Shown here: one piece after another, positions 1 through 55,839 of the stretch
Layout of the letters: each line of letters begins with the position of its first letter
Position numbering within the stretch: position 1 is the stretch's first letter
From: Gemmatimonadota bacterium
Lineage (GTDB): Bacteria; Gemmatimonadota; Gemmatimonadetes; Gemmatimonadales; GWC2-71-9
Direction of reading: 5' to 3'
Length of the DNA stretch: 55,839 bases
Assembly: GCA_003246755.1 (NCBI GenBank)
Contig: QKDC01000080.1
Location: 1-55,839 of the forward strand
The notes under the pieces: model-generated
What the model saw: the letters and a program-made list of their open reading frames with translations, nothing else
What the model was told of the DNA's origin: nothing
The model's database searches: none
Program-made: the position numbers and the translations under genes

Positions 1-164
1 ACGGGCTGGCGGTCCAGGGCCCTGACGCGTCGGTGTACGACCTCGTCAGAGATGCCATCGTCGATGCCAAGGCGCCGCTACGTCGCATGGCTCCCCGAAG
101 GCGTGCCCTGACGGAACTCTTCCGCCGAGATGGCGACGATGCGGAAGATGAGGTGTCCTCTTGA
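1..164 (+). CDS. ABC transporter ATP-binding protein, C-terminal fragment
   Basis: The window opens inside a reading frame (codons starting at base 3) that runs to TGA at 162-164 and ends in EDEVSS. Only about 53 residues are visible. The pattern of an acidic stretch, then LVRDAIVDAKAPLRRM, then ALTELFRRD resembles the C-terminal tail of ABC-2-type ATPases, but no Walker motif is in view. The call rests mainly on context: its stop overlaps the start of an ABC-2 permease (TTGA at 161-164), the usual ATPase-permease order. It could be another protein type; the upstream sequence would settle it. Confidence 0.55.
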   Translation, partial: GLAVQGPDASVYDLVRDAIVDAKAPLRRMAPRRRALTELFRRDGDDAEDEVSS

Positions 165-1084
165 CCGCCCGCCCCCAAGCCCCGGAAGCGACTGGCGCCG
201 TCTTCGACATCGGGTATCAGCGCTACACCGGACCACGAGAAGGCAGGAACCGGGCGCGTTTCGCCGTGTACAAGGATGGGGTTCGGAACGCCTTGGGGAT
301 CGGTCGCGAGACGAGGGCGAAGGTTCTCCCAGGGCTCTTCGTTGGCCTGCTGCTCGTGATAGCCATGGGGATGGTCATGGCGGCCGGAGCGGCACAGAGA
401 CTCATCGGACCCGAGGGACCCAGCCAACTGGACCTGCCCTCCCACTCCGATTATTACGGGATTGCCTCGATCATCATTTTCGTCTTCGGTGCGGTGGTCG
501 GGCCGGAGATGCTCTGTCCTGATCGTCGAAACGGCACCATCAACCTCTATCTCGTTCGGCCCTTGACCGGTTCGGATTATGTCATCGCTCGATGGGCCGC
601 CTTCGTCTCGGTCATGAGCTTCGTGGTGTGGCTTCCGCAGATCGTCCTGTTCGTGGGGTTGACGATGGGCAGCCCTGATCCCTTCGCATACTTGAGACAG
701 CATTGGGTCGACCTGCCCAGGCTCCTGTTGTCGGGGGCCGCGATGGCCGCGTACACCACGACGCTCTCCCTGCTCACCGCCTCCTTCACGACTCGCCGGG
801 CGTACGCTTCCGTGTTCCTCGTGGGGCTCTTCGTCATCACGACACCATTCACGACCGGTCTTGCCAGCGAGATTGGCGGCTCGGCGGGTCAGTGGATCTC
901 CATGTTCAACCTCAGCAACATCCCGGTCCACGTGAACGACCTGATCTTCGGTGAGATCAGCAGCGTGACCAGTGTGGCCCCGGCCCGAGAACTCTCCCAC
1001 CCCATCCTCATCGGGTGGTACTTCCTGTGGACCGTGGTACCCGGAGCCGTGCTGTGGCTGCGCTATCGCCGGATGACGCCGTGA
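161..1084 (+). CDS. ABC-2 type transporter permease
   Basis: A 307-residue inner-membrane permease. An N-terminal cytoplasmic stretch containing DIGYQRYTGPREGR, common in this permease class, is followed by about six hydrophobic segments: near residues 62-86, 105-125, 145-172, 190-210, 215-235 and 283-300. No ATPase motif is present. The TTG start at 161 overlaps the upstream ATPase stop by four bases, and the stop overlaps the next ATPase start (GTGA at 1081). It therefore sits between two ATPases and could pair with either, although the upstream one is the usual partner. The substrate cannot be told; NosY-like, drug or lipid export are all possible. Confidence 0.8.
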   Translation: MTARPQAPEATGAVFDIGYQRYTGPREGRNRARFAVYKDGVRNALGIGRETRAKVLPGLFVGLLLVIAMGMVMAAGAAQRLIGPEGPSQLDLPSHSDYYGIASIIIFVFGAVVGPEMLCPDRRNGTINLYLVRPLTGSDYVIARWAAFVSVMSFVVWLPQIVLFVGLTMGSPDPFAYLRQHWVDLPRLLLSGAAMAAYTTTLSLLTASFTTRRAYASVFLVGLFVITTPFTTGLASEIGGSAGQWISMFNLSNIPVHVNDLIFGEISSVTSVAPARELSHPILIGWYFLWTVVPGAVLWLRYRRMTP

Positions 1085-2019
1085 CGGCCCCTCGCGGGGG
1101 GCGCGCACCGGTCATCGAGGTCAACCATGTCTCCCGTTGGTTTGGGAGTGTTGTTGCCGTGAGCGACGTTACGTTCGACATCCTACCGGGAATTACCGGC
1201 TTGCTCGGTCCGAACGGCGCTGGAAAGACCACACTGCTTCGGATGATCACGGGACTCGCGAAGGTATCGGACGGCACGGTGACGGTGCTCGGCGAACCGG
1301 TTCGCGACAATCCACCCCTCTATCGCCGGATCGGGGTGATGTCCGAGCACGAAACGGTCTACGGATTCATGAAGGGTCGGAACTTCGTGAAGATGATGGG
1401 GCAACTGCGAGGCGTGAGCGATTTGGACGCCGCTGTCGACAAGGCAATCCGGCTGGTGGACCTGGTGGACGCCGCGCACCGGCCAATGGGCACCTATTCG
1501 CGTGGCATGCGTCAGCGCATGCGACTGGCGGCCACACTCGTCCATGATCCGGAGATTCTGATTCTCGACGAGCCGTTGAACGGCGCCGACCCCCGCCAGC
1601 GTGTGCATTTCCAGTCGCTGTTGAGGAAGCTCGCCGCCGAGGGACGGACCATCGTGCTCTCGTCGCACATCCTCGAGGAGGTCGAACAAATCGCCGACAC
1701 CGTCCTCCTCATCGTCAACGGCAAACTGGCCGCTTCGGGAGGGTATCGGGCCATCAGGGCCGCCCTCGACAAGAGGCCTTACCACGTCATGGTCGTGTCA
1801 GACTCCCCGAGAGCACTCGCTGCGGCGGTGGTGCAGCTCGATTCGGTCGACGCGGTGAACATCGACCCCGATGGGACGATCGTGGTGTTGAGTCGGAAGG
1901 TGCGAGAACTCCAGGTCGAATTACCCCGCCTTGCCCAGGCCGCCGGGATCAGCCTGCGTCGCGTGGAGCCACTCGACGATTCGTTGGAGAGTGTGTTCGG
2001 CTATCTGGTGGAGCGGTAG
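1081..2019 (+). CDS. ABC transporter ATP-binding protein
   Basis: A 312-residue ATPase energising the neighbouring permease(s). Walker A GPNGAGKTT lies near residue 43, the signature SRGMRQRM near 140, Walker B LILDEP near 160, followed by the SSHIL H-loop. About 90 C-terminal residues form the accessory domain typical of ABC-2 export ATPases. The signature has SRGM instead of LSGGQ, as is common in this class. GTG at 1081 is chosen because it overlaps the previous stop by four bases and leaves a normal N terminus (VIEVNHVSRWFG); an upstream in-frame GTG at 1015 would lie inside the permease gene. Confidence 0.88.
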   Translation: MTAPRGGRAPVIEVNHVSRWFGSVVAVSDVTFDILPGITGLLGPNGAGKTTLLRMITGLAKVSDGTVTVLGEPVRDNPPLYRRIGVMSEHETVYGFMKGRNFVKMMGQLRGVSDLDAAVDKAIRLVDLVDAAHRPMGTYSRGMRQRMRLAATLVHDPEILILDEPLNGADPRQRVHFQSLLRKLAAEGRTIVLSSHILEEVEQIADTVLLIVNGKLAASGGYRAIRAALDKRPYHVMVVSDSPRALAAAVVQLDSVDAVNIDPDGTIVVLSRKVRELQVELPRLAQAAGISLRRVEPLDDSLESVFGYLVER

Positions 2020-2022
2020 GAA

Positions 2023-2736
2023 ATGGGGTCGGTCTTCCTCCTCACGTTACGCCAGACTGGCGGGCGGCTCCGCCTGGTGATCATGGGTGTGCTGGCCTCG
2101 CTTCCCGTGTTCTTCGCGATCATGGCCGTTCGATCCGCACAGGCTCCATCGGTTGAGGAGTTCGAAGGTGTCGCGCTCGGGGGGATGCTCGCCGGTTCCA
2201 TCCTCCCCCTTGTCGTGCTCGCGGTTGCTATCGTGGTCTTCGGGAACGAACTCGAAGACCGCACGCTCGCCAATCTCACCCTGTCCCCCCTCCCACGCTG
2301 GAAGATCGTTCTCCCGAAGTGGTTCGCGGCGGTCGTGGCTTCGGGGTCATTCATGGTTCTCAGTGCGGGAATCACGAGCCACGTCGGTTTCAACAGTGAC
2401 TGGCGCGCTACCTTGGCGGTGACGGCATCGACCGCAGCCGGGGTGCTGCTCTATGCCTCTCTCTTCGTGTGGCTGGGTTTGAGGTCGTCCAAGGCGATCG
2501 GGCTCGGGCTGGCCTACATTGTCGTCTGGGAAGGCTTCTTCGCGGGCTTCGTGTCCAGCGTCAGGTTCTTGAGTATCCGCCACTATGCGATCGCACTGAT
2601 GCATGGGCTGGACGCGCGACGGTTCGCCACGGAGCCCCATGTCGGGATGGGCGCAACGCTCGCGGTGTCGGCGGTCGTGGTGGTCGGCTTCCTGATCCTC
2701 TCCATCCGTCAACTCCGGCGCATGGACATCCCGTAG
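2023..2736 (+). CDS. ABC-2 type transporter permease
   Basis: A 237-residue membrane protein with about six hydrophobic segments: near residues 16-32, 56-76, 100-120, 130-150, 160-182 and 205-225. It starts three bases after the ATPase stop, with AGGAA just upstream of ATG. The middle segment EDRTLANLTLSPLPRWKIV is typical of ABC-2 permeases between the second and third helix. It forms an ATPase-permease pair with the gene at 1081. It is shorter than the first permease, so the two permeases are related in class but are not recent duplicates. Substrate unknown. Confidence 0.8.
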   Translation: MGSVFLLTLRQTGGRLRLVIMGVLASLPVFFAIMAVRSAQAPSVEEFEGVALGGMLAGSILPLVVLAVAIVVFGNELEDRTLANLTLSPLPRWKIVLPKWFAAVVASGSFMVLSAGITSHVGFNSDWRATLAVTASTAAGVLLYASLFVWLGLRSSKAIGLGLAYIVVWEGFFAGFVSSVRFLSIRHYAIALMHGLDARRFATEPHVGMGATLAVSAVVVVGFLILSIRQLRRMDIP

Positions 2737-2747
2737 GAGTCGACCCA

Positions 2748-4925
2748 CTGACAACCCTGCTCACTCCCCGATCACGTGTGCTGACCCTCGCGGCGTGCCT
2801 CGCCACGCTGGGCCTTGATCCCGCGGTGGGCCAGGCACAGGAGCGTTCGGTTCCCGCCCTTCGGGCAGGTCGGGCAGAGGCGATGCGCATCGATGGTCGC
2901 TTGGACGAACCCGCCTGGACGACCGCGGACTCGATTACCGACCTCGTGCAGGTGGAACCTCGGGCCGGGGCGGTCCCCAGCATGCGGACCGTGGTTCGGG
3001 TGCTGGCCAACACCTCCGAGATCGTGGTGGGGATCATGGCATACGACCCCGACCCGGATGGGATCACGGGTTTCTCCAAGGGCCGGGATGCGGAAATCGA
3101 TGAGGAGGATTACGTCGGGGTGGTGCTCGACACGTTCGGCGATGGTCGTACGGGCTTCATTTTCGCGGTGAACCCGGCTGGCGCCCGGCTCGACGCGCTC
3201 GTCTCCAATCGAGGCGAAGATGAGAACGTGGCATGGGACGCGATTTGGGAGGCCGGGACGAATCGAGGTCCCCATGGCTGGTCGGCCGAATTTCGGATTC
3301 CGGTCAAATCGCTGATCTATCGTAAGGGTCTCACGACGTGGGGTCTGAATGTCCAGCGTCAGGTCGTGCGACTTCAGGAGATCATGCGGTGGTCGAGCCC
3401 CAGTCCCGACATCGAAATCGGCCAAACGAGCCGTGCCGGTTTGCTCACCGGGCTTCCACCATTCGATCTTGGCCTCGGTCTCGCCATACGCCCCGCCTTG
3501 ACGGTTGGGGGAAACAACAGCTTCGATACGGACATCGAAACGACGTCGCACCCGAGTCTCGATCTCACCCAACGAGTGGCGGGCGGGATGCTGGCTTCGG
3601 TCACGGTCAACACCGACTTTGCGGAAACCGAGGTGGATACTCGTCGAACCAACCTGACGCGCTTCCCGATCCGATTTCCCGAAAAACGGAGCTTCTTTCT
3701 CGAGGGCGATGATGTCTTCGAGTTTGGGTTGGGTCTCGGCGACCAGCTGATCCCCTTCTTCAGCCGTCGCGTTGGTCTGGTGAGTGGGGAGAGGGTCCCA
3801 CTCCGCCTGGGAGGAAAGGTGAACGGCCAACTCGGGGGGACGAGCATCGGAGCACTGGCGATGCGTACCGGGAGCCTGGAGGGTGTGGCGCCGCCGGCGA
3901 CCCTGGGTGTGGTGCGGCTCAAGCAGAACGTGCTTGGCGAATCATCGGCGGGTGTGCTGGCGACGGTCGGGGATCCCTTGGGACGCGAAGATGCATGGAT
4001 GGCGGGTGCGGATTTCACCTACCAGACCTCACGCTTTACGGGAGACAGGAATCTTCTCGTCGGTGTGTATGGTCTCGTCACTGGTCGCGCCGATCTCGAG
4101 GGAGACCGAAGTGCGGCAGGGATGAAGGTGGACTACCCAAACGACCTCTGGGACATCGCGCTGACCTACAATCGGATCGGGGACGGATTCGATCCTTCCC
4201 TGGGCTTCGTGCCGCGGCCCGGCACCAACCAGCTCTCGGGGAGTGTGAACTTCCGGCCACGCTTCAACACCGGCGGTTTCCGGCAGTGCTTCTTCCAGGT
4301 CCGGCCCGGTTGGACGGGCGACCTCGGTTGGAATTGGGAAAGTTGGCGACTGTTTACGGCTCCCGCCCATTGCCAGATGGAGAGCGGTGACCTCTTCGAG
4401 TTCAACTGGGTTCCGCAAGGCGAACGGCTCGAGGAGCCATTCGAGGTGGCCGACGGCGTCGTCATCCCGGAAGGGAGCTACCACTTCACCCGGTATCGAG
4501 TGGAAGTGCAGTTCGCCAGCAAGAGGCCGGTCTCGGGAACGGCCACCTGGTGGTTTGGGGGGTTTTACGACGGTACGCTCCACCAACTCGAGGCCGAGGT
4601 GCTCTGGCGACCCGGGGGCTCAGTCGTGATCGAGCTGAGTGGTGAGCGCAACGTGGGAACCGTTTCGGGGGGGAGTTTCACGGAGGATCTGGTGGGAGGC
4701 CGGGTGATCCTGAACCTCTCTCCCGACCTGGTCCTCTCCACCTTCGTTCAATACGACAACGACAGCAAGACGATCGGGAGCAACACGCGCCTTCGCTGGA
4801 CCTTCGATCCGCTGGGTGCCCTCTTCCTGGTCTACAACCACAATCTTCGAAGGCTCATCTCCGAGGACTGGGGCTACGACACCAGCCAGCTCCGCCTCAA
4901 AGTCCAGTACACGCTGCGTTACTGA
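2748..4925 (+). CDS. CBM9-like/DUF5916 outer-membrane protein
   Basis: About 725 residues. A signal peptide (basic TPRSR, hydrophobic core, cleavage near VGQAQ) is followed by a CBM9-like domain starting MRIDGRLDEPAW (about residues 45-210). A long C-terminal DUF5916-type region rich in alternating beta strands ends LRLKVQYTLRY, the aromatic end expected of an outer-membrane barrel. The start is uncertain: AGGAG at 2734-2738 lies nine bases before an in-frame CTG at 2748, giving a signal peptide with basic residues. The first conventional codon, GTG at 2778, leaves a signal peptide with no positive charge. It follows the ABC permease by 11 bases, so co-transcription is likely. Confidence 0.75.
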   Translation: MTTLLTPRSRVLTLAACLATLGLDPAVGQAQERSVPALRAGRAEAMRIDGRLDEPAWTTADSITDLVQVEPRAGAVPSMRTVVRVLANTSEIVVGIMAYDPDPDGITGFSKGRDAEIDEEDYVGVVLDTFGDGRTGFIFAVNPAGARLDALVSNRGEDENVAWDAIWEAGTNRGPHGWSAEFRIPVKSLIYRKGLTTWGLNVQRQVVRLQEIMRWSSPSPDIEIGQTSRAGLLTGLPPFDLGLGLAIRPALTVGGNNSFDTDIETTSHPSLDLTQRVAGGMLASVTVNTDFAETEVDTRRTNLTRFPIRFPEKRSFFLEGDDVFEFGLGLGDQLIPFFSRRVGLVSGERVPLRLGGKVNGQLGGTSIGALAMRTGSLEGVAPPATLGVVRLKQNVLGESSAGVLATVGDPLGREDAWMAGADFTYQTSRFTGDRNLLVGVYGLVTGRADLEGDRSAAGMKVDYPNDLWDIALTYNRIGDGFDPSLGFVPRPGTNQLSGSVNFRPRFNTGGFRQCFFQVRPGWTGDLGWNWESWRLFTAPAHCQMESGDLFEFNWVPQGERLEEPFEVADGVVIPEGSYHFTRYRVEVQFASKRPVSGTATWWFGGFYDGTLHQLEAEVLWRPGGSVVIELSGERNVGTVSGGSFTEDLVGGRVILNLSPDLVLSTFVQYDNDSKTIGSNTRLRWTFDPLGALFLVYNHNLRRLISEDWGYDTSQLRLKVQYTLRY

Positions 4926-4928
4926 CCC

Positions 4929-6404
4929 TCAGGGAATCGGGCGTCGCTGGGTCAACGCCTCGATCTCCTCCACGTCCCGGGGTACCAGGCTCAACCTCTC
5001 CAGACCCCGCTCGCTGATCAGATAGGAGTCCTCGATCCGGATGCCGGTGTTCTGGTACCGCGTCACCGCTGCCCGTACCCGATTGGCGAACGCGCGATTC
5101 CTGGGAGTGTCGGGCAGGATGTCGAGGAGTGCGGGAGAAATGTAGAGACCCGGTTCGATGGTGAAGGCGTCCCCCACCTTGAACACTCCATCCTCATAGG
5201 CCTGCATCGGGTCGTGCACCTCGAGTCCGATCCCATGCGTGATGCCGTGGATCGCGAAGAGCATCACCTGTCGGCAATTCCAGGGAGACTGGTCACAGTT
5301 CGTGGGCCAGGGTGGGTCGAAGGTTGCCTCGGCCGACTCGACGATACCGAGTGCCGCGAGGCCAGCGGCCCGAACGGCGATCGAACTGTCGAGGGCTTCC
5401 TGTCTCGTCCGTCCCGCCACCGAGTTTCGTTCGGCGGCGGCCTGGGCGTCTCGGACGATCTGGTACACGGCGCGCTGAGCGGGTGAGAAAGTTCCGCTGA
5501 CCGGCAGGGTGCGTGTCACATCGGCCGCGTACCCCTGATACTCTGCGCCGGCGTCCACCACCACGACCTCCCCGGGCTCCATCCGGCGCCGATCGGTCAT
5601 GTAATGCAGTTGGAGAGACTTGGGACCCGAACCGACGATCGACCCGTAGGAAGGTCGCTCCGCACCACCGCGTCGGAAGGTGTATTCGATGATCGCCTGC
5701 AGATCGTACTCGTGCATCCCGGGCTCGATGCGACGCATCAATTCGCGGTGACCCTCATCGGTGATCTCCACTGCCTTCCGGAGGAGGGCCAGCTCAGCAT
5801 CGCTCTTCCGGGCACGGAGCTGGTTCACGACGGGATGCGCGTCCTTCACCGCGAGTCCGGGATGTCGTGCCTTGAGCCGTTTGACGAACTGGCCGCCACG
5901 AGTGAGGGTGTCTCGGTCCGCAAAATCGGCCGCGGCGAAGTCGCGTAGCTCATGGAAGGTCCGACCGGCTGTGGCGAGGGAATCAACGACCTTCTGGAGT
6001 TCGTCGAGGGGACGAGATGCCAGTCCGAGCTCGTTGGCGACGGTCACCGAATCGGGCTCACTCCCGTAATACAATGTGCGTCGGGGATTGGTTTTGTCGA
6101 CGAAGAGCGTCCCCCTCCCTCGTCCGTGCTCGATCACGAGCACGAGGACGGCATTGGCGTTGAGGTAGCCGGTGAGGTAGCGGAACGCGGGGAGTTGATA
6201 GAAGGGACCGTAGTCGGTGATCGGCGTGGTCCCGCCGAACGCCAGGACGACGCCATCGCCCAGCCTGCCCGCGAGGGAGTCCCGACGGGCGACATACTCG
6301 GCACGCCCGATCTGGGCGGTGAGGGACGTCGGGGTTACCGGCAGTGCCAGGCCCAGGAGTAGTCCGCAGGCCAGAATCGGCTTGGAACGGAGCGGGGTGA
6401 GCAT
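4929..6404 (-). CDS. pepP: Xaa-Pro aminopeptidase (M24 family), secreted
   Basis: A 491-residue metallopeptidase that removes an N-terminal residue preceding proline. A signal peptide (MLTPLRSKPILACGLLLGLA, cleavage near LTAQ) suggests a periplasmic location. An N-terminal creatinase-like domain is followed by the pita-bread catalytic domain, with metal ligands visible as Asp in VVVDAGAEYQG and YAADVTRT, His in HGITHGIGLEVHD, and Glu in FTIEPGLY and GIRIEDSYLI. ATG at 6404 is chosen because AAGGAAGG lies about ten bases upstream and it begins the signal peptide; the frame stays open further upstream but without a sensible N terminus. Divergent from corA. The symbol is a family-level assignment. 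Confidence 0.88.
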   Translation of the reverse strand: MLTPLRSKPILACGLLLGLALPVTPTSLTAQIGRAEYVARRDSLAGRLGDGVVLAFGGTTPITDYGPFYQLPAFRYLTGYLNANAVLVLVIEHGRGRGTLFVDKTNPRRTLYYGSEPDSVTVANELGLASRPLDELQKVVDSLATAGRTFHELRDFAAADFADRDTLTRGGQFVKRLKARHPGLAVKDAHPVVNQLRARKSDAELALLRKAVEITDEGHRELMRRIEPGMHEYDLQAIIEYTFRRGGAERPSYGSIVGSGPKSLQLHYMTDRRRMEPGEVVVVDAGAEYQGYAADVTRTLPVSGTFSPAQRAVYQIVRDAQAAAERNSVAGRTRQEALDSSIAVRAAGLAALGIVESAEATFDPPWPTNCDQSPWNCRQVMLFAIHGITHGIGLEVHDPMQAYEDGVFKVGDAFTIEPGLYISPALLDILPDTPRNRAFANRVRAAVTRYQNTGIRIEDSYLISERGLERLSLVPRDVEEIEALTQRRPIP

Positions 6405-6538
6405 CACGAAGAGCCTTCCTTCCACGCGGTCGTGTAGGGTCCCACCGGGCCGTTCTGAATGGAAGAACAGCCACGGCATGATAGCTTGTTTGGGAGTGGT
6501 TTGTCCTACTTCCCCTCGTCTTCGGGCTGGAGACCGGT
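6405..6538. promoter_or_regulatory. Divergent intergenic region, pepP/corA
   Basis: These 134 bases separate two divergent genes and must hold both promoters. A purine-rich Shine-Dalgarno stretch for the peptidase lies next to base 6405, and GGAG lies about eight bases before corA. No convincing -35/-10 pair, Mg-sensing leader or operator palindrome was seen. Confidence 0.4.
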
Positions 6539-7678
6539 ATGGCAAAGAAGCGTAGACATCGCAGGCAGCGAAGCCGGATCCGGATTCCCAGACGGCATGT
6601 CGCGGATGCCCCTCCGGGTACCATCAGTCCGCCGACGGATGCCCCACCCCCCAAGATGCACCTGATGATCTACGGTCCCGAGACCCTCGAGGAGCTTGAT
6701 CTCGAAGATACGTCAGGGCTGACCTCGCTCCGGGGCAAAGCCCCGGTCGTGTGGTTGAATATCGACGGCGTCGGAGATGCGGCCGTCATCAAGGAAGTGG
6801 GTGACGCCTTCGGTCTCCATCCTCTGGCGCTGGAGGACGTCGTCAACCTGCATCAACGTCCCAAGGCTGAGGACTACGACGAGCACGCCTACGTGGTCAT
6901 GAAAATGCCGGCGGGTGGCGACGGTCTCACGCTCGAACAGGTGAGTCTCTTTCTCGGGGAGGATTATGTCATCACGGTACAGGAACGCTCCGGTGACTGC
7001 CTCGATGCGTTGCGTGATCGCATCCGCAAATCCGGTGGCCGCATCCGGAGGTCTGGGGCCGACTACCTGGCCTACGCCGTCCTCGACGCCATCATCGACG
7101 ACTACTTCCCCATCGTCGAACGGTTCAATGAGCACCTCGAGTCCCTCGAGGGACAGATCCTGCGGTCTCCGGACCAGGAATCCGTCGGGGAAGTCCATGC
7201 CATTCGCCATGACCTCCATGTCCTACGTCGAGTGCTCGCGAGTTCCCGCTCCACGGTTGCCTTGCTCGCCCATGGAGAGACCGGCCCTGTATCCGAGGAG
7301 ACCGGCGTGTTCCTCCGCGATTGCCAGGACCATACCTCCCAACTGCTCGATGCCGTCGAGGCGTGTCGCGACCTGAGCGGCGGCCTGCTGGAGCTCCATC
7401 TGTCTGGTGTGAGCCATCGGATGAACGAAGTGATGAAGGTCCTCACCCTCATCGCGACGATCTTCATTCCCCTGAGTTTCATCTCCGGGGTCTACGGAAT
7501 GAACTTCGACCGGCAGTCCGCACCCTGGAGCATGCCCGAACTCGGCTGGTCCTTCGGCTATCCGTTTGCCCTTTCCCTGATGCTGGCGACCGCTCTCGGG
7601 TTTCTCTTCTACTTTCGGCGCAAGGGCTGGCTGGGTCAACCACCCAGCACGCCCCGGAATTCAGACGACCGGGAGTGA
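6539..7678 (+). CDS. corA: CorA family magnesium/cobalt transporter
   Basis: A 379-residue inner-membrane divalent cation channel. A large cytoplasmic domain with the HPLALEDVVN region (about residues 95-105) leads into a long helix and two C-terminal membrane helices (about residues 305-330 and 340-360). The YGMNF selectivity motif sits at the end of the first helix. ATG at 6539 has GGAG nearby. The protein opens with an unusually basic stretch (MAKKRRHRRQRSRIRIPRRH) and a proline-rich linker before the normal CorA start near MHLMIYGPE (ATG at 6656), so the first 39 residues are either a lineage-specific extension or a misplaced start. Confidence 0.93.
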   Translation: MAKKRRHRRQRSRIRIPRRHVADAPPGTISPPTDAPPPKMHLMIYGPETLEELDLEDTSGLTSLRGKAPVVWLNIDGVGDAAVIKEVGDAFGLHPLALEDVVNLHQRPKAEDYDEHAYVVMKMPAGGDGLTLEQVSLFLGEDYVITVQERSGDCLDALRDRIRKSGGRIRRSGADYLAYAVLDAIIDDYFPIVERFNEHLESLEGQILRSPDQESVGEVHAIRHDLHVLRRVLASSRSTVALLAHGETGPVSEETGVFLRDCQDHTSQLLDAVEACRDLSGGLLELHLSGVSHRMNEVMKVLTLIATIFIPLSFISGVYGMNFDRQSAPWSMPELGWSFGYPFALSLMLATALGFLFYFRRKGWLGQPPSTPRNSDDRE

Positions 7679-7752
7679 GGCTCGGGCAGCGGTGGCCGGA
7701 GCCCACTCACCGAGCTGGACTCCGCGCCAACGACCTCCAGCAGAAGCAACGC

Positions 7753-9684
7753 TCAACTCTCGTCGGCGAGTTCGCTCCAGGTGCTCATCGCGGCATCCAG
7801 CCGAGCCTGCGTCTCAGCCAGTTCTCGTCCCAAAGCCGCTGCGTCGGCCGCTCCCTTGCCCGAACCGTCGTATAGCGATGGAGCGGTGAGTTGAGTTTCG
7901 AGGTCCGCAATCCGGTTTTCCAATGCGGCCACATCCGCTTCCAGGGCCCCCCGTTTGCGCGCGGCATCACGACCATCGGCCTTACGCCTTGACTCGGTAC
8001 GGGCTGGACGTTTGGCCTTCCGGTTGGCCTCGCGCTGCTGTTCGGCCGTTGCCGCGGCTCGAGCCGAGTCCGCTCGGCGTCGCTCATCCTGCACCTGCTC
8101 CCATTCCACGAAGGGTCCCTGGTAGTCGATCAGCGTCCCGTCCTCGAGCGACCACACACGAGTGGCGAGTTCTCTGAGAAACGCACGATCGTGACTGACG
8201 AGGAGCACCGTCCCCTCATATTCCTCGATGGCGTCTTCGAGCACCTCAATACTCTCGACATCGAGATGGTTCGTGGGTTCGTCGAGAACCAGCAGATTCG
8301 CGCGAGCCAGCGTGATCATCGCGAGTGCCACGCGCGCCTGCTCGCCCCCGGAGAGGGTAGTCGTGGATCGCTGTACTTCGTCCCCGGAGAATCCGAACGC
8401 GCCCAAGTGACCCTGAACCTGCCCGCGGTTCCACTGGGGGCGAAGTTCGTGGATTACGTCGAAGATCGACTCGTCGACCGGAACCCCCGCCAGGTCTTGC
8501 CGGTACCATGCCGGGGTGATCGACGCACCCAGCCGTGCTGACCCCTCGGCTGGTGCGCGTTCTCCCAGGAGTGTTGCCAATAGCGTGGTTTTCCCGACGC
8601 CATTGGGCCCGATCAGCGCGACGATGTCGCCACGCCGAGCCGCCACGCTGACCTCGGTCAATAGCGCGCGGTCGGCAACTCGGACGCCCATGTGCTCCGC
8701 CACCACGACCTGATCTCCACCGCGTTCGCCAATCTGCAGTCGGAGACTCATCGCCCCGGCCTCACCGGCAGGAGGTGAGAGTCGAGGCAGGCGATTGAGG
8801 CGTGTTCTGCGTCCTTTGGCCTGTGCGCTGTTCTGTCCCGCGATGTGGCGCCGGATGTACTCCTCTTCCTTCGCGATCACCGTGCGTTGTTTGTCGTAGG
8901 CCCGTTGTTGAGACAATTCCCGCTCGACCCGCTGGGTCACGAAGGCCGAGTATCCTCCACGATATGGTGTCGCGGTGGCGTTGGCGACGTGGAGCACATG
9001 GTCGACGGTGTCATCGAGGAACGCCCGGTCGTGACTGATCACGATCACCGTCTCGCCGAGGGTACCGAGGTATTCGGTGAGCCACCGGATGGTGTCGAGG
9101 TCGAGGTGATTGGTGGGTTCATCGAGGAGTAGCAGGTCGGCTGGTGCGGCCAGAGGGGCGGCGAGGCCAACGCGCCCGCGCTCTCCCCCGCTCAGTGTTT
9201 CGATTGGCCTGGTCTTGGCCTCAGCGGGGTTGAAACCGAGCCCCTGCAGGACGGCATCCACCCGGCTGTGGAACTCATACCCCCCCAGATGAGCGAACCG
9301 TTCCTGGTCTCGCCCGTAACGCTCCAGGTCGGTCTGGTCCACGCGGTCGCCCAGTTCCGCCATCCGATCGGCCTGTTGGGCCAGGTCTCGCTCGAGCACC
9401 ATGGCCTCACGGTATCCGGCTGCGGCCGCATCCCAGACCGTCACCGCCTGGCCAAAGTGCCGGAGTTGGTCGAGGAGGGCAATCCGGAGTGCCGCCGGGC
9501 GGACGACCGTCCCGCGCGTTGGTGCGAGGTCGCCGGTGATGAGGCGGAAGAGGGTGGTCTTCCCGGCGCCGTTGCGGCCAACCACCCCCCAGCGTTCTCC
9601 GGCCGCTACCGTGAACCCGACATTCCGGAGCAGGGTGGTGTCTCCGAAGTCGACCGCAACGTCGGCGAAACTGACGACGGTCAC
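7753..9684 (-). CDS. ABC-F family ATPase (ribosome-associated)
   Basis: A 643-residue soluble protein with two ABC cassettes and no membrane domain. Cassette 1 has GRNGAGKTT near residue 37, LSGGERGRVGLA and LLLDEPTNHLD. Cassette 2 has GPNGVGKTT near residue 340, LSGGEQARVALAM and LVLDEPTNHLD. Between them is the charged linker (QQRAYDKQRTVIAKEEEYIRRH) typical of ABC-F proteins that enter the ribosomal E site. The Ala/Arg-rich tail ends in a short coiled coil (about residues 580-635), as in Uup/YdiF-type members. The start is GTG at 9684 with no clear Shine-Dalgarno. It acts on translation or antibiotic protection; the subgroup cannot be fixed by eye. Confidence 0.9.
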   Translation of the reverse strand: MTVVSFADVAVDFGDTTLLRNVGFTVAAGERWGVVGRNGAGKTTLFRLITGDLAPTRGTVVRPAALRIALLDQLRHFGQAVTVWDAAAAGYREAMVLERDLAQQADRMAELGDRVDQTDLERYGRDQERFAHLGGYEFHSRVDAVLQGLGFNPAEAKTRPIETLSGGERGRVGLAAPLAAPADLLLLDEPTNHLDLDTIRWLTEYLGTLGETVIVISHDRAFLDDTVDHVLHVANATATPYRGGYSAFVTQRVERELSQQRAYDKQRTVIAKEEEYIRRHIAGQNSAQAKGRRTRLNRLPRLSPPAGEAGAMSLRLQIGERGGDQVVVAEHMGVRVADRALLTEVSVAARRGDIVALIGPNGVGKTTLLATLLGERAPAEGSARLGASITPAWYRQDLAGVPVDESIFDVIHELRPQWNRGQVQGHLGAFGFSGDEVQRSTTTLSGGEQARVALAMITLARANLLVLDEPTNHLDVESIEVLEDAIEEYEGTVLLVSHDRAFLRELATRVWSLEDGTLIDYQGPFVEWEQVQDERRRADSARAAATAEQQREANRKAKRPARTESRRKADGRDAARKRGALEADVAALENRIADLETQLTAPSLYDGSGKGAADAAALGRELAETQARLDAAMSTWSELADES

Positions 9685-9789
9685 GGTGGCGTCTGTCCGT
9701 GCGACTGAGAGTCTGGCATCGGCGGTGGAAGGTAACGGAAGTCCGCCGCTTGGCTGGTGGAGAAGGGGAGGGCACCACTAGGCTTGACC

Positions 9790-10920
9790 ATGGCTTTCTG
9801 CGGCCCGACTTCTCGATGCCCCCTCTTCGGAGGGTTCTTCATAGTGCTACTTGGTATGGCCGTGGCTTGCTCCTCCGGCACCGGGACCGACCCGAGGCCC
9901 CATCCCCCTCCACCGCCTCCGGGTCCACCGCCGCCACCGCCTCCCGCACCACTCCCAACGTTCACGCCTCCCATCGCCGGTGAACCGTACCGCGAGGTGT
10001 TCTACGGAGCCTATCGTGACGCAGGCAACAGGGATTATCAGTGCGAGTTCAAGTGGTACAGCGGTCACGGGGGGGTGGATATCCTGCTCCGCAATTTTGA
10101 GGTGCAGGACTCGGGTGTCGGCGTGCTCGCAGCCGCACCGGGGACGGTGATTTTCCTGAGGGACGGAATATTCGATCGGAGTACCCAGAACGGGAACGGT
10201 GGCTTCGGCAACCACGTGATCATCGAACATGGGTCGGGTGTGACCTCCTACTACGGGCACATGCGAAGTGGGTCGATTCGCGTGGCGGAGAATGCCACGG
10301 TGAGTCGCGGAGATACGCTCGGTCTCGTGGGAAGCTCAGGGAACTCCAACTGGCCCCATCTTCACTTCGAAGTCATTTCAAACAGTCAAGTCGTCGATCC
10401 CTTCCTTGGGCCCTGCAACCCGCCGGCGGGTCAACCGACCTGGCTGAGCCAACTTCCCTGGCAGGGTGACTTCTCGGTGATGGACGCGGGGGTCAGCAAC
10501 AGGCCCCTGAGCTTCCCGGAGCTGCTCGAGCGACCTGCCGACGTCGCGACGATCACCCCTGCCGATCCGATGGTCACGTTCTGGGTCAATCTCCACAACA
10601 TCCAGGCGTCCTCCACGCGAACGGCGCTTTACGATCCAGGAGGTGCGCTTGTATCCCAGGTGTCCACGGGGACCGTGACGACGTTCAGTGTGCGGTTTCT
10701 CACCGCCAGCTTCGGGGTCCAGGGGGTTCTCCAGACCGCGGGGGCCCACGCGATCGTGTTCTTCGCAACGCCCTTCGGGGGTGGTGGGGAGCACGAATTC
10801 GCCCGCCGGACGTTCATCTACGACCCGGCCGCCGTACCCGGCCCTGCCGGTCCTGCGGTCAGGGGAGCGGGGACCTATCCCAGCGTTTGGGTTGGGCCGG
10901 AGGGAGGAGAGGTGCGGTGA
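9790..10920 (+). CDS. M23 family metallopeptidase, putative lipoprotein
   Basis: About 376 residues. An N-terminal signal with a lipobox-like AVAC (residues 23-26 from ATG 9790) suggests a lipid-anchored periplasmic protein, followed by a linker of about 20 mostly proline residues. The LytM/M23 domain keeps all zinc-site features: HGGVD, YYGHM and PHLHFEV. It is probably an active peptidoglycan endopeptidase, unlike the degenerate EnvC at 35282. About 170 C-terminal residues are beta-rich and unrecognised. An alternative GTG start lies at 9757. The stop overlaps the next gene (GTGA at 10917), so the secreted VOC protein is probably co-translated. Confidence 0.85.
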   Translation: MAFCGPTSRCPLFGGFFIVLLGMAVACSSGTGTDPRPHPPPPPPGPPPPPPPAPLPTFTPPIAGEPYREVFYGAYRDAGNRDYQCEFKWYSGHGGVDILLRNFEVQDSGVGVLAAAPGTVIFLRDGIFDRSTQNGNGGFGNHVIIEHGSGVTSYYGHMRSGSIRVAENATVSRGDTLGLVGSSGNSNWPHLHFEVISNSQVVDPFLGPCNPPAGQPTWLSQLPWQGDFSVMDAGVSNRPLSFPELLERPADVATITPADPMVTFWVNLHNIQASSTRTALYDPGGALVSQVSTGTVTTFSVRFLTASFGVQGVLQTAGAHAIVFFATPFGGGGEHEFARRTFIYDPAAVPGPAGPAVRGAGTYPSVWVGPEGGEVR

Positions 10921-11423
10921 CCGCAGGGGGCACGATGTCGAAACTCGGCGTGCTGATGCTCGGGATACTCGTGACAGCGGTCCCACCGGCAATGGGTCAG
11001 GACCCGCCCACGACGATTCCCGATGTGTCGTTCGACGGTCCGACCTTTATTGCCGTTCGGGTCCGGGACATCGATAGCGCCGCCTCATGGTACCAGACGG
11101 TGCTGGGACTTCAGCAAGTGAAGCGCATGGAGGTAGAGGGTGGGGCGTACTCCATTCGCCTCCTCTCTGCCAACGGTCTCACCGTGGAATTGATCGCGGA
11201 GCAGGGACTCGAGCCACCCACACGCCGGCAACTCGGTCTCTTCAAGGTTGGCGTCTTCGTAACCGACATCCAGGGATTCCATCGTCGGTTGCACGAGCTC
11301 GGTGTCGAGCAGGATACCCAGGTATTTGTCGACGAGGCTCTGCGGGTGCGGAGTTTCGTGTTTCGGGACTTGGAGGGCAACCGCATCCAGGCCTTTCAGC
11401 GCTGTGGTGAGAGGTGCGAGTGA
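10917..11423 (+). CDS. Secreted VOC-superfamily (glyoxalase-like) protein
   Basis: About 168 residues. A hydrophobic signal peptide (MSKLGVLMLGILVTAVPP, cleavage near AMGQ) precedes a single vicinal-oxygen-chelate fold: FIAVRVRDIDSAASWYQTVLG in the first half and a conserved FRDLEGNRIQAFQ end. GTG at 10917 has GGAGGAG about eight bases upstream and overlaps the M23 stop; ATG at 10935 with AGGGGG four bases upstream is the alternative. Export is unusual for this superfamily, most of which is cytosolic. Substrate unknown. Confidence 0.75.
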   Translation: MTAGGTMSKLGVLMLGILVTAVPPAMGQDPPTTIPDVSFDGPTFIAVRVRDIDSAASWYQTVLGLQQVKRMEVEGGAYSIRLLSANGLTVELIAEQGLEPPTRRQLGLFKVGVFVTDIQGFHRRLHELGVEQDTQVFVDEALRVRSFVFRDLEGNRIQAFQRCGERCE

Positions 11424-11536
11424 GCCCCGGAGTGCGAAATGAACGATGGTATCTTGCGAAAGTAACGAAGTGGACTGACCCAGGTCGTATCTGTTTCGGA
11501 TCGTGACGTGAGTCCCCCCAGCGAAAGAAGAGGATC

Positions 11537-11908
11537 ATGGAACTCGGCGCATTTTCGATCAGTCTGACCGTGAAGGACATCGAGGCTTCGAAAGCTTTCT
11601 ACGAGAAGCTCGGTTTCGAATTCTTCGCGGGTGATGTGGCGCAGGACTGGGTGATCTTGAGAAACGGAGACACCGTGATCGGGCTCTTCCAAGGGATGCT
11701 GGCGAAGAACACCTTGACCTTCAACCCCGGCTGGAGCAGTAACGCTCAGGAGTTGGATGTCTTCACGGACGTGCGTGACATTCAACGTCATCTCAAGGCG
11801 CAGGGTGTCGAACTCCTCACCGAAGCCGACGAGGATACCACCGGACCGGCGAGCTTTGTGGTGGTAGACCCGGATGGCAATCCCATCCTCATCGACCAGC
11901 ACGTCTAA
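11537..11908 (+). CDS. VOC-superfamily (glyoxalase/bleomycin-resistance-like) protein
   Basis: A compact 123-residue cytosolic protein with one VOC module: [21 protein letters not shown] at the start and [16 protein letters not shown] at the end. The final Asp-Gln-His replaces the metal-binding Glu seen in true glyoxalases, so metal use is doubtful. GAAGAGG lies just upstream of ATG. It is the second VOC gene in a row, but differs from the secreted one in length and signal and is separated from it by about 110 bases, so it is probably transcribed on its own. Confidence 0.85.
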
Positions 11909-11944
11909 CGAGGCCCGACGCTTTTCCAGACAGGGCTGGTAGCC

Positions 11945-13585
11945 ATGGGTCAATCATCAACTCCTTCAGCACTTCTCCGGCGGGTATCCGGGGACAATCT
12001 CGGCTCGGTCTCGGGAGAGTGGTCTCTACCCGCCGACATGTTGGACCAGGCGGCGAGACGACTTCGCACCGTCGCCCTCATGTACGCGTTCGTCTTCTTT
12101 GTCGCCTCCTTCGCCTCGGCTCTCGTCGACACCACCCCCTCGGAGTTCGACCACTTCTCCGATTGGGGCGTTTCCACGCTTTCGATCGTTGTGGCCTTGC
12201 TGGTCGCCTGGGTGACCACGAGAAAGGGTCTCTCTCAAACAACCATCGTGAACATGGGGATGGTCTTCCAGGTCGTCGGGAGTTATGGCATCGCGATGGC
12301 GACGTACTGGGGGGTCTACCGGGGGCTGGAGTATCGACCAGAACACCTCGAGCTCGCCGGACTCTCGTTCGTGGCGGTCTGGATGATGGTGTTTGCCTTC
12401 GTGGTGCCGGCACGGCCCCTGAAAGCGTTGATCGCGTCGGTTGCTTCGGCCGCCTCGGTGCCGATCGTATTCGCACTCACGATGAGGTATGGTGGTACAT
12501 CCATCGTGCTCACACCTGCCGAGTTCGTGATCGGACTCGTTGTGCCGTACCTCCTGGTGATCCTCATGACGTATGTCGGTGGGAGAGCCATTTACGGACT
12601 CGGCCGGGAGGTAGTGAAGGCACGGGAGATGGGGAGTTACCGTCTGGTCGAGCGACTGGGCGCAGGTGGCATGGGTGAGGTGTGGCGTGCCGAACATCGA
12701 ATGCTCATTCGCCCGGCCGCGATCAAGTTGGTCCGTCCCGAGACGCTGAGTCGGGGCGGAGAAGGCGCCGCCGTCACCCTCAAACGATTTGAACAGGAGG
12801 CGCAGGCCACGGCTCTGATGCGATCTCCACACACGATCGACCTGTACGACTTCGGAGTGTCCGGGGATGGGGCCTTCTACTATGTGATGGAACTCCTGGA
12901 TGGTTTTGATCTCCAAACGCTCGTGACCGAGTTTGGTCCGATGCCTGCCGAACGCACGATCTCCATTCTTCGACAGGTGTGTGACTCGCTCGCCGAGGCG
13001 CATGAGCGTGGGCTCATCCACCGAGACATCAAGCCCGCCAACATCTTCGTGTGTCGATATGGACGACACGTAGACTTCGTGAAGGTATTGGATTTCGGCC
13101 TCGTCAAGCACGCACAACAAGACGAGGTCACCGCGAAGGTGACGGCAGACAACGTCATTGGAGGAACACCATCATACATGTCTCCCGAGCAAGCCGCCGG
13201 CGATCGGGAGATTGACGGCCGGTCCGATCTCTATGCGCTCGGGTGCGTGGGTTATTGGATGCTCACGGGACAGATGGTGTTCGAAGGGTCGGCGATGCGG
13301 ACCATGATGGCTCACATGCAGGAGAGTCCGGTCCCCCCGTCGCAACGCGCTGAGGTGAAGATCCCGGCCGCGTTCGAGGCGCTCCTGCTCCGCTGTCTAG
13401 AGAAGGACCCCGACAACCGGCCCCAGACCGCGGACGAACTGGCATCGTTACTGAGCGAGTGTGAGACATCGGAGGCGTGGACGATGGAGGACGCGAGAGC
13501 CTGGTGGACCGCGATCGGGTCGCGCAAGGAGGTCGATGGCTCGGATTCGGTCGAACGAACTGGCGGCGGAGTCCCCGCCGTGTGA
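11945..13585 (+). CDS. Serine/threonine protein kinase with six N-terminal membrane helices
   Basis: 546 residues. Six hydrophobic segments fill residues 42-213 (about 42-62, 76-91, 101-123, 138-155, 160-180 and 190-213). A complete Hanks-type kinase domain runs from about residue 232 to 505: glycine loop GAGGMGEVW, Lys261 in AIK, HRDIKPAN with Asp361, DFG at 383-385 and the GTPSYMSPEQ activation segment. This order is the reverse of PknB-type kinases, where the kinase is N-terminal and a single helix leads to an outside sensor. The membrane part probably senses a membrane or small-molecule signal. It stands alone after the VOC gene; no substrate is evident. Confidence 0.9.
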   Translation: MGQSSTPSALLRRVSGDNLGSVSGEWSLPADMLDQAARRLRTVALMYAFVFFVASFASALVDTTPSEFDHFSDWGVSTLSIVVALLVAWVTTRKGLSQTTIVNMGMVFQVVGSYGIAMATYWGVYRGLEYRPEHLELAGLSFVAVWMMVFAFVVPARPLKALIASVASAASVPIVFALTMRYGGTSIVLTPAEFVIGLVVPYLLVILMTYVGGRAIYGLGREVVKAREMGSYRLVERLGAGGMGEVWRAEHRMLIRPAAIKLVRPETLSRGGEGAAVTLKRFEQEAQATALMRSPHTIDLYDFGVSGDGAFYYVMELLDGFDLQTLVTEFGPMPAERTISILRQVCDSLAEAHERGLIHRDIKPANIFVCRYGRHVDFVKVLDFGLVKHAQQDEVTAKVTADNVIGGTPSYMSPEQAAGDREIDGRSDLYALGCVGYWMLTGQMVFEGSAMRTMMAHMQESPVPPSQRAEVKIPAAFEALLLRCLEKDPDNRPQTADELASLLSECETSEAWTMEDARAWWTAIGSRKEVDGSDSVERTGGGVPAV

Positions 13586-13690
13586 ATTCAAGGAGACGGC
13601 GACCGGTCGTGCCCGCAGGGTGACCATCCCCTGGAACCGAATCCCCCGTAATGGCCACGATTGCGGCCACCGGCGGAGGCGAGTGGGCCC
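13586..13690. other. Convergent intergenic region
   Basis: This is the gap between the kinase (+) and the methyltransferase (-). A 5-bp inverted repeat TGGCC/GGCCA (13652-13656 and 13665-13669, loop of eight) could form a small hairpin, but there is no T run. No convincing terminator is seen. Confidence 0.3.
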
Positions 13691-14503
13691 CTAGCTGGCA
13701 ACCACGACGACCCCACTGATCCGTCCCTCGATCGGTCCATCCCCGAAACGAGCACGGAGGGCCTCCGCCGCCACGGCCGTCGCGCGCGCGAGTCCGTCCG
13801 GGTCCCTGGCGAGGATCTCGTTGCGCAATGGGGTTCCCTGGCAGTAGGCGACCGCGGGTAGCTCGGGATTCGCGGCTACCGAAACGTCGTCCCGCTGGAT
13901 GAGTACGCAGTTCTCGAACCCGGCCTCGCGAACATCTGACTCGATATCGGTTGGTGACCCGTGGCCGTGTGGAGTGCGCGCCAGAAACAAGGGAGGGTCG
14001 TCGGGATACAGATGCACGAGTGCCGAGGTGACCGCATCTGCAAACTCGTTGTCTTGGATGCTATTCCAGACACTAAACAGAAAGGCCCCGCCGGGGCGGA
14101 GGACTCGGCGGATCTCCCGATAGGCTGCCACACGATCCGGGAAGAACATGACGGAGAACTGGCAGACCGCCGCGTCGAACGACTCATCTGGGAATGGGAG
14201 TTCCATCACGTCCGCCTGACGCCAGGTCACTGGACGGCTCGTGCCGACCGCTTCTCCCCGCGCGACCATCGCGGGATTGAGGTCGGTCGCCACGATGGCG
14301 CACTCTGCCGGCAGCGAGTCGGCCATCGCCCGCGTCACCACGCCGGTGCCGCACGCCACTTCAAGGACGTCCCGCGGAGCGAGCCGACTCGTGCGCTCCG
14401 CGAGGTCGCGGGCGTATGGGACGAAGATCATGGGGACGAGGGCCGACTCATAGAGCTCTGCGACGTCCTCGGTGAAGGCGGTATCGGTTTTCGGCTTGCT
14501 CAC
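13691..14503 (-). CDS. Class I SAM-dependent methyltransferase
   Basis: A 270-residue soluble enzyme. Motif I is VLEVACGTGVVTRA (about residues 45-58), followed by ATDLNPAMV and QADVMELPFPDESFDAAVC (motifs II-IV) and a RRVLRPGGAFLFSVW post-motif strand. This is the UbiE/methyltransf_11 layout that transfers methyl from S-adenosylmethionine, usually to a small molecule. ATG at 14503 begins SKPKTDTAFTEDVAELYE, typical of this group. It is divergent from terC and convergent with the kinase gene, so no operon partner hints at the substrate. Confidence 0.88.
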   Translation of the reverse strand: MSKPKTDTAFTEDVAELYESALVPMIFVPYARDLAERTSRLAPRDVLEVACGTGVVTRAMADSLPAECAIVATDLNPAMVARGEAVGTSRPVTWRQADVMELPFPDESFDAAVCQFSVMFFPDRVAAYREIRRVLRPGGAFLFSVWNSIQDNEFADAVTSALVHLYPDDPPLFLARTPHGHGSPTDIESDVREAGFENCVLIQRDDVSVAANPELPAVAYCQGTPLRNEILARDPDGLARATAVAAEALRARFGDGPIEGRISGVVVVAS

Positions 14504-14655
14504 TGTCGAATCCTCTCGTGTGGACCTCGGCTCTCATCATCGCGTGGTACTCAACGGGCCCTTCTATCATTGCAGGGTCGGGCGGTGTGTCCTAGTATTC
14601 GGCCCGGCGAGACCTTCGCGACCATGGCAACCGAAGGCTCGCCCTTCGTGTATCA

Positions 14656-14673
14656 GGAAGGTGGGGTCCTATC
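14656..14673 (+). promoter_or_regulatory. Shine-Dalgarno and candidate ATC start of terC
   Basis: GGAAGG at 14656-14661 stands nine bases before an in-frame ATC at 14671 that begins SQLIPWILFNAF, the normal TerC N terminus. From the in-frame stop TAG at 14593-14595 down to TTG at 14728 there is no ATG, GTG or TTG in this frame. The real start is therefore ATC, a CTG at 14695, or the truncating TTG at 14728. Confidence 0.45.
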
Positions 14674-15609
14674 AGTCAGCTCATCCCGTGGATCCTGTTC
14701 AACGCGTTCATCGTCGTCGTTCTTGCCTTGGACCTCGGTGTTTTTCATCGGGAGGCCCACGTCGTTCGCGTGCGCGAGGCCGCCGCCTGGACGGTGGTCT
14801 GGGTGACACTCGCCATCCTGTTCGGTCTTGGTGTGGCTCATTTCAAGGGGACGCAGACGGCGCTCGAGTTCTACGCCGGCTACCTGGTCGAACAGGCCTT
14901 GTCGGTGGACAACATCTTCGTCTTCGTCCTCATTTTTTCCTACTTCCAGGTTCCCGCACGATACCAGCACCGGGTGCTGTTCTGGGGAATCCTTGGCGCG
15001 CTCGTCATGCGAGGCGTGATGATCGGGGCTGGGGCGTACCTGATCCACAGGTTCCACTGGGTGACGTACGTGTTCGGTGGATTCCTGGTCATCACGGGCC
15101 TCCGGATGGCCACACAGCGAGAGTCCTCCATCAAGCCGGAAACCAACCCGGTGATCCGACTGATTCGCCGCCTGGTTCCCGTGAGCGAGGACTATGCGGG
15201 CCAGCGGTTCTTCGTCCGGGACGGCACGCGCCGTATTGCGACACCCCTGTTCGTGGTGCTGGTGCTCGTGGAGACGACCGACCTGGTCTTCGCGGTGGAT
15301 TCGATCCCAGCAGTCTTCGCCGTTACCCGGGATCCCTTCGTTGTCTACACCTCGAACGTGTTCGCGATCCTGGGTTTGCGCTCGCTCTACTTCCTGCTTG
15401 CGGACGTGATCGATCGGTTCCACTTCCTCAAGGTGGGCCTGGCAGTCGTGCTTGGTTTCGTCGGAACCAAGATGCTGATCGTGGAGCTCTATCGCATTCC
15501 CATCGGTGCCTCACTCGGTGTGATCGCCGGCGTACTCGCGATTTCGATTGCGGCATCGCTGATGTTTCCGAAGAAGGCGGCGGAGCACTCACCGGTGCAA
15601 GAAGGATAG
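14671..15609 (+). CDS. TerC/Alx family integral membrane protein
   Basis: About 312 residues from ATC 14671, or 293 from TTG 14728. The TerC family is linked to metal (Mn) export and tellurite resistance. Nine or so hydrophobic segments are present, with the diagnostic LDLGVFHR after the first helix, EQALSVDNIFVF in the middle, and ETTDLVFAVDSIPAVFA. The acidic residues in these membrane segments (ALSVDN, TTDLVFAVDS) are the presumed metal site. The N terminus is the odd part: the first helix, needed for a complete TerC fold, is encoded but has no conventional start codon. No Mn riboswitch is recognisable in the 167 bases upstream. Confidence 0.88.
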   Translation: MSQLIPWILFNAFIVVVLALDLGVFHREAHVVRVREAAAWTVVWVTLAILFGLGVAHFKGTQTALEFYAGYLVEQALSVDNIFVFVLIFSYFQVPARYQHRVLFWGILGALVMRGVMIGAGAYLIHRFHWVTYVFGGFLVITGLRMATQRESSIKPETNPVIRLIRRLVPVSEDYAGQRFFVRDGTRRIATPLFVVLVLVETTDLVFAVDSIPAVFAVTRDPFVVYTSNVFAILGLRSLYFLLADVIDRFHFLKVGLAVVLGFVGTKMLIVELYRIPIGASLGVIAGVLAISIAASLMFPKKAAEHSPVQEG

Positions 15610-15631
15610 ACTCCATCGGAGGTGGTGGAGT
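15610..15631 (+). terminator. Weak hairpin after terC
   Basis: ACTCCA at 15610-15615 pairs with TGGAGT at 15626-15631 (six base pairs, ten-base loop) directly after the terC stop. Only TTG follows, with no U tract, so intrinsic termination is doubtful. The rest of 15632-15731 contains nothing recognisable. Confidence 0.25.
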
Positions 15632-15731
15632 TGTGCGATCAGGAAGGGGGATCGACCGGAGCCGCCAGTCGTGAGCGCTCCGGGGGAGGCCCCAGCCGCT
15701 TACGAAGATGCCGCAGGCTGACCTTAGGAAA

Positions 15732-15804
15732 CTCCCGAGGCAGGACTCGAACCTGCGACCCGCTGATTAACAGTCAGCTGCTCTACCAACTGAGCTACTC
15801 GGGA
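15732..15804 (-). tRNA. tRNA-Asn (GTT anticodon)
   Basis: Read on the minus strand the gene starts TCCCGAG and folds as a full cloverleaf: D arm GCTCAGTTGGTAGAGC, anticodon arm CTGACTGTTAATCAG with GTT in the loop, T arm GCAGGTTCGAGTCCTGC and acceptor end CTCGGGA followed by discriminator G. It is 73 bases long, and CCA is not encoded. G73 fits tRNA-Asn. It stands alone between terC and marR, with no integrase or attachment-site repeat nearby. Confidence 0.96.
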
Positions 15805-15926
15805 AAACGCGCCGTAGGATAGCCCGACCGGTCCCCACGGTCAATCGGATTCCAGCCCATACTACTCCGTTCGCCGCACAATCGGGCCCCCTGAGGCATT
15901 CCAGATCTGATGTCGCTACAAGATAC

Positions 15927-15955
15927 TTGACATGTCAACTAATGACGTGTAGATT
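15927..15955 (+). promoter_or_regulatory. marR promoter with overlapping palindromic operator
   Basis: A near-consensus sigma-70 promoter, TTGACA (15927-15932), 17-base spacer, TAGATT (15950-15955), lies directly before marR. The perfect 12-base palindrome TTGACATGTCAA (15927-15938) covers the -35 box, so a bound dimer would block RNA polymerase. The predicted transcription start falls at about 15961-15962, on the marR ATG, suggesting a leaderless mRNA. A 15-base copy of the motif recurs before doxX. Confidence 0.65.
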
Positions 15956-15960
15956 ACATC

Positions 15961-16443
15961 ATGACCAGTTCGTCGAAGATCGGCCAGGAAATCGGGCAAC
16001 GAGCCCCATTTCGGAACCGCGCCCAGGAAGCGGTGTTGGGCCTGCTCCGCACGACCGATATGGCTTCGGAGCGGATTGCAAACCTGATCACTCCGCACGG
16101 CATCACGCCGCAGCAGTACAATGTGCTGCGGATCCTGCGGGGCGCCGGAAAGGAAGGGCTCCACACGCTGACCATCGCCGAACGGATGATCGAGCGGGCA
16201 CCAGGCATCACCCGCCTACTCGATCGCCTGGAAACCAAAGGTCTGGTCACCCGAAACCGCCTGAGCGACGACCGCCGCTGCGTGGTTTGCCGCATCACTC
16301 GGGACGGGCTCGACATCCTGGCACAGTTGGACGATCCGGTGAACCAGGCCGAAGTTGAACTGCTCGGTATGCTCTCGGCGAAAGACCAGAAGGAACTGAT
16401 TCGGCTCCTCGACCGAATCCGCGATGGGCTCCGGAGCGAATGA
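15961..16443 (+). CDS. MarR family transcriptional regulator
   Basis: A 160-residue winged-helix repressor. Residues about 35-125 hold the core: ITPQQYNVLRILRGAG (helix 2), LTIAERMIERAPGITRLLDRLETKGLV (recognition helix) and RNRLSDDRRCVVCRITRDGLDIL (wing with the conserved D-R-R). The ends form the dimerisation helices. Cys114 and Cys117 in the wing region (RRCVVC) could sense oxidants, but that is only a suggestion. It probably represses itself and the DoxX gene 64 bases downstream, since a matching operator lies before each. Confidence 0.92.
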   Translation: MTSSSKIGQEIGQRAPFRNRAQEAVLGLLRTTDMASERIANLITPHGITPQQYNVLRILRGAGKEGLHTLTIAERMIERAPGITRLLDRLETKGLVTRNRLSDDRRCVVCRITRDGLDILAQLDDPVNQAEVELLGMLSAKDQKELIRLLDRIRDGLRSE

Positions 16444-16460
16444 TTTTTCTTTCGAGAGAA

Positions 16461-16475
16461 TAGTTAACTAGTCAA
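16461..16475. promoter_or_regulatory. Second copy of the MarR operator motif, before doxX
   Basis: TAGTTAACTAGTCAA here, read on the minus strand, is TTGACTAGTTAACTA. It matches 12 of 15 bases of the marR operator TTGACATGTCAACTA at 15927-15941 in inverted orientation, and contains the perfect palindrome TAGTTAACTA. It lies 33 bases before the doxX start. Confidence 0.55.
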
Positions 16476-16507
16476 TAGTAGGCATAGCACTTAAACTGGA
16501 GGTCACC

Positions 16508-17011
16508 ATGCGCTACCGTCTTCTGCAAACCGACAACGACAAAGTCCTTACCGGGATCCGGCTCGCCCTTGGCGTCATGATCGTGAGCCACGGCGCCCAG
16601 AAGCTGCTTGGATGGTTTGGTGGGTTTGGCTTGGAGGGAACTCTCGGCTATTTCGCCTCCATCGGGGTCCCGGCCGTCGCTGCCTGGCTCGTCATCGCCG
16701 CCGAGTTCCTGGGTGGACTCGGGCTCATCACGGGACTGCTGGGTCGAGTCGCAGCGGCCGGTGTGGCGTCCGTGATGGTGGGCGCCGTCTTCCTGGGCGG
16801 GCACATCAATAACGGCTTTTTCATGAACTGGACTGGCGCCCAGAGCGGCGAAGGGTGGGAGTTCTTCCTGCTGGCCTCGACCATGGCCGTCGCGATCGCG
16901 GTACGGGGCAGTGGGGCGTTCTCACTCGATCGGCTCCTCACCGCAAAGTCGGATGCTGGGGCGCCGCCACTGGCCCTCTCTGAACAGGACGAGTTGCGGC
17001 GAGCCGCCTAG
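16508..17011 (+). CDS. DoxX family membrane protein
   Basis: A 167-residue inner-membrane protein with four hydrophobic segments: about residues 15-33, 46-66, 72-98 and 117-134. VSHGAQKLLGWFGGFGLEGT near the start is the DoxX hallmark. Family members are linked to quinone or redox balance and often lie next to MarR-type redox regulators. GGAGGT precedes ATG by four bases. The 64-base gap after marR carries an operator-like palindrome, so it probably has its own MarR-controlled promoter. The hydrophilic tail (about residues 145-167) is unremarkable. Confidence 0.92.
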   Translation: MRYRLLQTDNDKVLTGIRLALGVMIVSHGAQKLLGWFGGFGLEGTLGYFASIGVPAVAAWLVIAAEFLGGLGLITGLLGRVAAAGVASVMVGAVFLGGHINNGFFMNWTGAQSGEGWEFFLLASTMAVAIAVRGSGAFSLDRLLTAKSDAGAPPLALSEQDELRRAA

Positions 17012-17060
17012 GTTGACGCGGGCAACGAGCCTCAGGTCGCTGGATCGTTAGAATTGATCC

Positions 17061-17927
17061 ATGCGAAACCTGGGGCTCACGCTCGCTGGCGGCGGCAACC
17101 GCGCCTTTGTCCAGGTTGGGTTCCTGGAACGGTACTGGAGTGACCTCGAGCCACGGCTTGGCGCGATCTCCTCCTGCAGTGCCGGCGCCTCGGTTGCCAT
17201 CACGTGGCTCTCAGGCCGCCGAGATGAAGCCCACGAGTACTGGCTCTCCCGACGCGCCGCGGTCACCAAGAACTTCGACTGGTCAAAACTGCTCCGCGGC
17301 CAGCGCCCCACGCCGCACACGCCGATCTATCGCGCAACGCTCGGCGTGGCCCTCGAGGAGGGTGGATTCGACCGCATCAAGGCGCTCCCGTTTCCGCTCC
17401 TCATCCTCACGGCTCGTTCGACCCTCCCGATCCCGATTGCCTTCCCGCTCGGCGTGGCCGCCTATTCGCTCGAGCGAGAACTCCAGAACGGCAAGCTCCA
17501 TCCCTCATCCGGGCGACTGCTTGGCTACAAGCCCTTCGCGATCGACGCTCGTACCTGCTCATCTCCGGAAGAAGTCGTTGACCTGGTCCTCGCCTCGTCG
17601 GCCACCCCTCCGTTTACCCCGGTCGGTCGTGTCAACGGGACTCGCGTGCTCGACGGAGGGCTGGTGGACAACGCCCCGGCGTCTCTCGCCGACGGGGTGG
17701 AGGGTGTGGAACGGACGCTGATCCTCCTCACGCGCCCCTATCCTCAGGACTCGATCGGATGGCGAGGGAACAGATTCTATGTGGCACCGACCGAGCCGGT
17801 GCCGATCAACCGATGGGACTACACGAGTGCGGAGCGGGTGGAGGCCACTCTCGCCCTGGGCAGGCGAGAGGCCGAGCGGCAGGAGAAGCACATCAGGGGG
17901 TTTCTGGATTCCCGGCACTCCTGTTGA
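17061..17927 (+). CDS. Patatin-like phospholipase family protein
   Basis: A 288-residue predicted acyl hydrolase. The oxyanion-hole glycines are GGGNRAF (residues 10-16), the nucleophile elbow SCSAG puts Ser40 in place, and Asp198 in DGGLVDN completes the Ser-Asp dyad. The elbow has Ser instead of the usual first Gly of GxSxG, while the rest of the dyad is intact, so activity is plausible but unproven. There is no signal peptide, so it is cytosolic or membrane-peripheral. Its stop overlaps the promoter-like TTGACT before padR, so transcription of the padR operon may start at its end. Confidence 0.85.
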   Translation: MRNLGLTLAGGGNRAFVQVGFLERYWSDLEPRLGAISSCSAGASVAITWLSGRRDEAHEYWLSRRAAVTKNFDWSKLLRGQRPTPHTPIYRATLGVALEEGGFDRIKALPFPLLILTARSTLPIPIAFPLGVAAYSLERELQNGKLHPSSGRLLGYKPFAIDARTCSSPEEVVDLVLASSATPPFTPVGRVNGTRVLDGGLVDNAPASLADGVEGVERTLILLTRPYPQDSIGWRGNRFYVAPTEPVPINRWDYTSAERVEATLALGRREAERQEKHIRGFLDSRHSC

Positions 17928-17971
17928 CTTCCGACAGGAGAATTGTCATGTTCCTGTAGGCTTCCGACAAT
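17928..17971. promoter_or_regulatory. Candidate PadR operator/promoter with nested repeats
   Basis: Between patatin and padR lie a direct repeat CTTCCGACA (17928-17936 and 17961-17969) and two interleaved inverted repeats: ACAGGA/TCCTGT (17934-17939, 17952-17957) and ATTGTC/GACAAT (17942-17947, 17966-17971). A TTGACT -35-like element is at 17924-17929. This density of symmetry in 44 bases fits autoregulation by the PadR protein encoded just downstream. Confidence 0.55.
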
Positions 17972-17996
17972 ACGACTCCCTTGCGCGAGATTCGTC

Positions 17997-18329
17997 ATGC
18001 AGCTGCCTACCACCGAAGTCCTCCGAGGCACGCTCGACCTCCTGATCCTCAAGACACTCACGCTCGAGCCGATGCACGGCTGGGGCATCAGCCAACGGAT
18101 CCAACAGTTCTCCAAGGGCGCCTTGGACGTGAACCAAGGTTCCCTCTACCCCGCGCTCCAGCGTCTCGAACTCAAAGACTGGATCGAGAGCGAGTGGCAG
18201 ACCTCGGAGCACAACCGTCGCGCCAAATACTACCGGTTGACCCGAAAGGGACGGCGAGCCCTCGACACCGAGAAGGACGCTTGGCATCACTACGTGTCCG
18301 CGGTCGAAGCCGTCCTCGGTGCGACCTGA
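17997..18329 (+). CDS. PadR family transcriptional regulator
   Basis: A 110-residue winged-helix repressor of the short PadR type. VLRGTLDLLILKTL, PMHGWGISQRIQQFSKGALDVNQGSLYPALQRLE and the wing RRAKYYRLTRKGRRAL are all present, and the C-terminal dimerisation helix ends EAVLGAT. ATG at 17997 is chosen because QLPTTEVLRGTLD is the standard start; the frame is open further upstream but would include the operator. It lies four bases before the ADOP permease, the classical pairing in Acidobacteria and Gemmatimonadota, and is expected to repress that gene and itself. Confidence 0.93.
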   Translation: MQLPTTEVLRGTLDLLILKTLTLEPMHGWGISQRIQQFSKGALDVNQGSLYPALQRLELKDWIESEWQTSEHNRRAKYYRLTRKGRRALDTEKDAWHHYVSAVEAVLGAT

Positions 18330-18333
18330 CCCC

Positions 18334-20994
18334 ATGAGCGCATTCAAGAGCATCACGCTGCGCCTTCGCGCGCTGTTCGCCACCCGCGGCGTGGACCGGG
18401 AGATGGACGATGAGATCCGGATGCACCTGGACCTCGAAACGGAACGGAACATCACGTTGGGAATGTCTCCAGAGGAGGCACGACGTCGCGCGCTCCTCGC
18501 GTTTGGTGGTGTGGAAGCCACGCGGGAAGCACACCGTGACGCGCGTGGCGTGAGCCTGATGGAAGACCTTCTCTCCGACGTGCGATATGCCTTCCGCACC
18601 TTCCGGCGATCACCGGTCCTGGCGGGCGCCGCAATCCTCACCCTGGCTCTCGGGATTGGGGCCAACACGGCGATCTTCTCAGCGGTGAGTGCGGTCATCC
18701 TCCGACCGCTGCCCTTTCCGGATGCCGACCGCCTGATGGCGATGTACGAAACGAATCCCGAGTTCGGGTGGAACCAGGCACAGGCGGCGCCCGCCAACGT
18801 CCTCGACTGGAAGGCGAACGTCGCCGCCTTCGAGGACGTGGCCGTCTTCGTGGACTACCCCACGACCACGACACTCACCGGAGACGGCGAGCCACGTCTG
18901 CTTCGGTCGTCGGAGGTGACGGGCAACTTCTTCTCCGTCCTCGGCGTCGGCGCTGCAAAGGGACGAACATTCGTTTCAGAAGAGACGTGGGAAACGGGCC
19001 GTCAGATCGCCATCATCAGCGACAGGCTGTGGCGGAACCACTTCGGCGCCGATCCAACGCTGGTGGGTCGCACGGCCCAGTTGGATGGACGCTCGGTGGA
19101 AATCGTGGGTGTGATGCCGCCCCAGTTTCGTTTCCCCGTGGAAGAAGTCGACGTGTGGTTCCCAACCCAATGGGATCCGGCCAACCGGACCCAGGTCTTC
19201 TTCCGACGTGCTCATTGGGTGCGACCGGTGGCGAGGCTTCGACCCGGGCTGTCGCGCGAGGAGGCCAACGCCCAGCTCCAGGTCGTTGTCGATCGCCTCA
19301 GCACCGATTTCCCAGAGACCAACCGCGTCATGGGAGCGGGGATGATGCCGCTCCACGATTTCCTCGTTGGCGACACCCGGCACCCACTCCAGATCCTGCT
19401 CGGTGCGGTGGCCCTCCTCCTGCTGATCGCATGTGCCAACGTCGGTAACCTGATGCTGGTGCGGGCACGCGGCCGCGAACGGGAAGCGGCACTTCGCCTG
19501 ACCCTGGGGGCCGCTCGCGGCCGCCTGGTGCGGCAGGCGATCACGGAGAGTTTCGTCGTGGCGACACTGGGCGCGATTGCCGGCTTCCTCCTGGGAAGCC
19601 TAGGGACCCGTTGGCTCGGCGCTCTCCAGCCCGAGGGGATGCTTCCCGTGAGCGAAGTGGGGCTGAGTTGGACGGTGCTCTGGTACGTGCTCGGCATCAC
19701 CACGGTGTGCGCACTGCTTTTCGGGATTGCTCCCGCGTTGTGGAACGGGAAACGAGTCCCGGGTGAAGTGCTCAAGGAAGGCGCTAGGACCGGTGCGGGG
19801 AGTCACCGAATGCGGCGGTGGGGCAATGCGCTGGTCGTCGCCGAGGTTGCGCTTGCACTGCCGCTTGCCGTGGGCGCCGGGCTCCTGGTCCGGAGTTTCC
19901 AGGTACTACAGCAGGTGAATCCAGGGTTCGACGGACGCGGGGTTCTCACCGTGGAGTTGGCCCTCCCTGGTGCTCGTTACGACAGCGGCGAGAAACAAAC
20001 CGGCTTCTACCGGGAACTGGTCGATCGCGCACGAGGGCTTCCTGGGGTGACGGGTGCCGCGGCGATCTCCCACTTGCCGCTCACCGAGCAGAGTTGGTCC
20101 AGTTCCTTCTCAGCCGAGGGATGGGAGCCCGACCAGTACGGGACCGAGGTCGTGCATCGCGAGGTGACGCCAGGGTACTTCAAGCTGATGAGCGTTCCGC
20201 TGCTGCGCGGCCGGACGATCACAGAAGATGATGGACCGAATGCCTCGGAGCCCGCAGTGCTCATCAACGACGAGTTGGCCGAGAAGTACTTCCCCGGCGA
20301 GGATCCGATCGGAAAACGGGTCGCATTCGACAAGGTACCCGACTCCACTTCGTACTGGCGTACCATCGTTGGAGTAGTGGGTAGCGAGCATCAGAATGGA
20401 CTGGGGTTGGAAGCCAAGCCGGAATTCTATGCTCCGTTCTATCAGGATTGGCGGGCGGGGATGACCGTCGTCGTGCGGACGACGAGCGATCCGACCGCTC
20501 TTGCCCCCGGCATGCGCCGCCTGGTGGCGGAGTTGGATCCCAGCCTCGCTATCTCCAGCATCCGCACGATGGATCAGGTACGGTCTGAGTCCCTGGCGCG
20601 TCAGCGATTCCTGACCACGCTCTTGTCCGTATTCGCGGTGGTCGGCGTCCTGCTCGCGGTCATTGGTGTGTATGGCGTGATGGCGCAGATCGCACGTGGC
20701 CGTACGCAGGAGATGGGGATCCGGATCGCGCTCGGCGCGCAGACGTCGCAGTTGCAGTGGATGGTTGTGCGTCAGGGCCTGGCGGTTGCGGGGGTGGGTC
20801 TCGCGGTTGGGATTGGCGCGGCACTGCTCGGGACTCAGGCGATGCGAGCACTCCTCTTTGGCGTGGGAGCGAATGATCCGCTGACGTTCGTCGGGGTGGT
20901 GGTGTTGCTTCTCGGGACGGTGATTGCGGCCGCGTGGATCCCGGCCGCGCGGGCGAGCCGGTCCGATCCGGTCGCCGCCCTCCGCGCCGAGTAG
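18334..20994 (+). CDS. ADOP-type ABC transporter permease (MacB/FtsX-like)
   Basis: An 886-residue inner-membrane protein. An N-terminal soluble leader (residues 1-75, with MDDEIRMHLDLETERN and a RRALLAFGG helix typical of the ADOP group) is followed by two MacB periplasmic-core/FtsX units. Unit 1 is TM about 95-120, then a periplasmic domain, then three TMs at about 350-480. Unit 2 starts at about 500 and ends in three TMs (about 765-875), closing RASRSDPVAALRAE. No ATPase lies nearby, as is usual for these duplicated orphan permeases. A GTG at 18319 would overlap padR, so ATG 18334 is preferred. Probable efflux or envelope-stress function; substrate unknown. Confidence 0.92.
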   Translation: MSAFKSITLRLRALFATRGVDREMDDEIRMHLDLETERNITLGMSPEEARRRALLAFGGVEATREAHRDARGVSLMEDLLSDVRYAFRTFRRSPVLAGAAILTLALGIGANTAIFSAVSAVILRPLPFPDADRLMAMYETNPEFGWNQAQAAPANVLDWKANVAAFEDVAVFVDYPTTTTLTGDGEPRLLRSSEVTGNFFSVLGVGAAKGRTFVSEETWETGRQIAIISDRLWRNHFGADPTLVGRTAQLDGRSVEIVGVMPPQFRFPVEEVDVWFPTQWDPANRTQVFFRRAHWVRPVARLRPGLSREEANAQLQVVVDRLSTDFPETNRVMGAGMMPLHDFLVGDTRHPLQILLGAVALLLLIACANVGNLMLVRARGREREAALRLTLGAARGRLVRQAITESFVVATLGAIAGFLLGSLGTRWLGALQPEGMLPVSEVGLSWTVLWYVLGITTVCALLFGIAPALWNGKRVPGEVLKEGARTGAGSHRMRRWGNALVVAEVALALPLAVGAGLLVRSFQVLQQVNPGFDGRGVLTVELALPGARYDSGEKQTGFYRELVDRARGLPGVTGAAAISHLPLTEQSWSSSFSAEGWEPDQYGTEVVHREVTPGYFKLMSVPLLRGRTITEDDGPNASEPAVLINDELAEKYFPGEDPIGKRVAFDKVPDSTSYWRTIVGVVGSEHQNGLGLEAKPEFYAPFYQDWRAGMTVVVRTTSDPTALAPGMRRLVAELDPSLAISSIRTMDQVRSESLARQRFLTTLLSVFAVVGVLLAVIGVYGVMAQIARGRTQEMGIRIALGAQTSQLQWMVVRQGLAVAGVGLAVGIGAALLGTQAMRALLFGVGANDPLTFVGVVVLLLGTVIAAAWIPAARASRSDPVAALRAE

Positions 20995-21005
20995 TGTCGG
21001 AGGTC

Positions 21006-23669
21006 CTAGCGGCCGACCTTCGCCTTCACTTCCTCGAGGAAGTTGAAAACCAGCATCGTCCGAAGGTCCCCGGCCCGAAAGGCATAGCCGACGAACACCG
21101 AGTCACCGGGCAGCACATCGGTGATCGCCAGGTCCGATCCCTCCAGCACCCTCCCGCGGGAGAGGACTTCGAACGGTGGCCCCGGATTCACTCTCGCCTC
21201 TCGGATCTCGGCTCCCGCATTGAAGAAGATCGACCGCCCACTCCGACTCCAGATCGGATTGGCGCCGCCCTCCAGCGACACCTGGTACTTGGCCCCGGGC
21301 ACCGGGAACGACTGCACGTAGACCTCCGCCCGCCCCGTTTCCCGCGAGAAATAGGCGACCCAGCGCCCATCCGGCGAGATGGCCGGGGCTGATGGAGCCG
21401 CCCCCTGGCCTTCGATCAGCAGGGTGCTTGCCGTGTCGTCGAGGGCCCTCATCCAGAGCGCACGAGGCCCAATGTGCACGATGGTCCGCCCGTCGGGTGC
21501 CAAGGACGCTGCTGAGGCGCCAGGTCGCCGTCTGAGGCGGAGGTCACCGAGCGACCGTTCGGGGGCGCTGCCGTCGGCGGGGACCGCGTACAGCTCCATG
21601 GCCTCCGCGCCGCTGCTCCTGATGAACAGGATTTGCGAGCCATCGGGTGACCACATGAGGGAAGATCGGCTTACGCCCTCTCCCCCGAACGTCCGTCGCG
21701 ACACCGGTCCTCGGGGCAGGGTGTACACCCAGACGTCGCTGGCTCCTCCGAAGCGGGCCCCGGGTTGAGGCTGTGTGACCGCGAGGTGGCGGCCGTTCGG
21801 CGAGAGCTTCGGGTTGATCCACACCCCGGAATCGAGCCCCGGCAGCCGGCGGCGGTCGCCGGCCCGCCCGAGGAGGATCGTCTCCGCCCCGAACGTGGTC
21901 GTCGCGGCTCCGTACAGCAGGGTGCCATCGGTGCTCAAACTCCCATACCACAGGCCGCTGTTTCCGGCTACCCCCTCCGCCAGGGGAACCTGCGCTCCGC
22001 CCATTCGCCCCGCGCCGGGGTCGAGCGTCGCGCCCATGAGGGTACCGGTCCCGGGCCGGTCGGTGTCCGGAAGCCAATAGACGACATATTCCCGGCCGAC
22101 TAGCCGAGGCTCGACACCCGGGCCGAGGGTCGTCACGGTGTCCTGCCTGAGATCGTATACCACCAGTTCGGCCGCCGAGAAGTCGAGGCCTGGGACCCGA
22201 TGGCCGAGGGCGCGTTGGCTCCCGGGAAGGACGCTAGACACGAACCAGGTGTAGCTCGTGTCGAGCGCCATGAGCGACTCGACCGCGCCACCGAGTCCGG
22301 GAACCCGGGCGAGCGTCGGTATCGGCCCCGCAGTCATGTACCAGACGCGTCCCTCCTCGTCCCACGCGGAGTTGCCGGCCCGCGCGTCCTCCGCGAGCGT
22401 GGTGCCGGGACCGCCGGTCATCGGATACGACATGAGACGGCCCCCGCCCCCGTTCCCGGAGTACCGGCTTCCATCGAGAGAGAAGTGCAGCGAGCCCGCG
22501 TTGACCTCGAGTGGTCGGGTGGTGAAGTCGTCGAGGGAGAGCAGATGTCCGTTGGCGCCGAAGGCGGGCCCGATCACCAGAGAGCGGCCGTCGGGTGTGA
22601 TGTTGAACGGAAACGCCCGGGTCGGCCCGGCGACGGCAGGCACCTCCAAGGCGATCCGCGTTACGGGCTGAGGTGGAGCGGTGCGGAGCCAGCCCCATGC
22701 CGCGAGTCCGAGCATGACGATCGCGGCGACGCCGACGATCGCTGACACCCGCTTCCATAGGTCGGCTGCCGCATGCGACACGACCGCCGCCGCCTCGGCA
22801 TCGCCATACCGGAAGGAGGGGTCGTCGAGCGCCTTGATGAACGCACCGGCACTCTCGAAGCGATCGGCTGGGAGTCGCTCCAGCGACTTGGCGATCACCG
22901 CGTCCACGTGGGCCGGGACACTCCGGTGGGAGGTCACTCGGGCAGGGGCATTTGTCAGAATACGGGCCAACACCGCCTGAGCCGAGGTGCCGGTGTGCGG
23001 CGGCTCTCCCGCCAGCATCTCGTAGAGCATCGCCCCCAACGAGTACACGTCCGCCGCCGGGGTGAGATCGCGATCGGCGCTGGCCTGCTCCGGGCTCATA
23101 TAGAACGGCGTGCCGAGCGAGAGACCCGTTTCCGTCAGCCTACCGCCACCCGCGGCACTCACGGCGAGCGCGATCCCGAAGTCCGCTACCATCGGCTGGT
23201 CGCCCTGGAGCAGGATGTTCTCGGGTTTGATGTCGCGGTGGATGATGCCTTTCTGATGCGCATGATCGAGGGCGGCGGCGACGGCACGCGCGATCCGCAC
23301 GGCCTCCTCGATGGGGAGTTGCTTCTCCTTGTCGAGTCGCTCGCGTAGTGACTGCCCCTCGACGAAGGGCATGACGTAGAAGAGGAACTGGTGCCCGTTG
23401 CCGGACGCCTGGCGGTCGGTCGTACCGCTATCGAAGAGTGGCAGGATGTGTGGGTGCTGCAGGTTCGCGGTGGTCCGGATCTCCTGCAGGAACCGCTCGG
23501 CGCCCATCACGGCGGCAAGTTCCGGGTGAAGGACCTTGAGGGCGACCTGGCGCTCGTGCTTCAGGTCCTGGGCGAGCCAGACGGTAGCCATACCGCCGGC
23601 GCCGACCTTTCCGTCGATCCTGTAGCGCTCTACGAGTGCGTCTCTGAGGAGGGCCTCGACGTCAACCAC
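21006..23669 (-). CDS. Serine/threonine protein kinase with C-terminal propeller
   Basis: 887 residues. The cytosolic Hanks kinase domain occupies about residues 16-290: GAGGMATVW, Lys45 in VALK, HRDIKPEN with Asp146, DFG at 163-165 and GTPFYMSPEQ. One membrane helix (about 308-327) leads to a periplasmic region of about 540 residues made of repeated blades (ISPDGRWVAYFSRE, LSPNGRHLAVTQP, WSPDGSQILFIRS), a TolB/WD40-like propeller. GTG at 23669 has GGAG about seven bases upstream. The propeller is probably the sensor. This architecture is frequent in Gemmatimonadota. It is convergent with the ADOP permease gene and is not in an operon. Confidence 0.92.
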   Translation of the reverse strand: MVDVEALLRDALVERYRIDGKVGAGGMATVWLAQDLKHERQVALKVLHPELAAVMGAERFLQEIRTTANLQHPHILPLFDSGTTDRQASGNGHQFLFYVMPFVEGQSLRERLDKEKQLPIEEAVRIARAVAAALDHAHQKGIIHRDIKPENILLQGDQPMVADFGIALAVSAAGGGRLTETGLSLGTPFYMSPEQASADRDLTPAADVYSLGAMLYEMLAGEPPHTGTSAQAVLARILTNAPARVTSHRSVPAHVDAVIAKSLERLPADRFESAGAFIKALDDPSFRYGDAEAAAVVSHAAADLWKRVSAIVGVAAIVMLGLAAWGWLRTAPPQPVTRIALEVPAVAGPTRAFPFNITPDGRSLVIGPAFGANGHLLSLDDFTTRPLEVNAGSLHFSLDGSRYSGNGGGGRLMSYPMTGGPGTTLAEDARAGNSAWDEEGRVWYMTAGPIPTLARVPGLGGAVESLMALDTSYTWFVSSVLPGSQRALGHRVPGLDFSAAELVVYDLRQDTVTTLGPGVEPRLVGREYVVYWLPDTDRPGTGTLMGATLDPGAGRMGGAQVPLAEGVAGNSGLWYGSLSTDGTLLYGAATTTFGAETILLGRAGDRRRLPGLDSGVWINPKLSPNGRHLAVTQPQPGARFGGASDVWVYTLPRGPVSRRTFGGEGVSRSSLMWSPDGSQILFIRSSGAEAMELYAVPADGSAPERSLGDLRLRRRPGASAASLAPDGRTIVHIGPRALWMRALDDTASTLLIEGQGAAPSAPAISPDGRWVAYFSRETGRAEVYVQSFPVPGAKYQVSLEGGANPIWSRSGRSIFFNAGAEIREARVNPGPPFEVLSRGRVLEGSDLAITDVLPGDSVFVGYAFRAGDLRTMLVFNFLEEVKAKVGR

Positions 23670-23763
23670 GGTGGCTCCATGTCGCGGGGGTCGAGAAAAG
23701 ATGGGGCCGGACCGCCCATTCGGCTAGTTCTGCGGGAGGAAGGTGGGACGGGGACTCGAGGGC

Positions 23764-24624
23764 TCAGACCGCGGGCAGTGGCACCGGTTCCTTGCTCCTC
23801 CTCTTCCAGCCAACGGCAACCATGATGATCAGCCCGCCCAGGAGCTGAACCGGGCTCAACCGCTCGGCGAACACCAGGTAGCTCGCGAGCGAGGCCGCCA
23901 CGGGTTCGAAGGTGAAGATCAGCGCGGCCTCCGTCGCGCTCACTACCCTCTGTGCACGCAACTGCAGCGTGAAGGTGAAGATCCCCATCGACACCAGCAG
24001 CGCGAAGAGTGCGATCAGTGTGGGTGTGAGATGGAGCATCTGGGTCTCGAAGGCCGCCGAACTCCCAAAGCCCACGAGGGAGGTCATGAGGAACTGCACC
24101 GACAGGAGACGAGCGGTGGAACTTCCCACGGCGTAATGGCTGACACCGACGATTTGGCCCGCAAAAAGGATCGCGGCCGCCACGGTGAGCCAGTCACCCT
24201 TGTTGATACTGGAGAGCGCCCCGTCGGGAGCCGTGAGGAGGAAGATTCCGCCGAACGCCACCAGGATCCGTAGCACGATCACCCCCGGCACCTTGTGCCG
24301 GAAGAGAGCCGCGGCGAGGGCCGGTGTGAGCAGCGCCGAGAGTGCCACGATGAACGCCGACCGGCTGGGTGTCGTGGTGGTGAGTCCGACGTTCTGCAGG
24401 GCAACGCCCACCGCGAACATCACGCCGATCACCAAGCCCGCGACCACCTCGCGCTTGGTCACCCCCTTGAGTCGCGTCGCGAGGATCAGCCCCCCGATAC
24501 CGAAACGGATGCCCACCCCCAGCAACGGAGAGGCATCGCGGAAGGTGTACTTGATCGCAACGATACTCACGCCCCAGAGGGCGGTGATCAGGATCAGGGT
24601 GAGGGTCGCGCGACGATGCGTCAC
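23764..24624 (-). CDS. EamA/DMT family transporter
   Basis: A 286-residue inner-membrane protein with ten predicted helices in two EamA repeats (about residues 8-135 and 145-280). The first opens LILITALWGVSIVAIKYTF and the second ends VFAERLSPVQLLGGLIIM. GTG at 24624 overlaps the uvrA stop by four bases (GTGA) and starts [13 protein letters not shown], a normal N terminus. Members export amino acids, purines or other metabolites; the substrate cannot be read from sequence. Coupling to uvrA may be incidental. Confidence 0.88.
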   Translation of the reverse strand: MTHRRATLTLILITALWGVSIVAIKYTFRDASPLLGVGIRFGIGGLILATRLKGVTKREVVAGLVIGVMFAVGVALQNVGLTTTTPSRSAFIVALSALLTPALAAALFRHKVPGVIVLRILVAFGGIFLLTAPDGALSSINKGDWLTVAAAILFAGQIVGVSHYAVGSSTARLLSVQFLMTSLVGFGSSAAFETQMLHLTPTLIALFALLVSMGIFTFTLQLRAQRVVSATEAALIFTFEPVAASLASYLVFAERLSPVQLLGGLIIMVAVGWKRRSKEPVPLPAV

Positions 24625-27425
24625 GCGCTGGCGACCGGCGTATCGAGGAGTGGCGCCAGGTACCGACCAGTCCACGAGGTGGACTCCGCCGCGATGACTT
24701 CCGGCGGACCCGAGGCCACTACCCGTCCTCCTTCGGACCCCGCCCCGGGGCCGAGATCGACGACCCAGTCCGCGCGTTTGATCACGTCGAGATGGTGTTC
24801 GATCAACACGACGGTGTGGCCGGCATCGACCAGCCGGTCGAGGACCTGGATCAACACGCGCACGTCATCCAGATGGAGTCCGGTAGTGGGTTCATCGAGC
24901 AAGTAGAGTTTCCTGCCACCGCGCTTGCCCGCGGTTACCAGCTCGCGGGCGATCTTGAGACGTTGCGCCTCGCCTCCGGAGAGCGTCGTGGCCGGCTGGC
25001 CCAAGCGGAGGTAGCCGAGCCCGACCTGCTGGAGCTGCCACAACGCGGAACCGAGCTTGGGCTGATGGCGGAACCTCGTAATGGCTTCCTGTACGGTCCA
25101 CTGCAGCACATCGTGAATCGAAACACCGTTGATCCTCACCTCGAGCACTTCACCTTTGTAGCGCGATCCGCCACACGCCTCACAGGGAACGAAGACGTCG
25201 GCGAGGAATACCATCTCGATCTTGACGTGTCCCGCGCCTTCACACACCGAGCAGCGCCCCTTGGGCAGGTTGAAGGAGAAGGTCGACGCGCTGTACTTCC
25301 TCTGGCGTGCCAATGGCTGCGACGCGAACAACTCCCGGATTTCGTCGAACGCCTTGATATACGTGATCGGATTGGAGCGTGGCGAACGCCCGATCGGCGA
25401 TTGGTCGACCAGAACCACGTCCGCCAGCGGCTCCCACCCCGTGAGTCCCCGCACTCCACCGACGGGTTCACCGAGATGTGACTTCGCGGAGTGCCCCCCT
25501 CGCAAGCGGTTTTCCAGCTGCCGGTACAGCACGTCGTGCATCAGCGTACTCTTCCCCGATCCCGAAACTCCGGTGATTGCCGTGAGCGTACCAAGCGGGA
25601 TCGTGACGTCGACGTTCTGGAGATTGTGGAGTTCCGCGCCTCGGATTTCGAGCCACAGTGGACCGGTCGGTCGCCGCATGCTCGGAACGCCGATTCGCTT
25701 CCGACCCCGCAGATACTGACCGGTCAGCGTGTCGGTGACGTCACCAGGTGGTCCGTTGAAGACCACTTCACCGCCGGCCTCACCCGCTCCCGGCCCGAGT
25801 TCGAGCATTACATCCGCTCGACGAATCGTCTCGACATCGTGCTCGACCATGATGACGCTGTTGCCCCGGTCGCGGAGGCGTTCGAGGAGGCCGAGGAGTC
25901 GTTCCGTGTCGCGCGGGTGGAGGCCAATGGTCGGTTCGTCGAGCACGTACAGTGCGTCGACCAGTTTGGCCCCGAGCGCGTTGGCGAGTGCGATCCGCTG
26001 GGCTTCCCCTCCCGAGAGGGTGCGCGTTTGTCGCTCGAGGGTCAGATAACCGAGCCCGACATCCACCAGGAACCCGGTGCGGGCGCGGAGTTCATCGAGG
26101 ATGAGGTGCGCCACGGCCTGTTCGGACTCGGAGAACGGTACCGCGCCCAACCACTGATGCAGCCCGTCCATCGTCAGCGCCGAGGCTTCGGCAATCGTTC
26201 GCGAGTCGAGTCGCACCGCGAGGGCGTGTTCGTTGAGCCGAGTCCCACCGCAATGCGGACACGGCACGGCGCGTTGGTATTGCCGGAGGAAGACACGGAT
26301 GTACTGCTTGTAACGCTTCCGCTCGAGCCCCTCGAGGAACGGGAAGATCCCCACGTAACGCCCCACTTTGCCGTGCAGGAGTTCCTTCCGGTACGAGCTG
26401 CGCAACGTCTTCCAGGGGGCGTCGGGGTCGGCTCCGAGTTGCTTGGCCGCATCGATCAGCATCCGGCGTCGGCTCTGGTATCTCGGCTTCGTCCAGGGGT
26501 CGATGGCCCCTGCCGAGAGACTCCGAGTGGGATCGGGAACGATGAGGTCCTCATCATACTCGAGTACCGCTCCGAACCCGTTGCAGCCGCCGCACGCCCC
26601 CCGAGGGTTGTTGAAGGAGAAGAGCGATGGCGTCAGCGTACGTGATGGCGTGTCGCACACGCTGCAGGCGAGGAACTCGGTGAAACGCATTCGCCCGGAG
26701 GGGTGGAGCACGACGACGATCCCGTCACCCTCCGTGAACGCCGTCCGGACCGCCTCGATCAGGCGCCCCCTCGCTTCTGGCCCCGCGACCAGCCGGTCGA
26801 CGACAACCAGGACTTCCTTGGCCGCGGCGAGGTCGGCTTCCGGCGGTAGCTCGTCAAGGTGATAGGGGACGTCATCCGCGACCACACGGATGAACCCCAT
26901 GGCGCGCAGGTTCTCCACCAGCGTGTCATGGACCAGTGCGGAAGAGGTTGGCAGCGGGAAGGTGACTTGAAAGCGGCCCTCGACGGTGGCGATGACCGCA
27001 TCCACGACCTCTTCCGGGGTGTCCCGTCTCACGGGTGATCCGCAGACCCGACAATGCGGGCGCCCCACGCGGGCCCAGAGCAGCCGGAGGTAGTCGTAGA
27101 CCTCGGTGGCGGTCCCGACCGTGGACCGGCTGGAGACGACGGGGTTCTGTTGTTCGATGGCCACGGCCGGTGCCAACCCTTCGAGCCGGTCCACCAAGGG
27201 TTTGGGCATCCGTTCGAGGAATTGCTTGGCGTAGGTGGACAACGACTCGATGTAGCGCCGCTGTCCTTCGGCGTAGAGCGTATCGAACGCCAGACTGCTC
27301 TTCCCCGAACCTGACGGTCCCGTGACCACCACGAGCTTCCGGCGGGGAATCTCGAAGCTGATGCCCTTCAGGTTGTGCTGTCGGGCGTTGACGATGCGGA
27401 TGGCGGGGATGGGGCCGAGGGTCAC
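24621..27425 (-). CDS. uvrA: Excinuclease ABC subunit UvrA
   Basis: A 934-residue damage-recognition ATPase of nucleotide excision repair. ABC module 1 has GPSGSGKSS near residue 30, then [15 protein letters not shown] and [15 protein letters not shown]; module 2 has [24 protein letters not shown] and [12 protein letters not shown]. Zinc sites are visible as CRVCG (near 110), [13 protein letters not shown] with [18 protein letters not shown], and CSVCEGAGH with CEACGG. GTG at 27425 gives the standard start [20 protein letters not shown]; the frame stays open upstream but only as a shadow of the divergent gene. No LexA box was recognised in the 92-base upstream gap. UvrB and UvrC are not in this window, but Mfd is. 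Confidence 0.97.
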
Positions 27426-27517
27426 GAGTGGAAAGTACTTGGTCTCCCGACCTGGGTCATTGGGGGGCGGGAGCCCGGTGCCCTCGACTCTCGGCGGGGC
27501 CCGACGTACGTTCCCCC

Positions 27518-28615
27518 ATGGCCACCCTGGTAACCCCGAAGGTCCTGAGGCGGGGGTTGGAGTTCTCCCTGCTCGCTTCACTTCTGGGGTTCGCCGCAGT
27601 TCTCCTCTACAACCGGAACTACGAGCAGTTCCTCACCTCCCTCGAGCATCTCGAGCCGGGCTGGTTGCTCGTTGGGATGCTCGTCGCCTCCCTCGACTGG
27701 GTTGGTGGAGGCCTCAGGCACTGGGTCATTTCTCGACACGTCTGGCCCGACGCCCCCCTCAAGGGGATGATCGTCGCGGGCGGTATGGGCGCCTGGGCCG
27801 GCTACCTCACCCCCGTGCACGGGGCGGCGGGACCGATGATGGTCTACGCCATGAAACGTGTGGGCGTGCCGATCCCCGTGGGTCTCACGACGATTCTCAT
27901 GTCCTTTGTGACCACGGTGATCTTCTTCGCGGTGGCGGGGCCGCTGGCGTTGGTGCTGGGTGCGGGGCGTTCGCTGGGCGAGAAGGGTGACGTCCTCGGG
28001 CTCTCCCTGCTCGACATCTTCACCGGGAGCCTCTCGATCTTCGGCAGCCTGGGCGTCCTTCTCGTTTTCGTGATGTTTGCCCCCGGCCTCACCCGGAAGG
28101 CCGTCCACAAGCTCGCCGAACTGGTGAGCCGGCGGAGTCGCCGCGTTGCCGAGCGCATCGAGGGTCTTCGGAAGGGGATCGACGAGGCACACTCGAGTCT
28201 GATCACCTACAACACTCCCCGAGGCTGGCTGGCGATAGCGCTCGGGGTGGTCCTGACGGGCGCGGCGTATGGTCCGCGACTCCTGGCGGGGTACGTCGCG
28301 CTCAGGGCGATCGGGATCCAGGCCAACTTCATTGATGTCCTGCTGCTTCAGACCCTGATCACCTTCTTGCTCTACTTTGCCCCCACGCCCGGCGCATCCG
28401 GGATCGGCGAGATTCTGACGGCCGCCGTGATGTCGGTCTACGTGCCGGGGGCATTGGTAGCGCTCTACACCTTGCTCTGGAGGATCTTCGTCACCTACTG
28501 CACGGTGGTGGTTGGTGCCCTGATCTTTTACGGCTGGGTTCGGGCCGGGCTGCGGGGTTTGGAGGAGGACTCCGCAGTTGCAGCATCGCCAACGGCGGGG
28601 GAAGTCTTGTCATGA
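27518..28615 (+). CDS. Flippase-like membrane protein (lysylphosphatidylglycerol synthase TM / UPF0104 family)
   Basis: A 365-residue integral membrane protein with about eight hydrophobic segments and the family-typical GGMGAWAGYLTPVHGAAGPM loop (about residues 88-107) and FAPTPGASGIGE near residue 290. It lacks the soluble aminoacyl-transferase domain of MprF, so it resembles the flippase half only. ATG at 27518 is preferred over an open frame reaching back to 27428, which overlaps the uvrA promoter region. It precedes the FHA-PP2C pair by 69 bases. A lipid-transport role is family knowledge, not seen directly. Confidence 0.82.
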   Translation: MATLVTPKVLRRGLEFSLLASLLGFAAVLLYNRNYEQFLTSLEHLEPGWLLVGMLVASLDWVGGGLRHWVISRHVWPDAPLKGMIVAGGMGAWAGYLTPVHGAAGPMMVYAMKRVGVPIPVGLTTILMSFVTTVIFFAVAGPLALVLGAGRSLGEKGDVLGLSLLDIFTGSLSIFGSLGVLLVFVMFAPGLTRKAVHKLAELVSRRSRRVAERIEGLRKGIDEAHSSLITYNTPRGWLAIALGVVLTGAAYGPRLLAGYVALRAIGIQANFIDVLLLQTLITFLLYFAPTPGASGIGEILTAAVMSVYVPGALVALYTLLWRIFVTYCTVVVGALIFYGWVRAGLRGLEEDSAVAASPTAGEVLS

Positions 28616-28684
28616 CCGGTTGCTTGCGACTCCGAGCCCCGGCCGATACGTTTCCACCAAGCCCTCGTAAGGACACATAGAAGC

Positions 28685-29176
28685 ATGGAGATTGAGCATA
28701 ACGGGAAGCGCATCTCGTTGTCCGGTGAAGAGTTGGTCATCGGAAGCGATCCTGGGGCGGACCTCGTTCTCGAGGGTTTGGAACCCCGTCATGCCGGGGT
28801 TCGAAAGCTCGGCGAGCGGATGGCGACGATCGTGGCGCTCTCCGACCAGGCAAACCTCCTGGTCAATGGAGTCGCTTCCAAACGCGAGGCGATGCCGCTC
28901 CTCCACGGCGACGTGATCAAGGTTGGTGCGCACGAGTTGCGGGTGATCAACCCCGCTCATCCGAGCGGAAGCCCGGGCACGCCCCCCGTTGGGGGACGCG
29001 AGCGACTCCACGACACGCTCTTTGGCGTGCCGCGCAGGCCTTCCACGCGGAAGCCCGACGAGGGAAAAGGGCCGGCCTCGTCCGCACGAGTTCGCGTCGA
29101 ACCCGATGTCCATTTCGGGGTCATCATCGCTGGTGCATTGTCGCTCACTACCCTCATGGTGATGCTCTTTCGCTGA
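28685..29176 (+). CDS. FHA domain protein with C-terminal membrane anchor
   Basis: 163 residues. A forkhead-associated domain fills residues 1-90: LVIGSDPGADLVLEG with Ser20, LEPRHAGVRKL with the conserved Arg-His (RH), and VNGVASKREAMPLLHGDVIKVG. FHA domains bind phosphothreonine. After a charged linker, residues about 142-162 (VHFGVIIAGALSLTTLMVMLF) form one helix at the extreme C terminus, so the protein looks tail-anchored with the FHA domain in the cytosol. The PP2C phosphatase gene starts three bases after its stop, suggesting the pair acts together on Hanks-kinase phosphorylation. Confidence 0.85.
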   Translation: MEIEHNGKRISLSGEELVIGSDPGADLVLEGLEPRHAGVRKLGERMATIVALSDQANLLVNGVASKREAMPLLHGDVIKVGAHELRVINPAHPSGSPGTPPVGGRERLHDTLFGVPRRPSTRKPDEGKGPASSARVRVEPDVHFGVIIAGALSLTTLMVMLFR

Positions 29177-29179
29177 TTG

Positions 29180-29947
29180 ATGCACATCACTTGTGCAGCG
29201 GGAACTGACCAAGGCGTCGTACGGGCCATCAATGAGGACTTTCACCTCATGCGCGTGGACCGTGGCGTATTCATCGTTGCGGATGGAATGGGCGGGCACG
29301 CGGCTGGGGAGGTCGCCAGCGAGATGGCCGTCCAGATCATCGACGATCAACTCGGGGCTTTTCGCGAACTCTCGGATGCGGAGATTGCGGCCCGACTCTT
29401 CAGCGCGATTCAGTCGGCAAATGGCGCCATCTTCCGCCGTACCCTCGTGGAAGAAGAAAAACGGGGCATGGGGACGACGGCCACCGTCATGTTGCTCTTC
29501 CCCAGCCGCTACCTCATCGGCCAAGTGGGCGACTCCCGAGCCTATGTTCTCCGCAACAAGAGGCTCCATCAGATCACCCGCGACCACTCCTACGTGCAAG
29601 AGCAGGTCGATGCGGGGCTCTTGACGCCCGAGCAGGCCCGGACCCACCCGTACGGCAACGTCATTACCCGGTGTGTGGGGTCGAACGAAGAGGTCGTGCC
29701 CGACATCTACTTCGGGGCGTTGGAGGAGGGGGATATCGTGCTGCTGGCCTCTGACGGCCTCACCGGGATGCTGGAGGACCATCAGTTGGAGCAGATCCTC
29801 CTCGGGGAGGGGGAGCCGGAACAGTGGGTTCAGGAGATGATCAATGACGCCAATCGTCGTGGCGGTCTCGACAACATCACCCTGATCCTCGTTCGCATCG
29901 ATTCTCTCGACAACTCCGGCAAGAACAACGGCACTGGGGACGGCTGA
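29180..29947 (+). CDS. PP2C family serine/threonine phosphatase (Stp1-like)
   Basis: A 255-residue soluble phosphatase that reverses Hanks-type kinase phosphorylation. PP2C motifs appear in order: GTDQGVVRAINED with the first metal Asp, FIVADGMGGHAAGE, GTTATVMLLF, VGDSRAYVLR, ITRDHSY, ITRCVGSN, LLASDGLTGML and GGLDNITLILVRI. The metal-binding aspartates are all kept. It begins at ATG 29180, three bases after the FHA stop (or TTG 29177), implying coupled translation. Two kinases in the window (11945 and 21006) are possible counterparts, though both are distant. Confidence 0.93.
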   Translation: MHITCAAGTDQGVVRAINEDFHLMRVDRGVFIVADGMGGHAAGEVASEMAVQIIDDQLGAFRELSDAEIAARLFSAIQSANGAIFRRTLVEEEKRGMGTTATVMLLFPSRYLIGQVGDSRAYVLRNKRLHQITRDHSYVQEQVDAGLLTPEQARTHPYGNVITRCVGSNEEVVPDIYFGALEEGDIVLLASDGLTGMLEDHQLEQILLGEGEPEQWVQEMINDANRRGGLDNITLILVRIDSLDNSGKNNGTGDG

Positions 29948-29953
29948 GCGCCG

Positions 29954-31237
29954 CTAGCTCAACAACGAACCGCGCCCCAGGCGTCGCTCGACCTCGGGCG
30001 CCTTCAGACCCACCAGATCCGCAATCGATTCGAAACCAACCTCGACGCGTTGTGCCACGAACACCCGAAGTCGACGGGCGCTCCCGTAGAGTTCCTCGGC
30101 AATCCCCGGTAATCCCAGGTGGCCGGACAGGCCTTGGTCCGTGATTCGCTCGACCGACCCGTCTCTGAGCCGGACCGGAAGGTCGACGGAGAGCATGTTG
30201 TCCCGGGCCGGAAAATCGATCAGCACCATGCCCGGTTCGAGACCGCATTCCACGGCCAACCGATCCTCGACGCGTTCGGTCAAGTCGGGGTCTTCCACAA
30301 TCCAGGTCGCCATCCCCGGAACGCGATCGGCTGGGAGGTCGAGGGCGCGCTTGTAGAGGGTCCGCGCCCTGATGGCCACGGCGAGCGGGCTACGTCCGCT
30401 GGCGATGAGGACCTGCATGAAGGCGTCGTCGGTGAGGTCCTGCAGTTGTTCGATTCCTACGATGCCATCGCGTACCGCCTGCCGCACCGCCCGCTTGAAC
30501 ATGCAGGTTGCGCTTCGCACCGCGTGGTGCCAGTAGACATTCCGATACATCTGGTACTTGGCGAAGAGCAGCGACTCGAGGGCACTGATTCCCTTCTCGT
30601 GGATGCCAATTTCGCGATCGGACCCCACCTCCACGACGGTGAGGGACGCGAGCAGTCGGTCCACATCGACAGCGCCATAGGGCACTCCGCAACTGCGCGC
30701 ATCACGGCTGAGGTAATCGATCTTGTCGAGGTCGAGTGTTCCCGAAATCAAACCCTGCAGTGGACTGCTGCTCCTGCCCCGGATCAGCGCCGCGATTCGC
30801 TCGGCCAGATCGGGAATACCTTGGGCCTCGAGGACCCTGGCGAGGGGTTGCTCCAACAAACGCGCCGCGCCGAGCCGTTCGTGACTGTCGAACCCAGCCT
30901 CCTCCAGAGCGTGGGAGAACGGATAGTGGCCGATGTCGTGGAGCAGGGCGGCGAGGGGGGCAACCAGCAGGTCGTCCCCCGAGATCTCTCTCAGTTCCCC
31001 ACGTTCGCCGAGGATGGCAATGGCCTGACGCGTGAGGTGATACGCGCCCAAGGCGTGCTCAAATCGGGAATGGGTGGCACCTGGGTATACCAGGAAGGCA
31101 TGCCCCAGTTGCCGAACGTACCGCAGCCGTTGAATGGCCGGTGTATCGAGGAGGGCCATGGCAGGCCCGTCCAGGCGAATGTTGTCCCAAAGCGGATCGC
31201 GAACGATTTCGAAGTCGCGTCCGCTCAGGGCGGTCAT
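29954..31237 (-). CDS. HD domain phosphohydrolase (dGTPase/SAMHD1-like)
   Basis: A 427-residue soluble HD-superfamily enzyme. Metal ligands are visible as HSRFEHALG (about residues 56-64), [15 protein letters not shown] (about 98-112) and [11 protein letters not shown] (about 170), the arrangement of YwfO/dGTPase-like proteins. The probable substrate is a (d)NTP, but nucleotide specificity cannot be read. The start overlaps the pckA stop by four bases (ATGA), so it is translated from the pckA message, an unusual partner. It is convergent with the PP2C gene. Confidence 0.88.
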
Positions 31238-32814
31238 GTCTTGGGGCCGGCCGCCGTCACGGTGGGCGGGACCTGGTCGGCGAACGCCGAGAAGTTCTCC
31301 TGGAACATCTTGGCGAGCTTGGCGGCCTGGGTGTCATAGGCGGCTGGGTCGGTCCAGGTGTTCCTGGGGGTCAGAACGTCGCTGGGAACACCCGGAACCT
31401 CGGCTGGAATCTCCAGCCCGAAGACGGGATCGTGGCTGTAGGTCGCAGCATCGAGGGCCCCCGAGAGGGCAGCAGTCACCATTGCCCTGGTATACCGCAG
31501 CTTCATTCGGGTCCCGGTGCCATAGGCCCCACCGGTCCATCCCGTGTTGACCAGCCAGACTCGGGCGCCATGCCGTTCGATGCGCTCCCCCAGCATTTTG
31601 GCGTAGACCCCGGGATGCAACGGCAGGAAGGGTGCACCGAAGCACGCGGAAAAGGTGGCTGAAGGTTCGGTGACACCACGCTCCGTCCCCGCCACCTTGG
31701 CCGTGTAACCGGAGAGGAAGTGGTACATGGCCTGATCGGCCGTGAGTCGTGCGATCGGGGGCATCACACCGAAAGCATCGGCCGTCAGGAACACCACGTT
31801 CTTCGGGTGCTGGCCCAGCCCGCTCGGTTCGTGGTTGGCAATGAACTCGATGGGGTAGCTGGCCCGCGTGTTTTCGGTGATGGTGTCGTTGTCGAACTCG
31901 ATGTCGTGGGTGCGAGGGTCGAGCACACAGTTCTCGAGGACGGTCCCGAACATGTGGGTCGCGGCGTAGATCTCCGGCTCGCCCTCGGGGCTGAGACGGA
32001 TCACCTTGGCGTAGCATCCCCCTTCGAAGTTGAAGACCCCGTGATCGGTCCACCCGTGCTCATCATCTCCGATCAGTCGGCGCGAGGGATCGGCCGAGAG
32101 GGTCGTCTTCCCGGTGCCCGACAGGCCAAAGAAAATCGCCGTGTCTCCGGCATCACCGATGTTGGCGGAACAATGCATGGAGAGCACGCCGGCCCGGGGC
32201 AGGAGATAGTTGAGTACCGTGAAGATGGACTTCTTCATCTCGCCGGCGTAGCGCGTGCCTCCGATGAGGACAATGCGACGCGCAAAGTTGAGCACGATGA
32301 AGGTCCCCGTGCGCGTTCCGTGTACCGCTGGATCGGCCTGACACTCCGGGGCGTGGTACACGGTGAACCCTGGGACGAAGCTCTCTAACTCCGCAGCGCT
32401 CGGCCGAATGAACATGTTCCGGACAAACAACGCATGCCACGCGTTGGGCGTGATGAATCGGACCGGGAGTCGGTGGGCCGCGTCGGCCCCACCATGGAGA
32501 TCCTGGACGAACAGTTCGTCCTCCCCGCCGAGATGCTCCATGACATGGTGGAAGAGCACATCGAAATGTGCCGGAGAAAGGCGGTCGTTCTTGTCCCACC
32601 AGATATGGCCTGTCGATCCGGCCTCGTCCACCACGAACTTGTCTTTGGGGCTCCGGCCGGTGTGTGGTGTCGTGACGACCACCATCGCACCGGCGCTCGA
32701 GAGGTTCCCTTCCGACCGCCGCAAGGCGTGCTCATAGAGTTGGGCTGTTCCGAGGTTGTCCCACACCTTTTCGACGGTGAGGCCGGACAGGGGTTTCCGT
32801 TGGGCGTCTGACAT
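31234..32814 (-). CDS. pckA: Phosphoenolpyruvate carboxykinase (ATP)
   Basis: A 526-residue gluconeogenic enzyme converting oxaloacetate plus ATP to phosphoenolpyruvate, CO2 and ADP. The substrate region [13 protein letters not shown] (about residues 55-67), [16 protein letters not shown] with metal-binding Lys, the kinase-1a P-loop [14 protein letters not shown] (about 236-249) and kinase-2 GDDEHGW are present, with EGGCYAK after them. Length fits the ATP-dependent family. ATG at 32814 gives [20 protein letters not shown]; an upstream GTG-like extension to 32844 is less likely. The 114-base leader contains inverted repeats. The gene is coupled to the HD gene downstream. Confidence 0.97.
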
Positions 32815-32836
32815 CAGGCACTTTCTCTGAAGCGCG

Positions 32837-32901
32837 GGGGCCACTCCGCATCACCGAAGGCCCCAGACGGTTCCGGTTGAACCACGGTGAGGTGTGCGGA
32901 G
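32837..32901 (-). other. Inverted repeats in the pckA upstream leader
   Basis: CTCCGCA-TCACCG (32844-32856) faces CGGTGA-ggtg-TGCGGAG (32885-32901), and GGGGCC (32837-32842) faces GGCCCC (32859-32864). The stems are mutually exclusive in part and lie between endonuclease IV and pckA, on the strand read into pckA. They could be regulatory RNA structure or a terminator of the upstream gene; no known riboswitch class is recognised. Confidence 0.3.
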
Positions 32902-32928
32902 CACCGAAAGATCACGGCCCTCCGAGAT

Positions 32929-33837
32929 TCATGCAACCGCGGGCGGTCCGCTCCGATGGGGCCGCGCGTAAGCCCGAAGACGCCTCAGCATCCGGCGGTC
33001 GTTCGTGTCGTCATCGCCCTTCGGGGTCTCCAGAATCAGCGGGATGTGCCTGAACCGAGGGTCCCGCATGATCCGGCGAAACGGATCGGCGCCGAGTGAG
33101 CCTTCCCCAATCAGTTCGTGGCGGTCGCGCCGAGACCCGAACGGCACCTTCGAGTCGTTGAGATGGAGACAGCGGAGCAAGTCGAAGCCGATGATCCGCT
33201 CCCACTCATCCCACACGGCGTCCCATTGGGTGCGAAGATCGTAGCCCGCGCTGAAGAGATGACAAGTGTCGGCACAGAAGGCGACCCGATCGCGCACATC
33301 TGCGGGGATCGCCTCCCGCAATCGCGCAAGTTCTTCGAAGGTCGATCCGAGCGCGGTCCCCGCTCCTGCGGTGGTCTCGAAGAGCACCATCACCCCATCC
33401 ACACACCGGAGGGCGTCTGCGCATGCGCGAGCGTTGCGGCGCAAGCCACCGACACGGCTGGTGATGTAGTTGCCCGGGTGCGACACCAGCGCCGGCACTC
33501 CAAGCTGCTGGCAACGCTCCAGTTCAGCGCGGAAAGCCGTTCTGGATCTTCGACTTACGACAGGGTCGGGGGAGGCCAGGTTGATCAGGTACGAATCGTG
33601 CCCAACTACGAAAGCGATCTTGTTTTGCCGCACGGACTTCCGGAACTCTACCGCGATTTCTTCGCGAATGATGGGGTCCCGCCATTGGTTCGGCGTTTTG
33701 GTGAAGATCTGCATCACGGTGGCCCCGATCGACCGCGCACGTGCGGGTGCGAGATGAGGGCCACCACTCGTTGACACGTGGGCCCCGAGAAGATGGCTTG
33801 GGCGTTTCCGCGGTGACACGGAGGATTGAGTTTGCAT
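32929..33837 (-). CDS. nfo: Deoxyribonuclease IV (AP endonuclease IV)
   Basis: A 302-residue zinc TIM-barrel enzyme that cuts 5' of abasic sites in base-excision repair. The typical N terminus LLGAHVSTSGG begins at residue 16. Metal ligands appear as His in VSHPGNYI, Glu in LFETTAGAGTALG, Asp and His in FCADTCHLFSAGYD, the LHLNDSKVPFGSRRDRHELIGEG loop, and Glu in LILETPKGD. ATG at 33837 overlaps the divergent GGDEF gene start (33832) by six bases, so the two 5' ends cross. The 15-residue extension before the barrel is not conserved in the family. Confidence 0.94.
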   Translation of the reverse strand: MQTQSSVSPRKRPSHLLGAHVSTSGGPHLAPARARSIGATVMQIFTKTPNQWRDPIIREEIAVEFRKSVRQNKIAFVVGHDSYLINLASPDPVVSRRSRTAFRAELERCQQLGVPALVSHPGNYITSRVGGLRRNARACADALRCVDGVMVLFETTAGAGTALGSTFEELARLREAIPADVRDRVAFCADTCHLFSAGYDLRTQWDAVWDEWERIIGFDLLRCLHLNDSKVPFGSRRDRHELIGEGSLGADPFRRIMRDPRFRHIPLILETPKGDDDTNDRRMLRRLRAYARPHRSGPPAVA

Positions 33838-35271
33838 TTGATTGGCGAAAAGGATAACGCGATTCGGGTTCTCCTGATGGGAGATCCCGGGCTTCGTCCG
33901 GATGGTCTCGAACGCGGACTCCTCGGAGCGGGTTATGAAGTGGTGGAGGAGTCCGCGGATTCGTTGACGTGGTCCGGGGCTGTCCCAGCCGCCGTGCTCC
34001 TCACATTTCGGGACGAGACCGCGGCCGTATCCATCATGGAACGGCTACGAGATGCTGCTCCCATTGGGATCCCCATCCTCATTCTGCTGGCCTCGGGCGA
34101 CGGGGCGGCACGGACAAGGCTCCTCGACCAGGGAGCCACCGACGTGCTCACGCCTCCACTGGATGTTCAGGAGATCATCGCTCGGATCGCCGCACGGATC
34201 CGGAGCAGCCGTGAGGTAACATCGGCCTTTCGTCTGTCGCGGGAAGCGTCGGAACTGTTCGACGTTCTTCAGGAAGTCTCCTCCGGTCTCCGATCCGAGG
34301 ACACCCTCCACACCCTGGTTTGCCGTCTTGGCGAGGTCTTGGGGCTGGCCCACTCCGCCTGCCTCTTCTGGACACCGAGCCAGAGTGATGCTCGGTTGAT
34401 GGCAGTGCACGAGGATCCGAGGATTCGTGACGTGCCCATCAGCCCCGAGCACTATCCGGAGGCCGTGGAGGCAGTACGGTCGGGGGTGACGGTCTTCATC
34501 AAGGACGTCGCGCGCCACCCGCTGTTTCTGGCGGCCCGTGAACGCGGTCGGGAATCTGGCCTCTATGGTGTCCGATCGGCGGTCGGTATCCCCCTGATGC
34601 GCCATGGCCGGGCCCTCGGGGCGATCGTGCTGCGCTCCCCCCTGCTGACCACGCTTGGTGCCGAGTCGCTGCGTTTCGCCGAGCGGTTGGTACGCGCCAC
34701 GACGCGGGTCCTCGAAACTCAGGAACGACGCGCAGCGATCAGGCTTCGTCAAACCGGCGTGCCGGATGCGCTCGACCCGCTGACGGCGTGTCCTGGTCTC
34801 GACGCACTCGACCGCAGACTCAAGGAGGAGTTTGAACGATCGCGACGCTACGGGCTGACCTTCAGCCTCGTGCTGCTCGACGTCGACGGACTCGCTGCCG
34901 TGAACGAGCGTTTCGGGAACGAAGCCGGAGACAGGGTCCTGGCCGACCTGGGGGCCATCCTCCAGCGTGAAATCCGGGGACCCGATTTCGTGGCGCGATA
35001 CGGGGGAGATGAATTTGCGCTGGTACTGCCCGTCACTTCACTCGAGGGTGCGCGACAGTCCATCATGCGGGTACGCGAGCGCGTGAATCAGCACCCCTTC
35101 GCCGATCTGCCGGCCGGTCAGCAACTCGGTATCAGTGCTGGCCTCATCACCTTCCCGCACCCCGCGGCCGTCCACGCCGAAGATCTGTTCGCGCTCGCCG
35201 AGTCGGCGCTGATCGGCGCCAAGTCCGCCGCCGGGAATGGGATCGGGGTGGGAAGCCAGGCCGCCGCCTAG
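33832..35271 (+). CDS. Diguanylate cyclase: pseudo-receiver, GAF and GGDEF
   Basis: About 479 residues. Residues 5-120 look like a response-regulator receiver (VLLMGDPGL, ILILLASGDG, QGATDVLTPPL), but the phosphoacceptor Asp is replaced (AVLLTFRDE) and the Lys of the KP motif is missing, so it is a pseudo-receiver. A GAF domain (about 155-295) follows, then a GGDEF domain (about 315-475) with intact YGGDEF and an RGPD inhibitory I-site five residues before it. It should make cyclic di-GMP under product feedback. TTG at 33832 has GGAGG seven bases upstream; TTG 33826 would be too close to it. Confidence 0.9.
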   Translation: MHLIGEKDNAIRVLLMGDPGLRPDGLERGLLGAGYEVVEESADSLTWSGAVPAAVLLTFRDETAAVSIMERLRDAAPIGIPILILLASGDGAARTRLLDQGATDVLTPPLDVQEIIARIAARIRSSREVTSAFRLSREASELFDVLQEVSSGLRSEDTLHTLVCRLGEVLGLAHSACLFWTPSQSDARLMAVHEDPRIRDVPISPEHYPEAVEAVRSGVTVFIKDVARHPLFLAARERGRESGLYGVRSAVGIPLMRHGRALGAIVLRSPLLTTLGAESLRFAERLVRATTRVLETQERRAAIRLRQTGVPDALDPLTACPGLDALDRRLKEEFERSRRYGLTFSLVLLDVDGLAAVNERFGNEAGDRVLADLGAILQREIRGPDFVARYGGDEFALVLPVTSLEGARQSIMRVRERVNQHPFADLPAGQQLGISAGLITFPHPAAVHAEDLFALAESALIGAKSAAGNGIGVGSQAAA

Positions 35272-35281
35272 CAGGGAGTCG

Positions 35282-36442
35282 CTACCGTCGCCGCCGGAGC
35301 CAATCGGCGGGGTCGAGGGCGACCTGATTCTCTCCGCGGATTTCGAAGTGCAGGTGTGGGCCGTAGTCTGTATTCGCTCCACCGACCGTCCCGAGCACCG
35401 CCCCCTTTGCCACGCGTTGTCCAACCTGCACAGAGGCACTGGCGAGTTGCATGTAGAGTGAGTAGTAACCGTCGCCGTGGGCCAAGACCACCGTGAGCCC
35501 GTAGGTGCTGAGCCGCTGGACCAACTGAACTTCCCCGGCCTCCACCGAGGTTACCGGGGTCCCCAGGGGTGCACCGATTCCGATCCCATTCCATCGAATC
35601 ACCCCCCCGCTAGGCAGGGTATCACGACCAAACCGATAGAGGATGGCGCCCTCCACAGGCCAATCGAGCCGCCCGATGTCTTCTGTCGTCAGTGTCCCCG
35701 CACCGCGAGGCGTGCCGACGGCCGCTGCCGCACGTCGCTCGAGGGCCGCCAAGAGTTCGTTCAAGCGTGCCTCATCCCGTTCCAGCGACGAGAGCCGTTG
35801 TTCGTTCTGTTGCGTTGTGCGTTGGATCTGCCGAACCCGATTGGCCCGATCGGCGGCCAGGGCCGCGTACCGTCGCATCTCGGCTGCCCGCTCGTCCCGC
35901 CGGCTGTCGAGCTGACTTCGGACGCTGAGCAGCTGTTGCCGCTGGTTCGCGATGCGATCGTTCAGGCGTTCGACATCATCGAGGACCGTCCGGTCTTGCC
36001 GACTCGTGAGATAGAGATACTTGTAGCGGGCGAGCAGGTTCCCGAAGGACTCCGCGGCGAGCAAAACTCTCCAGGTATACAGCGGTCCGCGTTTGTAGAT
36101 GTCGACCAACCTCCGCTGCAGGACCGCGCGACGCTCGGCCAGGTTGTCCTGTGCCAGGGTCAGTTCGGCGGTCGCCCGGTCGAGCTGGCTGCCGAGTCCA
36201 CCCATTTGCCGCTCGATTTCGTTGATCAGCCGGTTGGTGGCATCGCGTTGGCGCTCGATGTTCCGGAGTTCGGAAGAGACGTCCTGGAGTTGCCCCTGGA
36301 GGCGGGCTTGCTGGCGTTGCAGTCCTTCGCGTTCGGCCCGGATTTGTTCGATCCGGCGGCGGCTCTCCTCGAGTTCGGGGTCCTGTGCCGCTGCCGACCC
36401 GGCGAGGGTCAGTCCGAGCAGGGCCAGCCAGACAACCCGCAC
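35282..36442 (-). CDS. EnvC-like murein hydrolase activator, degenerate LytM
   Basis: A 386-residue periplasmic protein. The signal peptide (VVWLALLGLTLAGSAAAQ) is followed by a long coiled coil (about residues 22-235, many Glu, Arg and Gln) and a C-terminal LytM/M23 domain (about 265-380). The LytM zinc site is broken: the usual HxxxD reads NGIGI, YxHL reads YMQL, and only PHLHFEI remains. This matches EnvC, which activates amidases rather than cutting peptidoglycan. GTG at 36442 overlaps the ftsX stop by one base. It completes the ftsE-ftsX-envC set, in which FtsEX drives the coiled-coil activator. Confidence 0.92.
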   Translation of the reverse strand: MRVVWLALLGLTLAGSAAAQDPELEESRRRIEQIRAEREGLQRQQARLQGQLQDVSSELRNIERQRDATNRLINEIERQMGGLGSQLDRATAELTLAQDNLAERRAVLQRRLVDIYKRGPLYTWRVLLAAESFGNLLARYKYLYLTSRQDRTVLDDVERLNDRIANQRQQLLSVRSQLDSRRDERAAEMRRYAALAADRANRVRQIQRTTQQNEQRLSSLERDEARLNELLAALERRAAAAVGTPRGAGTLTTEDIGRLDWPVEGAILYRFGRDTLPSGGVIRWNGIGIGAPLGTPVTSVEAGEVQLVQRLSTYGLTVVLAHGDGYYSLYMQLASASVQVGQRVAKGAVLGTVGGANTDYGPHLHFEIRGENQVALDPADWLRRRR

Positions 36443-37311
36443 TACACCCGCCTCAGGTGCCGTCCCACACTCAGCAGACTCCCGAGGAGGCCGATCAGCA
36501 TCCCGAACAGGAGCATGAGCGCCATGTGACTGGTGTCGAAGAACCGGAGGTCCTGGAGTTGCTCACCGATGCCGGCGCGGAACAGCACGTAGGCTATCCG
36601 ACAGAGCGCGAGCGCGGCTACCCCGCCGAGCGCGCCCTTCATCACCCCCTCGAGGACGAATGGTCCACGAATGAATCCATTGGTGGCTCCGACCAGACGC
36701 ATGATCGCGATTTCTTCGGCGCGCTGAAACACGGTGATGCGGATCGTGACCCCGATGATCGCAACCGCGACGACGGCGAAGGCGAGACCGATGATCAACT
36801 GGACCGCCGTCGCGAGATTGCGGAGCCGATCCAGTCGAACGACCCAATCCTGTCCGAAGCGGACGTCGTCGATGAAGGGGAACCCGCTCAACCGGTCGGC
36901 CACGGCCGCGGCCTGTTCGGAACGGCGGTATCCGGGCTTGAGCCGGATCTCGAAGGAGGCCGGGAGCGGGTTCGTCTGCAATTCGGCATAGGCCTCGCGG
37001 AACTCAACCAGCTCTTCCTTGGCACGCCGAAGCGCCTCGTCCTGGCTGACATAGCGCACGTCGAGGACTTCGGGAAACGCTGCGATGTCCTCGCTCGCGA
37101 GCGCCACGGTTTCTGCGGGAGTCCCGCGCATGAGAAACGCGACGACCTCGACACGCTCTTCAAGGCCGGTCAGGGCCTGGCTGAAGTTGATGGAGACCAA
37201 GCCATAGAGCCCGATGGTGAAGAGGGAAAACGCGATCGCCGCCACGCTGAGAGTCGACAACAGCGGCGCTCGCCGGAAGGACCGCATCGCCTCGCGGGTG
37301 ACGAGACTCAT
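36442..37311 (-). CDS. ftsX: Cell division protein FtsX
   Basis: A 289-residue inner-membrane permease-like protein. One N-terminal helix (about residues 22-42), an extracellular domain (about 43-160, GTPAETVALASEDIAAFPEV) and three C-terminal helices (about 172-195, 215-245, 263-285) form the FtsX layout. Together with FtsE it transmits ATP hydrolysis to periplasmic EnvC rather than transporting a solute. ATG at 37311 overlaps the ftsE stop by four bases. Confidence 0.95.
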   Translation of the reverse strand: MSLVTREAMRSFRRAPLLSTLSVAAIAFSLFTIGLYGLVSINFSQALTGLEERVEVVAFLMRGTPAETVALASEDIAAFPEVLDVRYVSQDEALRRAKEELVEFREAYAELQTNPLPASFEIRLKPGYRRSEQAAAVADRLSGFPFIDDVRFGQDWVVRLDRLRNLATAVQLIIGLAFAVVAVAIIGVTIRITVFQRAEEIAIMRLVGATNGFIRGPFVLEGVMKGALGGVAALALCRIAYVLFRAGIGEQLQDLRFFDTSHMALMLLFGMLIGLLGSLLSVGRHLRRV

Positions 37312-38000
37312 GCGGGGTCCAACTCCTCGACCGAATCATAGGCGCTGTCGTAGACCAGTTCGCCTTGTTTGAGCTCGACGGTCCGGTACTCGTGGCGCCG
37401 CACCAAGTCGAGGTTGTGCGTGGCCATGATGACCGACGTTCCCCCGGCATGGATGTGCCGCAGCAACTTGAAAACACTCCGTGCGGCCCGCTCGTCGAGA
37501 TTCCCCGTCGGTTCGTCCGCGAGGAAGATGGGTGGGTCGTTGACCAGCGCCCGCGCGATCGCCACGCGTTGTTGTTCACCACCCGACAACTGTTGGGGAA
37601 AGGCACGGGCCTTGGAGGCGAGGCCAACCTGCGTGAGCACCCGCATCACCTTGCCCGGGATGGTGTCGGTTCGGGCGCCGGTGACTTCGAGTGCGAAGGC
37701 CACATTCTCGGCGGCGGTCCGATTCTCCAACAACCGGAAATCCTGGAACACGATACCCAGCTTCCGCCGGAGCCGCGGGACGTCCTTGCTCTTCAATTGC
37801 TGTAGGCGCAGGCCTGAAATCCGGACCTCTCCTTCGGTCGGTGTTTCGTGCGCCGAAATGAGCGAGAGAATGGTCGATTTTCCGGCCCCCGAGTGACCCG
37901 TCAGGAACAGAAACTCGCTCTTTTTCACCTGAAACGAGATGTCCTTGAGCGCTTCCGTACCGTTGTCAAAGCGCTTGGTGACGTTGGAAAAGCGGATCAC
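37308..38000 (-). CDS. ftsE: Cell division ATP-binding protein FtsE
   Basis: A 230-residue ABC ATPase. Walker A GHSGAGKST (near residue 36), signature LSGGEQQRVAIARAL (near 138) and Walker B IFLADEPTGNLDE are intact, followed by the ATHNLDLV H-loop. VTKRFDNGTEALKDISFQ is the standard FtsE start. The start codon is GTG, overlapping the stop of the upstream Cys/Met PLP enzyme by four bases. It powers FtsX/EnvC at the septum. Confidence 0.96.
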   Translation of the reverse strand: MIRFSNVTKRFDNGTEALKDISFQVKKSEFLFLTGHSGAGKSTILSLISAHETPTEGEVRISGLRLQQLKSKDVPRLRRKLGIVFQDFRLLENRTAAENVAFALEVTGARTDTIPGKVMRVLTQVGLASKARAFPQQLSGGEQQRVAIARALVNDPPIFLADEPTGNLDERAARSVFKLLRHIHAGGTSVIMATHNLDLVRRHEYRTVELKQGELVYDSAYDSVEELDPA

Positions 38001-39181
38001 AGGGCGTTCAAGGCCTGATCGAGGTCCGCGACGAGATCATCGGGATCCTCGATGCCACAAGAGACTCTGATGAACCCGTCGGGGATCCCCTGGTCCGCCC
38101 GTTCGGCGGCGGTGAGGTGGCGGTGCGACGTGAGCCTTGGTTCGGAGACCAAGCTCTCCACGCCGGCGAGGCTGGGAGCGTGCATGAAGACCTTGAGCCG
38201 GCGAAGTACCTTCTCGGCCGCCTCGGGGCCGTCGAGCTGGATCCCCACCATTCCGCCGAAGTCGTCCAGCAGATCTTTCGCGATCGCATGATCCGGGTGG
38301 CCCGGAAGACCGGGGTAATGCACGGCCTGAACGCGCGGGTGGGCGTCCGCCCAACGAGCCACGGTCATGCCGTTCGTGTTGTGGCGCTCCATCCGGATGG
38401 CCAACGTCTTGAGGCCTCGGTTCAGCAGCCACGCGGCGTGGGGGTCGAGCGCCGGCCCGTAGAGTCGTAACAACCGGATCACCTCTTCGACGACCGAGGC
38501 GGATCCCGCGACCGCTCCGGCGATCACATCGGAGTGACCGTTGAGGTATTTGGTCGCACTGGTGATCACGACGTCCGCACCGTGTTCCAGGGGCCGGAGG
38601 TTGATCGGACTGGCGAAGGTGGCGTCGACGATGAGGGCGACCCCCGTTTCCTTGGCCAATTTGGCAACCAGTCCCAGGTCGAGAACGCGCATCACCGGGT
38701 TGGTTGGGGTCTCGATGAAGATGCCTCGCGTCGTCTTGCGGAGGAGACGGCGCCATTGGCGTGGCTGGGCGGGGTCGGCGTAACTGACCGCGATGCCCAG
38801 GCGGGCGAACTCCTCATCGAAGAGCTTTTGAGTGCCACCGTAGATCCACTTGCTGGCGATCAGATGATCTCCCGGCCGGAGAATCGCCAGGTGCGCCAAG
38901 GCGGTTGCCGCCATGCCGCTTCCGAGGAAGACCGCATCCTCGGCACCTTCGAGTAGCGCGTACTTCCTCGCGAGGTCGAGTTGAGTGGGGTTGTTGCCGT
39001 AGCGTGTGTAGAGAACTTCTTCCTCACCTCCGACGGGGTTGACGAAGGTGGAGGACTGGACCACCGGGGCGACCACGGGAGACCAGTCGGGTTTCGTCGT
39101 GGGCCGGCCATGCACGCTGACCGTCGAGAGGCCTGGACGGCTCGCGGGTGGGGGGGGGTCGCCGAGTGGGGGAGGTTTCAC
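37997..39181 (-). CDS. Cys/Met metabolism PLP-dependent enzyme (cystathionine gamma-synthase/lyase family)
   Basis: A 394-residue fold-type I PLP enzyme. SRPGLSTVSVHG opens the domain. YTRYGNNPTQ, GSGMAATALAHLA, IETPTNPVMRVLDL and the PLP-lysine region VITSATKYLNGHSDVIAG are all present, as is the C-terminal SLGG-like APSLAGVESLVSEP. It could be MetB, MetC, MGL or CGL; the motif set does not separate them. GTG at 39181 overlaps the STAS gene stop by four bases. A nine-base C run on the coding strand (39158-39150) lies about eight codons into the gene, in a Pro stretch. Confidence 0.9.
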   Translation of the reverse strand: MKPPPLGDPPPPASRPGLSTVSVHGRPTTKPDWSPVVAPVVQSSTFVNPVGGEEEVLYTRYGNNPTQLDLARKYALLEGAEDAVFLGSGMAATALAHLAILRPGDHLIASKWIYGGTQKLFDEEFARLGIAVSYADPAQPRQWRRLLRKTTRGIFIETPTNPVMRVLDLGLVAKLAKETGVALIVDATFASPINLRPLEHGADVVITSATKYLNGHSDVIAGAVAGSASVVEEVIRLLRLYGPALDPHAAWLLNRGLKTLAIRMERHNTNGMTVARWADAHPRVQAVHYPGLPGHPDHAIAKDLLDDFGGMVGIQLDGPEAAEKVLRRLKVFMHAPSLAGVESLVSEPRLTSHRHLTAAERADQGIPDGFIRVSCGIEDPDDLVADLDQALNAL

Positions 39182-39711
39182 TGGAGCGGGAGCGGCGAGA
39201 AGGTCCCATTCGCTGCGAGAATGAGCCTGCGCAACGCAAGGGTCTGCAGGGCATCGGCGGCACGCTCCACCGACCACTCCAGCCACTCGGCGAGCCGGGC
39301 CGCGCTTCCTGAACCACAGGCATGGACGGCCTCGAAGGCGGAAATCAGGTCAGGCGTCGAACGTCCGAGGACCTGCCGCCCACCCGTGCGAGGCACGATG
39401 GCTATCGCGAGGTCCTGGTTGGTCAGCACGTGATCGATGGCCTCGGCTTGTGTCTCGTCGACACCATGGAGGACGACATAGTGCTCCCCCTCGATGACCA
39501 GCAGCAGTTTCGCGACCACTTCATCGGCACAGGAGAAGTCCAGCACCCCCACCTCCTCGAAGTCGAGGAGGGTCGTTGGGCAGGGCGTATCCGCGATCGC
39601 ACGCTCGATGTGCGATCGAATGGCAGCGCCCGTCGTCCTCGTGACGAGATCCCTCGATGGAGTGGCGAGCGTGGTGCGGAGGAGATCATCTACCCGAATC
39701 TTGAGGATCAT
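39178..39711 (-). CDS. STAS-like (DUF4325-type) protein with predicted winged helix
   Basis: 177 residues. Residues about 20-115 look like a STAS-like domain: TLLDFEEVGVLDFSCADEVVAKLL (47-70) is the diagnostic strand and helix, and Ser60 is a possible phosphoacceptor. Residues about 132-175 (SAARLAEWLEWSVERAADAL, then LRRLILAANGTFSPL) resemble the winged helix found at the end of DprA or in small regulators. That would make it a STAS protein with a DNA-binding output; this part is inference. ATG at 39711 overlaps the stop of the HATPase gene, its likely kinase partner. Confidence 0.68.
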   Translation of the reverse strand: MILKIRVDDLLRTTLATPSRDLVTRTTGAAIRSHIERAIADTPCPTTLLDFEEVGVLDFSCADEVVAKLLLVIEGEHYVVLHGVDETQAEAIDHVLTNQDLAIAIVPRTGGRQVLGRSTPDLISAFEAVHACGSGSAARLAEWLEWSVERAADALQTLALRRLILAANGTFSPLPLQ

Positions 39712-40607
39712 GTGGGTAGCACCTCAGTAGAAGGAATCACGATCTGTACCTGTGCCCCCGGAAAGAAGGGGAGTGCGTCCTGGAGGGGTGGGCCACTGTC
39801 CTCCGCCGGCAGGATGGCCACCCGAGCGGTACCACTCCGAATGGACAGCCACCCGTTCAACTTGAGGATGAATCGTTTGATCGCCGCCAGTCCCTGCCCT
39901 CGTCCCGGTTGGGGAAATCGACTCACGCTGTGAAACAGAGCATCCTCCAGCGCGGCCTTGTCTCCCCAACGATCTCCGTGGTGCCGGGCCTGCGTGGGTT
40001 CCAGGGACGCCCGAAAGCCGATGCCAGAATCGCACACGGCGATCACCACCACTCGGCGGTTCAAGCGCTCTTTCCAGTTGAAAGCGTGCACGGCGACCCA
40101 GCCGGGCCCGCCGGCGTGCTCCACCACATTCTGACAGGCCTCGGAGAGCGACATGGAAAAGCGCATCGAGGTCTGCGCCTCGAGGTGGAGTTCACTCGTG
40201 AGGATCCGTCCGGCACTCTCCTGGATACCTCCCACGACTTGATGAACGTCTTCCGACTGGCGAATCGGTGTCACCGGGAGCAGCACGTCCGAACTTCCCA
40301 CCGGCGCCCGTCGGGGGACCTTGCCGTGGAGTTCGAAAAACTCCGCAGCGTGGTGGAAAAACCCGGCCTTGGCCCAATAGCTGCTCACGGCCTGATCGTC
40401 CGGTACCCTGAGTCGAGGGGTCTCGGCACCCCGTTCCCGGAGGGCCTGCCCCGCCGCGAGCATGGCGGTGAACCCGTACGGTGAGGCCCAACGGGTGGCG
40501 TGGGCATCAAAGAGGAGCTTGCCCTCCGGGGGCCAGGGCTGAAGTCCTGCTGCGACTGCATCGAGACCCTTCTCGTCAAAATAGCGAGGAATGGTGACCA
40601 CGCGCAT
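39708..40607 (-). CDS. ATP-binding protein: STAS-like N terminus and HATPase_c (anti-sigma kinase-like)
   Basis: 299 residues. The N-terminal part (about 1-95, KLLFDAHATRWASPYGFTAML) is STAS-like. Residues about 145-265 are a GHKL ATPase with N-box SEACQNVVEHA (Glu156, Asn160), G1 CDSGIGF (193-198) and G2 GRGQGL (235-240). No phosphoacceptor histidine domain or membrane segment is present, so it resembles RsbW/SpoIIAB-type serine kinases. It starts at ATG 40607, sharing one base with the pfkB stop (TGATG), and overlaps the STAS gene behind it. Likely role: partner switching with that STAS protein. Confidence 0.82.
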   Translation of the reverse strand: MRVVTIPRYFDEKGLDAVAAGLQPWPPEGKLLFDAHATRWASPYGFTAMLAAGQALRERGAETPRLRVPDDQAVSSYWAKAGFFHHAAEFFELHGKVPRRAPVGSSDVLLPVTPIRQSEDVHQVVGGIQESAGRILTSELHLEAQTSMRFSMSLSEACQNVVEHAGGPGWVAVHAFNWKERLNRRVVVIAVCDSGIGFRASLEPTQARHHGDRWGDKAALEDALFHSVSRFPQPGRGQGLAAIKRFILKLNGWLSIRSGTARVAILPAEDSGPPLQDALPFFPGAQVQIVIPSTEVLPT

Positions 40608-41569
40608 CAGATTGCTCCAACCAGATTGCCGCGGAGGAAGTCCGCCAGTCCAGTAGCCCCACGAAATGTGGAATTCTGACCGGCAAACCGAACGGCCGTT
40701 CGGGCCGCTGTCGCATGGTCGTCACCGGCGAGCAGTCGTGCAAACGCAACCGCGCCGAAGACATCGCCACAGCCGGTCGGATCGATGGCATCGACCTGAT
40801 GCGCTGCAAGGCGTTCGGTCCGTACCGCGGTGCCCCCTTCGGCCTCGCGACTCCCACCGAGATCGGAGAGCTTGGTGAACCCAGGCGCCGCCACGTAGAT
40901 CACCCCGCGAGGCCCGACGGTCACGATCAGGAGCCGGACTCCGGCTGCCAGCGCTTGTACCGAGGCCGCCAGGGGATCGTTGGCGAGTTGCTGCATCTCC
41001 TCCTCGTTCATTTGCACGATGTCGAAGCAACTGAACCACGACGGTGCGTTCGGAAGGGCTTGGGGTGTCCGGATCCCATCTTGCTGCATGCCGAGCATGA
41101 GGCTGTGGAGGTCGGCGTAGATCGGTCCGTGAAAGCCGTGGCGGAGCGCCTGCGCGGTTCCCAACTCCAACTCGAACCCCGAGATGAAGTTGACATAGAT
41201 CGCGTCCAGATCACGGACCATCGGTCCCACTTCGTCCCAAGTCCACGCGGGTACTCCGCCAGACATCCGCTCGCAGCGCCGTTCGGAGGTGCGGTAGTGG
41301 AGGACCACTCGGTTGTTGGGGCCGGGGACTTCGACGCAGCGCCCCCCAGACACCAGTCTCCGAAGGCTCTTGAGGAACTGTCCTGCTTCGGAAGCCAGAT
41401 CACTCCCGACTTTGATCAGCGGGACGATTTCCCACTCCGGGGAAAGGGCGGCGTCCAACCCTGCCAGCGCGTAAGCGATCCCACCCCACTCTTCCACGGG
41501 GGGCGCAGCAGGATCTCGTCCATGGATCACATCCCACACCAACGACCCGAGGACCCCGACCTTAGGCAC
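40607..41569 (-). CDS. PfkB family carbohydrate/nucleoside kinase
   Basis: A 320-residue ribokinase-fold enzyme. VGVLGSLVWDVIHGRD begins the fold, EEWGGIAYALAGLDAAL is the substrate loop, LIVTVGPRGVIYVA is near the C-terminal sheet, and DPTGCGDVFGAVAFA carries the catalytic Asp of the PfkB signature (usually DTTGAGD, here with Cys). The sugar or nucleoside cannot be read. GTG at 41569 is preferred: it overlaps the ROK stop by eight bases, has AGGGA upstream and gives the normal N terminus, whereas a frame open to 41752 lies inside the ROK gene. Confidence 0.88.
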   Translation of the reverse strand: MPKVGVLGSLVWDVIHGRDPAAPPVEEWGGIAYALAGLDAALSPEWEIVPLIKVGSDLASEAGQFLKSLRRLVSGGRCVEVPGPNNRVVLHYRTSERRCERMSGGVPAWTWDEVGPMVRDLDAIYVNFISGFELELGTAQALRHGFHGPIYADLHSLMLGMQQDGIRTPQALPNAPSWFSCFDIVQMNEEEMQQLANDPLAASVQALAAGVRLLIVTVGPRGVIYVAAPGFTKLSDLGGSREAEGGTAVRTERLAAHQVDAIDPTGCGDVFGAVAFARLLAGDDHATAARTAVRFAGQNSTFRGATGLADFLRGNLVGAI

Positions 41570-42572
41570 GCGGCATTCCCTGCGCCGGAATGCCGATCTT
41601 GCCTGCATCCCGCAACTGGAGAAACGAGGCCGCCGCACCGTAGACCCCGGCTGTCCCAGGAAGCTCTCCGGCAACGATCCGGCAGGCGGCCACGGCGGGC
41701 TTGAACGCCCTGCGCGCGACTTCCTGCCGGAGTGGGGCGAAGAGTCGTTCACCCGCGCGCGTCACTCCGCCGCAAACGACCACGACTTCCGGGTTGAAGA
41801 TGTTTACGAAGTTGGCGATGCCCGTACCGAGGTACCGCGCGGTATCCCGCACGACTTCCAACGCAACATTGTCCCCGGCCTGCGCGGCCTGGTAGACGAT
41901 TTCCGCGGTAATCCGAGCGGTGTCTCCTCCGGCGTGCTCGAGCATGACGCTCGGTTCTCCCACCTCGATCGCTTCGACCGCTCGAAGCGCGATCGCGGGT
42001 CCAGAGGCGTAGGCTTCGAGACAGCCGTAGTTGCCGCACTTGCACTTGCGACCCTGAAGGTCGAGTGAAGTGTGGCCCAGCTCGCCGGCACAATCGCTCG
42101 CACCATGATACAGCGCACCGTTGGTGATCACCCCTCCACCGATACCCGTGCCGATGGTCACACCCAGGGCATGTTGAGCACCCCGGGCGGCGCCCTGCCA
42201 CCACTCCCCCAGGATGGCGCAGTTGGCATCGTTGTCGAGGGTCGCGGGATACCCCAGTGCGTCGGCCATCCGCTGTCGGAGTGGCAGGTCGACCCAGGCG
42301 AGATTTGGCGTGAGAAACACCACGCCGCTCGAGGTGTCGAGTGGGCCCGGTGCTCCAATACCGACGCCAATGACTTCGGCCTCGGGCTGTTTCGACAGGG
42401 TTTCCTCAATGACCGTGTTGGCGATGATGGTGAGCCGCGCGAGGACGCTGTCGGGTCCCTCCTCCGAGCGCGTGGGCTGGCTCAGCACGGTCCCCAGACC
42501 TGAGCCGTCTTCCCGCACGGCCCCGACGACGAGATTGGTACCCCCTATGTCGATCCCGATCACGTAGCGCAC
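41562..42572 (-). CDS. ROK family sugar kinase (glucokinase-like)
   Basis: A 336-residue kinase. The ATP-binding DIGGTNLVVGAV (residues 8-19), GIGAPGPLDTSSG, sugar-binding NDANCAILGEWWQGAA, IGTGIGGGVI and the zinc motif KCKCGNYGCLEAYASG (CxCGxxGCxE) are complete. No N-terminal winged helix is present, so it is an enzyme rather than a NagC-type regulator. GTG at 42572 has AGGAGGGGG about nine bases upstream. It is the first gene of the chain that continues through PfkB to EnvC. Glucose or N-acetylated sugars are the usual substrates. Confidence 0.92.
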   Translation of the reverse strand: MRYVIGIDIGGTNLVVGAVREDGSGLGTVLSQPTRSEEGPDSVLARLTIIANTVIEETLSKQPEAEVIGVGIGAPGPLDTSSGVVFLTPNLAWVDLPLRQRMADALGYPATLDNDANCAILGEWWQGAARGAQHALGVTIGTGIGGGVITNGALYHGASDCAGELGHTSLDLQGRKCKCGNYGCLEAYASGPAIALRAVEAIEVGEPSVMLEHAGGDTARITAEIVYQAAQAGDNVALEVVRDTARYLGTGIANFVNIFNPEVVVVCGGVTRAGERLFAPLRQEVARRAFKPAVAACRIVAGELPGTAGVYGAAASFLQLRDAGKIGIPAQGMPRA

Positions 42573-42646
42573 TCGGTGGTCCCCCTCCTGTGGTCCCGCA
42601 TCTCATGCCTGACGGCTCACTCTGGTGGGCCCGTCTCCCGAAGATG

Positions 42647-43783
42647 TCAGAGCGCTTCCCGGTACACTCGCATCATGGCGTCTGCCAGCGCATCGTCTTC
42701 GAATCGTGCCGCCTGCCGATATCCCCTTGTCACCATCTCGGTCCGGAGGGGTTCACTTTCCAGCACGGTACTCAGCGCGACGGCCAATGCTTCGGGATTC
42801 TCCGGATCAATGTAGTGGGGCGCGTCGCCACCCACCTCCTCCAGGCTCGAACCCCTCGCGGCGATCACCGGGATTCCCGAGGTCATCGCTTCGAGAACCG
42901 GTATCCCGAATCCTTCGAAGAGTGACGGGTAGATCAGCGCCGTTGCGGTCTGGTACACGGCGGGAAGTTCGGACGATCGCACCTCGCCGAGAAATCTGAC
43001 CCAGGGGGCCAGACCATGCTCGGCCACATAGGAGTCGAGCAACCTGCCGTATCGGCTCTTCCTCCCCCCTCCCACGAGGGCGAGGACCGGGCGGGTGGCG
43101 GGCGCGAGCAGTCGCAGGGCGCGGAGCCCGAGCATGGCATTCTTGCGCCGCTCGAGTCGCCCGACCATGAGCACGAAGGCCGAGGGGAGCCGAAGCGCAG
43201 CGCACCTCCGCTGCAACTCGTCGGCTGGCAAGCGTTGGCGATACCGTGGATGGGTCCCGATGGGGATGACGCGTATCCGTGCGGCTGCGACGTCGCAGAA
43301 TTCTTCGAGGTCCGATGCGGACTGCCGGGACGGCACGACGATGAGATCCGCCCTCGACGCGCTCCACCGCGTCTTCCAGCGATACATGTGGCCGTCGACG
43401 GCGGGGAAGAACTCCGGGCAACGAAAGGGGAGGAGGTCGAGGATCGAGACCACGGCCGGGAGCCGAGGGGGAAGATCCCGGGGCAGCTCCTGCGAGAGGC
43501 CGTGAAAGAGTGTCGCTCCGTCTCTCGTTGCCTTGCGGCCGAGTCGGTACGTCCTCCAGAAGGCCGCTCCCGGACCGGATCGGAAACCGGGTGACGGCCG
43601 TCGTGCGGCTGCCGACAAGGTGGCCGAGACGTCACCGCTCACGCCACGGGCTATGCGTGGGGTGTAAAGCAGACAGCGAATCTCCGGAAAGCGTTCCATG
43701 AAGGTCCGGAGGACGAAGCGCCCGTAGCTCCCCAAGCCGGTCGTGTTTTGGAAGACCCGCTTGGCGTCGTAGCCCGGGGTCAG
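42647..43783 (-). CDS. Glycosyltransferase family 4 (GT-B)
   Basis: About 378 residues. The N-terminal domain begins GYDAKRVFQNTTGLGSYGRF, the standard GT4 start. The C-terminal nucleotide-sugar half holds LMVGRLERRKN, VRFLGEV and the acidic EGFGIPVLEAM (E-x7-E) motif with the catalytic glutamates. It probably transfers a sugar in LPS or exopolysaccharide synthesis. The start is unusual: the family N terminus falls on a CTG at 43783, while the nearest conventional starts (TTG 43843, TTG 43852) lie out of frame inside lepA and would add an Arg/Ser-rich leader. It follows lepA by 13 bases. Confidence 0.85.
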   Translation of the reverse strand: MTPGYDAKRVFQNTTGLGSYGRFVLRTFMERFPEIRCLLYTPRIARGVSGDVSATLSAAARRPSPGFRSGPGAAFWRTYRLGRKATRDGATLFHGLSQELPRDLPPRLPAVVSILDLLPFRCPEFFPAVDGHMYRWKTRWSASRADLIVVPSRQSASDLEEFCDVAAARIRVIPIGTHPRYRQRLPADELQRRCAALRLPSAFVLMVGRLERRKNAMLGLRALRLLAPATRPVLALVGGGRKSRYGRLLDSYVAEHGLAPWVRFLGEVRSSELPAVYQTATALIYPSLFEGFGIPVLEAMTSGIPVIAARGSSLEEVGGDAPHYIDPENPEALAVALSTVLESEPLRTEMVTRGYRQAARFEDDALADAMMRVYREAL

Positions 43784-43796
43784 GGCATCGCCGTCG

Positions 43797-45596
43797 TCAG
43801 TCGACCTTGAGGACGGCGAGGAACGCCTCCTGGGGGATCTCAACCGAACCAACCTGCTTCATCCGTCGTTTTCCTTCCTTCTGCTTCTCGAGGAGCTTCC
43901 GCTTGCGGGTGACGTCACCGCCGTAGCACTTGGCGAGCACATCCTTGCGCAACGCCGAGACCGTCTCTCTCGCGATGATCTTCGATCCAATCGCGGCCTG
44001 TATCACCACCTGGAAGAGCTGTCTGGGGATCAACTCCTTCAGCTTCTCGGCGACCTTGCGTCCCCAGGCGTACGATTTGTCACGATGGATGATCACACTG
44101 AAGGCATCGACCTGGTCACCGTTGATGAGCATGTCGAGCTTGACCAGTGATGAGGTGCGGTAGTCCGCCATCTCATAGTCGAGCGAGGCGTATCCGCGGG
44201 AGAGGGATTTGAGGCGATCGTAAAAATCGAGCAAGATTTCGCCGAGCGGAAGTTCCCATTCGAATTCCACGCGCGTGGTGTCGATGTACTCCATGCCGAG
44301 GTAGACGCCGCGCCGCTCCTGACCGAGGGCCATGATGGGTCCTATGTAGTCGGCGGGTGCCATGATCCTGGCTTTGACGTATGGCTCGTCGATGCGCGCG
44401 ATGCGTCCCGGTTCGGGGAGGTTGCTCGGATTCTCCACCACCATCTGCGACCCGTCGGTCAGATGCACGTGGTACTCCACCGTGGGAACCGTCGTGATCA
44501 GATCGAGGTTGGACTCGCGTTCGAGCCGCTCCTGGACGATTTCCATGTGCAGGAGTCCAAGGAACCCGCATCGAAACCCGAAACCCAGTGCGGTGGACGA
44601 CTCCGGCTCATAATGGAGACTGGCGTCGTTCATGACCAGTTTCTCCAGAGCGTCACGCAACAGCTCGTACTGGTCGGTCGCCGTGGGGTAGACCCCGGCG
44701 AAGACCAACGAGTGGATCTCCCGGTACCCGGGAAGATGAGGCACGTTGCGATGATCTGCGTCTAGGACGGTATCACCGACCCGGCAGTCACGGACGTTCC
44801 TCAGACTCGCAACGATGTAACCCACCTCGCCCGTCCGGAGCACCTCCGCGCGCTGCTGCCCGAGCTGGAGGTAACCGACCTCGTCCACTTCGTACTCGTC
44901 TTCCGGGTGCGACCCGAAGACGATCATGGTGCCCCGTCTGATCTCTCCATCCACCACCCGGATGCTTGGAATCCCTCCACGGTAGCGGTCGTAATAGGAG
45001 TCGAAGACCAGCGCGCGGAGGGGAGCGTCCGGCTCCCCGGTCGGCGGTGGGATCCTGGCCACGATGGCTTCCAACAGCTCTGCGACCCCGGTGCCCTCCT
45101 TGGCGGAGACCGAGAGGATTTCCTCCCGTCGGGCACCGATGAGATCCATGATTTCCTGAGCGCGGCGTTCAGGTTCTGCCCCAGGGAGATCGATCTTGTT
45201 CAGCACTGGGATGATCTCCAGCCCGGCGTCCATGGCGAGAAAGAGATTGCTCAAGGTCTGCGCCTGAACCCCCTGCGTGGCATCGACCACCAGCACCGCA
45301 CCTTCGCAGGCCGCCAGGGAGCGGCTCACTTCATAGGTGAAATCGACGTGACCGGGCGTGTCGATGAGATTGAGGATGAAGTCACGGCCGTCGAGGGTCC
45401 GATACTTCATCCGGACGGCATTGAGCTTGATGGTGATACCACGTTCACGTTCAAGGTCCATGGTGTCGAGGACCTGTTCACGCATCTGTCGCTTCTCGAC
45501 GGTACCGGTGGTTTCGATCAAACGGTCGGCCAGGGTCGACTTGCCGTGATCGATGTGCGCCACGATACAAAAATTTCTGATCTCAGCTTGAGACAT
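43797..45596 (-). CDS. lepA: Elongation factor 4 (LepA)
   Basis: A 599-residue translational GTPase. G1 AHIDHGKST (near residue 12), G2 RGITIK, G3 DTPGHVDF, G4 NKIDLPGA and G5 VSAKEG are complete. Domains II, III and the LepA-specific C-terminal domain follow, with the conserved [12 protein letters not shown] and the basic tail [22 protein letters not shown]. It back-translocates or matures ribosomes under stress. ATG at 45596 is preferred over upstream in-frame codons because [17 protein letters not shown] is the family start. A TATATT element ends seven bases before it, implying a leaderless or nearly leaderless transcript. Confidence 0.97.
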
Positions 45597-45618
45597 CGCG
45601 GAAATATATCTTCCCGGC
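45597..45618. promoter_or_regulatory. Compact bidirectional promoter between lepA and an EamA gene
   Basis: Only 22 bases separate the divergent starts. They contain AAATATATC (45602-45610). Read one way it offers TATATC as -10 for the EamA gene (start nine bases after); read the other way it offers TATATT as -10 for lepA (start seven bases after). The central ATATAT is palindromic. Both transcripts would start at or within a few bases of the start codon. Confidence 0.45.
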
Positions 45619-46575
45619 GTGCCAAACTTGCCCAGGGACTCGTCGGGGTCGTCGCGTTTCCTCTCTCCGCCGGTGGCGATGCTCCTCGTCTGCCTCATCT
45701 GGGGCATCAACTTCAGCATGATGAAATTCGCGCTCAGGAGCCTGACTCCCTATGCGCTGACCGCCATCCGTTTCACCTTGGCGTCGCTGGTCCTCTGGTT
45801 CGTGGCCCGGGCGATGGAGCCCAACACACCGCTGCCCTGGAGGCTTCGTATTCGGCTGGCGGGTCTCGGCGTGATCGGGAACAGCTTCTATCAAGTGGGC
45901 TTCCTGCTCGGTCTCGAACGCACCACGGCGGGTAACAGCTCACTGCTGATCGCCACGACACCGCTCGCCATCGCCGTGCTCGGGAGCCTCCTCGGGGTGG
46001 AGCGTCTCACGAGGGCCGTGCGGTGGGCTCTGGCGGTTGGGATGCTCGGAGTGGTCGTCATCGTTCTCGCCAAAGCGGGAAAAGGTGGTGCCGATGGGGT
46101 CAGGTTCTCGATGGCGACCATTGCCGGGGATCTCTGGACCCTTTCCGCGGTGCTCTGCTGGGCCGTGTTCACTCATGGAGTCCGCGAACTCCACGGCACC
46201 GCGAGCCCACTCCGGGTGACCGCGTGGACCATCATCGGTGGGACTCCCCTGATGCTCATCGTCGGGTGGCATGACCTCACCACCCTGGATTGGGCGGGCG
46301 TGGGGGCGGCCACCTGGGGCGCCGTGGCCTACGCCACGTTCATCTCACTCATCGTGGCGTACGTCCTCTGGAATCGGAGTGTCATCGAGGTGGGGTCGAG
46401 TCGCACGGCGCTCTACGGGGTCACCATTCCCATCTTTGCCATGGCGACTGCGTTTGTGCTTCTGGGAGAGCGTCCGACCCCACCGGAGCTGGTCGGGGCC
46501 TCGCTGATCCTGGTGAGCGTCGTGCTCAACATCCGGGCACACGGGAGTGCCGAACCCCAGACTATTCTTCGTTGA
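45619..46575 (+). CDS. EamA/DMT family transporter
   Basis: A 318-residue inner-membrane protein with about ten helices in two EamA repeats (about residues 20-150 and 170-305): [23 protein letters not shown] begins the first, and [19 protein letters not shown] begins the second. It starts at GTG 45619, very close to the divergent lepA start. It differs clearly from the other EamA protein (23764), so the two are not recent duplicates. The DUF58 gene follows after three bases. The exported metabolite is unknown. Confidence 0.88.
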
Positions 46576-46578
46576 CGC

Positions 46579-47505
46579 ATGGTCAAACCCTCCGCAGCGA
46601 TCGGGCGCGAACGACTCGACCTCCTCGACCCACGCGAGATGTCGCGGCTCGGCGGCATCGAACTGGTCACCCAGGGTATCGTCGAAGGGTTCCTCTCCGG
46701 TCTCCACCGCTCCCCCCGTCGGGGATTCTCGGTCGAATTCGCCGAGCATCGTGCCTATCAGATGGGGGACGAGTTACGCTACGTGGATTGGAAACTCCTC
46801 GCCCGCACCGACCGGCTGTACGTCAAGCAGTACGAGGAAGAAACCAACCTGCGGGCGATGATGGTTCTCGATACCAGTCGTTCGATGGACTGGACCGGCG
46901 ATGCCGAGGCGCGACTCACCAAGCTGGCCTATGCGCGTCTGTTGACCGCGTCCCTCGCACTGATCCTCCTGCGGCAGCGCGACGCGACGGGACTCATCAC
47001 CTTTGACGATACGATTCGGCATGTGGTACCGCCACGTGCTCGGCTGGCGCATTGGAGACAGATACTCGCAACGCTGGGCCGGGCCGAACCGGGGGTCCGC
47101 ACCGCCGCGGAACCGGCCCTACGCAGAGTGGTTGGACACTTGAGGCGCCGAGGTCTGGTGGTCTTCGTCTCGGACCTGCTGATCGATCGAAAGCTCACCA
47201 TCAAGGCCCTGCGCTTCCTCCGTCATCGCGGACATCAAGTGCTCGTTCTCCACATTCTCGATCCGGCCGAGCAATCACTCGAGGGGGCCGTCGAGGTTCG
47301 CTACCGAGATCCCGAGAGTGGTGAGAGCGTGGTGCTCCGGCCTCAGGAATGGGCCACGGCCTACGATCGCACGCTCAAGGAAGCCATGTCGGCCTGGCGG
47401 ATGGGACTCCGGGGGCACGGCATCTCCTACGAAGTGATCACGACCGACACGCCGTTTGGAATTGCGCTGAGGCAGGCTCTGGTCCAAGCCACGTCGGTCG
47501 CATGA
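46579..47505 (+). CDS. DUF58 domain protein (vWA-like)
   Basis: A 308-residue soluble protein. The DUF58 core is visible as FAEHRAYQMGDELRYVDWKLLARTD (about 54-78), then YVKQYEEETNLRAMMVLDTSRSMDW, where DTSRS supplies the metal-site-like residues of a vWA fold. In most genomes DUF58 proteins accompany a MoxR AAA+ ATPase and BatA/BatB; here the BatA-like gene follows (four-base ATGA overlap) but no moxR lies nearby. Probable role: adaptor or chaperone of a membrane complex; not proven. Confidence 0.88.
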   Translation: MVKPSAAIGRERLDLLDPREMSRLGGIELVTQGIVEGFLSGLHRSPRRGFSVEFAEHRAYQMGDELRYVDWKLLARTDRLYVKQYEEETNLRAMMVLDTSRSMDWTGDAEARLTKLAYARLLTASLALILLRQRDATGLITFDDTIRHVVPPRARLAHWRQILATLGRAEPGVRTAAEPALRRVVGHLRRRGLVVFVSDLLIDRKLTIKALRFLRHRGHQVLVLHILDPAEQSLEGAVEVRYRDPESGESVVLRPQEWATAYDRTLKEAMSAWRMGLRGHGISYEVITTDTPFGIALRQALVQATSVA

Positions 47506-49343
47506 TCGGTTTCGCCACCCCGTGGGTCCTCGGCGGGCTCGCGCTCGCCGCCATCCCGATCCTGCTGCATCTCTTTGCCCGCAGAGAACCTTCAACAGTC
47601 GACTTTCCTGCCGTGCAGTACCTCACCAACACGGCACGCGTCCACCAGCACAGGCTGAGTCTCCGACACCTCCTTCTCCTCCTCGTTCGCACCCTCCTGA
47701 TCATCGCTCTGGTACTCGCCGCCGCCGGGCCGACACTGCCGGGGAGAGGGTCGATGAATCACGCGCCCGCCGCGATGGTCTTGGTCTTCGACAATTCCGT
47801 CAGCAGCGGGGTTACCGAGGACGGGGTGCCGGTTCTCGAGGCACTACGGGAGGCAGCGCGTCATGTCTTGGACAGGGCCTCGACGGAGGATGCCGTGTGG
47901 GTTCTGGCCGCCGATGGGATCGCGCGGCGCGGGACACCGTCCGAACTTCGTCAGATGCTCGACAGTCTGACTCCCCTCGCCGCCCGACTCGACCTGGGTG
48001 ACGCCGTCTCCAGGGCGAGGGAGGTCCTGTCGGGCGAAGACCGCCCCGGTGAAGTCGTCCTGGTTTCCGACCTCCAGTCGAGCGCGCTGGGTCCCGCCAG
48101 CGGTAGCGGACCTCTTACGGTGGCCCGACCCGGAAGCCAGGCCGTGATGAACGTGGGGCTCGCGGCCATCGACGCGGGGACCCAGCCCTGGATTTCGAGT
48201 ATGGGGCAGGTCACCCTCGCTGCAGAGGGCGATTCGGGCCAGAGGCGGGCAGTCAGTGTCCGGCTCGAGCGGGTGACCTCCGGCACGACCGGAACCCAGT
48301 CTCCCACTCAGCCCCAAGGCCAAGGTCTGGTGGAATCGGGTGGCGCCCTCGGTCTCCCCATGCGAGCGAGCGGAGGTGGGGGATGGCACCGGCTGGTCAT
48401 CGCCCTTGCTCCCGACGAACTGCGGCTCGACGATACCCGGGAGATTGCGGTACGAATCGCACCACCGGCACGAGTCGTTTGGGATACTGCGGATGCCTTT
48501 CTCGATGCCGCAGTACGGGTGTTGATCGACGGTCGGCGTCTGGAGCGGTGGGCTGGGGCGGGAGAACGGGTCACCCTGGGCACGTTGGGCCGGGGGGGGG
48601 GGGCCTCGATCGTCTTTCCCCCCGCGGATCCGGCTCGGGCAGGTGCCCTCAACCGCAGTTTGTCGGCCCGTGGAATCCCCTGGCGATACGGAACACTGAC
48701 GGAGGTGTCGGGTGTCACCGACAGTACGGATCTGCTCGGGAGTCACCGCATCCGCCGGCGACACGATCTCCAAGCGAGCGGTCCGGAAAGAGGTGTACTC
48801 GCACGGGTCGACGGTACTCCCTGGCTCGTCCGTTCGGGACGTGTCGTCCTCCTGGGAAGCCGGCTCGATACGAGCTGGACCGACCTTCCCCTTTCGGCTC
48901 CATTCGTCCCGTTCGTGGATGCGCTCGCCAATCGTCTGGTCTCAGGAGATCTCGCCCTGCTCGATGCCGCCCCGGGTGATCGCGTGTTGCTGCCCGATGC
49001 CGTGGATGCCGTTGCCTTCGGCGATGCACGTTATCGCGTCGAGGGTGGGGCCTCGTTTACCAGCTGGGAGCCGGGGATTCACTTCCTGCTCCAGGGTGAG
49101 GATACGGTGGGTGCCTTGAATGTGAATCCCGATCCGCGGGAGTCACACCTCGGTCGTGCGTCCGACCGGATGGTTCGGGAGCTTTGGCCGGAAGCCGTGG
49201 TGGTCCCACTCCAGAGGGCGGGTGAGATGGCCTTCACAGCGGGTGCGCGCACCGATCTCCGTGGTCCGTTGCTCTGGTTGGCGCTGGCCCTGGGACTGAC
49301 GGAGGCGTTTCTGGCCATGGGCCATCGTCGACGAGGCACATGA
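47502..49343 (+). CDS. BatA-like membrane protein with N-terminal anchor and vWA region
   Basis: 613 residues. The Aerotolerance/BatA N-terminal domain (FATPWVLGGLALAAIPILLHL, residues 3-23) and a second helix (about 62-83) are followed by a vWA-like domain (VLVFDNSVSSGV), a long beta-rich region and a C-terminal helix (about 588-606). The DNSVSS element departs from the MIDAS DxSxS spacing, so metal binding is uncertain. A 12-G tract at 48592-48603 interrupts nothing but encodes RGGGA. ATG at 47502 overlaps DUF58 by four bases, and the stop overlaps mfd. Confidence 0.82.
   Translation: MIGFATPWVLGGLALAAIPILLHLFARREPSTVDFPAVQYLTNTARVHQHRLSLRHLLLLLVRTLLIIALVLAAAGPTLPGRGSMNHAPAAMVLVFDNSVSSGVTEDGVPVLEALREAARHVLDRASTEDAVWVLAADGIARRGTPSELRQMLDSLTPLAARLDLGDAVSRAREVLSGEDRPGEVVLVSDLQSSALGPASGSGPLTVARPGSQAVMNVGLAAIDAGTQPWISSMGQVTLAAEGDSGQRRAVSVRLERVTSGTTGTQSPTQPQGQGLVESGGALGLPMRASGGGGWHRLVIALAPDELRLDDTREIAVRIAPPARVVWDTADAFLDAAVRVLIDGRRLERWAGAGERVTLGTLGRGGGASIVFPPADPARAGALNRSLSARGIPWRYGTLTEVSGVTDSTDLLGSHRIRRRHDLQASGPERGVLARVDGTPWLVRSGRVVLLGSRLDTSWTDLPLSAPFVPFVDALANRLVSGDLALLDAAPGDRVLLPDAVDAVAFGDARYRVEGGASFTSWEPGIHFLLQGEDTVGALNVNPDPRESHLGRASDRMVRELWPEAVVVPLQRAGEMAFTAGARTDLRGPLLWLALALGLTEAFLAMGHRRRGT
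48592..48603 (+). repeat. 12-G homopolymer inside the BatA-like gene
   Basis: Twelve consecutive G bases in the coding strand, translated Arg-Gly-Gly-Gly-Ala in the current frame. Loss or gain of one or two bases would shift frame about 250 codons before the end and remove the C-terminal helix. It is the longest mononucleotide run noticed in the window; the next is G9 at 39150-39158. Confidence 0.95.
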
Positions 49344-52300
49344 GTCTCCGGCAACTCGTTGACGCGTTTGCCCTGACCCCTGTCGCGGAACAGGTGCTGG
49401 CCGGTCTCCCCGAGCGGGGACAGACCGTTCGCTTGGCAGGACTGCCGGGATCGAGCGCGGCTGTTCTTCTCGCCTGGTTGGGCGGGGAAGTTCCCAACCG
49501 CCTGTTCGTCGTGGTGGCCCAGAGTCCGGCAGACGCCGAGCGCTGGGTCTCCGATGTGAGCCAACTGACACATCTTCCCGTAGCGCTCTATCCCCAGCGC
49601 GAAGCCCTCGGCGAAGAGGAACCGCATTTCGAGATTGCGGGCCAACGGGCGGAAACCCTGGCGGCACTCTTGAAGGGCGAACTCAGGATTCTGGTCACCA
49701 CGGCGCGGGCAACCATCGAGCGTACCCGCGTTCCGGCGGCCCTCGATGAACTCCGACTCGAGTTGCGTGCCCAAACATCGGTCTCGCTCACCGACACGGT
49801 CGCGACCCTCGAGGCGATGGGGTACCGGCGGGTCCCGACCGTGTCCGCTGTCGCCGAGTTCGCCGTACGTGGTGGGATCGTGGATCTCTACGGTTTCGGG
49901 ATGGCCTCGCCGGTTCGTTGCGAATGGTGGGGCGACAACATCGAAGCGTTGCGGTCGTTCGACCTCACGTCTCAGCGCTCGGGTGAAGCGCTGGCCAGTG
50001 TCACGGTCCTACCGATCAAGGTTCCGGTGTCGGTTTCCTCGGCCGATCGGATGGCGTCACGCCGGACCCTACTCGAACTCCTCCCCGGGGATGCCCTCGT
50101 GGTGGAGGAGCGGGTCTCGGTCAACGCCGAGGAAGTCAAGCACGCCTGGCAAGATGCGGAGCACCATTTGGAGGTTGCCCGGAAGCTCGGCGAGGATGTC
50201 CCGAGTCGGGATTTGATCTTCCAAGCACCCGAAGAGTGGCGGGTGCTGATGGATGGCTTTCCCCGGTTGGAAGTCAATGCACAAGACACCCCAGACATCC
50301 AGGCCGGCTTCTTTCCGCCGGAAGCGATCAATCGCGATCTCCGTGCGCTGCGTGCCTTGCTGCGAGGCCCGGTCCCGACCGTCATTCTCTGCGACAACGA
50401 AGGGCAACTCGAGCGCCTGACGGAACTGCTGGAGACCCCGTCGGGAGAAAGCGCCGCGTCGCTGGTCGTCGGAGCGATCGATGGCGGGTTCGTGATGCCG
50501 ACCCTTCGGGTGCTCACGGATCACGAGATCTTCCGGCGTGCTCGCCGGCTCCGGCGTCCCCGCCGGTACCTGGAGGCCGCCTCCTCCCTCGCAACCGGCG
50601 AACTCCGCACGGGTGATTACGTCGTCCATCTCGATCACGGCATCGGGATCTATCGGGGGCTGACCACGATCGATATCGGGGGAGGTGGAACGATCGAAGC
50701 CGCGGTCGTGGAGTACGAGGGGGGCGATCGTCTCAACGTTCCGCTCTACGGCCTCAGTCAACTCGAGCCCTATCGCGCGGCGGGTGAGGATGGCGACAGG
50801 CCGCCGCCCCGGCTCCATCGGCTGGGGGGTAGCAGCTGGCGCCGGATTCGCGATCGGACCCGGGTCGCGGTTCGACAGATGGCCGCCGAACTGCTGGAGC
50901 TTTACGCCCGGAGGAAGGTCAGCGCAGGGTACGGTTTCCCACCAGACACGCAATGGCAGCGTGAACTCGAGTCGAGCTTCCTCTACGAGGACACTCCGGA
51001 TCAGCGATCCGCCACCGAGGAGGTGAAGCGCGATCTCGAACGACCCCGGCCGATGGACCGTCTCCTGGTCGGGGACGTGGGGTACGGCAAGACCGAAGTG
51101 GCGGTGCGTGCGGCGTTCAAGGTGGTCCAGGGAGGGAAACAAGTCGGTGTGCTGGTCCCCACCACCATTCTCGCCGAGCAGCACGGGCGAACCTTCACCG
51201 AACGCCTGGCCGATTATCCCGTGCGGGTGGAGGTGCTCTCTCGCTTCAAGACCGCGGCGCAACAGAAGGAGGCCTTGAAACGGTTGGCGGAGGGCACGAC
51301 GGACGTGGTGATCGGAACCCATCGGGTGTTGAGCAAGGACGTGCGCTTCAAGGACCTGGGCCTGCTGGTAGTGGACGAGGAGCACCGATTCGGGGTTCGC
51401 CACAAGGAACGGCTCAAGTCGCTCCGTCTGTCGGTCGATGTCCTCACCCTGACGGCCACCCCCATTCCGCGCACGCTCCACATGTCACTGGCAGGCCTCC
51501 GGGACCTGACGGTGATCGAGACGCCGCCGCGCGATCGTTCACCGGTGCTCACCTTCGTCGAACCCTGGGATGACGGGCTGCTCGAAGAGGCGTTTGCCCG
51601 CGAGCTCGATCGGGGCGGGCAGGTGTTCGTGGTGCACAACAGGATCGAGACCATTGACAGCATCGCAGCGCGGGTGCGTCGCCTGGCCCCCCGGGCACGG
51701 GTCGAGGTGGCCCACGGGCAAATGGTGAGTCACGATCTCGAGGCGGTCATGGAGCGTTTCGTCAACGGCGAATTGGACATCCTGGTGTCCACCATGATCG
51801 TGGAGTCGGGGCTCGATGTCCCCAACGCCAACACCATGGTGGTGCATGATGCTCATCGTTTTGGCCTCGCCCAGCTCTACCAACTCCGAGGGCGGGTGGG
51901 GCGCAGTCACCGGCGGGCGTACTGCTACCTGCTCACGCCCGACATGATCGACCCCGCGGCGGAGGACAGGCTCAAAGTCCTGGAGCACAACACCGATCTC
52001 GGGGCCGGGTACCGGATCGCTCTCAAGGATCTCGAACTCCGCGGGGCCGGGAATCTGCTCGGATCGGAGCAGTCCGGTCACGCGCAGGCGGTGGGGTTCG
52101 ACTTGTACATGCGGTGGCTTCAGGAGACGGTCGCCGCGCTCCAGGGAGGCGGCGGATCGGAACCTCTCGCACCACCCGACGTAGTGTTCGATAGGGCGGT
52201 GGGCCTTCCGGACGACTACGTCCCAGACGATGCGAGCAAGCTCTCCCTGTACCGCCGACTGGCGCGGGCGGCCGCACCTGGTGAAATTGATGAGCTGTAC

Positions 52301-52633
52301 CAGGAAATGCGCGAACGGTTCGGATCGCTCCCGAGGGAGGCGGAGGACCTGCTCGATCTCACCCGCCTCCGGGTTCTCGGTGCGAGTCTGGGCCTTCAAC
52401 ACGTCTTGGTTCGGGGAGATGAGGCCCGACTGACCTTCCGGCAGGGTGCGGTGCCCCGGCTGGCGGGATTGACCAGCGCCCTGGAAGACGTGCAGTTGGC
52501 GGCGGCGGTGCGCCGCACGACACCCTTGTCGCTCAGGCTGGAGCGCCTCGGCGGAGAGCAAATCATTCCGGCCCTGGTTCGTGCCCTTCGGGCGGTGATG
52601 CAGGCCGGACTTTCGAAAACTGGAGAGGAATAG
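49340..52633 (+). CDS. mfd: Transcription-repair coupling factor Mfd
   Basis: A 1097-residue helicase-like translocase that removes stalled RNA polymerase and recruits UvrA. The UvrB-homology region covers about 1-350, and the RNA-polymerase-interacting CarD-like domain is near 425-510 (GDYVVHLDHGIGIYRGL). The RecG-like motor has Walker A GDVGYGKTEVA near 578, DEEH near 679, TATPIPRTL and the LRGRVGRS motif VI. The C-terminal D7 domain follows. It is slightly shorter than E. coli Mfd (about 1150). ATG at 49340 overlaps the previous stop by four bases. uvrA is elsewhere in this window. Confidence 0.97.
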   Translation: MSLRQLVDAFALTPVAEQVLAGLPERGQTVRLAGLPGSSAAVLLAWLGGEVPNRLFVVVAQSPADAERWVSDVSQLTHLPVALYPQREALGEEEPHFEIAGQRAETLAALLKGELRILVTTARATIERTRVPAALDELRLELRAQTSVSLTDTVATLEAMGYRRVPTVSAVAEFAVRGGIVDLYGFGMASPVRCEWWGDNIEALRSFDLTSQRSGEALASVTVLPIKVPVSVSSADRMASRRTLLELLPGDALVVEERVSVNAEEVKHAWQDAEHHLEVARKLGEDVPSRDLIFQAPEEWRVLMDGFPRLEVNAQDTPDIQAGFFPPEAINRDLRALRALLRGPVPTVILCDNEGQLERLTELLETPSGESAASLVVGAIDGGFVMPTLRVLTDHEIFRRARRLRRPRRYLEAASSLATGELRTGDYVVHLDHGIGIYRGLTTIDIGGGGTIEAAVVEYEGGDRLNVPLYGLSQLEPYRAAGEDGDRPPPRLHRLGGSSWRRIRDRTRVAVRQMAAELLELYARRKVSAGYGFPPDTQWQRELESSFLYEDTPDQRSATEEVKRDLERPRPMDRLLVGDVGYGKTEVAVRAAFKVVQGGKQVGVLVPTTILAEQHGRTFTERLADYPVRVEVLSRFKTAAQQKEALKRLAEGTTDVVIGTHRVLSKDVRFKDLGLLVVDEEHRFGVRHKERLKSLRLSVDVLTLTATPIPRTLHMSLAGLRDLTVIETPPRDRSPVLTFVEPWDDGLLEEAFARELDRGGQVFVVHNRIETIDSIAARVRRLAPRARVEVAHGQMVSHDLEAVMERFVNGELDILVSTMIVESGLDVPNANTMVVHDAHRFGLAQLYQLRGRVGRSHRRAYCYLLTPDMIDPAAEDRLKVLEHNTDLGAGYRIALKDLELRGAGNLLGSEQSGHAQAVGFDLYMRWLQETVAALQGGGGSEPLAPPDVVFDRAVGLPDDYVPDDASKLSLYRRLARAAAPGEIDELYQEMRERFGSLPREAEDLLDLTRLRVLGASLGLQHVLVRGDEARLTFRQGAVPRLAGLTSALEDVQLAAAVRRTTPLSLRLERLGGEQIIPALVRALRAVMQAGLSKTGEE

Positions 52634-52635
52634 GC

Positions 52636-54087
52636 ATGTACAAAGTGTGGTTTACGGCTGGGACGGTGGTGGCCGCGTCGTTGATGTTGAGTGGTTGTGA
52701 GGGTCTTCGTGACGCGTTTTCGGCGCAGGCTGATGTCGTCGCGAGCGCCGAAGGCAAAGAACTCTCGACCGACCGGATGGTCACGCTCATGAACACGGTC
52801 AGGACCGGTCGGGTGACGCCGGAGGGTGCCGAGTACATGGCCGGCCTCTGGGTCGATCTCACCCTCTTTTCCGATGCCTATGTGCGTGGCACTCTGACCG
52901 GCGACTCTGCCGAGGTGACGCGCGTGATGTGGCCGCAACTGAACCAAGCACGACTCAATACGTGGCACGAGCGGATGTCCGCGTCCTGGCCCGAGGCGAC
53001 TGAGGCCGGCGCCGATAGCGTGTACGACGAAGGAACCAACCGGCTCTTCCAGCACATACTGATTCTGCCCGCGGGCATTGATCCGCAGGATACGGTGAAT
53101 GCCCGCCGCAAGGCCGAGGGTATTCTCGCGCAGATTCGTGCCGGTCGAGACTTCGGGCCATTCACGGCCGAGAACAATGATGCGACGAAGGACGACAATG
53201 GTTTCCTGACCGTGGGACCGCGCGGCATGTGGGTTCCCGCGTTCGAACTCATTGCCTGGGGTCTGGAGCCGGGTCAGATCAGTGACGTGGTCGAGACGCA
53301 GTTCGGCTTTCACATCATCCGCCGGACTCCGAAGGACGAGGCCCGCGAGCGGTTCCTCGAGTTCTACGGCAATCGCATTTCCGCGGTGGAAGACTCGACC
53401 TACCTCGCCACCCTCTCCGAACGTCACGGTCTCGAGGTGCAACCGGGGTTGCCACAGACCGTCAAGGACATCATCGACGATCGTGAGAAGTTCCGTCGCT
53501 CTTCCAAGAAGCTGGTCGCCTTCTCCGATGGGGGCTTCACCGCCGGTGATTTCGTCCGCTGGCTGGAAGCGTTCCCGCCCAATGCCGCCTACCAGATCAT
53601 TGCCCAACCGGACTCGGTATTGGAGTCGTTCGTCACCAGCCTGGCCCAGAACGATTTGGTGCTCGCCCAGGCCGATTCCGCCGGTGTCTGGCTCGACCCG
53701 GCAGAATGGCAAGCGATGCAGCTTTCCCATCGGGCTACGGTCGACCAGTTGGCAGCGGCGTTGGAGCTGACCGATTCGATGTTCAGCGACACGTCGATAC
53801 CCATCGAGGCTCGCCTCGATTCGGCGTCGGTGAAGGTCGATGAGCTCATGGATCGGTTGGTGACCGGGGAGACCCAATTCCGGCCCTTGCCTGCGTCACT
53901 GTCTTCGCTGCTCCGTGAGCGTGGCGCACGCTATCGCGTGAATCGGGCTGGACTCACACGGGTGCTCGAACTCTACTCGGCGGCGTTCACCGCCGATTCC
54001 GCGGCAGCCGCAGCCGCAGCTCCGGGTCCGATTCAGCCGGCGCCCGGGCCGGCGCCCGTGCCCGGAGGCCAGCCGCCGACACCATGA
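52636..54087 (+). CDS. Parvulin-type peptidyl-prolyl isomerase, lipoprotein
   Basis: 483 residues. The N terminus MYKVWFTAGTVVAASLMLSGC carries a clear lipobox (LSGC, Cys21), so it is lipid-anchored in the envelope. A SurA-like N-terminal helical region precedes one parvulin domain (about 130-235): LFQHILILPAG, ARRKAEGILAQIRAGRDFGPF, GPRGMWVPAFE, and TQFGFHIIRR. The C-terminal part is helical and ends in an Ala/Pro-rich tail (AAAAAAPGPIQPAPG). It is a probable outer-membrane-protein chaperone. GGAGAGGAA lies just before ATG, and its stop overlaps the surA start. Confidence 0.88.
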   Translation: MYKVWFTAGTVVAASLMLSGCEGLRDAFSAQADVVASAEGKELSTDRMVTLMNTVRTGRVTPEGAEYMAGLWVDLTLFSDAYVRGTLTGDSAEVTRVMWPQLNQARLNTWHERMSASWPEATEAGADSVYDEGTNRLFQHILILPAGIDPQDTVNARRKAEGILAQIRAGRDFGPFTAENNDATKDDNGFLTVGPRGMWVPAFELIAWGLEPGQISDVVETQFGFHIIRRTPKDEARERFLEFYGNRISAVEDSTYLATLSERHGLEVQPGLPQTVKDIIDDREKFRRSSKKLVAFSDGGFTAGDFVRWLEAFPPNAAYQIIAQPDSVLESFVTSLAQNDLVLAQADSAGVWLDPAEWQAMQLSHRATVDQLAAALELTDSMFSDTSIPIEARLDSASVKVDELMDRLVTGETQFRPLPASLSSLLRERGARYRVNRAGLTRVLELYSAAFTADSAAAAAAAPGPIQPAPGPAPVPGGQPPTP

Positions 54088-55424
54088 TCCGGGTGGTGTA
54101 CCCCTCAGGTTTCCGTCTCGCGGCCGCACTCCTCCTGGGGGGTGCGGCTTCGCCGCTCTGGGGCCAGGCACCTGCGGCGCAGGCCGACACGGTGGACCGG
54201 ATTGTCGCCGTGGTCGGCAACACGCTGATCCTCAACTCTGAGGTGGACGAGGAGTTTCTCTCCCGCTATCCCAGGCCGGAAGACGCCCCGCCGGCCGCGC
54301 GCGTTCCCGAGATCAAACGGCAGGTGCTGCAGGAGATGGTCGATCTCGAACTCCTCTATCAGCGTGCCCTGTCGGACACGATGGTGAAGGTGACCGAGGA
54401 GGAGGTCACCAGTGCGGTCGATCAGCAGGTGCGGAACATCCGGCAGGAATACAGTTCCGATCAGGCGTTCCGCGAGGAGCTGCGCAAGACAGGATTTGCC
54501 ACACCCGAAGAGCACCGACGCTGGCTCACCGAGCGTCAGCGCAAGCAGTTGATGACCAATACCCTCATCGAAGTCCTTCGGGCGACGCAGAAGCTCAAAC
54601 CGGTGATCCCGACCGAGCGGGAAATGCTGGCCTTTTGGGACCTGCAGAAGGACGACCGGAAACGACCGGGGACCCTCTCGTTCCGCCAGATCGTGATCGC
54701 TCCCCAGCCGTCCCCGGAAGCAAAGGCACGGGCGCATCAATTGATCGACTCGCTGCTGGTGGTGTTGCGAGGTGGCGCGGACTTCGCCGAAGTCGCGGCC
54801 CAGTATTCCATGGATCAGGGGTCGAAGGAGCAGGGAGGGTCTATCGGCTGGTTCCGGCGCGGGACGAACATCGACCCTCGGTTCGAGGACGTTGCGTTCC
54901 GGCTCCGTCCGGGAACGATCTCGGATCCGGTGGAGACACCCTTCGGGATTCATCTCATCCAGGTCGAGCGCGTCCAACCCGCCGAGGTGCTGGCTCGGCA
55001 CATTCTCATCATCCCGGATATCACGCAATCGGACGCGGACAGTGCGAGAGCCAAGGCCGATCGCGTGTTGCGTGACTTGAGGGCTGGGGCCTCTTTCGAC
55101 TCGCTGCAGCGACTGTATCACGATCCCATGGAGGAACGGGAAATCCGGGAGTTCCCCACCGATCGATTGCTTCCGGCCTATGTAGGGCCCATGGCAGGTC
55201 TTCAGGCCGGTGGCATCTCTGAGGTCTTCGTTCTCCAGAATCCCATGGGGCCACTGCGCAGCAAGTTTGCCGTGGTGCGAGTGGACGAGCGTCGTGAGGC
55301 GGGGGAATTCCGGTTCGAGGACGTAAAAGACAATATCCGCAGTACACTCGGTGAACAGATGGCGCTCAGGCGCTTCATCGACGGCCTTCGGGCCGCCACC
55401 TACCTGGAGGTGCGGGGCCCGTGA
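54084..55424 (+). CDS. surA: SurA-like periplasmic chaperone/peptidyl-prolyl isomerase
   Basis: 446 residues. The signal peptide (about residues 1-33, LAAALLLGGAASPLWGQAPA) is followed by the SurA N-terminal module (DTVDRIVAVVGNTLILNSEVDEE, then EIKRQVLQEMVDLELLYQRA) and two parvulin domains (about 195-295 with LSFRQIVIAP and GSIGWFRRG; about 300-405 with ARHILIIPD). It escorts outer-membrane barrels, such as the DUF5916 protein here, to BAM. ATG at 54084 overlaps the upstream parvulin gene, and its stop overlaps pdxA (GTGA). The surA-pdxA order matches E. coli. Confidence 0.92.
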   Translation: MIRVVYPSGFRLAAALLLGGAASPLWGQAPAAQADTVDRIVAVVGNTLILNSEVDEEFLSRYPRPEDAPPAARVPEIKRQVLQEMVDLELLYQRALSDTMVKVTEEEVTSAVDQQVRNIRQEYSSDQAFREELRKTGFATPEEHRRWLTERQRKQLMTNTLIEVLRATQKLKPVIPTEREMLAFWDLQKDDRKRPGTLSFRQIVIAPQPSPEAKARAHQLIDSLLVVLRGGADFAEVAAQYSMDQGSKEQGGSIGWFRRGTNIDPRFEDVAFRLRPGTISDPVETPFGIHLIQVERVQPAEVLARHILIIPDITQSDADSARAKADRVLRDLRAGASFDSLQRLYHDPMEEREIREFPTDRLLPAYVGPMAGLQAGGISEVFVLQNPMGPLRSKFAVVRVDERREAGEFRFEDVKDNIRSTLGEQMALRRFIDGLRAATYLEVRGP

Positions 55425-55839
55425 TCGCACGCCCGCGGATCGCCGTCACCTTCGGAGATCCGCGAGGCATTGGACCGGAAGTGACGGCCAAGGCCCTGCG
55501 GGATCCACTCGAAGCCCACATCACGGTCGTCGGACCGGATAATCTCGTCGCCAACTTGGGTGATGCTCGTGTGGGCGTGGGAACCTGGGACGCCAGAGGT
55601 TCGAGTCCAGCCCTCCGCGCGGGCACCCTCGCCGGACGCGCCGTGGAAACAGCGGCTCGGCTCGCGCTCGACGGGCAGGTCGACGCCATCGTCACCGCTC
55701 CTCTCGAAAAGCACGGTCTCAACCTCGCTGGTTTCACCTACCCCGGACATACGGAATGGCTGGCCCATCTCGCGGGAGACGTGGATGTCGCCATGATGCT
55801 GGCCTCGGACCGGCTTCGCGTCGTGCTCGCCACGACGCA
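55421..55839 (+). CDS. pdxA: 4-hydroxythreonine-4-phosphate dehydrogenase, N-terminal part
   Basis: A frame opening at GTG 55421 and still open at the window end (about 139 residues). AVTFGDPRGIGPEVTAKAL (residues 8-26) and the later VTAPLEKHGLNLAGF followed by YPGHTE are the diagnostic PdxA motifs; His in GHTE is a metal ligand. PdxA oxidises 4-phosphohydroxy-L-threonine in pyridoxal-5-phosphate synthesis. The start overlaps the surA stop by four bases (GTGA). The C-terminal half is outside the window. Confidence 0.93.
   Translation, partial: MIARPRIAVTFGDPRGIGPEVTAKALRDPLEAHITVVGPDNLVANLGDARVGVGTWDARGSSPALRAGTLAGRAVETAARLALDGQVDAIVTAPLEKHGLNLAGFTYPGHTEWLAHLAGDVDVAMMLASDRLRVVLATT

Follow-up and report, generated by a model that had tools for sequence, protein, structure and literature searches.

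Could a partner-switching kinase act on a STAS protein that itself binds DNA, with no sigma factor in between? This question is raised by two overlapping genes in the window (the whole stretch of 55,839 nucleotides analyzed here), for which a preliminary description had proposed such a one-step switch. Nearly all that is known of partner switching concerns either the control of sigma factors or STAS proteins whose targets are unknown (PMC8256260). A literature search, with most subscription journals outside its reach, returned nothing that joins partner switching, a STAS domain, and a winged helix. We put the probability that the pair works as a partner switch in one step, its output being a transcription factor, at roughly 60%, and we consider below the evidence for this reading and the alternatives to it.

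The coordinates first given for the two genes proved correct, both lie on the minus strand, and the reported four-base overlap is an ATGA stop/start shared by the two ORFs (Table 1). The motifs read earlier are also in place: SEACQNVVEHA, CDSGIGF, and GRGQGL in the 299-aa ORF of the kinase-like protein (P0002), and LDFSCADEVV in the 177-aa ORF of its partner (P0001). The PfkB ORF and the kinase gene overlap by one base; a PfkB-kinase gene fusion, suggested by large ORFs, was rejected when the N-terminal extension turned out to be an out-of-frame PfkB shadow. Running in the same direction upstream of PfkB and the pair are genes for a ROK-family kinase and a glycosyltransferase-like protein and lepA, whereas a Cys/Met metabolism PLP enzyme gene, ftsE, ftsX, and an EnvC-like peptidase gene lie downstream; all neighbor gene names except HATPase were assigned by reading translations. 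No phosphatase gene adjoining the pair was recognized, and the genome's one clear SpoIIE-type (PP2C) phosphatase adjoins a separate canonical STAS-RsbW pair on another contig (C22). The genome encodes 14 Sigma70_r2 domains, none of them on the window's contig (C174), in agreement with the original remark that no sigma factor is nearby.

Table 1. Positions of the gene pair, its domains, and its upstream neighbors in the window.
Feature	Position	Strand	Basis or remark
STAS-HATPase (GHKL) kinase-like protein P0002, 299 aa	39708..40607	-	ORF, HATPase_c, conservation, fold matches
N-terminal STAS-like domain of kinase, about residues 1-100	40308..40607	-	AF2, fold matches, alignment
HATPase domain of kinase, about residues 110-297	39717..40280	-	invariant E156/N160 (N-box), D193xGxG (G1), GRGxG (G2)
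STAS(DUF4325-like)-winged-helix partner P0001, 177 aa	39178..39711	-	ORF, homologues, AF2 model
STAS/DUF4325-like domain of partner, residues 1-116	39364..39711	-	Foldseek SpoIIAA/RsbS; DUF4325 profile match
Winged helix of partner, residues 118-172	39196..39360	-	AF2 secondary structure; Foldseek; weak HTH Pfam matches in family members
Codon of invariant Ser60 (D58-x-S60-C-A-D-E motif), D+2 relative to usual acceptor	39532..39534	-	
ATGA stop/start overlap of kinase and partner genes	39708..39711	-	ORFs; 4 bp common to both
PfkB-type sugar kinase ORF	40607..41752	-	true start probably near 41569; neighbor in 20/20 class-wide loci
ROK-family sugar kinase gene	41562..42572	-	neighbor in 19/20 class-wide loci

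The AlphaFold2 (AF2) model of the partner, built with 26 homologues, has a pLDDT of 95.6 and a pTM of 0.90 and places a STAS-like domain before a winged helix. In Foldseek searches, the STAS part matched SpoIIAA (1tid_B; TMt 0.59, prob 0.98) and RsbS (6jhk_B; TMt 0.52, prob 0.98), both with E values of about 0.1, while the C-terminal part matched the winged helices of AntR, MarR, IclR, and OhrR; ESCRT-II winged helices were also among the best fold matches of the partner. The modeled C-terminal elements (helices 120-132, 137-144, and 148-160; strands 165-167 and 170-172) follow the H1-H2-H3-wing arrangement. The winged helix guessed at in the preliminary description is therefore borne out as a predicted fold but not in its extent, which is about residues 118-172 and not only 130-177. 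Nearly all members of the partner family carry this tail, which is missing in one genus (L089, 121 aa). Within the STAS-like domain, D58, S60, C61, A62, D63, and E64 are invariant in the class-wide alignment.

The kinase matches HATPase_c above the curated cut-off (E value of 1.4e-7). Its structural model is only moderate (pLDDT 79), with fold matches to CheA P4 and usfX-RsfB and, at the N terminus, to STAS domains of the RsbV/SpoIIAA type. All of the catalytic motifs listed in Table 1 are invariant in 24/24 class-wide kinase sequences, so the N, G1, and G2 boxes, the N-box Glu included, are intact in relatives, as expected of the ATPase originally proposed. The kinase's own STAS domain has no detectable sequence similarity to that of the partner, and an invariant Pro43 occupies the position where an acceptor would sit; this domain is thus probably no substrate and looks, from its sequence, like a pseudo-substrate or dimerization domain. 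An assignment of the kinase to the defense system DISARM was set aside because its PADLOC match to DrmA is weak and covers a small part of the 1750-position model.

We found the closest relatives of the pair in a family of single-chain proteins. At the Pfam curated cut-off, the window's partner has no match to DUF4325 (PF14213); 6 of 26 relatives in Gemmatimonadota match at E<=1 (best 2.3e-4), and orthologues from Nitrospirota and Planctomycetota score 25.4 and 25.3 against a cut-off of 23 bits. The accepted DUF4325 members in Gemmatimonadota are STAS-HATPase-DUF4325 proteins of about 415 aa, except for one (L102) that combines an HTH-like N terminus, HATPase, and DUF4325 in one chain. By hhalign, the partner aligns with the DUF4325 half over 93 columns (E value of 1.8e-9), with the motif DF..V...S.ADE common to both, and the full-length kinase matches the STAS-HATPase half over 261 columns (E value of 5.6e-18). 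Because both halves match, the window's pair is a two-gene form of the DUF4325/HATPase family, and this gene-fusion relation, which suggests that the two proteins work together, is the best evidence for their joint action. Judged by these profile matches, the pair is better grouped with DUF4325/HATPase proteins than with free anti-anti-sigma factors.

Within the class, the pair is almost universal. Homologues of the partner, nearly always in single copy, were present in 98/101 genomes searched at the family and order levels and in 72/72 of those of good quality, and homologues of the kinase were present in 190/200 genomes sampled from the phylum; the 10 lacking it comprise six from an outlying family, two from family f8, and two scattered genomes. 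At the order level, the kinase gene lies directly upstream of the partner gene on the same strand in 30/30 loci, 27 of which were scored with the 4-bp overlap, so the coupling first noted in the window is conserved. In class-wide loci, the order PfkB-kinase-partner is kept in all 20 and the ROK gene is present in 19. Since homologues are so widespread and their linkage is kept, the two genes are not chance ORFs, and the ROK and PfkB neighbors suggest a link to sugar metabolism. A plasmid search gave no match to either protein, and a viral scan for STAS-winged-helix proteins yielded only one weak, partial match, which was discounted.

Relatives outside Gemmatimonadota provide a potential DNA target. 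Scanning 84,980 species genomes yielded 472 confirmed relatives, and among the best 80 of these are 14 from Nitrospirota (some of them Thermodesulfovibrionales) and 3 from Planctomycetota. The partner occurs in 21 of 148 genomes sampled from the phylum of one Nitrospirota relative, accompanied by the kinase in 18; in a few Nitrospirota genomes the STAS-winged-helix protein has no detected kinase, in some cases probably owing to contig breaks. Where both genes share a contig (13 Nitrospirota genomes), the kinase gene precedes the partner gene in every case, on the same strand and 0.1-5 kb away, and in four of the 13 the genes are nearly adjacent. Between the two genes, in 25 distinct Nitrospirota and Planctomycetota genomes, is a 19-bp perfect palindrome, TTCAATTGATTCAATTGAA, with the structure TTCAATTGA-T-TCAATTGAA; almost all of these genomes show 0-1 mismatch. 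Several contigs hold a single gene of the pair or stop short of the palindrome site. In stretches that also carry the kinase, the palindrome lies 36-1233 bp past the stop of that gene; it begins 23-32 bp past TTGAC. Typically, it overlaps the -10 box of a sigma70-type promoter (of the TTGACA-17-TATGAT type) directed toward the STAS-winged-helix gene.

The palindrome is locally restricted. Allowing up to 3 mismatches, no further copy was found in 720 kb elsewhere in one Nitrospirota MAG, and about 0.04 chance matches are expected per 10.5-kb locus. Eight exact matches in viral contigs were rejected as viral operators, having no STAS or kinase gene and no TTGACA context, and the one viral match to the promoter plus a half-operator falls inside a coding gene and was treated as chance. 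Its position, palindromy, local restriction, and co-occurrence with a basic helix make the palindrome a candidate autoregulatory repressor site, and the STAS-winged-helix protein of Nitrospirota and Planctomycetota is very probably an autoregulatory DNA-binding switch. For these relatives, there is a strong suggestion that the kinase acts on a STAS protein able to bind DNA.

The two sets of lineages differ in the properties expected of a DNA-binding domain. In Nitrospirota and Planctomycetota, the winged helix has a mean net charge of +6 and a recognition helix with 92% identity, whereas in Gemmatimonadota its mean net charge is -1.8 (order) or -0.5 (class) and its sequence is variable. The palindrome is present where the winged helix is basic and conserved and missing where it is acidic and variable: with up to 3 mismatches, it was absent from 813 kb of Gemmatimonadota loci plus the window, and no convincing operator or strong palindrome was found upstream of the Gemmatimonadota operon. 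For these reasons, we regard DNA binding in Gemmatimonadota as only putative. The earlier proposal of a STAS partner that binds DNA thus gains a candidate operator in two other phyla but not in the window's own lineage.

This contrast lends some weight to a different account of the window's lineage, which we hold as a tentative possibility: the winged helix may serve for contacts between proteins, with the pair regulating metabolism or translation in connection with the ROK/PfkB operon and not acting as a transcription factor. The acidic charge and low conservation of the domain, the strict ROK-PfkB linkage, the lack of an operator in the Gemmatimonadota loci, and the protein-binding ESCRT-II winged helices among the best fold matches are all in line with it. 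On the other hand, R162 and the hydrophobic core of the winged helix are kept across the class, the homologous Nitrospirota domain has a palindrome at its own promoter, and Gemmatimonadota operators may be GC-rich and lie outside the searched regions.

If the pair is a partner-switching module, how might the kinase influence its partner? Ser60 had been put forward as the phosphorylation site. It is invariant in 113/113 distinct aligned sequences, a set filtered on a motif that includes this Ser, and it is also found in all 50 Gemmatimonadota loci and in the Nitrospirota set, both of which were retrieved by whole-protein similarity; three Nitrospirota sequences with a variant motif keep it as well. 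SypA, for comparison, is phosphorylated on Ser56, directly after an Asp (PMC10120452, PMC8256260). In a gapless alignment with a canonical STAS protein (LLDCTETGYIDSSGLG vs LLDFEEVGVLDFSCAD; a weak, local match), the usual acceptor position corresponds to F59, one residue before Ser60, and across the partner family this D+1 position is F, Y, L, C, V, or R, and not the Ser/Thr of STAS anti-anti-sigma factors. Phosphorylation of Ser60 is therefore possible without being given.

We accordingly considered sequestration without phosphorylation, in which the HATPase protein would hold the STAS-winged-helix protein in an ATP-bound complex, the nucleotide state alone would decide its release, and Ser60 would serve structurally as a helix cap. 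Besides the nature of the D+1 residue, this account draws on L102, which has QAFADE, with Ala at the Ser60 position, despite a HATPase in the same chain; a partnership of ATPase and DUF4325 thus need not use phosphorylation. However, the full catalytic set of the kinase is invariant, N-box Glu included, Ser60 is as widely kept as described above, and SSFADE is retained in 13/14 single-chain DUF4325 relatives. We consider sequestration of this kind unlikely, albeit well worth keeping in mind.

The genes between the palindrome and the partner gene vary in Nitrospirota and Planctomycetota. In six genomes, the promoter passes type II restriction-modification (R-M) genes, a methylase and an endonuclease, before it reaches the STAS-winged-helix gene, and the endonucleases belong to five families: BglII (L160), MvaI/BcnI (L166), MjaI (L195), EcoO109I (L178 and L234), and TdeIII (L235). 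Elsewhere the cargo consists of ORF6N proteins or small ORFs of no assigned function, or there is none (L237, L240, L241, and L242). The simplest reading of this arrangement is an exchangeable defense cassette under the control of the candidate operator. Such variation from genome to genome could also mean that the palindrome is a feature of the cargo, or the site of an unrelated repressor, and does no more than flag an insertion hotspot. We find this doubtful, as the palindrome persists in the four loci with zero cargo, 33-99 bp before the STAS-winged-helix gene, which is the only gene always downstream (the geometry of an autoregulator), and no second palindrome occurs in the sampled part of one genome. 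Most improbable of all is a canonical anti-sigma (HATPase)/anti-anti-sigma (STAS) pair with an incidental tail: the domain types do recall SpoIIAB/SpoIIAA, and the fold search finds both, but the contig has no sigma-70 region 2 domain, the genome has its separate canonical STAS-RsbW-PP2C cluster on C22, nearly every member has the tail, and relatives have the palindrome at the promoter.

Returning to the partner-switching module, we infer a mechanism in which complex formation, phosphorylation, kinase control, palindrome binding, repression, and a signal would be connected as follows. The STAS-HATPase protein would bind ATP and dock on the STAS (DUF4325-like) domain of its partner, which it would probably phosphorylate, with Ser60 as the best candidate, or else lock in an ATP-dependent complex; either event could alter how the attached winged helix oligomerizes or binds DNA. 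In Nitrospirota and Planctomycetota, the STAS-winged-helix protein would bind the palindrome at the -10 box of its own operon's promoter. This operon, made up of its own gene and variable cargo (frequently a type II R-M system), would probably be repressed until the kinase signal changes. In Gemmatimonadota, the window included, the module ends the ROK-PfkB operon, with neither cargo nor a recognizable operator, and the winged helix might use another site or mostly contact protein. We regard as evenly balanced the broader proposal that these systems represent a new class present in at least three phyla. In such a class, the direct target of a GHKL kinase would be a STAS-winged-helix repressor, without an intervening sigma factor, and a conserved 19-bp operator would, in Nitrospirota and Planctomycetota, gate operons often carrying exchangeable R-M genes.

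A signaling design normally tied to sigma factors thus seems to have been rewired to act directly on DNA, with a DNA-binding fold built into the switch itself. Because relatives supply an exact candidate operator, the mechanism is testable with two small proteins and one oligonucleotide. The comparison also points to a near-universal, uncharacterized regulator in Gemmatimonadota, offers a possible function to seek in the almost undescribed DUF4325/HATPase proteins, and suggests a new way of controlling R-M genes.

Among known systems, SpoIIAB-SpoIIAA and RsbW-RsbV (PF13581/PF01740) likewise place an ATPase of the GHKL serine-kinase type, with intact N, G1, and G2 boxes, beside a partner of the STAS fold. 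Unlike these, the window's kinase has a STAS domain of its own, and its partner has a winged helix, no Ser/Thr at D+1, and no sigma factor nearby. In SypE-SypA and other noncanonical STAS systems, the STAS protein is likewise the output, without a known sigma factor (PMC8256260, PMC10120452). SypA, however, is a single-domain protein whose target is not known, whereas here an output-like domain is attached and a likely DNA site is visible in relatives. Controller (C) proteins of R-M systems are stand-alone, small xre-like HTH autoregulators with an operator over the type II R-M promoter. The STAS-winged-helix proteins of Nitrospirota and Planctomycetota resemble them in circuit design only, since their winged helix is not a stand-alone HTH within an R-M system but is fused to a STAS domain, a kinase gene lies upstream, and R-M cargo is found in only some loci, many having no R-M genes. 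The single-chain DUF4325 proteins share the STAS, HATPase, and DUF4325 domains of the window's pair, which differs from them in being split into two genes and in carrying a winged helix C-terminal to the DUF4325 domain.

The interval between the palindrome, a 19-bp candidate operator, and the STAS-wHTH gene contains type II restriction-modification genes in six Nitrospirota loci, with five different endonuclease families among them. In Nitrospirota, this position resembles a slot in which defence genes are exchanged. ORF6N genes, which resemble phage regulators, are also found there (loci L167, L236, L243, and L244). Small unknown proteins of two families (approximately 80 to 95 amino acids [aa]) recur directly before or after STAS-wHTH in Nitrospirota. 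Two related proteins of approximately 292 aa have N termini that, from their sequence, read like a TIR-type domain; neither Pfam nor PADLOC returned a match for them.

Locations of features described in the text
Feature	Sequence	Position	Strand
Restriction-modification genes	L160	1155-5564	
Restriction-modification genes	L166	2269-5540	
Restriction-modification genes	L178	139-3158	
Restriction-modification genes	L195	1846-5564	
Restriction-modification genes	L234	2862-5861	
Restriction-modification genes	L235	1038-6597	minus
Small unknown protein (example; similar elsewhere)	L160	4727-4969	
Small unknown protein (example; similar elsewhere)	L191	5524-5799	
~292-aa protein, near or within slot	L182	5702-6580	
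~292-aa protein, near or within slot	L195	1948-2829	
lepA/ROK/PfkB neighbourhood of pair	Window	40607-45719	
Shortened partner, 121 aa (genus g48)	L089	6059-6424	
Canonical STAS/RsbW-like/phosphatase cluster	L062 (window's own genome, C22)	about 1-2293	minus

Near the kinase and STAS-wHTH pair, lepA, ROK, and PfkB are retained in nearly all class-wide Gemmatimonadota loci (L080 to L099), and a functional tie between the pair and sugar phosphorylation is possible. The partner in L089 has lost its winged helix while the adjoining kinase is intact; genome G071 has the same appearance.

Further Gemmatimonadota loci (L100 to L116) encode STAS-HATPase-DUF4325 as one chain of approximately 415 aa, with a single case of HTH-HATPase-DUF4325 (L102); literature on DUF4325 is next to nonexistent. 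The window's own genome separately carries a canonical cluster, comprising a 110-aa STAS protein with DSSGLG, a 188-aa RsbW-like kinase, and a GAF-PP2C phosphatase.
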